Source of the DNA: Desulfobulbaceae bacterium
GTDB lineage: Bacteria > Desulfobacterota > Desulfobulbia > Desulfobulbales > Desulfocapsaceae
DNA: 44,784 bases
Reading direction: 5' to 3'
Assembly: GCA_004796425.1 (NCBI GenBank)
Contig: QZLB01000258.1
Coordinates: 1 to 44,784 of the forward strand
Shown: piece by piece, positions 1 through 44,784 of the stretch
How the letters are laid out: the number at the start of each line of letters is the position of its first letter
Position numbering within the stretch: position 1 is the stretch's first letter
Translations under genes and position numbers: made by a program
The notes under the pieces: generated by a model
Told to the model about the DNA's origin: nothing
What the model saw: only the letters and a program-made list of their open reading frames with translations
Database searches by the model: none

Positions 1-78
1 ATGATTCTTGGCCGGACATTCTTTGTCCTCCGCACAATTCATGATAACCCAACATGGCAATTTTCCAAACGGTGACAT
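1..78 (-). CDS. Small cysteine-rich protein, two-CW-like (partial, leaves left edge)
   Basis: Only the first 26 codons lie in the window; the frame stays open to base 1. The ATG (78-76) is preceded by a strong GAGGAG Shine-Dalgarno sequence (90-85) six bases away. The visible peptide contains CW-V-I-M-N-C and later E-C-P-A. This spacing resembles the 'two-CW' family, in which C-W-E-x-x-x-C and a following C-P recur in small redox- or sensor-associated proteins common in Desulfobacterota. A candidate promoter lies at 113-141. The family call is inference from one half of the motif; the existence of a gene start is better supported than its function. Confidence 0.55.
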   Translation of the reverse strand, partial: MSPFGKLPCWVIMNCAEDKECPAKNH

Positions 79-112
79 CTTATGCTCCTCGAAAATGGTT
101 AATTGAGAGCTG

Positions 113-141
113 ATAGTAATAGAAAAGAAAGCACCGGGCAA
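113..141 (-). promoter_or_regulatory. Candidate sigma-70 promoter for the left-edge gene
   Basis: On the minus strand TTGCCC (141-136), a 17-base spacer and TACTAT (118-113) lie about 35 bases before the ATG at 78. This suggests that the left-edge gene is not simply the tail of the hisI-hisG-engB operon, whose last stop is at 244. Confidence 0.4.
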
Positions 142-243
142 GTAGCTTTTTCTATTTTTGTTACCGTAATTACGACTAAATTGGTTAATCGGCCGATTTT
201 AAATGAAATTTACTTGTGCGTCATGTGCGTGTTGTGTAACGCA

Positions 244-834
244 CTAGGCGATAAGTTGACCAATCTTATCCAGCAATTCATCTCTCCCTTCATGGCTTTT
301 CGCGGAGTAGACGATTCTTTGCTGTTTTGTCAGGCCATGACCGGAGTCAAGAATACGTGTTTGTTTTGCTCTGGCATTACCGGAAAGCTTATCTGCTTTC
401 GTGTAAACAACGATTGCAGGAATATTTTTACCCCGTAGCCATTGGATCAGTTCTGCATCACTCTTTTTTGCCTCATGTCTGATATCTACAATAACGACAA
501 CACCCATTAGCTGGTTCCGGTGTTCCAGGTAATTTGAAATCAAATCCCCCCAATGTTGCTGCATTGACTTAGATACCTTGGCAAAACCATAACCTGGCAG
601 GTCAACAAAAACAGAATGATCGCCAATTTGGAAAAAGTTCAGCCCTTGCGTTTTCCCAGGCCGACTGCTCACTTTAACCAGTTGTTTTCGATAGAGAATG
701 GAATTCAGCAGGCTTGACTTGCCGACATTTGATCTGCCTGCGAATGCAATCTCAGGCAGATCGGTATCGGGCAATTGAGATCCGTCATGCACACTTATAA
801 CAAATTTCGGTTTCGAGATATCAAACGTATCCAC
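244..834 (-). CDS. engB: Ribosome biogenesis GTPase EngB/YihA
   Basis: EngB is a small TRAFAC-class GTPase acting in late large-subunit (50S) assembly in the cytoplasm. The 196-residue protein has the normal family length and all the G motifs: G1 GRSNVGKSS (33-41), a G2 region with RPGKTQ (58-63), G3 DLPG (78-81), G4 TKAD (145-148) and a G5 SAK near 178. The start is GTG (834-832) with GAGG about nine bases upstream; no better ATG lies near the conserved N-terminus. It follows hisG after 32 bases on the same strand and is probably co-transcribed with hisI and hisG. Co-transcription does not imply a histidine-related function. Confidence 0.95.
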   Translation of the reverse strand: MDTFDISKPKFVISVHDGSQLPDTDLPEIAFAGRSNVGKSSLLNSILYRKQLVKVSSRPGKTQGLNFFQIGDHSVFVDLPGYGFAKVSKSMQQHWGDLISNYLEHRNQLMGVVVIVDIRHEAKKSDAELIQWLRGKNIPAIVVYTKADKLSGNARAKQTRILDSGHGLTKQQRIVYSAKSHEGRDELLDKIGQLIA

Positions 835-866
835 GATAAACTACCTCGAGTTGAAGATATGCGGAT

Positions 867-1739
867 TTAGATCACTTTGTTCAACGGGTATTCGATAATG
901 CCTTCTGCTCCGGCTTGGATCAGTCTGGGAATCAGATCTCTTACAATATCCTCTGATACCACGGTCTCAACAGAATACCATTTTTTCTGATAGAGGTTGG
1001 CTATGGTCGGTGCATTCAGGCTCGGGAGCAGTTCGACAATTGAATCGAGATATTTCTCATCAACATTCATTTTAAGACCGACAATGCGGTCTGCATTCAA
1101 AGCGCCAAGCAGAAGGGTAGATATGTTCTCAATCTTCTGTCTCTTCCAGGGATGGTTCCAGGCTTCTTTATTCGCGATCAGCTGGGTATTCGATTCCATC
1201 AGCTCATGGATGATTCGTAAGCCGTGCGCACGAATGGTGCTTTCTGTCTCGGTTACTTCTACCACCGCATCCGCCAGGCCGGATACCACCTTAGCCTCGG
1301 TCGCACCCCATGAAAATTCAATATCCACATCGATTTTCTTTGATTCAAAAAACTGTTTGGTCACATTAACCAGTTCGGTGGCAATCTTTTTGCCTTGTAA
1401 ATCTTCCAAACTCTTTATATCAGAGTCCCCCGCTACCGCAATTACCCAGCGCGTTGGTTTTCTACTTACTTTAGAGTAAATTAAATCTGCGACGATCACC
1501 GCATCTGAACCGTTTTCCTGCGTCCAATCCTTACCGGTTATGCCCGCATCAAGCATGCCGCTCTCAATATATCGGGACATCTCCTGAGGTCTGCATATCG
1601 AACAATCTAGTTCCGGGTCATCAATTTTAGGGAAATAATTTCTGGCGGCAGGTTTAATAAGCCAACCTGCTTTCTCGAACAATTCAATCGTTGCTTTCTC
1701 AAGGCTTCCTTTGGGTAATCCCAATTTAAGTAAATTCAT
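867..1739 (-). CDS. hisG: ATP phosphoribosyltransferase, long (HisGL) form
   Basis: HisG catalyses the first step of histidine synthesis, joining ATP and PRPP to give phosphoribosyl-ATP. At 290 residues this is the long form: two periplasmic-binding-protein-like catalytic lobes (about 1-210) followed by a C-terminal ACT-like regulatory domain (about 213-287) that normally binds histidine for feedback inhibition. It therefore should not need a HisZ partner. The N-terminal LGLPKGSL, the GITGKDW segment and the E-V-T-E-T-E-S-T PRPP-binding loop are visible. The ATG at 1739 has GGAG five bases upstream. It lies 30 bases after hisI and 32 before engB. Confidence 0.95.
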   Translation of the reverse strand: MNLLKLGLPKGSLEKATIELFEKAGWLIKPAARNYFPKIDDPELDCSICRPQEMSRYIESGMLDAGITGKDWTQENGSDAVIVADLIYSKVSRKPTRWVIAVAGDSDIKSLEDLQGKKIATELVNVTKQFFESKKIDVDIEFSWGATEAKVVSGLADAVVEVTETESTIRAHGLRIIHELMESNTQLIANKEAWNHPWKRQKIENISTLLLGALNADRIVGLKMNVDEKYLDSIVELLPSLNAPTIANLYQKKWYSVETVVSEDIVRDLIPRLIQAGAEGIIEYPLNKVI

Positions 1740-1769
1740 ATATTCTCCAACAGTACAGCGTGATTCTCG

Positions 1770-2144
1770 CTAATATACGTCTTTAGGATCGAACACCTTT
1801 TCCGCAATTTCCTGCAAAGTAGTGCCCTCAACTTTTCTATAAAAACATGACTGATACCCTTTATGGCATGCAGCATCACCTTTTTGCTCCACCTTATAAA
1901 TGATGGTGTCCTCGTCACAATCAACCAGTATTTCTTTGACTACCTGCACATGACCGGAAGTTCCACCTTTATGCCAAATTTCCTGTCTGGAACGGCTCCA
2001 ATAATGTGCTTCACCTGTTTCCAGTGTACGAAGCCATGCAGTCTTGTTGACATACGCAAGCATGAGAACCTTACCGCTCTCATCATCTTGAGCAATTGCT
2101 GGGATCAGTCCATCTGCCGTTTTTTTAAAATTGAGCTCTATCAT
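1770..2144 (-). CDS. hisI: Phosphoribosyl-AMP cyclohydrolase
   Basis: HisI opens the adenine ring of phosphoribosyl-AMP, the third step of histidine synthesis. The protein carries the HYWSRSRQ-x-x-W-HKG-x-T-S-G-H segment, the metal-binding D-C-D-E-D, and the catalytic-region cysteines in G-D-A-A-C-H and Q-S-C-F-Y-R. The frame is open upstream to a TTG at 2216, but family members begin close to MIELNF, which matches the ATG at 2144 (124 residues). The alternative ATG at 2162 adds six residues. A minus-strand promoter predicted at 2225-2253 would start transcription near 2218, arguing against the TTG. There is no fused HisE domain. It is probably the first gene of hisI-hisG-engB. Confidence 0.92.
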
Positions 2145-2224
2145 CTTCAAACCTGAATTCATCTGTTTCGGTTCACCGATAAACCGATATTGTGTTATGC
2201 CATCACTATATGACAAGGGGGGTT

Positions 2225-2253
2225 ACTCTATGATTGTCTGGCCTTTTTGTCAA
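2225..2253 (-). promoter_or_regulatory. Sigma-70 promoter for hisI-hisG-engB
   Basis: On the minus strand a perfect -35 TTGACA (2253-2248), a 17-base spacer and TAGAGT (2230-2225) precede hisI. The predicted start, near 2218, leaves a leader of about 55 to 75 bases to the preferred hisI ATGs. It is arranged back-to-back with the FKBP promoter at 2278-2306. Confidence 0.6.
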
Positions 2254-2277
2254 GAATCCTTACGCATTCATAATTAT

Positions 2278-2306
2278 TTGACAGCGATTAAATCCATCAC
2301 TACTAT
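2278..2306 (+). promoter_or_regulatory. Sigma-70 promoter for the FKBP gene
   Basis: TTGACA (2278-2283), exactly 17 bases, then TACTAT (2301-2306). The predicted start is near 2313, giving a leader of about 80 bases. The match is near-consensus and lies in the divergent intergenic region between hisI and the isomerase gene. Confidence 0.7.
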
Positions 2307-2391
2307 TAACCATCCATCGACAAACGCAACCCAGGTCTCTGAATAACTTGTAGAACCTTGGGAAACTAATTCAAACACTAAGACAAGAGTT

Positions 2392-2832
2392 ATGACAACT
2401 TTAAAAAACGGCGACAAGGTTCATATTTCATTTGTTGGTACCCTTGACAACGGTGATATCTTCAAAGAGATCAAGGATGATGATAATTACGTCGTTACAA
2501 TCGACAACAATGAACTTCCACCAACCATTGAAACTGATATTATTGGCATGGAAGAAGGTGAAGAAAAAAAAATCCGTGTTCCACCCGATGAGGGCTATGG
2601 TCCACGACTTAAAGACTTGCTACACGAAGTACCTGTCTCATCGTTCGGCGACAAAATCACACCAAAACCCGGCATGATTCTATCCCAGAAAGTTGAGAAG
2701 GACGGAGCCGAGCACACAGTTCCTGCCACTATTATGGAAGTAAAAGATGACATTGTTGTTATTGACTACAACCACCCCATGGCAGGGCACTTTCTTAATT
2801 ATGCTATCAAAATTATAAAGATTCTCAATTGA
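2392..2832 (+). CDS. SlyD-like FKBP-type peptidyl-prolyl cis-trans isomerase
   Basis: The 146-residue cytoplasmic protein has no signal peptide. It shows an FKBP core split by an insert-in-flap chaperone domain, as in SlyD: the N-terminal half has G-D-K-V-H-I-S-F-V-G-T-L-D-N-G, the middle has D-E-G-Y-G-P-R, and the SlyD hallmark D-Y-N-H-P-M-A-G is near 124-131. The family catalyses proline isomerisation and acts as a folding chaperone. The histidine-rich metal-binding tail of E. coli SlyD is absent, so a nickel role is not indicated. It is a single-gene unit with its own promoter and terminator. Confidence 0.9.
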   Translation: MTTLKNGDKVHISFVGTLDNGDIFKEIKDDDNYVVTIDNNELPPTIETDIIGMEEGEEKKIRVPPDEGYGPRLKDLLHEVPVSSFGDKITPKPGMILSQKVEKDGAEHTVPATIMEVKDDIVVIDYNHPMAGHFLNYAIKIIKILN

Positions 2833-2848
2833 TCATTCCCACCTGACT

Positions 2849-2887
2849 GTGGGTACTCTGGTCCAGGATGTACCCACCCCCTCTTTT
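2849..2887 (+). terminator. Rho-independent terminator after the FKBP gene
   Basis: An 8-bp stem GTGGGTAC (2849-2856) pairs with GTACCCAC (2870-2877) around a 13-base loop, followed by a C/T-rich run ending in five T's (2883-2887). It separates the isomerase gene from the cheA operon. Confidence 0.7.
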
Positions 2888-2928
2888 TCGCATTACCCTT
2901 CGATCTGTTTATTTTTCTTTAAAAATCT

Positions 2929-2958
2929 CCTGTACATTATTGTACTGGTATGTATAAA
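2929..2958 (+). promoter_or_regulatory. Possible cheA promoter with overlapping inverted repeat (weak)
   Basis: A TATAAA (2953-2958) is preceded at 16 bases by TGTACA (2931-2936), a weak -35. The stretch 2929-2948 is an imperfect inverted repeat built from two GTAC cores (8 of 10 positions match between half-sites). The terminator at 2849-2887 means cheA needs a promoter in this interval, but no strong sigma-70, sigma-54 or sigma-28 element is present. Confidence 0.3.
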
Positions 2959-3003
2959 ATTATTTAGTTGCTTAGTAAATTCATTCAGTTTCAGGAGATG
3001 GAT

Positions 3004-6000
3004 ATGCAAATAGAAGATGATGAAATATTGCAGGGATTCATAGAAGAGTCGCTTGAACATCTTGCCGATATCGAAAACGATTTGCTCTCGATTGAGGAAG
3101 GTGGAGAAAACATTGACGAGGACCTTGTGAACAAGGTTTTCAGGGCTGCCCACTCAATTAAGGGTGGTGCCGGATTCATGGGCCTTACCAAGATTCAAGA
3201 ACTCTCTCATTCAATGGAGAATGTACTTGGTCTGATCCGAAGTAAAAAACTGATCCCCACCCCTGAGATAATCAATGTACTCCTACTCGGTTCAGATCAA
3301 CTGCAAAGTATGATTGAGGATGTGCAGAACAGCAATGACGCAGATATTGAGGCTCATCTCATTCCGCTCAATGATATTTTTGACGGCAAGTTTGATCAGC
3401 CTACAGCCGGTGCTCCTGCAGCGGCCCCCAAAACCCCAGCTGATCCGGAACCTGCATCGGCTGCAGAACCTGAGCCTCATCAACCTGAGCCGGAGCCAGC
3501 GCAACCCGAACCAGAGCCGGTTGCTGAGTTTAACCCGCAGCCAATCGAGGAGGATATCAGCCCGGACGATCCGGAAATCCTGCTCGACGATGAGATTCTT
3601 GAGAATGAAACTCCTCCAGAAATCATCGAACCCGATCCAATTGAAATACCAGAAGAGAAACCTGAACCACAATTAACCGCCCAAAGTGCAGCTCCACCTC
3701 AGGTTTCACCTTCCGCGCAACCACAGAATCCTGGCATGCCCAAAGATGCCCCCGGCAGCGCTCCTGCCAAAGTTGAAACTTCGATTCGCGTACATGTAAG
3801 TCTTCTAGATTCCTTGATGACACTTGCCGGAGAACTGGTATTATCCAGAAATCAACTCTTGCAGACAATAGGCTCCGATGATCTGAGAAATGCAGAAGCA
3901 GTTGGCCAGCGCATAGACCTGATCACCTCCGAATTGCAAGAGGCGATTATGCTCACCCGGATGCAGCCTATTGGTAACGTTTTTAACAAATTCCCACGCG
4001 TTGTCCGCGATTTATCCAAAAAACTTAAAAAGAAAATCGACCTAACAATTGTTGGGAAAGATGTCGAACTCGATAAAACTATCATCGAGGCGATCAATGA
4101 TCCGCTCACCCATCTGATCAGGAATTCTGTCGATCACGGTATCGAGTTACCTGAAGACCGTAAGAAGATCGGTAAAACTGAAAATGGGTTGGTGATATTA
4201 AAAGCCTTCCATGAAGCAGGACAAGTCGTTATTGAAATAAGTGATGACGGTAAGGGTATAGACGGTGATGCCTTGGCTGCAAGTGCTGTTAACAAAGGGT
4301 TACTAACCGTCGAACAAACCCAGGCGATGTCAGACAAGGAAAAGGTAAATCTCATTTTCCTGCCCGGCTTTTCGATGGCCAAACAAGTTACAGATGTTTC
4401 CGGTCGCGGCGTAGGCATGGATGTCGTGAAAACCAACCTTGATCAGCTTGGCGGTCATGTTGATATCATTTCTGAGGTTGGCAAGGGCTCGACAATTTCT
4501 GTTAAATTACCACTGACTTTGGCGATCATCCCATGCCAGATTATAATGACCGGTGGCGAGCGATACGCGATACCACAGGTTAACCTTGAAGAGCTGCTCA
4601 GGATTCCGGCGAGCCAGGTAAAAGAGCGTGTTGAACGGGTTGGAAATGCTGAGGTAGTAAGGCTTCGAGGGAATCTTCTCCCACTGATTAGACTGGCAGA
4701 TGTCATTGGTGCTGAACGGACCTACTATGATCAGACCAGTGATGACTTTAAACCCGATCGCCGTGAGCAAATCAGTGACAGAAGGAGCCAAGAATCACCA
4801 CTCTTTAATAAAAAAGACTCCTCAGACTCTACAGAACCGAGTGAGGACACCTCAGAGCGCAATGGATCGGATCGAAGATTTTCTGCTTCTTCCGCATTGA
4901 ACATAGTCGTAGTATCCACAGGATCAATGAAATATGGGCTGATCGTTGATAAATTGCAGGATTCAGAGGAAATCGTCATCAAACCCCTAGGCCGGCATTT
5001 ACAACAGTGTAAAGGCTATGCCGGAGCTACCATTATGGGAGACGGACGTATCGCTTTGATTCTTGATGTTTCAAATATTTCCAGGATGGCCCACCTTACC
5101 TCACTAGATGGTTCAGACAGAGCATCTGAAGTTGCACTGGCAGCTGAAGAAGCAATTCGGGCGAAGAAAGATAAGCAGGCACTGCTCATCTTTAGAAGTT
5201 CTGAAGACGAACAATTCGGCGTCCCACTTAATCAGGTGGAACGAATCGAAAAAATCAAACGTTCCGAGGTTGAAGACCTTGGTGGTAAACGGATCATGAA
5301 ATATCGTGGCGGCAGTCTCTCGCTTATGTGTATCGATGATGTTGCCATGGTCAATCCCATCGCTGACCATGACGATCTGCTCGTCATCGTCTTCAATATT
5401 GCATCGCGCCCGGTTGGACTGCTTGCTATCGGGCCGGTAGATGCGGTCGAAATTGCCGCTGATATTGATGATGTTACCCTGAAGCAAACCGGTATCATGG
5501 GATCATTTATCATCAATGACCATACCACCCTGCTGGTTAATGTTTTTGAACTCACCCAGACCCTCTATCCTGAGTGGTTTGAAGATCGAGAGGTCTTCGA
5601 ATTTGATGAAGCAACTGAGGGCAGTGCACCGACGATTCTGATTGCAGAAGATTCGAACTTCTTCAGAAACCAGGTTAAAGGATACATGACTGAATCTGGG
5701 TACGAGGTACTTGAGGGAGAAGATGGACAGGTAGCCTGGGAACTACTCCAGGAAAATTTCGAAGATATTACGCTGGTGGTCACCGACATTGAGATGCCAA
5801 ATATGAACGGTTTTGAACTGACCCAGCAAATCAAATCAGACCCTCGTTACAGCAGTATGCCGGTTATAGCCCTCACAACCCTGGCAGGTGAAGAGGATAT
5901 TGCCAAAGGCAAAGCGGTCGGCGTTGACGAGTACCACATTAAGCTCGATAAGGAAAAACTTATGGCAGCCGTCCACGATTACGTGAAACGACTCCACTAA
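3004..6000 (+). CDS. cheA: Hybrid chemotaxis histidine kinase CheA with C-terminal receiver
   Basis: CheA autophosphorylates on its Hpt histidine and passes phosphate to CheY/CheB-type receivers. In the 998-residue form: Hpt domain (about 5-115, His50 in AAHSIKGG), a Pro/Glu-rich linker (about 130-255) with no evident P2 domain, dimerisation helices (about 260-320), and an ATPase domain with N box around N374/H378, DDGKGID (414-420), GRGVGMD (467-473) and GKGSTISVKLP. A CheW-like domain (about 510-700) is interrupted by a charged Ser/Asp-rich insert (580-628). A second CheW-like region follows (about 723-855), then a receiver (about 876-998, Asp928, acidic pair E882/D883, K980). The ATG at 3004 is chosen because AGGAG (2993-2997) lies six bases upstream. 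A TTG at 2968 and an ATG at 2998 are in frame but poorly spaced. It is the first gene of the che operon. Confidence 0.95.
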   Translation: MQIEDDEILQGFIEESLEHLADIENDLLSIEEGGENIDEDLVNKVFRAAHSIKGGAGFMGLTKIQELSHSMENVLGLIRSKKLIPTPEIINVLLLGSDQLQSMIEDVQNSNDADIEAHLIPLNDIFDGKFDQPTAGAPAAAPKTPADPEPASAAEPEPHQPEPEPAQPEPEPVAEFNPQPIEEDISPDDPEILLDDEILENETPPEIIEPDPIEIPEEKPEPQLTAQSAAPPQVSPSAQPQNPGMPKDAPGSAPAKVETSIRVHVSLLDSLMTLAGELVLSRNQLLQTIGSDDLRNAEAVGQRIDLITSELQEAIMLTRMQPIGNVFNKFPRVVRDLSKKLKKKIDLTIVGKDVELDKTIIEAINDPLTHLIRNSVDHGIELPEDRKKIGKTENGLVILKAFHEAGQVVIEISDDGKGIDGDALAASAVNKGLLTVEQTQAMSDKEKVNLIFLPGFSMAKQVTDVSGRGVGMDVVKTNLDQLGGHVDIISEVGKGSTISVKLPLTLAIIPCQIIMTGGERYAIPQVNLEELLRIPASQVKERVERVGNAEVVRLRGNLLPLIRLADVIGAERTYYDQTSDDFKPDRREQISDRRSQESPLFNKKDSSDSTEPSEDTSERNGSDRRFSASSALNIVVVSTGSMKYGLIVDKLQDSEEIVIKPLGRHLQQCKGYAGATIMGDGRIALILDVSNISRMAHLTSLDGSDRASEVALAAEEAIRAKKDKQALLIFRSSEDEQFGVPLNQVERIEKIKRSEVEDLGGKRIMKYRGGSLSLMCIDDVAMVNPIADHDDLLVIVFNIASRPVGLLAIGPVDAVEIAADIDDVTLKQTGIMGSFIINDHTTLLVNVFELTQTLYPEWFEDREVFEFDEATEGSAPTILIAEDSNFFRNQVKGYMTESGYEVLEGEDGQVAWELLQENFEDITLVVTDIEMPNMNGFELTQQIKSDPRYSSMPVIALTTLAGEEDIAKGKAVGVDEYHIKLDKEKLMAAVHDYVKRLH

Positions 6001-6013
6001 GTATCTCTCATCG

Positions 6014-6053
6014 TTATATCTATCATCCTTCTTTTGAAAGGTGATAGATATAA
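6014..6053 (+). repeat. Long imperfect hairpin between cheA and cheW
   Basis: Two 18-base arms (6014-6031 and 6036-6053) around a TTTT loop pair at 17 positions: 16 Watson-Crick pairs and one G-U pair, with one C/A mismatch. It begins 13 bases after the cheA stop and ends 43 bases before the cheW ATG. No T-tract follows, so it does not look like an ordinary intrinsic terminator. It may affect mRNA processing or the relative expression of cheA and the genes after it. Confidence 0.65.
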
Positions 6054-6096
6054 CAGCAGCGTTAAGGCTCACTACAAACACCAGGGAAAGCAGACC

Positions 6097-6552
6097 ATGT
6101 CAGAGCAAACAAAAGGACCAATCAACAATATCGTAGAACTTGCGACCTTCTATGTTGGAGATGCACTCTGCGGGATGGATATCTTGAAAGTTCAAGAGAT
6201 TAATAAGCTACTGCAAATGACGAAAGTTCCACAAGCGCCAGAATATGTCATCGGTATATTGAATCTTCGTGGACAAATCGTCACCATTATCGATCTTGGC
6301 AAAAAACTTGGCCTTGGTGAAACCGACCTCACCCAGGACCCAAGAAACATTATCGTCAACGACTCGGGAAGCCATGTCGGTCTGCTCGTCAAAAAGATTG
6401 GTGACGTCGTCCCGGCAAACATGGAAAAAAGTGAACCGGCACCAGCAAATATGCAGGGGATACAGGGAGAATTTTTCACTGGAGTCTATAAAACCGAAAG
6501 CGAACTGATTGGCATACTTGATGTTGAAAAAGTTTTGAGTATCGAGGAGTAG
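6097..6552 (+). CDS. cheW: Chemotaxis coupling protein CheW
   Basis: CheW links CheA to chemoreceptor tips in the cytoplasmic signalling array. The 151-residue protein is a single CheW domain: it opens with an F-Y-V-G-D-A-L-C-G-like strand and carries the hallmark G-I-L-N-L-R-G-Q-I-V-T-I-I-D-L-G near residues 51-66. The ATG at 6097 has AGGGAA about eight bases upstream and gives the usual family length. An in-frame start at 6034 would lie inside the hairpin at 6014-6053 and is less likely. It is the second gene of the che operon, ten bases before cheB. Confidence 0.95.
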   Translation: MSEQTKGPINNIVELATFYVGDALCGMDILKVQEINKLLQMTKVPQAPEYVIGILNLRGQIVTIIDLGKKLGLGETDLTQDPRNIIVNDSGSHVGLLVKKIGDVVPANMEKSEPAPANMQGIQGEFFTGVYKTESELIGILDVEKVLSIEE

Positions 6553-6562
6553 CCAATACCCC

Positions 6563-7690
6563 ATGGTTTTAAAGAAAAAAATTAAAGTCCTGGTCGTTGA
6601 TGACACGATTGTTTACCGCAAAGCCGTTTCTGATATCATAAACGAACTACCGAACACCGAACTGGTCGGTGTCGCCCACAACGGCAAAATTGCACTTTCA
6701 AAAATCGCTTCCCTGAAACCTGACCTGATCACCCTTGATGTCGAAATGCCGGTGATGAATGGCATTGAGGTCTTGTCAGAGCTTCAGAAAATGCAATCGA
6801 AAACCTGTGCAATCATGTTGTCGACTCTCACTTCTGAGGGGAGCGACATGACGTTGAAGGCGCTCGAACTAGGAGCGTTTGATTTCATCCTCAAACCCCA
6901 ACAGAGTGCCAGTCAGGCAGAAGGTAAAAAGACACTGAAGGCGTTACTTGAACCAATCATTACCGCCTTTGGCAAATCCACCAACGTTTCTAGTATTCTT
7001 AGATCCTCAAGTCCAACACTTTCCAAGGGTGTAACAACAACTTCGCTCTCGCGACCAGCACAAAAGCCACTGCGTTCATTAACCCCAAGTAAGCGGAGTA
7101 CACAACGGACAGGTAAATCTGAGATTGTTACTATTGGCATTTCGACCGGTGGCCCCAATGCACTTGGCCAGATGCTCCCCTATTTGCCTGGTGATATAGG
7201 CGTGCCGGTATTAATTGTTCAGCACATGCCTCCGGTTTTCACCAAATCACTGGCTGCAAGCCTAGACAAGAAATGTGCCCTCACCGTAAAAGAGGCCAAA
7301 GATCGAGAACCGATCCAACCCAATACCGTTTATATCGCACCAGGTGGGAAGCAAATGAAACTTGCAGCAGGAGCCGATGGACAAACGCGTCAGATTAAGA
7401 TCACCGATGATCCTCCTGAAAATTCATGTAAACCTGCGGTTGATTATTTATTTAGATCCGTTGGTGATTACTACGTCAACCGTACTACTGCCGTGATCAT
7501 GACAGGAATGGGATCAGACGGTACGAAAGGTCTTGAAGTCCTCAAAAACAAAGGTGCCATAGTTATTGCTCAAAATGAGGCGACCTGCGTTGTTTATGGT
7601 ATGCCGAAAGCACCTATCGAACAAGGACTGGCCGATAAAATCGTGCCCTTGAACAAAATTGCCGATGAAATTGTCAAAACAGTCAAATGA
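6563..7690 (+). CDS. cheB: Receptor methylesterase/glutamine deamidase CheB
   Basis: CheB removes methyl groups from receptor glutamates and is activated by phosphorylation from CheA. Residues 5-125 form a receiver (D14/D15 acidic patch, phospho-acceptor D59, K111). A linker of about 60 residues rich in Ser/Thr/Arg leads to the C-terminal esterase domain (about 185-375) with the catalytic triad S194 (ISTGGPNA), H221 (VQHMPP) and D319 (MTGMGSDGTKG). A GAGGAG sequence overlapping the end of cheW lies 13 bases before the ATG, which is rather far. Length (375 residues) and domain order are typical. Confidence 0.95.
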   Translation: MVLKKKIKVLVVDDTIVYRKAVSDIINELPNTELVGVAHNGKIALSKIASLKPDLITLDVEMPVMNGIEVLSELQKMQSKTCAIMLSTLTSEGSDMTLKALELGAFDFILKPQQSASQAEGKKTLKALLEPIITAFGKSTNVSSILRSSSPTLSKGVTTTSLSRPAQKPLRSLTPSKRSTQRTGKSEIVTIGISTGGPNALGQMLPYLPGDIGVPVLIVQHMPPVFTKSLAASLDKKCALTVKEAKDREPIQPNTVYIAPGGKQMKLAAGADGQTRQIKITDDPPENSCKPAVDYLFRSVGDYYVNRTTAVIMTGMGSDGTKGLEVLKNKGAIVIAQNEATCVVYGMPKAPIEQGLADKIVPLNKIADEIVKTVK

Positions 7691-7732
7691 ATTACCGAAA
7701 CGATTCTCCTAACGGATAATATTGGGCGATAA

Positions 7733-8569
7733 ATGATTAAAATTAAACCAAATGAACTGAAAGTAATCGCTCAGTATATCTATGATATATCAGGTATCCA
7801 CCTGGATCAATCAAAGTCCTACCTGTTTGAAACACGTTTAAGCAGTATTGCGGAAGAACTTGGTTGTAACTCCTATCAGGATCTCTATCACAAAGCCAAG
7901 AAAGATGTCAGTAAGAAGATCGAACACAAAATAATCGATGCAATATCCACCAATGAAACGCTCTTTTTTCGTGACAAAGGTCCTTTCGAGTTAATGCAGC
8001 ACAAAATCCTCCCTGAAATGATTGACGCACGGACCCCTTCCTCTGCTGCACTGAAAACAAATATCAAAATCTGGAGCGCAGCAGCATCAACTGGTCAAGA
8101 ATTATACTCTATCGCCATTGTTATAAAGGAACTGGTTAACGATTTAAGCAAATACAACTTTAAATTGTTGGGCACTGATATTTCAGACAACGCAATTTCC
8201 CAAGCAAGCTATGGAAAATACAATAAGTTTGAAATTGAACGCGGCCTAGACCGAAAAATATTGCAAAAATATTTCACGCTGTTTGGAGACTCCTGGAAAA
8301 TCAAAGATGAGATCAGGGGGATGGTTAATTTTCGCAAATACAACTTGATGCAATCATTTGCGGCTCTGGGTAAATTCGATATTATCTTCTGCAGAAACGT
8401 CGCGATATATTTTACCCTTAATGATCGAAAGCAGCTTTTCAATCGCATTGCTGACAGCCTGGCAGATGATGGGTTCCTAGTTATTGGATCTACCGAATCA
8501 CTGACCGGAGTTTGCCCGAGATTTGTCCCAAAGCGGCATTTGAGATCGATATTTTACCAGAAGAAATAA
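7733..8569 (+). CDS. cheR: Receptor methyltransferase CheR
   Basis: CheR methylates receptor glutamates using S-adenosylmethionine, opposing CheB in adaptation. The 278-residue protein has the N-terminal all-alpha CheR_N domain (about 8-62), the T-N-E-T-L-F-F-R-D segment at about 73-81, the SAM-binding segment S-A-A-A-S-T-G-Q-E-L-Y-S, and F-C-R-N-V-A-I-Y-F further on. The SAM loop differs a little from the common C-S-T-G-E-E-P-Y form: Ala replaces Cys and Leu replaces Pro. I read this as family variation rather than inactivation. It follows cheB after 42 bases. Confidence 0.94.
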   Translation: MIKIKPNELKVIAQYIYDISGIHLDQSKSYLFETRLSSIAEELGCNSYQDLYHKAKKDVSKKIEHKIIDAISTNETLFFRDKGPFELMQHKILPEMIDARTPSSAALKTNIKIWSAAASTGQELYSIAIVIKELVNDLSKYNFKLLGTDISDNAISQASYGKYNKFEIERGLDRKILQKYFTLFGDSWKIKDEIRGMVNFRKYNLMQSFAALGKFDIIFCRNVAIYFTLNDRKQLFNRIADSLADDGFLVIGSTESLTGVCPRFVPKRHLRSIFYQKK

Positions 8570-8582
8570 TCGAGGTTTCGTT

Positions 8583-9152
8583 ATGAAAAATCTAACCATT
8601 CTTGTTGTAGACGATGATCCGGTAATCAGACGTTTGCTTCAGCAGAGATTAGCTAAGGAGCATTACGAGGTTACCATCGCGGAGGATGGTCATGTTGCAG
8701 AATCTCTGCTGGAACAGCACCATTACGATGTCGTTCTTACTGATCTCATGATGCCTGGTGGAATTGGTGGTATAGAGGTTTTGGAAATTGCCAAGCAGCT
8801 TCACCCGAAAACAGAAGTAGTTCTGATTACGGCTCATTCATCGGTGGATTCTGCGGTGGAAGCAATGAAGAAAGGTGCTACCGACTATCTTGAAAAACCC
8901 ATTAATTTTGACGAACTTTTTCTGCGTCTTGATAAAATTTCAAACCTGCAGACTATTCTGAAGTCGGCACAAGATCTAGAACAGGCAATGACGGTAACCG
9001 AAAGCGCAGCCTCAGAAACCATTCAGAACCTGGAAATCGAAATCGCCAGGAAGCAGGAGTTACTTGAGCAACTGGAAAAGGTTTTGCTAGATCATACACT
9101 TGCAGAAGATGAACGTATAGAACAAGCGTTGAGCAAACTCTCTGAAATATAA
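8583..9152 (+). CDS. Response regulator: receiver plus C-terminal coiled coil
   Basis: Residues 1-120 are a complete receiver (D11/D12 acidic residues, phospho-acceptor D54 in L-T-D-L-M-M-P, T83, K105). The rest (about 125-189) is a Glu/Leu/Gln-rich amphipathic segment predicted to be a coiled coil; there is no DNA-binding, GGDEF or other output domain. An SD-like CGAGG lies seven bases before the ATG. As the last gene of the che operon, 13 bases after cheR, it is a probable phosphorylation target of CheA. It could be a phosphate sink, a dimerising adaptor or a specialised CheY. Its stop is 18 bases from the convergent pentapeptide gene, with no obvious terminator. Confidence 0.85.
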   Translation: MKNLTILVVDDDPVIRRLLQQRLAKEHYEVTIAEDGHVAESLLEQHHYDVVLTDLMMPGGIGGIEVLEIAKQLHPKTEVVLITAHSSVDSAVEAMKKGATDYLEKPINFDELFLRLDKISNLQTILKSAQDLEQAMTVTESAASETIQNLEIEIARKQELLEQLEKVLLDHTLAEDERIEQALSKLSEI

Positions 9153-9170
9153 CTCAGATCATAAAATCAC

Positions 9171-10454
9171 TTACGGAACGCTGTAACCTTTCACCTTGTC
9201 CAAAACGGCATCATCGAGTGAAGCTCCTTCCATTTTTGCCCCTGTCAGATCCGCTCCGGTCAAATCAGCCTGATACAGGTCGGCTCCCCTGAGATCCGCA
9301 TTTCTCAAGTCAGCATTTACCAATAGCGCACCCTTGAGATTTGCTTCCTCCAGATCTGTACCAGCAAGTTTTGCATCGGTTAGATCTGCTCCTTCCAAAT
9401 CCGCTTTTTCAAGACTGAGGTCATTGAGAATCGCTCCACGCAAATTGCAATGGTAACATTTATTTTGCTCATCAAGTTTAGTAATTGATTGAGTTAATTG
9501 ATCATTAACAGCTGGTAAATCAACGGTTTTGGCGTCATTCTCAGATGCGATTTCCGCGGGTTGGTCGGTGGTATGCTCAGGGAACTCTTCGACGGAATCA
9601 GAAGGTGCCTCCACTTCTTTTTGAGTAGTTTCACGAATCACAGAATTCTTGATTTCCTCCTCTTTATCATCCTCTTCTGGTTTTTCTCTTCTATCTGTAT
9701 ATTCAGAAAGTTGATCAGGCAATTCTTCTTTCAAAGATTCATGACTTTCAGCCATTTCATCTTCAGATTTCTCATCTTCAGAATGAAGCGCAGCAATCGT
9801 AACTGCTTTCAATGGTACGGCCTTTTTCGTCTGCCCCTGGTCAGTCTGCAGGAGCGCTGCAGATGGACCTTGTGAATCATCCTGGGATGAGGAAATTTTT
9901 TTGAGCGGGGGCGGTACGCTATCGAAATCTCTTCGCTTTGCAATTGCCACCTGGGGTTTTTCAGGAATATCTTTGGCTTTTGCGTCATTTGGTACATAAT
10001 GGGTGCTTTCGACAGCTGCCAGTTGACCTTCTGCTGAATCACTCAGTTGGGTAAAATTCCCGTCAATTATCGCTCCTGCAAGGTATGCTCCGGTAATTTC
10101 AGCACCACGCAAGTCGGCCCCTGTCAGATTTGCATTTGCCAGGTCAGCACCTCCAAACTGAGCACCACGAAGTATTGCCCCTGAAAAATCTGCCTCAGAA
10201 AGGTCGGCAAGAAAAAACGTTGCGTTGCTCAAGTCTGCACCTTTTAAAATCACACCCGTAAGGTCCATCCTGTTTAGATTTGCCTGATTGAGATTACACT
10301 TCTCACAACTACGATCGGCAAGCAAACGAGTGATGTTTTCTTTTACCTCAACACTCATCTCAGAAAAAACAGGACTTGGAGAAAGCCATACAAGCATTAC
10401 ACAACTGGTCCAGATTAATTGTTTGATCACATTGGGATAGGTAGTTATTTTCAT
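9171..10454 (-). CDS. Exported pentapeptide-repeat protein with two CxxC-capped blocks
   Basis: A signal peptide or N-terminal anchor (about 1-32, hydrophobic 12-30, V-F-S-E cleavage-like) precedes two blocks of A(D/N)LxG-type repeats. Block one is about 50-133 and block two about 333-420. Each opens with the same cap, C-x-x-C-N-L (C50/C53 and C333/C336), and then forms a right-handed quadrilateral beta-helix by family knowledge. Between them lies an acidic, Ser/Glu-rich, probably disordered linker of about 190 residues. The function is unknown. Pentapeptide proteins are usually binding or scaffold elements, and the signal implies an extracytoplasmic site. It is on the minus strand, 26 bases downstream of the nuclease-like gene and probably co-transcribed with it. 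Confidence 0.85.
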   Translation of the reverse strand: MKITTYPNVIKQLIWTSCVMLVWLSPSPVFSEMSVEVKENITRLLADRSCEKCNLNQANLNRMDLTGVILKGADLSNATFFLADLSEADFSGAILRGAQFGGADLANANLTGADLRGAEITGAYLAGAIIDGNFTQLSDSAEGQLAAVESTHYVPNDAKAKDIPEKPQVAIAKRRDFDSVPPPLKKISSSQDDSQGPSAALLQTDQGQTKKAVPLKAVTIAALHSEDEKSEDEMAESHESLKEELPDQLSEYTDRREKPEEDDKEEEIKNSVIRETTQKEVEAPSDSVEEFPEHTTDQPAEIASENDAKTVDLPAVNDQLTQSITKLDEQNKCYHCNLRGAILNDLSLEKADLEGADLTDAKLAGTDLEEANLKGALLVNADLRNADLRGADLYQADLTGADLTGAKMEGASLDDAVLDKVKGYSVP

Positions 10455-10480
10455 GTTATTTCAGATAATAATGTTTGATA

Positions 10481-11131
10481 CTATTGGTGTTTTCTTTTCC
10501 AAACCCAGGGCGGTACGGGACTCTTGTCACTGAACAATCCCGTGCCATCCTGGCGCGCCTGAAGCTCAAGCTCTTTCCATACCTCACAAATTGGTTCATG
10601 ACAATAATATATATGTACCCAGGCGGCACCTTTCTGAATCTGTTTTTGATTGATATTCTCTCCTTCGCCCGAATACACCATGGCAACGATTCGCCCATAC
10701 CGATCGTAATCTATCGGCCTTATCAAGACTTCTCGCTTAGCGATAAGATGTTTCAAACTATTTCTGGCAAAGCGTGCATAGGATTGCTGCTTTTCCGGTG
10801 CATCGATCCCATATAACCTGATGTTTACCTGTTTTCCTTTTATGATACCCACAAACGAATCTCCGTCGAAAACATGAGAAACCTCACAAGTCATACGTTG
10901 GGCCTGTAATGCGCATACCTGGCTTGCGCTACAAGTAAAGACCACGATACTCATTAGAAGTACTATCCGGCACCAGAACAATAATGTCCTGTCACTATAT
11001 CGGTAATAATTTGCTGAGTTGAACACGGCAAACTTCAGAGGTGTGTCATATTTATGAATTTTCTCTACCATGGGAAAAAATTTTACCCCCATGGTACTCG
11101 AGACTATTTTTATGAATCCATAAATAATCAT
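10481..11131 (-). CDS. Thermonuclease (SNase/TNase)-like protein with N-terminal membrane segment
   Basis: The 216-residue frame has a hydrophobic segment at about 49-69 that may be a signal-anchor or an uncleaved signal, then an SNase domain (about 80-208). Visible catalytic-type residues are the F-D-G-D-S calcium-site aspartates (89-91), R105 in N-I-R-L-Y-G-I-D-A-P-E with D110/E113, and R147 in D-R-Y-G-R. They match staphylococcal nuclease Arg35/Asp40/Glu43/Arg87 in order. The likely role is calcium-dependent cleavage of DNA or RNA outside the cytoplasm. The start is uncertain: ATG 11131 has AAAGGA four bases upstream, but the first ~48 residues before the membrane segment look unusual. Other in-frame ATGs lie at residues 14 and 21. 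Confidence 0.85.
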   Translation of the reverse strand: MIIYGFIKIVSSTMGVKFFPMVEKIHKYDTPLKFAVFNSANYYRYSDRTLLFWCRIVLLMSIVVFTCSASQVCALQAQRMTCEVSHVFDGDSFVGIIKGKQVNIRLYGIDAPEKQQSYARFARNSLKHLIAKREVLIRPIDYDRYGRIVAMVYSGEGENINQKQIQKGAAWVHIYYCHEPICEVWKELELQARQDGTGLFSDKSPVPPWVWKRKHQ

Positions 11132-11189
11132 ATATTCCTTTTGTTTTTCTATTCAACCTTGTGATATATTCAATACAGATGATAAATAT

Positions 11190-11203
11190 GTCCGTTTTTT
11201 GAC
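11190..11203 (+). promoter_or_regulatory. FleQ-box-like 14-mer upstream of the cNMP/activator pair
   Basis: GTCCGTTTTTTGAC matches the symmetric site at 16457-16470 at 12 of 14 positions. It lies 52 bases before the ATG at 11255, in the divergent region shared with the nuclease gene. If the neighbouring FleQ-like activator binds it, it would be an autoregulatory site. The left half-site is imperfect (GTCCG rather than GTCAA). Confidence 0.35.
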
Positions 11204-11254
11204 ACGGTACTGAGGCAAAGGCTTAGATCACAATTCTTATAACTCCGGGCTCCT

Positions 11255-11743
11255 ATGCAAAAGACCAAGCTCACTGAAACTGAAGAAGATACCAGACACT
11301 TTCTGGTAAGTCTGCCAATATTTGACAGTTTCAATGTTGACGAGCTTACCGTTCTATCCAGGCACATGAGTTATGTCCATTTACAAAGAGGAGAATTCCT
11401 TTTCGTAGAGGGTGATCGCGGGAGTTTCATGGGATTTGTCGTACGCGGTGTCCTTGAGGTCATGAAAAAATCCGAAACAGGAGAAAACATCGTCATCGCT
11501 AGGCTCACCAAAGGGAGTTCAATTGGTGAGATGGCTCTCATCGACAAATCTCCACGTTCAGCCACTGTAATGGCAAAGCAACCAACAACCATGGTAACCC
11601 TGACTGAAAAAGGGTTTGACCTGTTAACCCAGAACTCACCTGCGCTTGGAGTAAAAGTGATCCAAAAAATTGCCCGCCTTCTCAGTTTGAACATGAGAAG
11701 AACATCCAGCAGACTTGCGGATTTGATGCAAAGCAAACATTAA
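11255..11743 (+). CDS. Cyclic-nucleotide-binding (CNB) domain protein without output domain
   Basis: The 162-residue cytoplasmic protein is essentially one CNB domain (about 20-135) plus a C-terminal helix. The phosphate-binding cassette region reads G-E-M-A-L-I-D-K-S-P-R-S-A-T, which keeps the Glu and Arg used in cAMP/cGMP binding. There is no helix-turn-helix, unlike CRP/FNR regulators, so it probably works by protein contact. No clear Shine-Dalgarno sequence precedes the ATG. It lies 21 bases before the sigma-54 activator gene on the same strand. A regulatory link between the two is inference from position. Confidence 0.85.
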   Translation: MQKTKLTETEEDTRHFLVSLPIFDSFNVDELTVLSRHMSYVHLQRGEFLFVEGDRGSFMGFVVRGVLEVMKKSETGENIVIARLTKGSSIGEMALIDKSPRSATVMAKQPTTMVTLTEKGFDLLTQNSPALGVKVIQKIARLLSLNMRRTSSRLADLMQSKH

Positions 11744-11764
11744 CATTTTTCCTGCGTTATCCCT

Positions 11765-13249
11765 ATGCCTGTAAAACCTGCCATCGCACTCTGCTCTATC
11801 GAAAAGGATGATTTCCAAAAAATTTCGGAACACGTAGAAAAGGAATTCAGTGAATCTGAAATCAGCGTGGTTGAATTCAGTGCGATAAATTCGTTTGCAG
11901 CCGCTCACGAAACTTCTCTTATCATCCTCAAATGTCACGAGCAACAAAACGCTGCCATCAGAAAACAGATTGAAGATATCAAGATCAATCACCCAGACTC
12001 ACTTATTATCCTGTTGGTACCTCACGATAGATCTGATCTGATATCATTGGCACTTACCCTGCAGGTATTTTTTTTCTTATATACACCAATAGACGATCAT
12101 GAGCTTACCATAGCCTTGAACAGGGCACGTATACACCTGTCTCACAATGGCTCTGCTCCCAGGCTTAAACCAGCTGAAGGAGATAGAGCTGATGAATTTA
12201 TTGGTAATTGTGACAAGATGAAGCATCTTTTCATGCTCATTGATCGAATTGCCAAAGATGAGTATTCCACCGTGTTAATAAGAGGTGAATCAGGAACCGG
12301 CAAGGAACTTGTTGCGCGAGCGTTGCACAACCAAAGTAATCGAAGACTTAAAAACTTTGTCCCGGTAAATTGTGCCGCAATTCCTGATGAACTTCTGGAG
12401 AGTGAGTTGTTTGGTCATACGAAAGGTTCTTTCACCGGTGCGACTCAATCAAAACAGGGGAGAATTCAATATGCGGATGGTGGTACTCTATTTCTTGATG
12501 AAATTGGCGATATGAAACCCTCTCTTCAAGCCAAATTATTGCGCGTTTTGCAAGAAAAGGAGTTCGAACCGGTGGGATCCCTCAAACCCATACCGGTAGA
12601 TACCAGAATTGTTGCCGCGACTCATTGCAACCTTGAGGATCAAGTAAGAGATGGGGTTTTCAGGGAGGATCTCTATTATCGATTAAGTGTAATTCCTCTT
12701 GAAGTTCCCCCTTTGAGAGAGCGTCTCGATGATATCCCGCTGTTGCTGAAGAAATTTATCGATGCACACACCACAAAACGTGGTAGAGAAAAGATTGTTT
12801 TCTCGCCAGCCTCAATTTCAATACTGAAGCAGCACGAATGGCGCGGTAATGTTCGAGAACTAGAAAACCTGGTACAGCACATGTCGATTCTTTATGGTGG
12901 TAAACATATCCACCCCCATGACCTGCCGGAGAAATATACCGGAAACATCACTTCACCTGAGTTAAATGCACAATCCACTCCACCAAAGCAGCAGTCAATC
13001 TTTGATCATTCAATGGAAAGAGCCGCCCTCACTGCCCCACCACCATCACCTGGAGCTGAAATTGATTTTGGCGATGGGCCGGTCGATTTTAATCAACTCA
13101 TTAACGATTTCGAGAAAGAATTGATTATCAAGGCAATGAACGTAACATCCGGAAATAAGAAAGAGGCTGCTCGAATATTAAGCCTCAAGCGAACCACCCT
13201 CCTGGAGAAAATCAAAAAGAAGAACCTGAACGGTACCTGGGATCATTAA
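11765..13249 (+). CDS. Sigma-54-dependent activator with degenerate receiver (FleQ-like)
   Basis: This bacterial enhancer-binding protein drives open-complex formation by RpoN polymerase. Residues 1-125 look like a receiver fold that lost its phospho-acceptor: the strand S-L-I-I-L-K-C-H has Lys/Cys where Asp is expected, and Thr (Y-T-P) replaces the conserved Lys. The AAA+ domain (about 145-375) has Walker A GESGTGK (174-180), the sigma-54 contact loop GSFTGA (221-226, Ser for the usual Ala), Walker B L-F-L-D-E-I-G-D (242-249), the arginine-finger region F-R-E-D-L-Y-Y-R-L and W-R-G-N-V-R-E-L. A Fis-type helix-turn-helix lies at about 450-490. Degenerate receiver plus flagellar neighbourhood resembles FleQ/FlrA master regulators. 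It converges on the CheX fusion gene with two bases between stops. Confidence 0.9.
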   Translation: MPVKPAIALCSIEKDDFQKISEHVEKEFSESEISVVEFSAINSFAAAHETSLIILKCHEQQNAAIRKQIEDIKINHPDSLIILLVPHDRSDLISLALTLQVFFFLYTPIDDHELTIALNRARIHLSHNGSAPRLKPAEGDRADEFIGNCDKMKHLFMLIDRIAKDEYSTVLIRGESGTGKELVARALHNQSNRRLKNFVPVNCAAIPDELLESELFGHTKGSFTGATQSKQGRIQYADGGTLFLDEIGDMKPSLQAKLLRVLQEKEFEPVGSLKPIPVDTRIVAATHCNLEDQVRDGVFREDLYYRLSVIPLEVPPLRERLDDIPLLLKKFIDAHTTKRGREKIVFSPASISILKQHEWRGNVRELENLVQHMSILYGGKHIHPHDLPEKYTGNITSPELNAQSTPPKQQSIFDHSMERAALTAPPPSPGAEIDFGDGPVDFNQLINDFEKELIIKAMNVTSGNKKEAARILSLKRTTLLEKIKKKNLNGTWDH

Positions 13250-13251
13250 TC

Positions 13252-15165
13252 TTACGCCGCAAGCTGCACTATATTATTCTCTATCTTCACCGCGACATCA
13301 TCGGCTGTTGCGGGTGTCAGGAGAATGTCTGTTACTCCGTATTTGACTGCTTTTATCACTTTCGTCCGAGTCCACTCGGCACCCGTTGCAATAATAGGCA
13401 GATTACAGGAGGTGCTCACTTTGATGGCCAAACCAAATGCCTGCTCATCCACGGCATTGGTAATGATAAAAACCGCTTTAAATGAACCAGGTAAAAACGC
13501 ATTGATGTTATCTCGGAAGCTGATCACACTGCTTGTGTAACCTTTTTCCTGAAGCACGCTGTTAACAAGATCGGCATCGCTTTGGGAATCGCTGATCAAC
13601 AGAATATCAGCATCGGACGTTTCTCCGGTTGGAGAGACCCGGCCGGGCACACCGCTTGAGTCACCACCTTCACTTTTCTGGGAAATTGAGGCTTCGACCG
13701 TAGGAGGTGCTTCAGCAGCCGACTCCCCAGTTGTTGCCAAACCCTGGAGTTGCAGCATGGCTGCAGGAAAAAGAATCTGTATTTTTCCATACTCATTACC
13801 ATCCATACTGAACTTCATACTACTCATATAGTAGTGCTGATCAGGCATCGGCGTTTCTGAGCTGATGTCTACTTTCATCGGCACAATCTGCTCGATTTCC
13901 TTTTTTATAAACCTGATGGACTTGGTGTACTGCTCTTCGAACACTGCCGTATAAACACCAGAGATAATATTGGCTATTTCACCATAAGCGTCTTCGGCAT
14001 CGACATTGAAATCTTCTTCTGATACCGCTGTCTCTAACTCACTTGGGGGCAACATGATAAGGGTCGATCCGATGCGAATCGCATCCCTGAGCCCTATATA
14101 CAAGAAACTTCGATCTTCAAGCTCGCCAACAACGTCAAAATAAGCCACGACCTGCTTTCCAGATGCTTCATCAAAGAAGAATGTCTCCTTATCAACGATT
14201 CGATTATCTATATCGCTACACGTAACTTCGACTCCGAGCATTGCCCCAACTTCCTCTTCTATCGTCTGCCTGCAGATTTCAAGAAGGGAATCCACCCGCT
14301 TTTTCTGTTTCTCTGTGTCAACGCTTGATACTGCTGGTTCAGGTGCGGTTTCCTGTGGTGAAGACGGTGGTGCTGCCTCTGCTGCAGCGGATGATTCGAT
14401 ATTATCTGAGGGAGGTGTGTGCTCTGCAGCAATCGGTTCTACTGTGGATTGCTCATCCGGTGAAGCTGACTGATCTGATTGTTCGTTAGTTTCTGGTTCA
14501 GCAGGTGTTTCGGTTTGACTCTCTGTTTCTTGCTGAGCTTCTGGTGCGGGACTTTCAGCTGGTTCATCCGTCTGCTCTTGTGGAATTGTTTCAGGTTCGA
14601 CGAGTTGGAATGGAAGGGCTGGAATCAAAAACACCATATCGCCAATTTCAGTATCATCAAGGGTCAGACCCGCAGTAACCTGATAATACATCTCGTTCGG
14701 AATTGGCTCATCGGATTCGATATCTACTTTGATCGGAACCAGAACCTGTTGTTCTTTTCGGATAAACCTGCATCCCTTGGGATACATTTCCTCAAACGTC
14801 TTAGTATATGAGCCGGCAATTATGTTGGCGATTTCCCCATAGGAATCTTCTGTCTCACCATCATAGTTTTCACTGGCAACCACCTCTTCGAGTTCCGAAG
14901 GAGGTAACATAATCAGTGTGCCGCCAAGCCGAATTGCATCTTTTACAGAAATAAGCAGACCGCCAACCCCCTCCAGATCACCAGCCAACTCCATAATGGC
15001 GAAAACCTGTTTGGCCATGGGCTGGTCAAAAAAATCCTCTTTTGATACCAGCTCGGATGGTCGATTGGTCAGGGTGAGTTCAGCACCGATCAAACCACCA
15101 ACTTCTTCCTGTATACGTTGATGAGCCGCCTCGAGGATTTTGTCAATTCTTTGTCTTTCTTTCAT
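13252..15165 (-). CDS. Tandem CheX-like phosphatase protein with C-terminal pseudoreceiver
   Basis: The 637-residue protein has two homologous CheX/CheC-like domains, about 1-190 and 285-475, joined by a Pro/Glu/Gln/Ser linker (190-283). Each carries the phosphatase signature Y-G-E-I-A-N-I-I (E111/N114 and E396/N399) and the shared segment S-T/G-T-L-I-M-L-P-P-S-E-L-E. In CheC/CheX/FliY the Glu and Asn of E-x-x-N act on CheY-P. A second low-complexity linker (about 478-517) leads to a receiver-like domain (518-637) lacking the phospho-acceptor Asp (F-I-I-T-N) and the conserved Lys (L-L-T-P). The start at 15165 fits the length of the first domain. A sigma-28-like promoter lies at 15201-15227. 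The likely role is CheY-P dephosphorylation or scaffolding. Confidence 0.85.
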   Translation of the reverse strand: MKERQRIDKILEAAHQRIQEEVGGLIGAELTLTNRPSELVSKEDFFDQPMAKQVFAIMELAGDLEGVGGLLISVKDAIRLGGTLIMLPPSELEEVVASENYDGETEDSYGEIANIIAGSYTKTFEEMYPKGCRFIRKEQQVLVPIKVDIESDEPIPNEMYYQVTAGLTLDDTEIGDMVFLIPALPFQLVEPETIPQEQTDEPAESPAPEAQQETESQTETPAEPETNEQSDQSASPDEQSTVEPIAAEHTPPSDNIESSAAAEAAPPSSPQETAPEPAVSSVDTEKQKKRVDSLLEICRQTIEEEVGAMLGVEVTCSDIDNRIVDKETFFFDEASGKQVVAYFDVVGELEDRSFLYIGLRDAIRIGSTLIMLPPSELETAVSEEDFNVDAEDAYGEIANIISGVYTAVFEEQYTKSIRFIKKEIEQIVPMKVDISSETPMPDQHYYMSSMKFSMDGNEYGKIQILFPAAMLQLQGLATTGESAAEAPPTVEASISQKSEGGDSSGVPGRVSPTGETSDADILLISDSQSDADLVNSVLQEKGYTSSVISFRDNINAFLPGSFKAVFIITNAVDEQAFGLAIKVSTSCNLPIIATGAEWTRTKVIKAVKYGVTDILLTPATADDVAVKIENNIVQLAA

Positions 15166-15200
15166 GGAAATGGTTTTTAAAAATTGAGGTTGTTACCATT

Positions 15201-15227
15201 ATATCGGCTCAGAATATCAATACATTA
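15201..15227 (-). promoter_or_regulatory. Sigma-28 (FliA)-type promoter for the CheX fusion gene
   Basis: On the minus strand TAAT (15227-15224), exactly 15 bases, then GCCGATAT (15208-15201). This compares with the enterobacterial FliA consensus TAAA-N15-GCCGATAA: one mismatch in each element. The -10 element ends 35 bases before the ATG at 15165. Confidence 0.65.
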
Positions 15228-15310
15228 GGTCTTATAATAAAATAGCGGCTGAGTACTGCTCATAAAGATCAATTTTCTGTCTGTCTTTTCATAGCAATAA
15301 CCGTACCCAT

Positions 15311-15350
15311 AAAAAATGAGGTTCCAAAGAACACTCTGAAACCCCATTTT
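15311..15350 (-). terminator. Rho-independent terminator after cheX
   Basis: Arms 15350-15337 and 15326-15313 pair at 12 of 14 positions around a 10-base loop, and on the minus strand the hairpin runs into six T's (15316-15311). It separates the cheY-cheX transcript from the downstream CheX fusion gene. Confidence 0.7.
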
Positions 15351-15392
15351 GCATACTGCAACAATCTGTTGAGACTGCAACGACGGTAGAAA

Positions 15393-15848
15393 TTATGCTT
15401 CCAGTTGAATCTCTATGATAAAGCCACCTCCGTCAGTATCAAAAATGATGACTTCCCGTTCAGCATTTTTCAGGGACTGAAAATCATATTCTTTTCCAGA
15501 AATTGTGGTCGGCAACGATAAATCGATATCCTTTCCACTATCAGATAGAATTGTTTTAAGGTTCCCTCCAAGCATATTGGCGATTTCTCCAATTGCATCT
15601 TCTACGTCCTCATTCATGCTGTCGACGTCAATGCCCAGGAAACTTCCGGTAATCTTAAAGGCGATTGATTCGGGCATATGAATCGCAAGTACGCCCTTGA
15701 CCTTACCGGCAAGACCGATCACTCCTGAAATAGAGTTGCTGTGTAATCTCGGCTCCTGATCTTGAATTTCAGAAGGTGAGACCTCCATCATCACCATGGT
15801 CGTGAATATTTCATTGGTCGATTCAATAACTTGATCTCTTATACTCAC
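15393..15848 (-). CDS. cheX: CheY-P phosphatase CheX
   Basis: CheX dephosphorylates CheY-P and so resets the motor signal. The 151-residue protein is one CheX domain of typical length, with the signature E-D-A-I-G-E-I-A-N-M-L-G-G (catalytic-type E88 and N91). The gene follows cheY after 26 bases on the same strand, which pairs enzyme with substrate. Relative to the two domains of the nearby 637-residue protein it is shorter and clearly diverged, so the three domains are not recent copies. A terminator follows at 15311-15350. Confidence 0.88.
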   Translation of the reverse strand: MSIRDQVIESTNEIFTTMVMMEVSPSEIQDQEPRLHSNSISGVIGLAGKVKGVLAIHMPESIAFKITGSFLGIDVDSMNEDVEDAIGEIANMLGGNLKTILSDSGKDIDLSLPTTISGKEYDFQSLKNAEREVIIFDTDGGGFIIEIQLEA

Positions 15849-15874
15849 CGTTTACCCCCGAAAAGTTAAGGCGA

Positions 15875-16246
15875 CTAAAGTAATGGCCCCAGTACTTCGT
15901 TTACTTTATCAGGTGTGAATGGTTTTTTAATCGCCCCAACTGCGCCCAGCGATTTTGCCTCTCCGATGATATCTTCGCCGGTTTCGGTAGAGATCATGAG
16001 CACCGGTATGTCCTTGATGTGATCTCTTCCCGATTTCTCTCTCAAAAATGAAATTCCATCCATGTTTGGCATGTTGATATCACTCAGCACAATATCGACA
16101 CTTTCATTTTCAAGAACTTCAAGGGCTTCCACACCATCCGCTGCCTCAAATATGTTATCAAACGCGATTCCTGCCTGGCGCAGTGACCTGCCTATGATTT
16201 TCCTCATGGTACTGGAATCATCTACGAGAAGAACATTTTTTCCCAT
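15875..16246 (-). CDS. cheY: Chemotaxis response regulator CheY
   Basis: The 123-residue stand-alone receiver has D9/D10, phospho-acceptor D56 in L-S-D-I-N-M-P-N-M-D-G, S86 in the Thr/Ser position, and K108 before the conserved Pro. Phosphorylated CheY binds the FliM N-terminus and alters rotation. A strong AGGAGG lies six bases before the ATG. It is not in the cheA operon and is instead paired with cheX on the opposite strand. The receiver gene at 8583 and the CheA receiver are alternative CheA targets, so which receiver reaches the motor is not proven here; this one is the best candidate. Confidence 0.88.
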   Translation of the reverse strand: MGKNVLLVDDSSTMRKIIGRSLRQAGIAFDNIFEAADGVEALEVLENESVDIVLSDINMPNMDGISFLREKSGRDHIKDIPVLMISTETGEDIIGEAKSLGAVGAIKKPFTPDKVNEVLGPLL

Positions 16247-16345
16247 TATTTTCCTCCTGCTCCTACACTATTGATGGTTTTAGTCCAGATTTTGAGTTTC
16301 TGGAAAAATACAGAATTACTATCTTTATTCTCTACCGCTTAAGAA

Positions 16346-16375
16346 ATAATAGCAACAAAACTGGTAAAAAATCAA
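16346..16375 (-). promoter_or_regulatory. Candidate sigma-70 promoter for cheY-cheX
   Basis: On the minus strand TTGATT (16375-16370), 18 bases, then TATTAT (16351-16346), about 100 bases before the cheY ATG. The region is A/T-rich, so chance matches are possible. Confidence 0.4.
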
Positions 16376-16456
16376 ATTAAGGGATAAAGATTTTTACCTA
16401 TTACTTAAAAACCTCTGCTCACTTTTCCCTTCTCTCTTTCAAATAACGACCAGAAC

Positions 16457-16470
16457 GTCAATTTTTTGAC
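16457..16470 (+). promoter_or_regulatory. Perfect inverted repeat resembling a FleQ box
   Basis: GTCAA-TTTT-TTGAC is a perfect 5+5 inverted repeat with a 4-base centre. I recall the Pseudomonas aeruginosa FleQ consensus as GTCAATAAATTGAC; in its reverse orientation this site agrees at 13 of 14 positions. Its centre is about 107 bases upstream of the start predicted from the sigma-54 element at 16545-16560, a normal enhancer distance. Binding by the neighbouring activator is inference. Confidence 0.55.
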
Positions 16471-16544
16471 CACTTAATCCGATAAGATAGCGAGAGTTTT
16501 TATATCATTATAGAAATTAACGCCTTTTCAGCCACAAAGCAAAC

Positions 16545-16560
16545 TGGAACGATTATTGCA
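16545..16560 (+). promoter_or_regulatory. Sigma-54 (-24/-12) promoter of the TPR-flgB...flgE operon
   Basis: TGGAAC-N5-TTGCA has GG (16546-16547) and GC (16558-16559) separated by exactly ten bases. It differs from the TGGCAC-N5-TTGCA consensus at one position. The predicted start is near 16571, 19 bases before the ATG of the first gene. Confidence 0.75.
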
Positions 16561-16589
16561 AAATCTCAATTGATTCCAGGTGAAGCATT

Positions 16590-18998
16590 ATGAAACGTAT
16601 TGTATTGATCACATTTTTACTTCTGCTGCTTGTTAACGATGGGTTTGCTTTGTCTACCTTAGACAAAATCAGCAGGTCTGCGGACAGGGATTCTGTGCAG
16701 GTATTTATGGGTTTTGATCAGCCACCCCGATATCGAAGCAAAATAACAGGAAAAAGACTTGATATAATATTGGAAAACACGCAGATAACGGAATCTTTTC
16801 AACCGATTTCAGAAGATGAGAAAGTCATAAAATTTCTGTATCGGAAGAAAAACAACTCTTTAGAACTCAGCTTCTTTTTCAGATACAACCCTCAACGTGT
16901 AACGGTTAAAACAGTTGATCGTTCCACTCTTGTCGCCGATATCCTGTTGGGCAACCGGTTCACCAAAACGTACCAGGAATTCTCAAATCGACTTCAAGGA
17001 GTAACACTGTTAAACCGTCCTGAAGTTAATTATGCAAATCCGCTTGTTTCTTCTCCGTATGCAGAGGACTGGTACAGTTTTTTTTCTGACTATGAGTCAG
17101 ATGTCACCATCACTGCCCCGGTTAATTTTTATATTCCGAATTTTCCATTCTCTGCGAGTCTTACGATTAATCAAGCAACGGGAAAATCATTTATAACCGA
17201 TGAGATTATGAGGTTAGCTCAAATCGAATCCTGGGATTTAATTCTGTCTCAATTAAAGTCTCAACTCTCTTCGGGGCGCACCTTAGATGAGCAGAAGCTC
17301 CTTGCGCTTATGTATGGTGAAACGCTTCTAAGAAGCAATAATTTTGATGGGGCCTACAAACAACTCTATTTACTCATTGAAAATTACCCCAATGAGCAGA
17401 TCAGCTTTTATTCGAGATACTTGCTCTCCTTGCTCATCGCCACGAATGGCGATCCTCATCAGGCAGAGTATAATTTAGCCTTGCTTGCTGAAGATTTAAA
17501 GAAAGGCAACATGTTAGAACCTTTCGTACAAATTTCTCAGGCAGAAATGTGTCTGGCCACCGGTCAGATCGAAAAGCTCAAAACCATTCTCACCCGCGAC
17601 AATATTGCCTATCCCGACCCACTGCAAAAAATTCGAGAACTTCGTCAAGCCGACCTGCTGTATGAGACGGGAGCAGACATTAAAGCTTATGTAACGTACA
17701 CGCTGCTCGAAGATGAATTGGCTTTAAGTGAGCACCCGTTTTCTCTGAATAGATTGTGTGCAATCTATTATGAGAAGAATGAATTTATAAAAGCTTCCCA
17801 GTGCTATGATCAACTTGCAGATCAACTTAATGAACGGGATCAGCTTGGACTTGCCTACTATCGTGCCGCCATGGCCAGGCTTAAATTCCAACAAACTGTA
17901 GAGCTTGTTGATGAGTTTGAACGTATCGAAGATGCCTTTCCAGGCACCGAGGCCGGATTTAGGGCGGCTTTGAAAAAAACTGACATTCGACTTCTTGAAC
18001 AGCCTACCTGGTCTGATACCGCGTTGAAATATTATCGAGCCCTCGCGGAAAAATCTATCTATCGGCCGGTCAGTGAGGAGGCGTACTTCAAAGAAGCTCT
18101 TCTTTATCACCTCCTTGCCGATGACACGAAAAGTATAGAACTACTTATGACATTGCTCAGAAATTTCAGGAGCGGAAGTTTTCTATCAAATCCGGAAGCC
18201 TTACTTGTGCAACTGCTTCCACGGGAACTTACCAGACTTGTTTCTGAAAAAACCTATGATGAAGCATTAGTTCTCGCCCAACAGAATCGTAGATTATTTG
18301 ATAACAACTGGATTGATTTGAAGATTCTATCCGAGCTTGCTTTTTCATATCGCCAACTGGGAATTTTTGATGATGCGATGCGACTGTATCTTTACCTCAT
18401 TGAAATCGCTAACCTCGAGGAGAAAGAGCAGTATTTCATTAAACTCGCTGAAATTGCGTATGAAAAAGGTGATTATGGTTTGGTAGAAGACTTTTCAACC
18501 CAGTATTCATATAACTATCCTGCAGGTCAATATGAACTTGATATGCTTTATTTGCGGTTGAAAGTTCTCGATAACCTGGACAAGACCGATGAGGCACTCG
18601 CACTTCTTCCCAACAACTTCAATGACCAGAAACGTTTCGCCTATCTGGCAGCTGCACTGCGTTTCAAAAATAACCAGTACCGTGAAGTTATCGATCTTGC
18701 AACACAATACCAGCCTGCCGAGTTGAGCACATTACCAGAAGAACAACTCTTTTTTCTGGCCGAGAGTTATTTTCAACTCGGTCAATTTGAAGAGTCTGCC
18801 ACCTATTTTTCTAGGGTAAAAGACAATCAGCGGTTTAGTGGCCAATCTCTGTTCCGGCTTGCTGAGATCTCTGAGTCAAATGGCAAGGAGACAGAGGCGT
18901 TGGAACTCTACCGTGAAATCGTTTCAGGCGACTCGGATGAACTCTGGAAACGATATGCTCAAAGAGAACTGCAACTACAATCACTCACTGAGAATTAG
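16590..18998 (+). CDS. Exported TPR protein heading the flagellar operon
   Basis: A clear signal peptide (1-21, ending D-G-F-A-L-S) implies export to the periplasm or outer membrane. Residues about 25-125 are beta-rich and might be AMIN-like (a peptidoglycan/secretin-associated fold), though the similarity is weak. From about 205 to the end the protein is almost wholly helical with tetratricopeptide-type repeats; recurring Y-x-x-G/A-x-Y/F pairs are visible at about 255-330, 395-440, 595-660 and 720-800. AGGTGA precedes the ATG, and a sigma-54 promoter lies just upstream. The stop is nine bases before flgB, so it is co-transcribed with rod genes. A role in placing or assembling the envelope part of the flagellum is plausible but inferred. 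Confidence 0.8.
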   Translation: MKRIVLITFLLLLLVNDGFALSTLDKISRSADRDSVQVFMGFDQPPRYRSKITGKRLDIILENTQITESFQPISEDEKVIKFLYRKKNNSLELSFFFRYNPQRVTVKTVDRSTLVADILLGNRFTKTYQEFSNRLQGVTLLNRPEVNYANPLVSSPYAEDWYSFFSDYESDVTITAPVNFYIPNFPFSASLTINQATGKSFITDEIMRLAQIESWDLILSQLKSQLSSGRTLDEQKLLALMYGETLLRSNNFDGAYKQLYLLIENYPNEQISFYSRYLLSLLIATNGDPHQAEYNLALLAEDLKKGNMLEPFVQISQAEMCLATGQIEKLKTILTRDNIAYPDPLQKIRELRQADLLYETGADIKAYVTYTLLEDELALSEHPFSLNRLCAIYYEKNEFIKASQCYDQLADQLNERDQLGLAYYRAAMARLKFQQTVELVDEFERIEDAFPGTEAGFRAALKKTDIRLLEQPTWSDTALKYYRALAEKSIYRPVSEEAYFKEALLYHLLADDTKSIELLMTLLRNFRSGSFLSNPEALLVQLLPRELTRLVSEKTYDEALVLAQQNRRLFDNNWIDLKILSELAFSYRQLGIFDDAMRLYLYLIEIANLEEKEQYFIKLAEIAYEKGDYGLVEDFSTQYSYNYPAGQYELDMLYLRLKVLDNLDKTDEALALLPNNFNDQKRFAYLAAALRFKNNQYREVIDLATQYQPAELSTLPEEQLFFLAESYFQLGQFEESATYFSRVKDNQRFSGQSLFRLAEISESNGKETEALELYREIVSGDSDELWKRYAQRELQLQSLTEN

Positions 18999-19007
18999 AG
19001 GATTCAT

Positions 19008-19421
19008 ATGATTTCAATCAACATCTTTGATGACACGAGTCGATTATTAAATAAAGCACTCGATCTTCGCTCCTCAAGACAACAGGTTATAGCCTCGAAT
19101 ATAGCAAATTCTGAAACTCCTGGCTATTCCCGTGCAGAGTTTAAGTTCGAAGAAGCACTGAGCAATGCTTTGAGTGGAGAAGGAACGTTTTTACAGGCAA
19201 CACACCCTCAGCATATCTCTTTCAACAGTCCAAACGTTAATGAAGTGAGAGGGACACTGATGCGTCACCCAGATACCAGAGGAATTGGAGATGAAAACAG
19301 TGTGAGTGTGGATGCTGAAATGATTGCGATGACAGAAAATCAACTGATGTATGAAACAGCAGCAAAGTTGCTCCAAAAGAAACTCGCGTTACTTAAATAT
19401 GCAGTCAGAGACGGCCAATAA
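19008..19421 (+). CDS. flgB: Flagellar proximal rod protein FlgB
   Basis: FlgB is an axial rod subunit, exported by the flagellar type III system without a cleaved signal. The 137-residue protein has the family's N-terminal helix with R-Q-Q-V-I-A-S-N-I-A-N-S-E-T-P-G-Y (about 24-40) and a C-terminal helix ending in Y-E-T-A-A-K-L-L-Q-K-K-L. GAGG lies seven bases before the ATG. It directly precedes flgC and fliE, the standard rod trio. Confidence 0.95.
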   Translation: MISINIFDDTSRLLNKALDLRSSRQQVIASNIANSETPGYSRAEFKFEEALSNALSGEGTFLQATHPQHISFNSPNVNEVRGTLMRHPDTRGIGDENSVSVDAEMIAMTENQLMYETAAKLLQKKLALLKYAVRDGQ

Positions 19422-19450
19422 TGATGGCTCTCTGAGATAACGGAGGAAAT

Positions 19451-19882
19451 ATGGAAATTTTCAATTCATTTAAAATTAGTGCTTCAGCGCTTAAGGCACA
19501 TAAGGTACGGTTGGACACCATCAGTTCCAATCTGGCCAATGTTGAAACGACCTCGACACCCGAAGGTGGACCGTACAAGAAAAAGTCGGTCTATTTTCAG
19601 TCAAAGCCGGTCAGCTTCGAAGATACCTTGGCCCAGCAGACCAACAGTGCCCTCCAGGGCGTTGAAGTAGCCAAGATTGTTGAAGACAACTCACCACCAA
19701 AGTCAATATACAACCCACAGCACCCGGATGCAGATGAAAACGGCTATGTTGCCATGCCCAATATCAGTGTGCTTAAGGAGATGGTTGACATGATGTCTGC
19801 AACAAGATCATATCAAGCCAATGTTACCAGCATTAACTCGGCCAAAAGAATGGCACTCAAAGCATTAGAAATTGGGGGGTAA
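19451..19882 (+). CDS. flgC: Flagellar proximal rod protein FlgC
   Basis: A second rod subunit. The 143-residue protein has the axial-protein N-terminus I-S-S-N-L-A-N-V-E-T-T (about 24-34) and C-terminal M-V-D-M-M-S-A-T-R-S-Y-Q-A-N, both typical of FlgC. A GGAGG-type Shine-Dalgarno sequence precedes the ATG closely. It lies 29 bases after flgB and six before fliE. Confidence 0.95.
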   Translation: MEIFNSFKISASALKAHKVRLDTISSNLANVETTSTPEGGPYKKKSVYFQSKPVSFEDTLAQQTNSALQGVEVAKIVEDNSPPKSIYNPQHPDADENGYVAMPNISVLKEMVDMMSATRSYQANVTSINSAKRMALKALEIGG

Positions 19883-19888
19883 TGATTC

Positions 19889-20188
19889 ATGGCCATTAAT
19901 CCAATAATCAATAATGTAAACACCTTACCACTTCGACAACCTGACACCAGCGAGGTCTCTAGAGTTAATGATTCATTTTCAGAAATGGTAAAAAACAGCT
20001 TCAAACAGGTAAATGATTCACTAAATGAAGGCGACAATGCGATAAAGGCATTGCATACAGGTGAGGCTCAGAATCTTCATGAAGTTATGATTGCAGTCGA
20101 GCAGGCTGATATTTCCCTGCGCATGTTTGTCCAGATGAGAAACAAAGCGTTGCAGGCATACGAGGAAATTATGCGGCTGCAGATTTAG
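19889..20188 (+). CDS. fliE: Hook-basal body protein FliE (MS ring-rod junction)
   Basis: FliE connects the FliF MS ring to the rod and is among the first exported substrates. The 99-residue length is typical, with the C-terminal family signature E-A-Q-N-L-H-E-V-M-I-A-V-E-Q-A-D-I and the ending Y-E-E-I-M-R-L-Q-I. GGGGGG ending flgC may serve as the ribosome site about eight bases upstream. It lies between flgC and fliF, the classic order. Confidence 0.95.
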   Translation: MAINPIINNVNTLPLRQPDTSEVSRVNDSFSEMVKNSFKQVNDSLNEGDNAIKALHTGEAQNLHEVMIAVEQADISLRMFVQMRNKALQAYEEIMRLQI

Positions 20189-20230
20189 ATGGAAGCAATT
20201 AAATAAAAAGTATTAACCCAGGAATAAACA

Positions 20231-21874
20231 ATGGCAACTGACGTAGCGACAACGGAAGAAGGAACCACAGAACTCTCTCCGGGGACCACCGAATTACCAC
20301 CCGCTCCGCAACGAAAGAATATCATTACACTGGTTCAGGAGTGGTCGTTGAGCAGAAAGATATCACTGGCCGGAGTGGTGCTATTGTGTGTGATCGTTTT
20401 TGCGGTGCTCATAATTCAGGGGAGAACAGCCGATTACCAACTGCTCTATGCCAACCTCACAGAGGCTGACGCCAGTTCAGTGGTGACCTGGCTAAAAGGC
20501 CAGAATATACCGTACCAACTAAAAAACCAGGGTCGTAACATCTGGATTGGAGCAGACAGAATTTATGAGACCAGGCTTGAACTTGCCGCAAACAGTTTAC
20601 CTTCTGGAGGTGGTGTCGGGTTTGAAGTTTTTGACAAGCAAAGCTTTGCGCTTACAGATTATGTGCAAAAGGTCAACTATACGCGAGCACTGCAGGGTGA
20701 ACTTTCACGCACCATTACTTCGCTTGATCCGGTAATGTCAACCCGTGTTCATTTGGCTCTTCCCGAAAAAAGACTCTTTAAGAACCAACAGAAAAGTCCA
20801 ACCGCCTCAGTCATTGTGACTCTGGCGAAAGGAAGAAGGCTTGATGAATCCCAAGTGCAAGGAATTATTCATCTCGTCGCCGGCTCTGTATCAGGCCTCC
20901 CTGTGGAAAATGTCAAAGTCATTGATTCCAATGGAGTTGTCCTTGAAGGAGAGCAGAAGAAAGATAAAGATAATTTGTTGTCGGTTGATATGCTCTCATA
21001 TCAGCAGAATGTAGAACATCGTCTGGAAATGCGCGCCCAGGATCTGCTTGACAGAATAATGGGTAAGAATAAAGCAATGGTAAGAGTTACGGCATCTCTT
21101 GACTTTGCAAAAGTGGAAAGTACTCAGGAGCTTTTTGATGCTGAAGAGCCGGTTATCAGAAGTGAACAGTTAAACCAGGAAACCAATGGGATGCAGAGCT
21201 CCGGGGGCATACCTGGCGTCCAATCGAATCTTCAAGGTAATACCGCCGGCCAGACTACAACCTCTAACCCTTCAAACAAGACTTCGAGAACGACAAATTA
21301 TGAAATAAGTAAAACCGTTAGTAAAACTATCAACCCCGTTGGTTCGATAAAAAATCTCTCTGTTTCTATCCTGGTAGCAGACCGTGAAACATTAGATGAT
21401 GAAGGAAAAGTTACAGGCACTACCCCACTCACCGAAGACGAACTCCAATCAATTGAGGATATGGTAGCCAGCGCTTTGGGTATTATCAACGAGCGTGGTG
21501 ATGTCGTAAATATTGTTTCAATGCCGTTTAGTGAGTCGCCTGTAGATGAGCTTTCAACTGAACCAATACCTCGAAATTTCCTGTATGAGTTTTTGCCAGC
21601 AGTTAAATTGTTGCTGATAGCATTGGCTATCCTCTTATTTTACCTCATTTTAATTAGACCGATCATCAAGACCATGCGTGGTGAGGTGGTTGAACATTAC
21701 AAAACCGTTGAAGAGCTCGAGCGGGAAAGAAATGATATGCTCCGCATTCAAATGGAAGATGATGGAGAGCTGCCGATACAAGATGAAGATTTTGTAACCC
21801 AGTTAAGAAAAGAAGTGGTTCAAAATCCGGCACCAACTGCCTATATTATTAAAAACTGGATCCAGGAAGCCTAA
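20231..21874 (+). CDS. fliF: Flagellar MS-ring protein FliF
   Basis: FliF forms the inner-membrane MS ring. The 547-residue protein has an N-terminal membrane helix (about 43-63), the YscJ-type ring-building region beginning Y-Q-L-L-Y-A-N-L (about 70-240), a Ser/Thr/Asn-rich flexible segment (about 315-360), a second membrane helix (about 458-477) and a cytoplasmic tail that binds FliG (about 500-547). AGGAAT precedes the ATG. The N-terminal 30 residues are rich in Thr/Glu/Pro and probably disordered. The stop is two bases from the fliG start, suggesting translational coupling and fitting 1:1 assembly. Confidence 0.96.
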   Translation: MATDVATTEEGTTELSPGTTELPPAPQRKNIITLVQEWSLSRKISLAGVVLLCVIVFAVLIIQGRTADYQLLYANLTEADASSVVTWLKGQNIPYQLKNQGRNIWIGADRIYETRLELAANSLPSGGGVGFEVFDKQSFALTDYVQKVNYTRALQGELSRTITSLDPVMSTRVHLALPEKRLFKNQQKSPTASVIVTLAKGRRLDESQVQGIIHLVAGSVSGLPVENVKVIDSNGVVLEGEQKKDKDNLLSVDMLSYQQNVEHRLEMRAQDLLDRIMGKNKAMVRVTASLDFAKVESTQELFDAEEPVIRSEQLNQETNGMQSSGGIPGVQSNLQGNTAGQTTTSNPSNKTSRTTNYEISKTVSKTINPVGSIKNLSVSILVADRETLDDEGKVTGTTPLTEDELQSIEDMVASALGIINERGDVVNIVSMPFSESPVDELSTEPIPRNFLYEFLPAVKLLLIALAILLFYLILIRPIIKTMRGEVVEHYKTVEELERERNDMLRIQMEDDGELPIQDEDFVTQLRKEVVQNPAPTAYIIKNWIQEA

Positions 21875-21876
21875 CG

Positions 21877-22881
21877 ATGAGTATAGAATCGCTTACCGGT
21901 ATTAACAAATCAGCAGTTCTTTTGATTCATTTGGGAGAGGAAGCTACTGCCCGAATATTTCAGGAGTTATCTGATGACGAGGTCAGAAAGCTCACCAGGG
22001 CCATGGCAGCAATTGATCATATCCCAACGGATATTAAAGAAAAAGTCTTCACAATGTTTGAAGACTCTCAGAAACAATTTGCCGGTCTATTCGTCAAAGG
22101 AAATGAATTCGCCAAACAGGCAATCAAAGCCACTGATGCCGGTGAGCGAACTGATCTTCTATTAGAACAGTTCATTTCCGGTACCGAATCCCGTTCTCTG
22201 GAAACCATCTCACTGATGCAGCCGCAGATGGTTGCCGGTCTGCTGGAAAAAGAGCACCCTCAGACAGTGGCACTGATTCTCTCAACACAACATGTCGAGC
22301 ACGCAGCGGAGATTATGGCTTACCTCCCTGAAGAAATGCAAGCCGATGTTGTCTATCGTATCGCCAAATTAGATAAAGTCTCACCTGAGGTTCTAGGGAA
22401 CATCGAAGATGCATTGAACAGAGAAATCGGGCTTGTTGCCGGAAAGGAGCAGAAAGAAATTGGTGGCATGACAAAAGTGGTCGATATGCTTGGCAGCATG
22501 AAAAACAATCTTGATGCGGATATTCTGGAAACCATAGAGGAAACCGACGCGGACATGGCTGAGGAAATTCGCAAACTGATGTTTACGTTTGAGAACCTTA
22601 TTGCCCTTGATGGACGCTCACTGCAAATGATTCTACGTGAAGTTAACAATGATTCACTCACCATGGCTCTGAAAACAGCTTCCGAGGAGATGAAAGAAAA
22701 GATCTTTGCCAACATGTCTGCCCGAGCTGCAGACATGATTCGAGATGATCTCGAGGCTATGGGGCCGGTAAGATTATCCGAAGTTGAAGCGATGCAACAA
22801 TCGATCGTAAAAATTGCTATGAAGCTTGAAGAGGAAGGCAAACTTGTTCTTGGATCAGGAGGAGCTGATGAGCTTGTCTAA
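21877..22881 (+). CDS. fliG: Flagellar motor switch protein FliG
   Basis: FliG sits on the MS ring and receives torque from MotA. The 334-residue protein shows the three domains in order: an N-terminal FliF-binding domain (about 1-105), a middle armadillo-like domain with the E-H-P-Q-T-V-A-L-I-L-S signature (about 125-135), and a C-terminal torque domain with charged residues in M-F-T-F-E-N-L and R-A-A-D-M-I-R-D-D-L. Length and order are standard. It overlaps the start of fliH by 14 bases. Confidence 0.96.
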   Translation: MSIESLTGINKSAVLLIHLGEEATARIFQELSDDEVRKLTRAMAAIDHIPTDIKEKVFTMFEDSQKQFAGLFVKGNEFAKQAIKATDAGERTDLLLEQFISGTESRSLETISLMQPQMVAGLLEKEHPQTVALILSTQHVEHAAEIMAYLPEEMQADVVYRIAKLDKVSPEVLGNIEDALNREIGLVAGKEQKEIGGMTKVVDMLGSMKNNLDADILETIEETDADMAEEIRKLMFTFENLIALDGRSLQMILREVNNDSLTMALKTASEEMKEKIFANMSARAADMIRDDLEAMGPVRLSEVEAMQQSIVKIAMKLEEEGKLVLGSGGADELV

Positions 22882-23692
22882 AGTTCATAAACAAAGCAAA
22901 GACTTCAAGCCCGAAAAGCTTATTCATAATGGCAAGGAACAATCACCAGATTGGCAACCGGCACGGGTTGATACAGACCAGGCAGCCCTAGATCGACCTT
23001 CTGGCGTTCCTCCCACTCAGGCGGTCTCCAATCACCCGATTGAACCTTCTGGTGATGAATTTGCATCTCATGCTACAGCCTCACCAGAGCAACAAACGGT
23101 TCCCCCCACTTCTGAACCTGAGCATTATTCAGGCAATGAGCAGAACATTGCTGCGCCTCAACCTGAACCATCTATTCCAGTTGAACCTGCAATTGATATT
23201 GAGGCAATAAAAACAGAGGCATATCAGGCTGGTCTGCATGCAGGTATGGCCCAGGTAGAATCTGATTTTGGTTCTGCATTGGCAGCGCTGATGCAAATCA
23301 GTGATCAGCTCAATTCATTGCGAGAAACCATTTTAAAGAATAGTAAATCGGAACTCATCGAACTGGTAGTTATCCTGGCTGAAAAAATAATCAGACATTC
23401 TGTCTCCAATCAAAATGACACCATCATTAAAACAATTGAGGAAGCACTTTCACGTGCCGTCAAATCAAGCGATTTCTATATCTTTGTTAATCCATCGGAT
23501 CTAGAAACGGTAAAGAGCAAATCTGCTGAATTTATTGCCGGGCTGAACGGATTAGAAAACATCACCATTAAAAGTGATCCATCAGTAGAACAAGGAGGAT
23601 GTAAAATAGAATCAGAAAACTGTACGGTTGATGCAACCATCGTGAGTCAACTGGAAATCATCAAAGAAGAAATCGATAAAGAGATTTCGTAA
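22868..23692 (+). CDS. fliH: Flagellar export regulator FliH
   Basis: FliH is the peripheral-stalk-like partner of the FliI ATPase in the type III export apparatus. Residues about 1-115 are Pro/Glu/Gln-rich and probably disordered. A Y-Q-A-G-x-x-A-G-M type helix follows (about 120-132), and the C-terminal half (about 150-274) matches the FliH/YscL/V-ATPase E-subunit fold (L-I-E-L-V-V-I-L-A-E-K-I-I-R). The ATG at 22868 is preferred because AGGAGGAG ends only three to five bases upstream. An in-frame ATG at 22826 lies deeper inside fliG. The long N-terminus is an elaboration compared with shorter homologues. Confidence 0.9.
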   Translation: MSLSKVHKQSKDFKPEKLIHNGKEQSPDWQPARVDTDQAALDRPSGVPPTQAVSNHPIEPSGDEFASHATASPEQQTVPPTSEPEHYSGNEQNIAAPQPEPSIPVEPAIDIEAIKTEAYQAGLHAGMAQVESDFGSALAALMQISDQLNSLRETILKNSKSELIELVVILAEKIIRHSVSNQNDTIIKTIEEALSRAVKSSDFYIFVNPSDLETVKSKSAEFIAGLNGLENITIKSDPSVEQGGCKIESENCTVDATIVSQLEIIKEEIDKEIS

Positions 23693-23706
23693 ACCATTTA
23701 TTGTAT

Positions 23707-25065
23707 ATGCTTCTTGATAAAAATCTTATAACCAACACTGAACCAATCAAGGTGTGGGGAAAGGTTACCCGTATCGTTGGTTTAGTCGTCGAAGGTTACT
23801 GTCCCCACGCAACGGTCGGCTCATTATGCGAGATCCTCCCCCTTGATCCCGGCTCTGAATCTGTTTTTGCAGAAATTGTCGGGTTTCATGACCTGAAAGC
23901 ACTGCTGATGCCGCTCGGTGATTTGCGCGGACTAGGTCCAGGAAGTCTTATTCGGGTTGTCAAAGACAGCGCTACGGTTAAGGTTGGTTATAATTTACTC
24001 GGTCGAGTAATCGATGCAATGGAAAAACCCCATGACGGACTGCCGCCTCCTACACTGCAGGATGAACGACCCCTCTATGCGCTCCCTCCAGGGCCAATGC
24101 AGAGGAAGAATATTTCCGAACCTCTTGATCTTGGCATCAGGGCAATTAACGGAATGATTACCTGCGGCATGGGACAACGTATGGGAATTATGGCAGGATC
24201 GGGAATAGGCAAGTCTGTTTTGCTAGGCATGATGGCACGATATGCAAAAGCTGATATCAATGTAATTGCACTCATTGGAGAACGAGGCCGGGAGGTACGT
24301 GAATTTATCGAAAGAGACTTAGGAAAAGAAGGTCTTTCCCGCTCCGTGCTTGTCGTTGTCACCTCCGATCAATCCCCTTTGCTGAGAATGCGTGGAGCGT
24401 TTGTAGCCACTGCGATTGCTGAATATTTTTGTCAACTTGGCAAAAATGTTCTGCTCATGATGGATTCGGTAACGCGTTTTGCAATGGCTATGCGGGAAAT
24501 TGGTCTGGCTATTGGAGAGCCACCAACGACCAAGGGATACACCCCAACTGTTTTTGCTACCTTACCCAAGTTGCTTGAACGCGCAGGAAGGTTTCAGGAT
24601 CAAGGTTCAATAACCGGGTTGTATACGGTACTTGTTGATGGTGACGACCTGACAGAACCGGTTGCTGATTCGGTCCGGTCTATTCTTGATGGGCATATCG
24701 TTTTGACCAGGGAACTTGCAGCTAAAAATCATTACCCCGCTATTGATATCCTCAACAGTACCAGTCGAATAATGCGGGAAATTGCGGCCCCCCGACACCT
24801 AGAACTTGCTGGTAGAGCCCGATCGCTAATTGCAACGTATGCAGAAGCAGAAGACCTGATTAATATTGGTGCGTACATGAAGGGATCAAATCCGCATATT
24901 GATTATGCAATCAGTAAAATTGAGGAGGTTAACCGATTCTTACGACAGAATTATGACGAAACGACCTCTTTGAAACAATCCATTGAAGAAATTGGCGTCA
25001 TATTGAGTGAACGAAAGGACGAAGAACGTATGCCATCGCAAAACAGACGAGAATCTGACCAGTAA
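23707..25065 (+). CDS. fliI: Flagellum-specific ATPase FliI
   Basis: FliI hydrolyses ATP to help unload export substrates. The protein is homologous to the F1 beta subunit: an N-terminal beta-barrel (to about 90), Walker A A-G-S-G-I-G-K-S at about 163-170, Walker B L-L-M-M-D-S and the D-x-R-x-(A/V)-M-R-E-like F-A-M-A-M-R-E segment. The P-P-T-T-K-G-Y-T-P-T-V-F-A loop is typical of FliI. ATG 23707 is preferred; a TTG two codons upstream (23701) is also in frame, and neither has a good ribosome site. Length (452 residues) is normal. Confidence 0.95.
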   Translation: MLLDKNLITNTEPIKVWGKVTRIVGLVVEGYCPHATVGSLCEILPLDPGSESVFAEIVGFHDLKALLMPLGDLRGLGPGSLIRVVKDSATVKVGYNLLGRVIDAMEKPHDGLPPPTLQDERPLYALPPGPMQRKNISEPLDLGIRAINGMITCGMGQRMGIMAGSGIGKSVLLGMMARYAKADINVIALIGERGREVREFIERDLGKEGLSRSVLVVVTSDQSPLLRMRGAFVATAIAEYFCQLGKNVLLMMDSVTRFAMAMREIGLAIGEPPTTKGYTPTVFATLPKLLERAGRFQDQGSITGLYTVLVDGDDLTEPVADSVRSILDGHIVLTRELAAKNHYPAIDILNSTSRIMREIAAPRHLELAGRARSLIATYAEAEDLINIGAYMKGSNPHIDYAISKIEEVNRFLRQNYDETTSLKQSIEEIGVILSERKDEERMPSQNRRESDQ

Positions 25066-25084
25066 ATTTATCTAATAAAAAAGC

Positions 25085-25516
25085 ATGAAACCTTTTTCCT
25101 TGCATGCAGTTCTGAGATACCGTGAGCGTCTAAGAGATATCGCTCGGACTAAGTTTCAAGATGCCCAAAACGAACATGCACGCGTTCTCAAGAACCGTTC
25201 AGTAAAACAGCAGGAGCAGACGATACTGATCGAAACCCTCGAATTCAAGCAGGCCGAAGGAATCGAAATAAAAGATCATATCCTATTTGAAAATCGAATA
25301 GCCTTGCTCCAGGAAGAAATCATTCAACTGGACAGAGAACTAAAAAGAAAACAGGAAGTGCTTGTTCGTGAACGCAACTATCTCCTTGAGAAAAGTAAAG
25401 AGAAACGCGCAATGGAACGCTTGAAAGAGAAGCAGGATGACGCATGGAACAAACATCTGGACAAAAAGGAGTCCGCGATGCTTGACGAAATAGCCGTGCT
25501 CTACCGGAACAGATAA
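25085..25516 (+). CDS. fliJ: Flagellar export chaperone FliJ
   Basis: FliJ is a small coiled-coil protein that fits in the FliI hexamer like the F1 gamma subunit and links it to FlhA. The 143-residue protein is almost entirely charged helix (Arg/Lys/Glu/Gln), starting with the family-like F-x-L-x-A-V-L-R-Y-R-E. It lacks a membrane segment. Identification rests on helix character, length and position directly after fliI; sequence conservation of FliJ is generally low. Confidence 0.88.
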   Translation: MKPFSLHAVLRYRERLRDIARTKFQDAQNEHARVLKNRSVKQQEQTILIETLEFKQAEGIEIKDHILFENRIALLQEEIIQLDRELKRKQEVLVRERNYLLEKSKEKRAMERLKEKQDDAWNKHLDKKESAMLDEIAVLYRNR

Positions 25517-25529
25517 CGGAGATAGAGCT

Positions 25530-26072
25530 ATGAAATTCAGACCTCATAAATCGATTATATTCAGCGTGATATTCATCACATTGATCACAGTTTCCTCTCT
25601 GCAGGGTGATGAGCAGCCCCCACCAGTACCTTCCAAAACAGAAAATTTCAGCTCTGTTGAAGAACGGAGACTCTTTACCAGAATCCGAGAAGAACGGGAA
25701 ACTATTTTCGAAGAAAAAAAAGCGCTTGAACTTCGGAAAAAGGAACTAAAGACTCTAGAGGATGCCGTCGATAAGAAACTTGCCGAGATAGATAACAAGC
25801 TTCTAAATCTTGAAAAACAGAAGAAAGAAATCGCTGCTTTACTGCAGGAAAAGGACACGAAGGAAGCCGCGAAATTACAAAATCTTGGCAAAATATATGA
25901 GAAAATGGACCCCGCAAAAGCTGCCTTGGCTCTTTCGGGGCTCGACCAGAAGCTGGCTGCCGATCTTCTTGCAGTGATGAAACCCAAATCGGCTGCAAAA
26001 ATTCTGGACAATTTACAAAAACCCAAGGCAACAGATATCAGCAAAACCTTTTCGCAGATACAATTGGAGTGA
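25530..26072 (+). CDS. MotE-like protein (MgtE_N-type C-terminal domain)
   Basis: The 180-residue protein has a signal-like or anchoring hydrophobic segment (about 7-25), a long Glu/Lys coiled coil (about 45-115), and a C-terminal domain (about 122-167) of the MgtE N-terminal type (Y-E-K-M-D-P-A-K-A-A-L-A-L). Proteins of this architecture next to fliJ/fliK are called MotE. In Campylobacterota MotE is reported as a chaperone for the stator protein MotC; no MotC-like gene is seen here, so that function may not carry over. GGAG precedes the ATG by about nine bases. A role in the periplasmic part of the flagellum is inferred. Confidence 0.8.
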   Translation: MKFRPHKSIIFSVIFITLITVSSLQGDEQPPPVPSKTENFSSVEERRLFTRIREERETIFEEKKALELRKKELKTLEDAVDKKLAEIDNKLLNLEKQKKEIAALLQEKDTKEAAKLQNLGKIYEKMDPAKAALALSGLDQKLAADLLAVMKPKSAAKILDNLQKPKATDISKTFSQIQLE

Positions 26073-26076
26073 CACT

Positions 26077-27657
26077 ATGGAAACATTCCCGATTGCACCC
26101 GTACCCCAGACGGAACCAGTACAATCTTCTTCGCCCTCAGCTGCACCGGAAAGTGCTTCGGGATTTGATCAAACCTTAAACAAAGCAATCAGTTCTACTG
26201 AAAGTGTACCAAAAGATCACAATGGGTCGCAACAAAATGACAATGGACAAAGCAGCACTTCAGACCCAACACGCTCCTCAGAAAAATCGACTCAGAATGA
26301 GAGTTCCCAGATAACCCAATCAACTTCTGCAAATACTGACACATCGGCAACCACTCAAAGCAATTCAACTTCTCAGACAGGGGAATCTTCATCAGCCACG
26401 ATAGTTACGTCGTTGAGCGTTCACTCAAGTTCAAGCTCGATAAAAGTCTCAGGGGCGCTGATGAATGCGAGTTTAGCCTTGCCGTCGGGCAGTGTGCCCT
26501 CAGATATTGATTTCGCAGCGCACGATCCACTTGCCACTAATCAAAATGGTGCGTCTCGATATCACGCAATTTTTCAATCACAACAATTATCGATACAGAT
26601 TGAGAACAGCACTAGATCTCTTAATTTAACCAACACCAGTTCCCAACCGGTTGCTGCCAAGGAAAACTTGATGCTTGCCCAGATTCAATCGCTTATCAGT
26701 GCCCAGAATGACCAGGTACAGATGAATGTGAACTTCGGCAACAATTCACCCGGAACACTTCCGGGATACATGAGCGCTCCTGTGATTGTTGAAGGAGGTG
26801 GAAATGGTGTAGAGCTGAGTATAAAACTGTCAGGAACTCAAGCCTCAGGAACCTCAGGGTTGACCAGTGAAGTCGCAACGCAGCAAAAAAGTGACACGAT
26901 ACTCCAAACACTGCGCCAAGATGCTCAGGGCCAATACATTAATGCCAAAGTATCAGGAATAGAAAACCAGAAGGATACTCAGGCCGAGACGAACTCAAAC
27001 AATCAAAACAGTAGTAATCAACAGAACGCATCTACTACTGCCAGCCAAACCGGACAAACAGTTCAAGGCCAGGCGGGCACAGCCGTAAATGCTGATCAAG
27101 CGACATTAAACCAAGGATTTTCAGCCCAATTTACCGATCTGAGTGCAGCCAAGGTAGCTGATATCGCAAAACCGATTCAATTACCAAACGGGCAATTATT
27201 ATCAAATCTCCAGGAACAGGAAGTCATCAATCAGATCGTCAACAGATTCTCCCTTACCAACCGCTTTCATACCAGCCGAATCAGTTTACAATTGCACCCT
27301 GCTCAACTTGGTGAATTAAAAATCGATGTACTGGTGAAAGGTGATTCATTAAAAGCCAACATTTTTGCACAGACACAACAGGCCCAGGACCTGATTGAAA
27401 AGAACCTCCCACGATTACGCGCAGTATTAAACGAAAATGGATTACGGGTGGAAGATCTTTTTGTCACCTTGGAATCTGATACGGTCGATGACTTTTCCAA
27501 ACAACAGTCCAATCAGTTTGATGATGCACTTAATGATTTTCAGAATCAAGTAGGGAAAGGTGTCTCAAAGAGTGATTCCTTTACGGCTCTAACAGAAGCT
27601 GAAAAAGAAAATTCAGTGACTGCTGACCAGACCACAGGTCTAAATGTCACAGCATAG
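26077..27657 (+). CDS. fliK: Flagellar hook-length control protein FliK
   Basis: FliK acts as the hook ruler and switches export specificity through FlhB. Residues 1-340 are low-complexity, rich in Ser/Thr/Gln/Asn, which fits an extended ruler. The C-terminal domain (about 390-475) has the conserved hook-control core L-Q-L-H-P-A-Q-L-G-E-L-K-I-D-V and L-R-A-V-L-N-E-N-G-L. GGAG lies seven bases before the ATG. Position between the motE-like gene and flgD is typical. The large disordered region is prone to rapid change, so only the C-terminus supports the identification. Confidence 0.92.
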   Translation: METFPIAPVPQTEPVQSSSPSAAPESASGFDQTLNKAISSTESVPKDHNGSQQNDNGQSSTSDPTRSSEKSTQNESSQITQSTSANTDTSATTQSNSTSQTGESSSATIVTSLSVHSSSSSIKVSGALMNASLALPSGSVPSDIDFAAHDPLATNQNGASRYHAIFQSQQLSIQIENSTRSLNLTNTSSQPVAAKENLMLAQIQSLISAQNDQVQMNVNFGNNSPGTLPGYMSAPVIVEGGGNGVELSIKLSGTQASGTSGLTSEVATQQKSDTILQTLRQDAQGQYINAKVSGIENQKDTQAETNSNNQNSSNQQNASTTASQTGQTVQGQAGTAVNADQATLNQGFSAQFTDLSAAKVADIAKPIQLPNGQLLSNLQEQEVINQIVNRFSLTNRFHTSRISLQLHPAQLGELKIDVLVKGDSLKANIFAQTQQAQDLIEKNLPRLRAVLNENGLRVEDLFVTLESDTVDDFSKQQSNQFDDALNDFQNQVGKGVSKSDSFTALTEAEKENSVTADQTTGLNVTA

Positions 27658-27667
27658 GAGTTAACTG

Positions 27668-28492
27668 ATGAGTTATATCGCATCTATAAACCAGGGCGCA
27701 ACAGCTTCAGCGCTGGCAACGAAGGATAAAAGTACTGATTCGTCCAAAGACATAATGGGTAAACAGGATTTTCTGACGCTACTGGTTGCCCAATTGAAAA
27801 ACCAGGATCCGCTCAATCCTGATGACCCGACAGAATTCACTGCTCAGCTCGCGCAATTCAGTTCCCTTGAACAATTATTCAATCTCAACGAGAGCATGGA
27901 TAATATGGCATCATCTGTGACCAGTTCACAGCAGCTTGATGCCCTGAATATGATCGGCAAGGAAGTCAGTTACGCAGACAGCGAATTTCATTTTGATGGC
28001 AAACCTGTCCAGATTGGCTACTCCCTCGATGGTGAAGCAAAAGATGTCACCCTCTCTATCACACAGAATGGTGCGACCATTGCAACCATCCAGGGTACCG
28101 AGCTCAGTAAAGGTGATCATTATGTCACCTGGGATGGACTATCAGAGAGTGGTACACCCTACCCGACTGGTGATTACACCATTGTAGTCAATGCATCAGC
28201 TGCATCTGAGAGTATCGCGGCTGCCCCTCTAGTACGATCAGAGGTCACCGGTGTTGATCTGACCGGTGACAAAGGTGGTCTGCTGATAACAAAATCAGGT
28301 GAAGTGAATGTATTAGACATCAAAGGTGTTTACGAAAAAGGAACCGGATTGACAACGGAAGATCAATCTGAAACAACCGAAGAACAATCAGAAGAATCCA
28401 CTGTTGAAGAGGCAATAGCCACAACTGGTGAAACAACACCAGAAGAACAGTCCGGTTCAACTGAAGATCCAGCAGTGCCCACGGAAGGATAA
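27668..28492 (+). CDS. flgD: Hook capping/scaffold protein FlgD
   Basis: FlgD caps the growing hook. The N-terminal region has the family signature M-G-K-Q-D-F-L-T-L-L-V-A-Q-L-K-N-Q-D-P-L (about 31-50) and E-F-T-A-Q-L-A-Q-F-S-S-L-E-Q (about 57-70). An FlgD Ig-like/Tudor domain follows (about 100-220) with D-G-L-S-E-S-G-T-P-Y-P-T-G-D-Y. The last ~45 residues (about 230-274) are a Thr/Glu/Ser-rich acidic tail that is extra relative to compact FlgD proteins. AGGAG precedes the ATG by eight bases. Confidence 0.94.
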   Translation: MSYIASINQGATASALATKDKSTDSSKDIMGKQDFLTLLVAQLKNQDPLNPDDPTEFTAQLAQFSSLEQLFNLNESMDNMASSVTSSQQLDALNMIGKEVSYADSEFHFDGKPVQIGYSLDGEAKDVTLSITQNGATIATIQGTELSKGDHYVTWDGLSESGTPYPTGDYTIVVNASAASESIAAAPLVRSEVTGVDLTGDKGGLLITKSGEVNVLDIKGVYEKGTGLTTEDQSETTEEQSEESTVEEAIATTGETTPEEQSGSTEDPAVPTEG

Positions 28493-28557
28493 CTGTCGGC
28501 TACGTAATTATTTAAGGATTGAAGGCAATTAATATCTCGCCAATGGAGGAATAGCAG

Positions 28558-29874
28558 ATGGGTATTTCCAGCGCATTGTACAGTGGTGTCAGCGGACTTA
28601 AAACCAACTCTCATGCGATGAGCGTGATTGGTAACAATTTATCACATACCAACACCGTTGGTTTTAAAGGTGCACGAACAGTTTTCTCAGACTTGCTCTC
28701 ATCATCAGTGTCTGGTTCAGGTGGTACTTCTCAGATTGGCCGTGGTGTTAATCTCTCAAAAGTCGATAACATGTTCAGCCAGGGTACTTTTGAATCAACT
28801 GAATCTGGCTTGGATGTGGCTATCGAAGGTGACAGTTTTTTCATGCTGAAAGAAGCAGGTAACGATACCATGTTTTACTCAAGGGCAGGTGCCTTTCGCT
28901 TTGATGAGAATGGCTATCTGATTAACCCCGAAGGCTACCGAGTTCAGGGACAGCAATATAATGTGCAGACCGGCCAACTTACCCCTGGTGACCCTTCAGA
29001 TATCATTGTTGCAAATACTGGGTTGATTGAAGCAAATGCCACTACTGCCATCACCTTGAACACTAACCTCGATGCGAGTGCGGTAGAACCAACGGTAGCG
29101 TTTGATCATACTCTTCCAGCTACTTATAATTACTCATCCTCCACTACTGTTTATGATTCTCTTGGAAATTCTCATCTGGTAACAACTTATTTCAGACGTA
29201 ACGATGCAATTGCCCCGACCGCCCCCGCCACTTCAGTGTGGGAATGGTTTTGGACAGCAGATGTTGATGACGGTGCTGGTGGTACAATTACTATAGGTGG
29301 CCCCACTTCCGATGCTGCAGGTGTAAATGTCGCCCAGGGAAATCTTCAGTTCCTTAACAATGGAGACCTCTCCTTGCCAGCTAATGGCGGTCCTGTAGCA
29401 CTTCCTGGAATTGATTGGAATAATGGTTCGGCTGCAAGTGCTATCAACATGACTTTCTCAACTACTCAATACAACAGTGCATCGGTAGTCATTTCCCAAG
29501 ACCAGGATGGGTATGGGGCAGGTGATCTTACTAGTGTAGATATCGATGAGAATGGAATAGTCGTTGCTTCCTACTCCAATGGCGAACAGATTAATATCGC
29601 CCAGTTAACCCTTTCCAAATTTCAGAACCCAGGTGGTTTGCAGATGGCTGGGAGTAACATGTTCATCGCCACCGCAGCCGCAGGACCTCCACGATCAGGT
29701 CTGCCTGGTCCAGAGCTTGGTAAACTTTTCACCAACTCTTTAGAACAATCCAATGTGGATATGGGAACCGAGTTCGTAAGAATGATAACCGTTCAAAGGG
29801 GCTTTCAAGCGAACTCCAAAATTATTACCACCGTAGATGAACTGCTTGGTGAATTGATTAATCTGAAGCGCTAG
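28558..29874 (+). CDS. flgE: Flagellar hook protein FlgE
   Basis: FlgE builds the hook. The 438-residue protein has the axial N-terminus (S-A-L-Y-S-G-V-S-G-L, then G-N-N-L-S-H-T-N-T-V-G-F-K), a variable central region (about 150-350) rich in Thr/Ala/Gly, and the C-terminal helix E-F-V-R-M-I-T-V-Q-R-G-F-Q-A-N-S-K. GGAGG lies nine bases before the ATG. It is the last gene before the strong terminator at 29903-29936. The 65-base gap after flgD holds no separate promoter I can support and no FlbD-like gene, which is often found here. Confidence 0.95.
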   Translation: MGISSALYSGVSGLKTNSHAMSVIGNNLSHTNTVGFKGARTVFSDLLSSSVSGSGGTSQIGRGVNLSKVDNMFSQGTFESTESGLDVAIEGDSFFMLKEAGNDTMFYSRAGAFRFDENGYLINPEGYRVQGQQYNVQTGQLTPGDPSDIIVANTGLIEANATTAITLNTNLDASAVEPTVAFDHTLPATYNYSSSTTVYDSLGNSHLVTTYFRRNDAIAPTAPATSVWEWFWTADVDDGAGGTITIGGPTSDAAGVNVAQGNLQFLNNGDLSLPANGGPVALPGIDWNNGSAASAINMTFSTTQYNSASVVISQDQDGYGAGDLTSVDIDENGIVVASYSNGEQINIAQLTLSKFQNPGGLQMAGSNMFIATAAAGPPRSGLPGPELGKLFTNSLEQSNVDMGTEFVRMITVQRGFQANSKIITTVDELLGELINLKR

Positions 29875-29881
29875 TCTTAAA

Positions 29882-29895
29882 GTCATCTTTTTGAC
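29882..29895 (+). promoter_or_regulatory. FleQ-box-like 14-mer between flgE and motA
   Basis: GTCAT-CTTT-TTGAC keeps nine of ten half-site positions of the symmetric site at 16457-16470 and is identical to it at 12 of 14 bases. It lies eight bases after the flgE stop and about 130 bases before the predicted motA start. The motA promoter looks sigma-70-like, so an enhancer role is uncertain. Confidence 0.35.
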
Positions 29896-29902
29896 ACTTT
29901 TA

Positions 29903-29936
29903 AAAAGGGGCAGACCATTCTTGGTCTTCCCCTTTT
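29903..29936 (+). terminator. Strong rho-independent terminator after flgE
   Basis: Arms 29903-29917 and 29922-29936 pair at 14 of 15 positions around a four-base TTCT loop. The stem ends in A's upstream and T's downstream, followed by CTTTTCTTC. It ends the operon beginning at 16590. The flanking A-run means it could act in both directions. Confidence 0.9.
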
Positions 29937-29989
29937 CTTTTCTTCACGTCCCTCCCTTCCAGGCTTTTATGAAAATTTCGTTTGCAACC

Positions 29990-30018
29990 TTGAGTTTTCA
30001 CTTGCAAAAGCCTATGAT
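29990..30018 (+). promoter_or_regulatory. Sigma-70-type promoter for motA
   Basis: TTGAGT (29990-29995), exactly 17 bases, then TATGAT (30013-30018). The predicted start, near 30025, is about 100 bases before the motA start codon. It lies just beyond the flgE terminator, where a new promoter is needed. Confidence 0.55.
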
Positions 30019-30127
30019 AAAAGAGGCGAACGACAGCGGGTTTGATTGAGTAAAACACAACCAGCCCGTACTCGTGTTTTCCAGGTGGTCGCACCGCCTG
30101 CTGAATTTACTCTACGTGGAGGCTTTT

Positions 30128-30892
30128 TTGGATCTCTCAACGATCATTGGAATGGGTGCAGCATTTGGTCTTATGCTCATGGCAATTTTGCAGGGAGGCC
30201 CGCTCACCATATTTATCAATGTACCATCAATACTCATCGTTTTTGGAGGCACTGCCGGGGTAGCCTTCGTTCATTATCCATTTGGTGATCTTTTTGATGC
30301 GATTAATGTTGCCAAAAAGACGGTCCTGCATAAGGATTCTTCCATCAACGATATGATTATTCAACTCATGGAATTTGCTAACAAAGCAAGGAAAGAAGGT
30401 ATCCTTGCCCTCCAGGGTGCAATGGAACAGGTAGAAGATGAGTTCCTGATCAAAGCTATGCAAATGGCCGTTGATGGTCAGGAACCGGAAACCCTGAGAA
30501 ATATGCTCAATACCGAAATTGAGTATATTCAGCAACGGCATGATAAAGGTGCGAGTATCTTTATTTCTCTTGCCGCATATGCCCCTGCAATGGGTATGGT
30601 TGGTACACTGATCGGTCTCGTTCAGATGCTCCAGACCATGGATGATCCTGCAAAGATTGGTCCGGCAATGGCAGTTGCCCTGTTGACTACCTTCTATGGA
30701 GCGGTACTCGCAAACGTTATATTTTCCCCTATGGCTGGGAAATTAAAGAACCGTTCAGACTCCGAGGTACTCATTAAGACCCTGATTATTGAAGGTATGC
30801 AATCGATTCTTTCAGGCGAAAATCCGCGCATCATGGAACAAAAGCTCCATGCGTTTATCGCCCCGAAACTCAGAGAGTCGACTTTTAAGTAG
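30128..30892 (+). CDS. motA: Flagellar stator protein MotA
   Basis: MotA and MotB form the ion-driven stator. The 254-residue protein has four membrane segments, the large cytoplasmic loop that contacts FliG, and the two conserved prolines in the Y-A-P-A-M-G-M-V-G-T and G-P-A-M-A-V-A-L-L-T-T segments. The start is taken as TTG 30128 with a perfect GGAGG (30118-30122) five bases upstream; this begins the protein at (M)DLSTIIGMG, as in homologues. A GTG at 30074 is in frame but adds 18 poorly conserved residues. The gene is 15 bases before motB. Proton versus sodium use cannot be read reliably from this sequence. Confidence 0.93.
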   Translation: MDLSTIIGMGAAFGLMLMAILQGGPLTIFINVPSILIVFGGTAGVAFVHYPFGDLFDAINVAKKTVLHKDSSINDMIIQLMEFANKARKEGILALQGAMEQVEDEFLIKAMQMAVDGQEPETLRNMLNTEIEYIQQRHDKGASIFISLAAYAPAMGMVGTLIGLVQMLQTMDDPAKIGPAMAVALLTTFYGAVLANVIFSPMAGKLKNRSDSEVLIKTLIIEGMQSILSGENPRIMEQKLHAFIAPKLRESTFK

Positions 30893-30907
30893 CAAAGCAA
30901 ACGACTT

Positions 30908-31699
30908 ATGGCAGAAGAAAACGAAAAACAACAGGAAGAAGAAAAGAAGGAAAAGAAATGTGATTGCAGTGGTGGTGCTCCCGCCTGGATGGTCACCTAT
31001 TCTGACCTGGTTACCCTCCTTCTGACCTTCTTTGTTCTGTTGATGTCGATGGCCAATCTTGACCCGGTCAGATTTACTGAAGCGTCCAGCTCACTCAAGG
31101 ATGCATTTGGTATCCACTCCCGCCCTGCCCATGTAGAATTTGCAATTCCAATATTACCCGCACCGCCGAAAACTAAATTTACCCCGGTGCAACCCCAGAT
31201 GACAAAAAAGATCTACCAGCGCGTAAAGGCTCAGATTGATGATCTGGATCTTGGCCAAACGGTGGATGCAATTAACCAGGATAGCGAGACAATTATTCTC
31301 AGAGTTAACAATACCGTTCTTTTTAAGCCGGGTGAGTCTCGCGTCTCTCCACAGGCCTATCCGGTCTTAAGAAAAATTGCTGATATGGTGCGACCCCTCC
31401 CGATGAATATGCGTGTGGAGGGACATACCGACAATCAGGCAATTTCTGGTCCTGCTGGCTATAACAACTGGGACCTTTCCATCGCCCGTGCCGTATCTGT
31501 TACCAGATTCTACGAACAGGGCGAACTCCTCCCCCTTGATCGCATGTCTGCGATTGGATATGGCGACCAAAGGCCACTTGTCCTCAACACTACCGAAGAA
31601 AACCGCTCTAAAAACAGACGTGTCGATTTTGTATTGCGAGTAAAATCGTCAATAGGCACGGGATCTGCAAGTAATGGGTCAAACAGGATTCCGCTGTAA
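30908..31699 (+). CDS. motB: Flagellar stator protein MotB
   Basis: MotB anchors the stator to peptidoglycan. An acidic/lysine-rich cytoplasmic N-terminus (1-20) precedes a single membrane helix (about 29-50) containing the ion-carrying aspartate D33 in Y-S-D-L-V-T-L-L-L-T-F-F. The periplasmic OmpA-like domain (about 130-250) has V-E-G-H-T-D-N-Q and N-R-R-V-D-F. No strong ribosome site is visible. The C-D-C motif at 18-20 in the N-terminus is unusual. The motB stop overlaps a FleQ-box-like 14-mer (31696-31709). Confidence 0.95.
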   Translation: MAEENEKQQEEEKKEKKCDCSGGAPAWMVTYSDLVTLLLTFFVLLMSMANLDPVRFTEASSSLKDAFGIHSRPAHVEFAIPILPAPPKTKFTPVQPQMTKKIYQRVKAQIDDLDLGQTVDAINQDSETIILRVNNTVLFKPGESRVSPQAYPVLRKIADMVRPLPMNMRVEGHTDNQAISGPAGYNNWDLSIARAVSVTRFYEQGELLPLDRMSAIGYGDQRPLVLNTTEENRSKNRRVDFVLRVKSSIGTGSASNGSNRIPL

Positions 31700-31709
31700 A
31701 AATTTTGAC
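31696..31709 (+). promoter_or_regulatory. FleQ-box-like 14-mer before fliL (weak)
   Basis: GTAAA-AATT-TTGAC keeps nine of ten half-site positions of the symmetric site at 16457-16470. It overlaps the motB stop codon and lies 35 bases before fliL. The A/T-rich context makes chance resemblance plausible. Confidence 0.25.
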
Positions 31710-31744
31710 ACCTGTTTTTCAAACATACAATACAGGGTGCTCAC

Positions 31745-32257
31745 ATGGCTGAAAAGGCTCCTAAGACAAATGAGGCTCCTGCTGAGTCCGGCAGCAGCAA
31801 GAAGAAACTGTTTATCATTATAGGTGCAGTCGCTCTGCTGGTTCTAATTGGTGGGGGCGTTGCTGGATATTTTCTTCTAAAGAATGATCCAAAACCTGAA
31901 GAAGAGGATCCTGGCCTTGAAGTGCCCGTACCGGAAATTAATCAACAGGCAGAAATCGGGCCGATGGTTGATATCAATGAATTCATTGTCAATATCATTA
32001 GTGAGGAAAATAGTCATTACGTTAAAGCGGCTTTAACCCTCGAGCTTTCCGATGAACTTGCCAAGGAAGAACTCGTTAAGAGAATGCCCCAGGTACGGGA
32101 TGCAATCTTGTTACTTGTCGGCAATAAAACATTTGATGAACTCCAGGATCTGCAGGGGAAAAAACAGCTCAAGGCAGAACTGCTCAGCAAGCTTAATGCG
32201 ATTCTTCAAACCGGGCAGGTACGATCGATATATTTTACCGATTTCGTTGTCCAGTAA
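31745..32257 (+). CDS. fliL: Flagellar basal body-associated protein FliL
   Basis: FliL is a single-pass inner-membrane protein that stabilises stators. The 170-residue protein has a charged cytoplasmic N-terminus, one membrane helix (about 22-41) and a periplasmic FliL domain (about 65-170) with V-D-I-N-E-F-I-V-N-I and Y-V-K-A-A-L-T-L-E-L. AGGGTG lies before the ATG. It starts a fliLMNOPQR run that follows motB after 45 bases and may share its transcript. Confidence 0.93.
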   Translation: MAEKAPKTNEAPAESGSSKKKLFIIIGAVALLVLIGGGVAGYFLLKNDPKPEEEDPGLEVPVPEINQQAEIGPMVDINEFIVNIISEENSHYVKAALTLELSDELAKEELVKRMPQVRDAILLLVGNKTFDELQDLQGKKQLKAELLSKLNAILQTGQVRSIYFTDFVVQ

Positions 32258-32278
32258 AGATCACACTGTTGGTGAATT

Positions 32279-33265
32279 GTGGAACCGATTCTAACAAGAC
32301 AGGAAATTGACGATCTCCTTCAAGCAATTCGAGAAGGTAAAATATCAACTGATGTCGGAGGAGACCTCGGCAGTGGTCAGCAGATTGATTTTAAGGAAAT
32401 CAATCTATTTCAGGTTTCCAGTCAGCGCGAAGATAAAATCAGGATTCCCAATTTTGATATCATTATCGATGCTTTTGCGCAAAACTACGCAATATCATTA
32501 TCAAATCACCTTCAGCGAAACTTTAGCATAACGAGAACTTCACTCGATTCAATGCCCTTTCAGGAGTATATGCTCTCGAAAAAGAATCCGGGATCAATCG
32601 GTGTACTCAATCTGTCACCACTCAAACATGGTGCTTTGATGCTTTTCGATCCCCAACTTTCGTTCTCCTTCATTGAGATCATGCTGGGTGCTTCGAGTGA
32701 CTTGGAAATTGTTCAACTCGATCGAAGCCTTACCAAAATTGAAATGACCGTACTGAAGGCGATTATGAGCAAAGCGGGAGATGATCTTGATCGAGCATTC
32801 AGGCCGATAACCAAGCTTGAAACCTCAATTCTCAAATTAGAAAACAATCCCCGTCTCGTTTCAATTACTGACCAAGAATCAGAAGTTATCATCAGCACAT
32901 TCAAGGTTTCGGTCGGCGAACAAAGTGGCACCATGGAAATGGTGTTTCCTCTGGCGACCCTTGACCCTTTTCGAGAAGAATTCAAAGATCTGATTAGTGT
33001 CAATACACTCAAACATGGCGGTTGGACCGATATCATTATAAAGGAAGTCCAGGATATGATGACGACCATCGTAGCCCAATCAGGTGTCGTTAATCTGTCG
33101 GTAGGCCAGGTCATGAATTTCAAGGTAGGCGATATAATTCCGGTCGATTATGACATTAATGGCAGTCTGAAAGTGCTGGTTGAGGAGAAACACAAATTTT
33201 TTGGGCAACCCGGACTGCTTAAAGGAAAGAAAGCAATCAGCCTGATTGCAACCATGAATGATTAA
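32279..33265 (+). CDS. fliM: Flagellar motor switch protein FliM
   Basis: FliM is the C-ring protein that receives CheY-P. The N-terminus carries the CheY-binding motif I-L-T-R-Q-E-I-D-D-L-L. The middle domain (about 40-230) is CheC-like, and the C-terminal SpoA-type domain (about 245-328) pairs with FliN. The start is GTG at 32279, which places the conserved N-terminal motif correctly; the ribosome site is weak. Length is 328 residues, as expected. It is 21 bases after fliL and 14 before fliN. Confidence 0.95.
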   Translation: MEPILTRQEIDDLLQAIREGKISTDVGGDLGSGQQIDFKEINLFQVSSQREDKIRIPNFDIIIDAFAQNYAISLSNHLQRNFSITRTSLDSMPFQEYMLSKKNPGSIGVLNLSPLKHGALMLFDPQLSFSFIEIMLGASSDLEIVQLDRSLTKIEMTVLKAIMSKAGDDLDRAFRPITKLETSILKLENNPRLVSITDQESEVIISTFKVSVGEQSGTMEMVFPLATLDPFREEFKDLISVNTLKHGGWTDIIIKEVQDMMTTIVAQSGVVNLSVGQVMNFKVGDIIPVDYDINGSLKVLVEEKHKFFGQPGLLKGKKAISLIATMND

Positions 33266-33279
33266 AGCGAGGAATGTAA

Positions 33280-33669
33280 ATGGAAGCAAATAATCCTTCA
33301 GATACCGGCGCTCGTCCAGACCCTGAAGAACTCAGAGAACTGCTCGAAGAAGATGGGCCTGAATTGTCTCAACCACCATCAGGTGCTGCATCCAAAGTTG
33401 AAGAGGAAGATCGGAGTTTGGATTTTCTCTATGACGTCCCTCTTCAGGTTTCGGTGGAACTGGGAAGATCCAAAATTCTCTTACGAGATCTCTTGAAAAT
33501 GGGTGAAGGGTATGTGATTGAGCTAAACAAGCTTGCCGGAGATCCCCTTGATCTCTACGTCAATTCTCGCTTGATTGCCCGTGGAGAAGCTGTAATGGTC
33601 GGTGACAAATTCGGAATCAGGCTCACCGATGTCGTAAGTACCAGTGACAGGATAGAGAAACTTGGCTAA
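33280..33669 (+). CDS. fliN: Flagellar motor switch protein FliN
   Basis: FliN completes the C ring and helps dock FliH/FliI. The 129-residue protein has an acidic, Pro/Glu-rich N-terminus (about 1-45) and the SpoA domain (about 50-127) with V-P-L-Q-V-S-V-E-L-G-R and R-L-I-A-R-G-E-A-V-M-V. The GAGG before the ATG is well spaced. It lacks a CheC-like domain, so it is FliN rather than FliY. Confidence 0.95.
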   Translation: MEANNPSDTGARPDPEELRELLEEDGPELSQPPSGAASKVEEEDRSLDFLYDVPLQVSVELGRSKILLRDLLKMGEGYVIELNKLAGDPLDLYVNSRLIARGEAVMVGDKFGIRLTDVVSTSDRIEKLG

Positions 33670-33683
33670 CGCGACGGTTTTTC

Positions 33684-34097
33684 ATGATGAAAAAAAAATT
33701 CATACATTATCTTACTTCTTCCCTGATCCTCTGCCATAGTATACCGCTCCAGGCTGCCGGTACCGGTATAGACGACCATTCCATGCTGTCATCTTCCCTG
33801 AAAATGATTTGGGGATTACTCATCGTTCTCGGTATCATTTTAATCATTTATGGGATCGCCAGAAAGCGCCTCTCTTTTGTCCAACTTAGCAACAAAGGGC
33901 TCATTCGAATTGTTGAATCAAAACATTTAATGCAGAAGAAATCGCTCTATCTCGTTGAGGTTCGCGGGCAAGAGTTTTTGCTCGGATCAGGTGGTGACCG
34001 CCTTGAACTCATAGCCCCAATAAATCACGTTCCAGAGACTTTTGATCAGATTCTCGAGTCAACTGAACCAGCACAACAATCAAATGGCACGACCTAA
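33684..34097 (+). CDS. fliO: Flagellar biosynthesis protein FliO
   Basis: FliO assists assembly of FliP in the export gate. The 137-residue protein has a signal-like N-terminus (to about 25, ending L-Q-A-A-G), one membrane helix (about 37-57) and a small cytoplasmic domain with I-V-E-S-K-H-L and L-V-E-V-R-G-Q-E-F-L-L-G. The initiator is one of two adjacent ATGs (33684 or 33687). It overlaps fliP by 14 bases. The family is poorly conserved; position and topology support the call. Confidence 0.88.
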   Translation: MMKKKFIHYLTSSLILCHSIPLQAAGTGIDDHSMLSSSLKMIWGLLIVLGIILIIYGIARKRLSFVQLSNKGLIRIVESKHLMQKKSLYLVEVRGQEFLLGSGGDRLELIAPINHVPETFDQILESTEPAQQSNGTT

Positions 34098-34839
34098 GAT
34101 AAAAAACTCGCTTCTCCTGATCACGCTGATGCTCCTATTGGTGCCCGTATGTGCATCGGCAGTATCTTTACCGACGGTATCCATCGGCGTTGAAGAGGCG
34201 GAAACTCCTCAACAGGTGTCAACCGCTCTTCAAGTTATCCTACTTCTCACCGTACTTTCCATTGCACCGGCGATTATTCTGATGACTACGTGCTTTACCC
34301 GAATCGTCATTGTTCTGGGCTTCGTCAGACAGGCAATGGGAACCCAGAATATGCCACCGACTCAAGTTATCATCGGACTCTCGCTTTTTCTTACGTTCTT
34401 CATTATGTCACCGGTGATTAACGAAGTAAACACCCAGGCGTTGCAACCTTACCTGAACGAGGAGATTAATCAAACCACGGCATTTTCGCTGGCTATAAAA
34501 CCAATGCGGGAATTCATGTTCAGTCAGGTAGAAGAAAGCGAATTAACATTACTCGCCGATATCACCTTGGATAGTGATCCATTTGACCAGGATGATATTC
34601 CGACCACGACGTTAATTCCTGCTTTTATGCTCAGTGAAATGAAAAAGGCATTTCAGATGGGTTTCATGATCTATATCCCGTTTCTCGTGATAGACATGAT
34701 AGTTGCTTCAATTCTGATGTCCATGGGGATGATGATGCTGCCGCCCGTTATTATATCTATGCCATTTAAGCTGTTACTTTTTGTTTTGGTGGATGGTTGG
34801 GCACTCGTTGTTGGCTCTCTGATTAAGAGTTTTTCATAG
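34084..34839 (+). CDS. fliP: Flagellar export gate protein FliP
   Basis: FliP is the main channel subunit of the flagellar type III gate. A cleavable signal peptide (about 1-25 from ATG 34084) is followed by the conserved L-T-V-L-S-I-A-P-A-I-I-L-M-T-T-C-F-T-R-I segment, a periplasmic loop, and membrane helices near the C-terminus with I-L-M-S-M-G-M-M-M-L-P-P. The ATG at 34084 is preferred over 34042 because it begins the signal peptide directly. The protein is then 251 residues, the usual size. Confidence 0.95.
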   Translation: MARPKIKNSLLLITLMLLLVPVCASAVSLPTVSIGVEEAETPQQVSTALQVILLLTVLSIAPAIILMTTCFTRIVIVLGFVRQAMGTQNMPPTQVIIGLSLFLTFFIMSPVINEVNTQALQPYLNEEINQTTAFSLAIKPMREFMFSQVEESELTLLADITLDSDPFDQDDIPTTTLIPAFMLSEMKKAFQMGFMIYIPFLVIDMIVASILMSMGMMMLPPVIISMPFKLLLFVLVDGWALVVGSLIKSFS

Positions 34840-34857
34840 TTCAAAGGAGGCTTTATT

Positions 34858-35121
34858 ATGACCCCTGACATGGCTATTAATATCTGTAGAAAGGCTGTCC
34901 AAACAGCGCTGTTAGGTGCGGCACCCATGTTACTTGCCGGTCTGATTGTTGGACTTCTTATCTCAATTTTCCAGGCTGCAACCCAAATTAATGAACAGAC
35001 CATGACATTTGTCCCGAAAATCGTAGCGGTTTTTATTACCCTGTTGATTTTTGCTCCCTGGCTGATACGTCTGATCACAACCTTTACGACCGGCATCTTT
35101 GAGACGCTCTCAACTTTATAG
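34858..35121 (+). CDS. fliQ: Flagellar export gate protein FliQ
   Basis: FliQ forms the outer part of the export gate with FliP and FliR. The 87-residue protein has two membrane helices (about 15-38 and 50-75) and the conserved Q-A-A-T-Q-I-N-E-Q-T-M-T-F-V-P-K-I segment between them. AGGAGG lies about eight bases before the ATG. Confidence 0.95.
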   Translation: MTPDMAINICRKAVQTALLGAAPMLLAGLIVGLLISIFQAATQINEQTMTFVPKIVAVFITLLIFAPWLIRLITTFTTGIFETLSTL

Positions 35122-35126
35122 ATGGA

Positions 35127-35909
35127 ATGGAAATTCAACTCATCCCCATCGCCCAGTTTCAGGCGTTTCTGATCTGTACTTCCCGAGTTGCCGGATTTAT
35201 CGGTGCGATGCCTGTATTTTCAGGACCTCAAGCCCCCGCACGCATTAAAGCAGGGTTGATTTTTGCGGTTTCATTTATCCTTTTCCCTATTACCAGAGAA
35301 TTAATTCCTGTCATCGAATTTTCAATTCTATCGCTTTTGATCTTTCTCGCCGGTGAAGTCCTAATCGGTATGTTAATTGGCCTGATTGGCAGGTTGGTTT
35401 TTACTGCTGTTGAGTTTGGGGGGACCGTTATTGGTTTTCAAATGGGCTTTGCTGCTGCGAACGTCTTCGATCCACAAAACCAAAGACAGATCTCGCTGGT
35501 CTCGCAGTTCCAGAATGTTTTCGCCATTTTTATCTTTCTGGCTATTGGTGGCCATCATCTCTTCATCCACAGTGCGATCGAGTCTTTCACCGTGCTTCCT
35601 CCCGGAGGGATTAATCTTTCTGGCCAGGCGGTTCCATATCTCCTAGAATTATCTGGTAGAATATTCAGCCTTGGGGTGCAGTTTAGTGCACCTGTACTTG
35701 CCGTCTTATTACTTTCTGGTCTCATTCTCGGTATTCTTGCTCGTACGTTTCCCCAGGGAAATGTATTTTTGCTTTCTTTTCCACTTAATATCGGAATTTC
35801 GTTTACTGTCATTGGATTGACACTCAACCTGGTTTACATTACGCTTCGTCGGGAATTTGACGACCTTTCCAACCGATTTTTATACATACTCCATTTCCTT
35901 AATCCCTGA
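35127..35909 (+). CDS. fliR: Flagellar export gate protein FliR
   Basis: FliR completes the FliP5Q4R1 gate. The 260-residue protein is highly hydrophobic with about six membrane segments, including F-L-I-C-T-S-R-V-A-G-F near the start and G-F-Q-M-G-F-A-A-A-N-V-F-D-P in the middle, both typical. It is five bases after fliQ. A 101-base gap with a sigma-54-like element follows before flhB. No terminator is seen after it. Confidence 0.94.
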   Translation: MEIQLIPIAQFQAFLICTSRVAGFIGAMPVFSGPQAPARIKAGLIFAVSFILFPITRELIPVIEFSILSLLIFLAGEVLIGMLIGLIGRLVFTAVEFGGTVIGFQMGFAAANVFDPQNQRQISLVSQFQNVFAIFIFLAIGGHHLFIHSAIESFTVLPPGGINLSGQAVPYLLELSGRIFSLGVQFSAPVLAVLLLSGLILGILARTFPQGNVFLLSFPLNIGISFTVIGLTLNLVYITLRREFDDLSNRFLYILHFLNP

Positions 35910-35952
35910 AAAATCTGCTTTTCTGTAATTATTTCGTTCTTCATTTATTCAG

Positions 35953-35967
35953 GTCCATTTCTTGCAA
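35953..35967 (+). promoter_or_regulatory. Candidate sigma-54 promoter for flhB-flhA-flhF-flhG-fliA
   Basis: GG (35953-35954), exactly ten bases, then GC (35965-35966), within AGGTCC-N5-TTGCA. The -12 half is perfect; the -24 half is weaker (AGG for TGG, TCC for CAC). The predicted start is near 35978, 33 bases before the flhB ATG. No FleQ-box-like site is visible in this gap. Confidence 0.45.
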
Positions 35968-36010
35968 AATTTGGTTAGGACCATTGTATTAACATACGAC
36001 AGGTATTGAT

Positions 36011-37081
36011 ATGGCAGAAGAAACTCCCTCAGGTGGGGAACGAACAGAAGCGCCGTCGGCGAAACGAAGAGCTGATTTTCGTGATAAAGGGCAGGTTGCG
36101 CAATCAAAAGAAATCAACACGGCTGCCTTGATGACCATCACGCTGCTGTTCTGGTTCTTTTATATGCCGTACTTTTTCAAAGGTATAACCGAGCTTATTG
36201 CATCGATTTGGAATGCCAGTGGTCAGTATACGGTCTCTACCCCGGCCCTGGTGAACTTAACTGCTTTTATCCTGGAAAATCTTGGTAAATTACTTGCACC
36301 TCTTTTTATCACCGTTCTGGTCGTTGGCTTTTTTTCCAGTGTTTTTCAATTTGGCTGGTTGTTTACGGCCAAACCACTTGAGCCCGATTTATCAAAATTC
36401 GACCCGATCAAAGGTATCGGTAGAATGTTCTCCAAGAGATCACTGGTTGAACTCCTAAAATCATTGTTCAAGGTGATACTTATTGCCTGGATTGCCTACT
36501 CCACTGTTTTATCACGACTTGAGGAGGCTTTGATACTCATTGATACAAGTGCTATTACCACACTGGTATTTCTGGGTAAAACCGCTGCCCTGATCTTGGC
36601 AAAAGTATGCGCTCTTCTCATTGTTCTCGCCGTTTTTGATTTCATGTTTGTCAAATGGGAGATGGAAGAGAAAATGAAAATGACCAAACAGGAAGTCAAG
36701 GAAGAGTACAAAGAAACGGAAGGCGACCCTTACATCAAATCACAGATTCGTTCAATCCAGCAGGAAATGGCACGCCGTAGAATGATGGCTGAGGTACCTG
36801 AAGCAGATGTGGTTATTACGAACCCTACTCATCTTTCGATTGCTGTTAAGTATGACAGTGATGACATGGAAGCACCACAGGTGGTTGCGAAAGGTGCTGA
36901 ACTGGTAGCCCTGAAAATAAGAGAGATTGCGAAAGAACATGATATCCCGATTATGGAAAATCCTCCGGTTGCCCGATTACTCTTTAAGATCGAACTTGGG
37001 GCAACCATACCCGAATCACTATTCAAAGCAGTGGCTGAGATCTTAGCCCACGTTTATTCGCTGAAAGGAACAAGAAGGTAA
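36011..37081 (+). CDS. flhB: Flagellar export switch protein FlhB
   Basis: FlhB controls substrate specificity of the export gate. The N-terminus has G-G-E-R-T-E-A-P-S-A-K-R-R and K-G-Q-V-A-Q-S-K-E, followed by four membrane helices (to about 215). The cytoplasmic domain contains the autocleavage motif N-P-T-H (271-274), intact. The 356-residue length is standard. Its stop overlaps the flhA start by one base (TAATG), indicating translational coupling. Confidence 0.96.
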   Translation: MAEETPSGGERTEAPSAKRRADFRDKGQVAQSKEINTAALMTITLLFWFFYMPYFFKGITELIASIWNASGQYTVSTPALVNLTAFILENLGKLLAPLFITVLVVGFFSSVFQFGWLFTAKPLEPDLSKFDPIKGIGRMFSKRSLVELLKSLFKVILIAWIAYSTVLSRLEEALILIDTSAITTLVFLGKTAALILAKVCALLIVLAVFDFMFVKWEMEEKMKMTKQEVKEEYKETEGDPYIKSQIRSIQQEMARRRMMAEVPEADVVITNPTHLSIAVKYDSDDMEAPQVVAKGAELVALKIREIAKEHDIPIMENPPVARLLFKIELGATIPESLFKAVAEILAHVYSLKGTRR

Positions 37082-39177
37082 TGGAAGCAACTACCGTAAG
37101 AGAAACATTAACCAGATTAAACTGGCGTGAACTCCTCAAACGCAGTGATGTAATAGCATCTTTAGGGTTGGTCGCAATCCTGATGATCATGATCATCCCC
37201 CTACCCTCAATTATTCTGGATCTGTTTCTCTCGTTGAATATCACACTTGCATTGTTGATTCTCGTCATTAGCCTCTATACCGTCAAAGCCATTGAGTTTT
37301 CAATATTTCCCTCAATTCTTCTGACCACTACACTTTTTCGGCTTGCCTTGAATGTTGCCTCCACCCGGTTGATTCTGATTAATGGTGATCAGGGACCGGA
37401 TGCCGCAGGCACGGTCATCCAGTCATTCGGGCAGTTTGTTGTTGGCGGAAATTATGTGGTCGGTATCGTCATCTTTGTCATTCTTGTTTTGATTAATTTC
37501 CTGGTCATCGTAAAAGGTGCAGGACGTGTGGCTGAAGTCGCAGCACGTTTTACCCTGGATGGTATGCCCGGCAAGCAGATGGCTATCGATGCTGACCTTA
37601 ACGCTGGTCTGATCGATGAGAATGAAGCAAGAAAACGAAGAGAAGAGATATCTGATGAGGCTGCCTTCCATGGTGCTATGGATGGTGCTTCAAAATTCGT
37701 GAAGGGTGATGCGATTGCCGCCATTATCATCACGCTGATCAATATCGGTGCAGGGTTTGTTATTGGTGTTCTGCAGAAAGGGATGCCAATGGCTGAGGCT
37801 GCGCAAACATATACGATTCTGACGGTAGGTGACGGTCTTGTCGGGCAGATTCCTGCTTTGATTATCTCCACCGCTGCAGGTCTTCTCGTTACCAGGTCAA
37901 CCGGCGAGAAGGATTTCGGTACCGACCTGAAGGCACAGTTTACCGTACACACCATTGCGATCTGGGTTGTCTCTTTTATTCTCTTTATCTTTGCGATGAT
38001 TCCCGGACTACCCTTCCTGCCTTTTCTTACCCTGTCTATTTCACTTGCGGTACTGGGTTACTATCTGGACAAAGCAAAACGCACGAAAATTGAGGAAGAC
38101 CCAGATGAGATAGAAGAGCCCATCGTCAGACACGAAGAAAATTACGAAGAAATGCTGAATGTTGATCTTCTGGAACTAGAGGTCGGATATGGTCTGATTC
38201 CCTTCGTTGATTCATCCCAGGATGGAGAGCTGCTCACTCGTATTCAATCTATCCGAAAACAGTTTGCAGTGAACAATGGATTTATCGTACCGCCCATTCA
38301 CATCAAGGATAATTTACAACTCAATCCTAATCAGTACACAATTGCTCTAAAAGGCGTACTGGTTGCAGAAACCGAGATGATGCCCGGACACTTCATGGCA
38401 ATGGATCCCGGAATCGTAACGGAAACAATTAAAGGAATACCAACCAAAGAACCCGCCTTTGGCCTTGATGCCTTATGGATTACAGAAGATAAGAAAGAAC
38501 GGGCTCAAATGGCTGGTTATACGGTGGTTGACTGCACGACGGTGATGGCAACACATATCAGTGAAATTATCAAGCAACATGCCCATGAAATGATTGGCCG
38601 GCAGGAAGTTCAAAATCTGCTGGACAACCTTCACAAAACCTATCCGAAACTGGTTGAAGAAATCGTACCCAGTATCGTCTCACTCGGTACCATCATGCGT
38701 GTGCTGCAGAACCTGTTAAGTGAAGGTATTTCAATACGAGATCTGCGGACTATTTTGGAAACCATGGCAGACTGGGCGACCACTACACAGGATCCTGAAA
38801 TTTTAACTGAATATGTCAGACACGCACTTTCAAGGACCATCAGCACTGACCTAACCTATGAAGGAACGATTCCATTGATCACGCTTTCAAAACCGGTAGA
38901 AGAGGCAGTTCAAAACGCAGTCCAGCACAAGGAGACCGGTAGTTTCCTGGCAATCGACCCGTCAATCGCCCAAAAAATTCTCGATTCAATTGGTCAGGCT
39001 ATTCCCCTTTTTCAGGGTGGACAAAAACCGGTGCTTCTTGCGGCTCCACAAATAAGACCCCATGTCAGGAAACTGACTGAGAGATATTATCCTGGTCTGG
39101 CAATCATTTCACACAATGAAATATTGCCGACTATTAAAGTTCAATCATTAGGAACAGTGACGCTCGATGCAAGTTAA
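37081..39177 (+). CDS. flhA: Flagellar export gate protein FlhA
   Basis: FlhA is the nonameric gate component that docks chaperones and couples proton motive force to export. The 698-residue protein has an N-terminal half with eight membrane helices and the conserved cytoplasmic loop V-A-R/E-V-A-A-R-F-T-L-D-G-M-P-G-K-Q-M-A-I-D (about 153-174, split by family convention), and a C-terminal docking domain from about 345. The start overlaps flhB by one base, and the end overlaps flhF by 11 bases. Confidence 0.96.
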   Translation: MEATTVRETLTRLNWRELLKRSDVIASLGLVAILMIMIIPLPSIILDLFLSLNITLALLILVISLYTVKAIEFSIFPSILLTTTLFRLALNVASTRLILINGDQGPDAAGTVIQSFGQFVVGGNYVVGIVIFVILVLINFLVIVKGAGRVAEVAARFTLDGMPGKQMAIDADLNAGLIDENEARKRREEISDEAAFHGAMDGASKFVKGDAIAAIIITLINIGAGFVIGVLQKGMPMAEAAQTYTILTVGDGLVGQIPALIISTAAGLLVTRSTGEKDFGTDLKAQFTVHTIAIWVVSFILFIFAMIPGLPFLPFLTLSISLAVLGYYLDKAKRTKIEEDPDEIEEPIVRHEENYEEMLNVDLLELEVGYGLIPFVDSSQDGELLTRIQSIRKQFAVNNGFIVPPIHIKDNLQLNPNQYTIALKGVLVAETEMMPGHFMAMDPGIVTETIKGIPTKEPAFGLDALWITEDKKERAQMAGYTVVDCTTVMATHISEIIKQHAHEMIGRQEVQNLLDNLHKTYPKLVEEIVPSIVSLGTIMRVLQNLLSEGISIRDLRTILETMADWATTTQDPEILTEYVRHALSRTISTDLTYEGTIPLITLSKPVEEAVQNAVQHKETGSFLAIDPSIAQKILDSIGQAIPLFQGGQKPVLLAAPQIRPHVRKLTERYYPGLAIISHNEILPTIKVQSLGTVTLDAS

Positions 39178-40399
39178 AGTCTTTGAAGCATACGATATGG
39201 CAAGCGGATTGCGAAAGGTCAGAAAAGAACTCGGACCTGATGCGCTAATTCTCTCAACCAGGACCTTGAAAAACAGCCGACTCGGCATTCTCGGTAAATC
39301 AATGTTTGAGATAACCGCAGCCATTGATGATACGTTGTCAGGCCAGAGTGATATGCAAAAGGATGAGGCATTGTGTGGTACCATGCAACCCGCAACCTAC
39401 AATAGAGGGGGCATCAAAGTTGGCCAGAACCTTGAGAACCCCATTGGCTTATCCCTCAAAACAGCCACAGACTTGCCACAGGGCGAGATTGAAGAATTAA
39501 AAAATCTGGTTAAGACCCTTGCCGGCGAGGTGTCGGAGCTAAAAAAACACCCAACGCACATTACGACAGCGCCAGCCCGAGCTCAATCATTTGTCAGTCC
39601 GGTTCAAACCACGGAACAAGACGATTTTATAACAAATTTTCTTATTGAAAATGAAGTATCACTAAAAATCGCACAGAAAATCTCAGGATACGCGCGTGAG
39701 TCGCTTACTTATGCTGACCTTAATGATGCAGCAAAGGTTTTTCAGTTTTTAAAAACAACTCTGGCAGATTTGATTTCAGTCGCTCCACCTGATTTTTCCT
39801 TTCCTGATTCAACGAAAAGAATTGCACTGGTCGGCCCCACTGGCGTCGGTAAAACCACAACACTTGCCAAAATTGCCGCACAATATATCAGCAGGTATGG
39901 TAATTCCATTGGGTTTATAACGATTGACACCTACCGTATTGCCGCAATTGAGCAGTTGAAGGTGTACGGTGAAATCATGCGTATTCCGGTCGAAGTAGTC
40001 CTCTCTCCAGGGCAATTTACAGAATCAATTAAAAAGTTTGAGGACAAAAAACTTCTGCTGATCGATACCGCAGGTCGGAGCCATAAGGATAACCTGAGTA
40101 TTGACGAACTCGGTTCATTTTTCAATCCTGAGCTCGAAGTTGAAAAACACCTTGTGTTATCTGCGGTGACAAGAGAAACTGAACTAATGGACATTTTGAC
40201 ACGGTTCGGTCGCATTGGCATAGACAAAACTATATTTACAAAAATTGACGAATGTACAAAGTTAGGTTCAATAATCAACACACAAATGATGAATCCGATG
40301 CCGCTATCCTATATCACCAATGGGCAGCGCGTTCCGGAAGATATCATCGAACCGGATAAAAACAGCGTACCGAAACTGCTTATTCCAGAAGAAGCGTAA
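39167..40399 (+). CDS. flhF: Flagellar number/placement GTPase FlhF
   Basis: FlhF is an SRP-type GTPase that marks the site of flagellum assembly, usually at the pole. The 410-residue protein has an N-terminal B domain with low conservation (to about 135), then the N domain and the G domain with G1 G-P-T-G-V-G-K-T-T (223-231), D-T-Y-R-I-A-A-I-E-Q-L, the D-T-A-G-R motif (about 301-305) and T-K-I-D-E. Pairing with flhG downstream suggests a numerically and spatially controlled, probably polar, flagellum. That is inference. Confidence 0.95.
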   Translation: MQVKVFEAYDMASGLRKVRKELGPDALILSTRTLKNSRLGILGKSMFEITAAIDDTLSGQSDMQKDEALCGTMQPATYNRGGIKVGQNLENPIGLSLKTATDLPQGEIEELKNLVKTLAGEVSELKKHPTHITTAPARAQSFVSPVQTTEQDDFITNFLIENEVSLKIAQKISGYARESLTYADLNDAAKVFQFLKTTLADLISVAPPDFSFPDSTKRIALVGPTGVGKTTTLAKIAAQYISRYGNSIGFITIDTYRIAAIEQLKVYGEIMRIPVEVVLSPGQFTESIKKFEDKKLLLIDTAGRSHKDNLSIDELGSFFNPELEVEKHLVLSAVTRETELMDILTRFGRIGIDKTIFTKIDECTKLGSIINTQMMNPMPLSYITNGQRVPEDIIEPDKNSVPKLLIPEEA

Positions 40400-40417
40400 T
40401 AGTAAAAGAGTAAAACC

Positions 40418-41302
40418 ATGACCAGCAAACCAGATCAGGCAGAAACATTACGAAATCTGAACCATGAGAGCCAGGTCGTTGCCTTTGATGACGAGCAAAC
40501 CGTTACCAGTGTCTATGCCATTACCAGTGGCAAAGGTGGTGTTGGTAAAACAGCGGTTGTTTCGAATCTGGCTGCAACGCTTGCCAAAGCAGGGAAAAGA
40601 GTCTTGATTCTCGATGCAGATCTTGGCTTGGCCAATATTGATGTCGTATTTGGTTTAACACCTACTTATAACATGAATCACTTTTTTTCAGGTGAGCAGG
40701 AGCTTGATGCGATCATGGTTGATGGCCCCCACGGTATAAAAATCCTACCTGCGGGTTCTGGCATTCAGAATTTTATACGGTTGGACGCGAACCATAAGCT
40801 GCGACTCCTGGAAGGACTCGATTCAATGCACACAAGTTTTGATTTTGTGTTGATTGATACTGAGGCCGGAATTTCAGAAAACGTTACCTATTTCAATACT
40901 GCCGCCCAGGAAATTCTGCTGGTTACCACTCCAGAACCAACCGCCATCACCGATGCATATGCCTTGATGAAGCTGCTTTCGACACAATTTCATGAAAAAC
41001 ACTTCAACCTGATAGTCAACATGGTCCAGAATGAGAATGAAGCACTGGATGTGTACCGAAAAATCACCATGGTTTCGAATCGTTACCTTGATGTTTCCAT
41101 TGATTATCTTGGCTCAATCCCGGCTGATCGACAAATGAATGAGTCGATCAGAAAGCAAAAGGTTATTGTAGATCTCTATCCGACTTCAAAGATTGCCACT
41201 GCCTTTAGCGGTCTCAGTGGCAGAATAACTTCAGATGTTCAGCCATCTGAGCCGAAAGGAAATATCCAGTTTTTTTGGAAAAAATTACTTAAACTTGGCT
41301 AA
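40418..41302 (+). CDS. flhG: Flagellar number regulator FlhG (MinD-like ATPase)
   Basis: FlhG (YlxH/FleN) is a MinD/ParA-type ATPase that limits flagellar number. The deviant Walker A G-K-G-G-V-G-K-T is at 38-45, followed by L-I-L-D-A-D-L-G-L-A-N-I-D. The N-terminus carries D-Q-A-E-T-L-R (6-12), matching the D-Q-A-x-x-L-R helix known to stimulate FlhF GTPase. The C-terminus retains a hydrophobic/basic ending (F-W-K-K-L-L-K) suited to membrane binding. In Pseudomonas the homologue FleN also restrains FleQ, and a FleQ-like activator is present here; that extra link is inference. Confidence 0.94.
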   Translation: MTSKPDQAETLRNLNHESQVVAFDDEQTVTSVYAITSGKGGVGKTAVVSNLAATLAKAGKRVLILDADLGLANIDVVFGLTPTYNMNHFFSGEQELDAIMVDGPHGIKILPAGSGIQNFIRLDANHKLRLLEGLDSMHTSFDFVLIDTEAGISENVTYFNTAAQEILLVTTPEPTAITDAYALMKLLSTQFHEKHFNLIVNMVQNENEALDVYRKITMVSNRYLDVSIDYLGSIPADRQMNESIRKQKVIVDLYPTSKIATAFSGLSGRITSDVQPSEPKGNIQFFWKKLLKLG

Positions 41303-41313
41303 GTTGATCAATC

Positions 41314-42048
41314 ATGATTTACAACCAGATGCCTCAAAAGGAAGATAAAAGCAAGCTTATCACCGATAATCTCTATCTTGTAGATATTCTTGTTGGCAGA
41401 ATGGTTACCCAGGTTCCATCTTTCATGAATCAGGATGACATGAAAAGTGCCGGCATGCTCGGCCTTATCGATGCGGCAAACAAATATGATGCCTCAAAGA
41501 ATATATTATTTAAAACGTTTGCCGAATATCGGATCCGAGGAGCAATCCTGGATGAGATGAGGAAACTTGATTGGTTCTCACGATCTCTGCGCGACAAACA
41601 GACCAAAATTGGTAAAACAATTGCTGATCTTGAAGCTAAATTGGGTCGCGATCCAGAGGAGCATGAAATAGCTTCAGCCATGGATCTTTCACTGGACCAA
41701 TACCAGAGACTGCTGGGTGAAGTGAGTCATTTAGGGTGTGTCAGCTTGAATGAAACGCTGGATAACTCCCGAGAAGGAAGAACCTTCCTTGAAACACTTG
41801 CTGAAGAGCGGGAGGAAGCCTATCCGGTTGATAATCTGGAGAGTGCTGAACTGACAAAAGTTATCGCTGGGATTCTCGATGAACTTTCTGAAAAAGAACG
41901 TATTGTGGTTTCACTTTATTATTATGAGGAACTCACACAAAAGGAAATCGCTGAAGTACTTGACGTCTCAGAAGGACGTGTTTCTCAGTTGCATAGTCAG
42001 GCGCTTATCAAACTCAAAACGAAAATGCAGCTTCGACTTCACTCGTAA
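41314..42048 (+). CDS. fliA: Flagellar sigma factor FliA (sigma-28)
   Basis: FliA directs RNA polymerase to late flagellar and chemotaxis promoters. The 244-residue protein has region 2 (F-K-T-F-A-E-Y-R-I-R-G-A-I-L-D-E-M-R near residues 67-84), region 3, and region 4 with the helix-turn-helix T-Q-K-E-I-A-E-V-L-D-V-S-E-G-R-V-S-Q (about 209-226). It is 11 bases after flhG. Two good candidate target promoters lie in this window (15201-15227 and 42516-42543). Its anti-sigma factor FlgM is not in view. Confidence 0.95.
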   Translation: MIYNQMPQKEDKSKLITDNLYLVDILVGRMVTQVPSFMNQDDMKSAGMLGLIDAANKYDASKNILFKTFAEYRIRGAILDEMRKLDWFSRSLRDKQTKIGKTIADLEAKLGRDPEEHEIASAMDLSLDQYQRLLGEVSHLGCVSLNETLDNSREGRTFLETLAEEREEAYPVDNLESAELTKVIAGILDELSEKERIVVSLYYYEELTQKEIAEVLDVSEGRVSQLHSQALIKLKTKMQLRLHS

Positions 42049-42066
42049 ACCAGAGAGGTAAAGCGA

Positions 42067-42480
42067 ATGATTTATCCTGAACTTTTACTTCTGATTTCAT
42101 GTTTCATGGTCGTCACTTCACTCTGGATTGCGGTTGATCGAAGAAGGAAACTCAGCCGACTTACCGCCAAGCACAACAGAATTTCTCAAGAATTCTCAAT
42201 TATGGAGGAACACTACCAGGAACTCAAAGCATCACTAGACAATGAAAAGGAATTTCAGAAAGATCTACAAAAAGCTGAGGTAACCACCAAACTTCAAATA
42301 CCTAGAATCAAGTATCTTGAGGAAGGCAACGATTCCACTGACGCACCAGAAAGATACAAATATATCAAAGAGTTACTTGCTCATGATTTTGACAGCAACA
42401 AACTTTCTTCTCTGCTGTGTATTTCGACCAGAGAAGCTGACCAGCTTATCGCCCTGTCTCGGATAGCAAACAGTGAATAA
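42067..42480 (+). CDS. Small membrane-anchored coiled-coil protein (DUF2802/DUF6115-like)
   Basis: The 137-residue protein has an N-terminal membrane helix (about 4-24), a charged coiled coil (about 27-80), and a C-terminal region (about 98-135) resembling a helix-turn-helix: Y-I-K-E-L-L-A-H-D-F-D-S-N-K-L-S then R-E-A-D-Q-L-I-A-L. This layout resembles DUF2802/DUF6115 proteins found beside flagellar genes, but similarity is limited and the function is unknown. GAGAGGT precedes the ATG. It lies 18 bases after fliA and is probably the last gene of that operon. Confidence 0.7.
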   Translation: MIYPELLLLISCFMVVTSLWIAVDRRRKLSRLTAKHNRISQEFSIMEEHYQELKASLDNEKEFQKDLQKAEVTTKLQIPRIKYLEEGNDSTDAPERYKYIKELLAHDFDSNKLSSLLCISTREADQLIALSRIANSE

Positions 42481-42515
42481 TACAGTAAATTCCAGTTCAT
42501 TAAACGATTAATCTA

Positions 42516-42543
42516 TAAAGAATTAACAGCATCACACCGATAT
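42516..42543 (+). promoter_or_regulatory. Sigma-28 (FliA)-type promoter for flgFG
   Basis: TAAA (42516-42519), 16 bases, then ACCGATAT (42536-42543), which keeps the CCGATA core. Spacing is one base longer than the usual 15. It lies in the 110-base gap after the coiled-coil gene and 47 bases before the flgF ATG. Confidence 0.55.
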
Positions 42544-42590
42544 ACTAATTACAGAACAGACACATTCACATTATCTGGAAGTTAACGATT

Positions 42591-43340
42591 ATGGTTTCAG
42601 GAAAATACAGTGCATTAGCAGGAGCCATCTCACGAGAACAGTCCCTGGCGAACATCTCGAACAATTTGGCAAATGTAACGACTACTGGCTACAAAAAGAT
42701 GATCATGAGTTTTGAATCGATGCTCCAGGGTGAAAATCAAATTCAAGATGCCCGGGGTATTAATTATTCTCGGGTAAGTAAATCGATCACCGATTTTTCA
42801 TCAGGCCCGATGAAAGAAACAGGCAACGAGATGGACCTGGCAATCCACGGTTCTGGTTTTTTCAAAGTACTTGGCCCCGAAGGCCCGCTTTACACGAGAA
42901 GTGGTGCTTTTACGGTCGATCAGGAAGGTACACTGAAAACCTCAGACGGTTATTCAGTGTTAGATGATGGCAATATACCGGTCCAGATACCCCCTGGTGG
43001 AAACGCTCGGATATCGATTAATGCCCTTGGGGTTATCTCAACGCTGGACACCCAGGGCAACCGTGAAGAAGTGGGTCGACTCGGTATTGTCAGCTTCGAA
43101 GATCCCAATACGCTCACAAGGCGGGATAACACGACGTTTATAGCCGGCCAGGGAAGCGTAGAGCAATTAGTTGATGAGCCACAGGTGGTTTCAGGTCATC
43201 TGGAACTTGGCAATGTAAATATGATTGAGGAAATGGCTAACATGATCCAGGGTCAGCGCCTTTATGAAACTTATCATAAAGTGCTCAAGGGCTATTCCGC
43301 GGTCGGTGAAAAGCAGGAAGATCTTGGAACCCTTTCCTAA
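42591..43340 (+). CDS. flgF: Flagellar rod protein FlgF
   Basis: FlgF is a proximal rod subunit. The 249-residue protein shows the axial-protein N-terminus S-N-N-L-A-N-V-T-T-T-G-Y-K-K, the central D-L-A-I-H-G-S-G-F-F-K-V and Y-T-R-S-G-A-F core shared by FlgE/F/G, and a C-terminal helix with M-I-E-E-M-A-N-M-I-Q-G-Q-R-L-Y-E-T-Y. GGAAG precedes the ATG. The next gene, flgG, is 34 bases downstream. Confidence 0.93.
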   Translation: MVSGKYSALAGAISREQSLANISNNLANVTTTGYKKMIMSFESMLQGENQIQDARGINYSRVSKSITDFSSGPMKETGNEMDLAIHGSGFFKVLGPEGPLYTRSGAFTVDQEGTLKTSDGYSVLDDGNIPVQIPPGGNARISINALGVISTLDTQGNREEVGRLGIVSFEDPNTLTRRDNTTFIAGQGSVEQLVDEPQVVSGHLELGNVNMIEEMANMIQGQRLYETYHKVLKGYSAVGEKQEDLGTLS

Positions 43341-43374
43341 CTCAATGATGCACCTTTTAAAGGAATAAATAGTT

Positions 43375-44160
43375 ATGTTACGATCTCTTTGGACCGGTAC
43401 GACCGGCATGAACGCACAGCAGCTGAGCATGGATGTTTTATCCAACAACCTGGCCAACGTTAGTACCACAGGGTTTAAGAAATCCACAACTGAGTTCAAG
43501 GATTTACTTTACGAAATCATCAAGGTACCGGGGTCTCAGACCTCAGCGGATACCGAGTCCCCTACCGGCATTCAGGTTGGTATTGGGGTAAGACCCGCAG
43601 CAGTGACAAAAATATTCACCCAGGGTGATTTGATCGGTACTGAAAATGAACTCGATGTGGCGATTGACGGCTCAGGACTATTTGAAGTAGAGCTTCCAAA
43701 CGGTAACAGTGCCTATACGAGAGCGGGAAACTTCAAACTTGATGGAACCGGGCAGATAACCACAGCCAATGGTTACGCGGTTCTTCCTGCGATCACAATT
43801 CCAGATGGATCTCGTGATATTACAATCAGCGAAACCGGAGTGGTCAGCGCGGTGCTTGCCGGTGAAACGGAGAGCACCGAAGTTGGTAATATGGAACTCA
43901 CAACATTTACCAATTATCAGGGCCTCAGAGCCCTTGGCGACAATCTGTTTCAAGAAACCGCGGCCTCGGGAGCGGCAACCCCAGGAACACCAGGAGATGA
44001 TGGATACGGCGTATTGATACAAACGTATCTTGAGGGATCCAATGTAAATATCGTCTCCGAAATGGCATTAATGATCACAACCCAACGCGCCTACGAAATC
44101 AACTCGAACTCGATTAAGAGCTCAGATGAAATGATGCAGTCAACGGTGAATTTGGTTTAA
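43375..44160 (+). CDS. flgG: Flagellar distal rod protein FlgG
   Basis: FlgG forms the distal rod. The 261-residue length is the family standard. The N-terminus is M-L-R-S-L-W-T-G-T-T-G-M-N-A-Q-Q, followed by S-N-N-L-A-N-V-S-T-T-G-F-K-K. The core has V-A-I-D-G-S-G-L-F-E-V and Y-T-R-A-G-N-F, and the end has N-I-V-S-E-M-A-L-M-I-T-T-Q-R-A-Y-E-I-N-S. AAGGA precedes the ATG well. Its stop is one base from the flgA start. Confidence 0.96.
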   Translation: MLRSLWTGTTGMNAQQLSMDVLSNNLANVSTTGFKKSTTEFKDLLYEIIKVPGSQTSADTESPTGIQVGIGVRPAAVTKIFTQGDLIGTENELDVAIDGSGLFEVELPNGNSAYTRAGNFKLDGTGQITTANGYAVLPAITIPDGSRDITISETGVVSAVLAGETESTEVGNMELTTFTNYQGLRALGDNLFQETAASGAATPGTPGDDGYGVLIQTYLEGSNVNIVSEMALMITTQRAYEINSNSIKSSDEMMQSTVNLV

Positions 44161-44161
44161 T

Positions 44162-44784
44162 ATGAGGTACTTACTACTCTCTATAGTACTTATCGTACTC
44201 TCCGCAGACTCGGTTTGCGGGTACGAAATCACTTTTTTCGAAAAAGTTGAAGTAGAATCTTCAGAGTTGTCTCTGGGCGATATTGTTTCATTTCATGGCG
44301 ACCATGAGACCACCAACGCCCTGAAAATTCACAAGATAGGAGCGGCACCAGCTCCAGGTAAAACTATTTCTGTAGATGCCAGAAGAATCATTAGAGAAGT
44401 TCACCGAACGTTCGACGATCTGCCGGAAATTAATTGGACCGGTCACGCTACGGTTACCGTTTACAGGAAAGGCAACAGAATCACCGGCTCAGAAATTGAT
44501 CAGCTTCTAACTGACTACTTGAAAAGAAACAATGATAAATTCCGTGGGGCACAGGTGAAACACACCATTGAATCTCTTCCTGCTCCATTTTATCTACCGA
44601 CCGGGACCTTTGAATGTGACATAATCCCAGCAAATCCACAAATTATCGGTTCTAAACGAGTATCTCTGATTTTCAAAGTAGACGGCAAGGTGATTAAAAA
44701 CCTTTCAATTCATTGTCGAATTGAGGCCTATGCGAAGGTGGTAGTGGCACGGAATCGTATAAAATACGGAACGATATTAAATCC
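44162..44784 (+). CDS. flgA: P-ring assembly chaperone FlgA (partial, leaves right edge)
   Basis: FlgA is a periplasmic chaperone for P-ring assembly around the rod. The open frame runs 207 codons from ATG 44162 to the window edge. A signal peptide (about 1-19, ending S-V-C-G-Y) is followed by L-S-L-G-D-I-V, a beta-rich middle, and the SAF-domain entry V-V-V-A-R-N-R-I-K-Y-G-T at the very end, where FlgA proteins make their C-terminal domain. The gene starts one base after flgG, so the two are translationally coupled. The C-terminus and stop are not visible; flgI and flgH would be expected beyond the edge. Confidence 0.9.
   Translation, partial: MRYLLLSIVLIVLSADSVCGYEITFFEKVEVESSELSLGDIVSFHGDHETTNALKIHKIGAAPAPGKTISVDARRIIREVHRTFDDLPEINWTGHATVTVYRKGNRITGSEIDQLLTDYLKRNNDKFRGAQVKHTIESLPAPFYLPTGTFECDIIPANPQIIGSKRVSLIFKVDGKVIKNLSIHCRIEAYAKVVVARNRIKYGTILN

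Follow-up and report, generated by a model that had tools for sequence, protein, structure and literature searches.

The window, by which we mean the whole stretch of DNA analysed here, comprises 44,784 nt of contig QZLB01000258.1 from a Desulfobulbaceae bacterium (assembly GCA_004796425.1). Its minus strand carries, from 15165 down to 13252, an open reading frame for a protein of 637 amino acids, in which two CheX/CheC-class domains are followed by a pseudoreceiver. Genes for a stand-alone CheX and for CheY lie upstream on the same strand, a sigma-54 activator gene converges on the open reading frame from the other side, and a gene for the flagellar switch protein FliM is found further along the window. 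The features discussed below are as follows.

13252..15165, minus strand: coding sequence of the tandem CheX-pseudoreceiver protein, 637 aa (open reading frame)
14587..15165, minus strand: CheX/CheC-class domain 1, residues 1-193 (profile, fold, repeat comparison)
14824..14835, minus strand: catalytic-pair motif E111-I-A-N114 of domain 1 (sequence, family alignment)
14314..14586, minus strand: linker 1, acidic and Pro/Ala/Gln-rich, predicted to be disordered (pLDDT mostly <50)
13732..14313, minus strand: CheX/CheC-class domain 2, residues 285-478 (profile, fold prediction, repeat comparison)
13969..13980, minus strand: catalytic-pair motif E396-I-A-N399 of domain 2 (sequence, family alignment)
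13609..13731, minus strand: linker 2, predicted to be disordered (structure prediction)
13255..13608, minus strand: pseudoreceiver domain, residues 520-637 (alignment, predicted fold)
13462..13464, minus strand: codon of I568, the phospho-Asp position, never Asp in 99 members (HMMER register, alignment counts)
13315..13317, minus strand: codon of T617, where receivers carry a conserved Lys (Thr in 90 of 99 members, no Lys)
13312..13398, minus strand: residues 590-618, the 29 consecutive residues best conserved within the folded domains (alignment of 99 members)
15393..15848, minus strand: stand-alone CheX gene, upstream on the same strand (PF13690, 86.7 bits; conserved neighbour in named relatives)
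15875..16246, minus strand: CheY gene, whose product is the presumed substrate and has a canonical active site with Ser in place of Thr (profile, sequence)
11765..13249, plus strand: sigma-54 activator, convergent neighbour (profile; neighbour in named relatives)
32279..33265, plus strand: FliM with the N-terminal CheY-binding-type peptide EPILTRQEIDDLL (sequence)

Scans of the gene region for sigma-70 promoters and terminators returned hits at chance level, and frame 1 of the plus strand across this region contains many stops. The genome from which the window derives yields one full-length match to the tandem protein; its other four matches are weak and cover the receiver part only.

Domains 1 and 2 share 47% identity over 188 residues (E 2e-63) and, judged by their sequences, are true tandem duplicates. 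The Pfam CheX model (PF13690) scores 34.8 bits on the whole protein (cut-off 27) and 19.8 and 19.7 bits on the two domains in isolation. Each domain has a single ExxN pair on a long central helix, E111/N114 on helix 103-127 and E396/N399 on helix 388-412, and its first helix carries no ExxN, so that the two-site arrangement of CheC is not found. The pair is intact in 201 of the 211 CheX-class domains of the family and is therefore not a chance motif. In profile-profile comparisons by hhalign the repeat domain was matched to the stand-alone CheX proteins of the same loci with a probability of 94.7, to a CheC set (nine CheC-like proteins chosen for two ExxN sites) with 88.5, and to FliM with 2.7, FliM thus going undetected. 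The predicted fold of a single copy, compared to known structures by VIA, was closest to the FliM middle domain (Z 20.2, 167 residues, 2.3 A), followed by Thermotoga FliY (Z 20.1) and CheC (1xkr, Z 18.1), and such Z scores of about 17-20 to FliM, FliY and CheC place it in the CheC/CheX/FliM fold clan. Foldseek TM-scores for one copy, taken by target, were 0.58-0.68 for CheX entries and up to 0.81 for the FliM middle domain. CheX is absent among the 50 matches listed by VIA, although Foldseek does list CheX structures, and we draw no conclusion from that absence. FliMN_C had no match in the tandem protein at E up to 1, so the C-terminal FliN domain that marks FliY was not found. We refer to the repeat domain as CheX/CheC-class, its profile being nearest to CheX and its fold nearest to the FliM middle domain, FliY and CheC. 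In an AlphaFold2 model built with 44 sequences, all three domains of the protein are mostly above pLDDT 90 and the linkers of about 90 and 40 residues are mostly below 50; with a pTM of 0.55 the relative placement of the three domains is not informative. The earlier note had read both Glu/Asn pairs, at these same residues and in homologous domains, as signatures of CheX-type phosphatases. ExxN conservation and the clan fold obtained when the fusion was predicted alone bear out CheX/CheC-class domains with the catalytic pair, and we add that the gene lies on the minus strand, which that note left unstated.

The third domain is predicted to adopt a receiver fold (residues 520-636, mostly pLDDT >90; Z 15-17 to receiver structures), and it scores 14.3 bits against Pfam Response_reg, for which the cut-off is 30.2. 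BLASTP of this domain against the window's own CheY gave nothing significant. A pseudoreceiver (PsR) has been defined, in the account given in PMC12632262, as a receiver fold that lacks key catalytic residues. Among 99 aligned members of the family the phospho-Asp position (568) is occupied by Val in 80, Ile in 13 and Leu in six, and by Asp in none; the receiver Thr position (595) is Gly in 83, Ala in 13 and Ser in three; and the receiver Lys position (617) is Thr in 90 and Lys in none. By these three positions the domain falls within the PsR definition and outside that of a phosphorylatable response regulator, and as far as sequence can tell it is a pseudoreceiver that cannot be phosphorylated. 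The absence of Asp and Lys, read earlier from the single protein, thus extends to every one of the 99 members. One of the two receiver acidic residues is mostly kept (Asp in 72, Asn in 24 of the 99), and in a wider set of 116 the Lys is kept in six one-CheX members from elsewhere in the phylum. The register of the phospho-Asp was taken from HMMER alignments; the corresponding MAFFT column lay about three residues off relative to these alignments and to a gapless beta3-alpha3 match and was not used, and the MAFFT columns for the Lys and the acidic residues agree with the 99-member alignment. Residue K+2 of the pseudoreceiver is Ala in 86, Ser in ten and Val in three of the 99, and never Phe. 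According to PMC12632262, Ala at K+2 shifts CheY to its active state.

Nine pseudoreceiver positions (P590, W598, T599, A606, Y609, G610, D613, I614 and P618) are invariant in the 99 open reading frames. They are likewise invariant in the 23 diverse members of profile A3, including nine taken from genomes in which CheW had no match; this profile was built from 23 of 25 excised pseudoreceivers, the distant L145 and L149 being left out. Both of these keep the W-T and Y-G pairs, and L149 has Glu in place of the invariant Asp, so that strict invariance of all nine does not hold across the widest set. Over the 72 complete two-CheX proteins, mean pairwise identity is 0.465 and 0.457 for the CheX domains and 0.467 for the pseudoreceiver. 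Compared over segments of equal length, the pseudoreceiver peaks at 0.72 in the 29-residue stretch 590-618, and the CheX domains peak at 0.62 and 0.63. This stretch spans the beta4-alpha4 loop, alpha4 and beta5. CheY binds FliM through its beta4-alpha4-beta5/alpha5 side; since alpha5 of the pseudoreceiver is less conserved than alpha4 and beta5, the match to the FliM-binding face of CheY is partial.

A scan of genome contigs with the single protein found no relative. With a 12-sequence alignment (A1) as the query, 147 of 164 stretches were matched and 79 loci were kept. A domain-architecture search found the order of two CheX domains and a receiver in 76 of 119 distinct open reading frames, confirming that the arrangement noticed earlier is real. 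Three CheX domains precede the receiver in 21 and one does so in 16, and the rest are receivers alone (three) or CheX alone (three); contig ends cut nine of the 119, including four of the 16 one-CheX forms. The named relatives include Desulfofustis, Desulfopila, Desulfocapsa, Desulfobulbus, Desulfogranum and others, and the protein is present in the cultured named strains Desulfofustis glycolicus, Desulfopila aestuarii and Desulfobulbus elongatus. It is therefore no one-off but a widespread family of sulfur-metabolising bacteria. A tree built from 68 selected CheX domains unites the first copies from the Desulfobulbales (99/98) and, more weakly, the last copies (85/72), and keeps both copies of family f95 together (100/99). 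The middle copy joins the first copy of its own protein in one three-copy protein (99/89) and the last-copy group in five. These placements suggest that CheX copy number has probably changed more than once.

The gene neighbourhood is conserved as well. Directly upstream of the gene, cheY and at least one cheX were found in all 63 named loci with enough upstream sequence; two cheX genes are present in 59 of these and one in four, the window locus with its one upstream cheX being of the minority type. Of the 66 named loci with enough downstream sequence, 61 have the sigma-54 activator converging on the gene from the other side. A conserved TPR protein is also among the possible partners in flagellar regulation.

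Within f1, the family to which the window belongs (60 genomes), the protein is present in 47 of 47 genomes with FliM and in one of 13 without, the exception being G047, which is 75% complete. A CheA match was found in seven of these 13 FliM-less genomes, six of which lack the protein; the seventh is G047. A check of f1 with the pseudoreceiver profile confirmed presence and absence, true members scoring 1.6e-31 or better and the next matches 1.6e-12 or worse. These counts indicate that within f1 the protein follows the flagellum and not the kinase. In a sample of the phylum, FliM is present in each of the 24 genomes that yielded a match, as compared to 239 of 390 overall. Elsewhere in the order, most genomes possess a FliM, which usually belongs to a higher-scoring type, but no tandem protein, and most flagellated genomes of the phylum likewise lack it. 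The protein is thus not universal among flagellates.

A number of flagellated genomes appear to have lost chemotaxis while keeping the protein. Twelve genomes with FliM and the protein have no CheA match and no CheW match (0 of 12), although many of them are incomplete metagenome-assembled genomes; they belong to five genera, with 11 in f1 and one, G080, which is listed as 100% complete, in f12. As a control, CheW was found in 8 of 8 genomes with CheA. The CheW search covered 22 genomes (these 12, G024, G062 and the eight controls), the protein itself being present in 51. G062, which has FliM but neither a PF02895 CheA match nor the pseudoreceiver, was considered as a counterexample and rejected, since it has three CheW matches (one in a 795-aa frame) and one MCP match. 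PF02895 alone can therefore miss CheA, and for this reason we used CheA plus CheW. Among the 12, MCP domains were found in only G028 (three matches). Stand-alone CheX had no match in ten and weak matches in G046 (2.1e-5) and G052 (9.8e-4), which may be the tandem protein itself. The sigma-54 activator adjoins the gene in 12 of 12 of their loci, and no cheY or cheX was found beside it in the ten of these loci that extend upstream, nor in G024.

In most of these genomes the CheX part is reduced, as scored in ten of the 12, G046 and G052 being uncountable where contig ends cut the open reading frame. The Asn is lost in both CheX domains of G011, G025, G036, G044 (read by eye from the protein sequence) and G080, and in one domain of G050, where the other copy keeps it. 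G002, G028 and G039 have a single CheX domain with ExxN intact. In G009 the pseudoreceiver follows a stretch of about 130 residues in which no CheX is detectable by profile, and which resembles a CheX domain that has lost its middle. In G046 and G052 the one CheX domain that is visible has an intact ExxN, so the visible CheX keeps the pair in five of the 12 (with G002, G028 and G039). Together with the intact copy of G050, this means that the enzyme part is not simply dead in these organisms. By comparison, reduced forms occur in two of the 39 CheA-containing genomes with the protein; as the genomes are not independent, Fisher values for such counts overstate their significance. One of these, G024, has the pseudoreceiver alone, a weak CheA match, no CheW and one MCP match; in the other, G092 (L049), the reading frame is split at a stretch of masked N bases, which makes the split itself uncertain. 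Elsewhere in the family, L089 has lost the Asn of its second CheX domain. Reduction of the CheX domains where CheA and CheW went undetected fits an enzyme whose substrate has vanished.

In all 12 CheA-less genomes FliM retains at its N-terminus a CheY-binding-type peptide, EPILSKQEIADLL or a variant of it, whose mean pairwise identity is 0.81 as compared to 0.39 for the rest of FliM, the former figure being inflated because the peptide was picked by pattern. The 311 other 13-column segments of the alignment all fall short of it, the highest reaching 0.61. In eight CheA-containing genomes the peptide scores 0.74 and the remainder of FliM 0.49, with 8 of 308 segments matching or surpassing the peptide; of ten such FliM proteins, one was set aside for a misread start and another (G059) for a peptide that is visible but off-pattern. 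With CheA and CheW gone, the usual reason for the FliM peptide is gone too, so one would expect a receiver-like ligand of some kind to persist. A candidate for it is the pseudoreceiver; alternatively, an orphan CheY could be the reason why these genomes keep the peptide.

Taken together, these observations lead us to favour, with middling confidence, a reading in which the protein is a CheY-P phosphatase at the flagellum and the pseudoreceiver is its phosphorylation-independent dock, most likely on the FliM N-terminal peptide. Its CheX/CheC-class domains, one to three in number and carried on flexible linkers, would hydrolyse CheY-P by means of their Glu and Asn. The C-terminal pseudoreceiver would act as a constitutive docking module that binds a flagellar component through its beta4-alpha4-beta5 side, the likeliest partner being the FliM N-terminal peptide to which CheY-P itself binds. 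Phosphatase activity would thereby be concentrated at the switch, an effect that FliY achieves through its FliN domain, and in lineages without chemotaxis the pseudoreceiver would retain an independent function at the motor. The pseudoreceiver of FrzS, which localises by its output face and without need of phosphorylation (PMC1974792), is a precedent for such a dock. We infer that the protein is an active phosphatase, that it binds the motor and that FliM is its partner, the first of these from the catalytic pair and the cheY-cheX neighbourhood. That the docking site is specifically the FliM N-terminus we put forward tentatively, as the more doubtful part of the proposal. The earlier suggestion that the pseudoreceiver might localise or regulate the enzyme thus survives in its first half, for which co-occurrence, conservation and FliM all speak indirectly. 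Its second half loses ground, given that the domain is kept without intact CheX domains and has lost the Lys.

A related possibility, which we consider rather less probable than docking as such, is that the pseudoreceiver is a permanently 'on' mimic of CheY on the FliM peptide, and that this mimic brings the phosphatase to the switch where cells are chemotactic and acts by itself as a ligand of the motor after chemotaxis is lost. This would explain why the peptide is kept without CheA or CheW. However, a pseudoreceiver docked on FliM in the manner of CheY-P would compete with the substrate of its own enzyme.

Two other readings, both of them unlikely in our estimation, would place the pseudoreceiver away from the switch. 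It might serve the regulation or assembly of the flagellum, through the sigma-54 activator or the TPR protein, and not bind the switch at all. Such a role would account for FliM co-occurrence equally well, and the activator adjoins the gene in most named loci and in all CheA-less loci, including the ten with upstream sequence in which neither cheY nor cheX was found beside the gene. Yet the two genes are convergent and not co-transcribed, the intact form has cheY and cheX as its neighbours on the same strand, and retention of the FliM peptide where CheA and CheW have no match is left unexplained. The pseudoreceiver might instead mark a cell pole or a landmark protein and so bring the phosphatase close to a flagellum or array at the pole. 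FrzS offers a precedent, in that its localisation needs the output face of the pseudoreceiver and not phosphorylation, as reported in PMC1974792, and the conserved pseudoreceiver stretch would suit such a role. Within f1, however, presence of the protein tracks FliM rather than CheA, which would require the site to be a flagellar one.

We see little prospect for a third reading, in which the pseudoreceiver is a CheY mimic that docks on the CheX domains of its own chain and so inhibits or gates them. Its CheY-like fold and flexible tether would allow this. In the account of PMC3035606, the CheX Glu forms a salt bridge with the receiver Lys; here that Lys is replaced by Thr in the great majority of members, and the pseudoreceiver is conserved even where the CheX domains have lost their Asn or are undetectable. 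Equally improbable is the idea, raised in the earlier note and weakened by our results, that the tandem represents a CheX dimer joined covalently: Borrelia CheX is a homodimer (as described in PMC3641820) and two copies are the commonest state, but one- and three-copy forms are well represented, some 90 mostly disordered residues separate the copies, the fold of a single copy is nearest to the FliM middle domain, FliY and CheC, and the middle copies of the six sampled proteins divide between the first-copy side (one) and the last-copy group (five).

If our favoured reading of a flagellar dock is correct, its interest would lie in where the signal is ended. The place at which CheY-P is destroyed shapes chemotactic signalling, and the known tethers of CheY-P phosphatases are the CheZ-CheA-short, CheC-CheD and FliY systems; this family suggests another, namely a dead receiver. 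Nature appears to have largely dissected the protein in lineages without detectable chemotaxis genes, where the enzyme part has been reduced and the receiver part retained. The on/off switching of bacterial pseudoreceivers is said in PMC12632262 to 'remain a mystery'. The present example offers a candidate ligand, clear positions for point mutants, and relatives in named cultured strains.

No description of a CheX-pseudoreceiver architecture was found in the open-licence literature that was searched. For example, a search by term found neither CheX nor CheC in the main text of the pseudoreceiver treatment PMC12632262, and neither occurs as a whole word in the main text of the signalling-protein census PMC1183210 or of the archaeal-systems census PMC5847659. 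The view that no protein of exactly this order had been described thus holds for that literature, but the family proves to be widespread in sequence data.

Several known systems resemble the protein in part. CheX itself (Thermotoga, Borrelia; PF13690) likewise carries ExxN on a long helix and is the best profile-profile match, whereas the repeat domain is longer (about 193 rather than about 150 aa), occurs in one to three copies, is fused to a pseudoreceiver and falls, copy by copy, under the Pfam cut-off. CheC is of the same fold class but differs in its two ExxN sites, the domains described here having one each. FliY, to which the fold is similarly close, also chains a phosphatase-class domain to a would-be flagellar anchor; in the tandem protein this anchor would be the pseudoreceiver and not a FliN domain. 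The pseudoreceiver of FrzS from Myxococcus xanthus likewise lacks the phospho-Asp and belongs to a motility system, as set out in PMC1974792. In the present family, by contrast, the pseudoreceiver stands C-terminal to phosphatase-class domains. No CheX domains are known in FrzS. Finally, the CheA-CheC/CheX fusions of Leptospirae, as they are presented in PMC10782961, also join a CheC/CheX domain to a chemotaxis module, the partner there being the kinase CheA and here a pseudoreceiver.

In the named relatives, an additional stand-alone cheX commonly lies between the first cheX and the gene for the tandem CheX-pseudoreceiver protein (59 of the 63 loci with enough upstream sequence). The window has a gap of about 230 bases (15165-15393) at the place where most named relatives carry this second stand-alone cheX. 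Other genes were noted nearby in the window or, where marked, in loci of relatives:

9171-10454, pentapeptide-repeat protein (Pfam)
10481-11131, putative nuclease-like ORF, so named from its sequence
16590-18998, TPR protein, between cheY and flgB
L163:6535-8472 and L112:2250-4220 (loci of relatives), upstream ORF of Desulfobulbus-type loci that matches HATPase and, weakly, Hpt

The TPR protein occupies the same place in most relatives, including loci that lack cheY and cheX. Many relatives have the nuclease-like ORF next to their flagellar locus; fewer have the pentapeptide-repeat protein there. The HATPase/Hpt ORF, which has no CheW match in either L163 or L112, could be a divergent kinase.

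The sigma-54 activator begins with a 130-residue segment (window 11765-12160) that no receiver profile matched; by eye it resembles a degenerate receiver, and it may be a second pseudoreceiver of the same locus. A three-CheX member of the tandem protein family (L061:3789-6299) is split into two ORFs as read, which may reflect a frameshift or an assembly error. Elsewhere in the phylum, distant single-CheX-class proteins at three loci (L151-L153) have a terminal receiver whose pattern differs and adjoin a CheY-like ORF, and another (L154:1483-2646) has CBS domains at its end.

Finally, we compared FliM proteins by their scores against the Pfam FliM profile. Apart from low-scoring exceptions in genomes G080, G089 and G092, where the tandem protein is present, and G062, where it is absent, FliM of the order's other families mostly scores about 175-197 bits, and FliM of the window's own family (window 32279-33265) scores about 64-131 bits.
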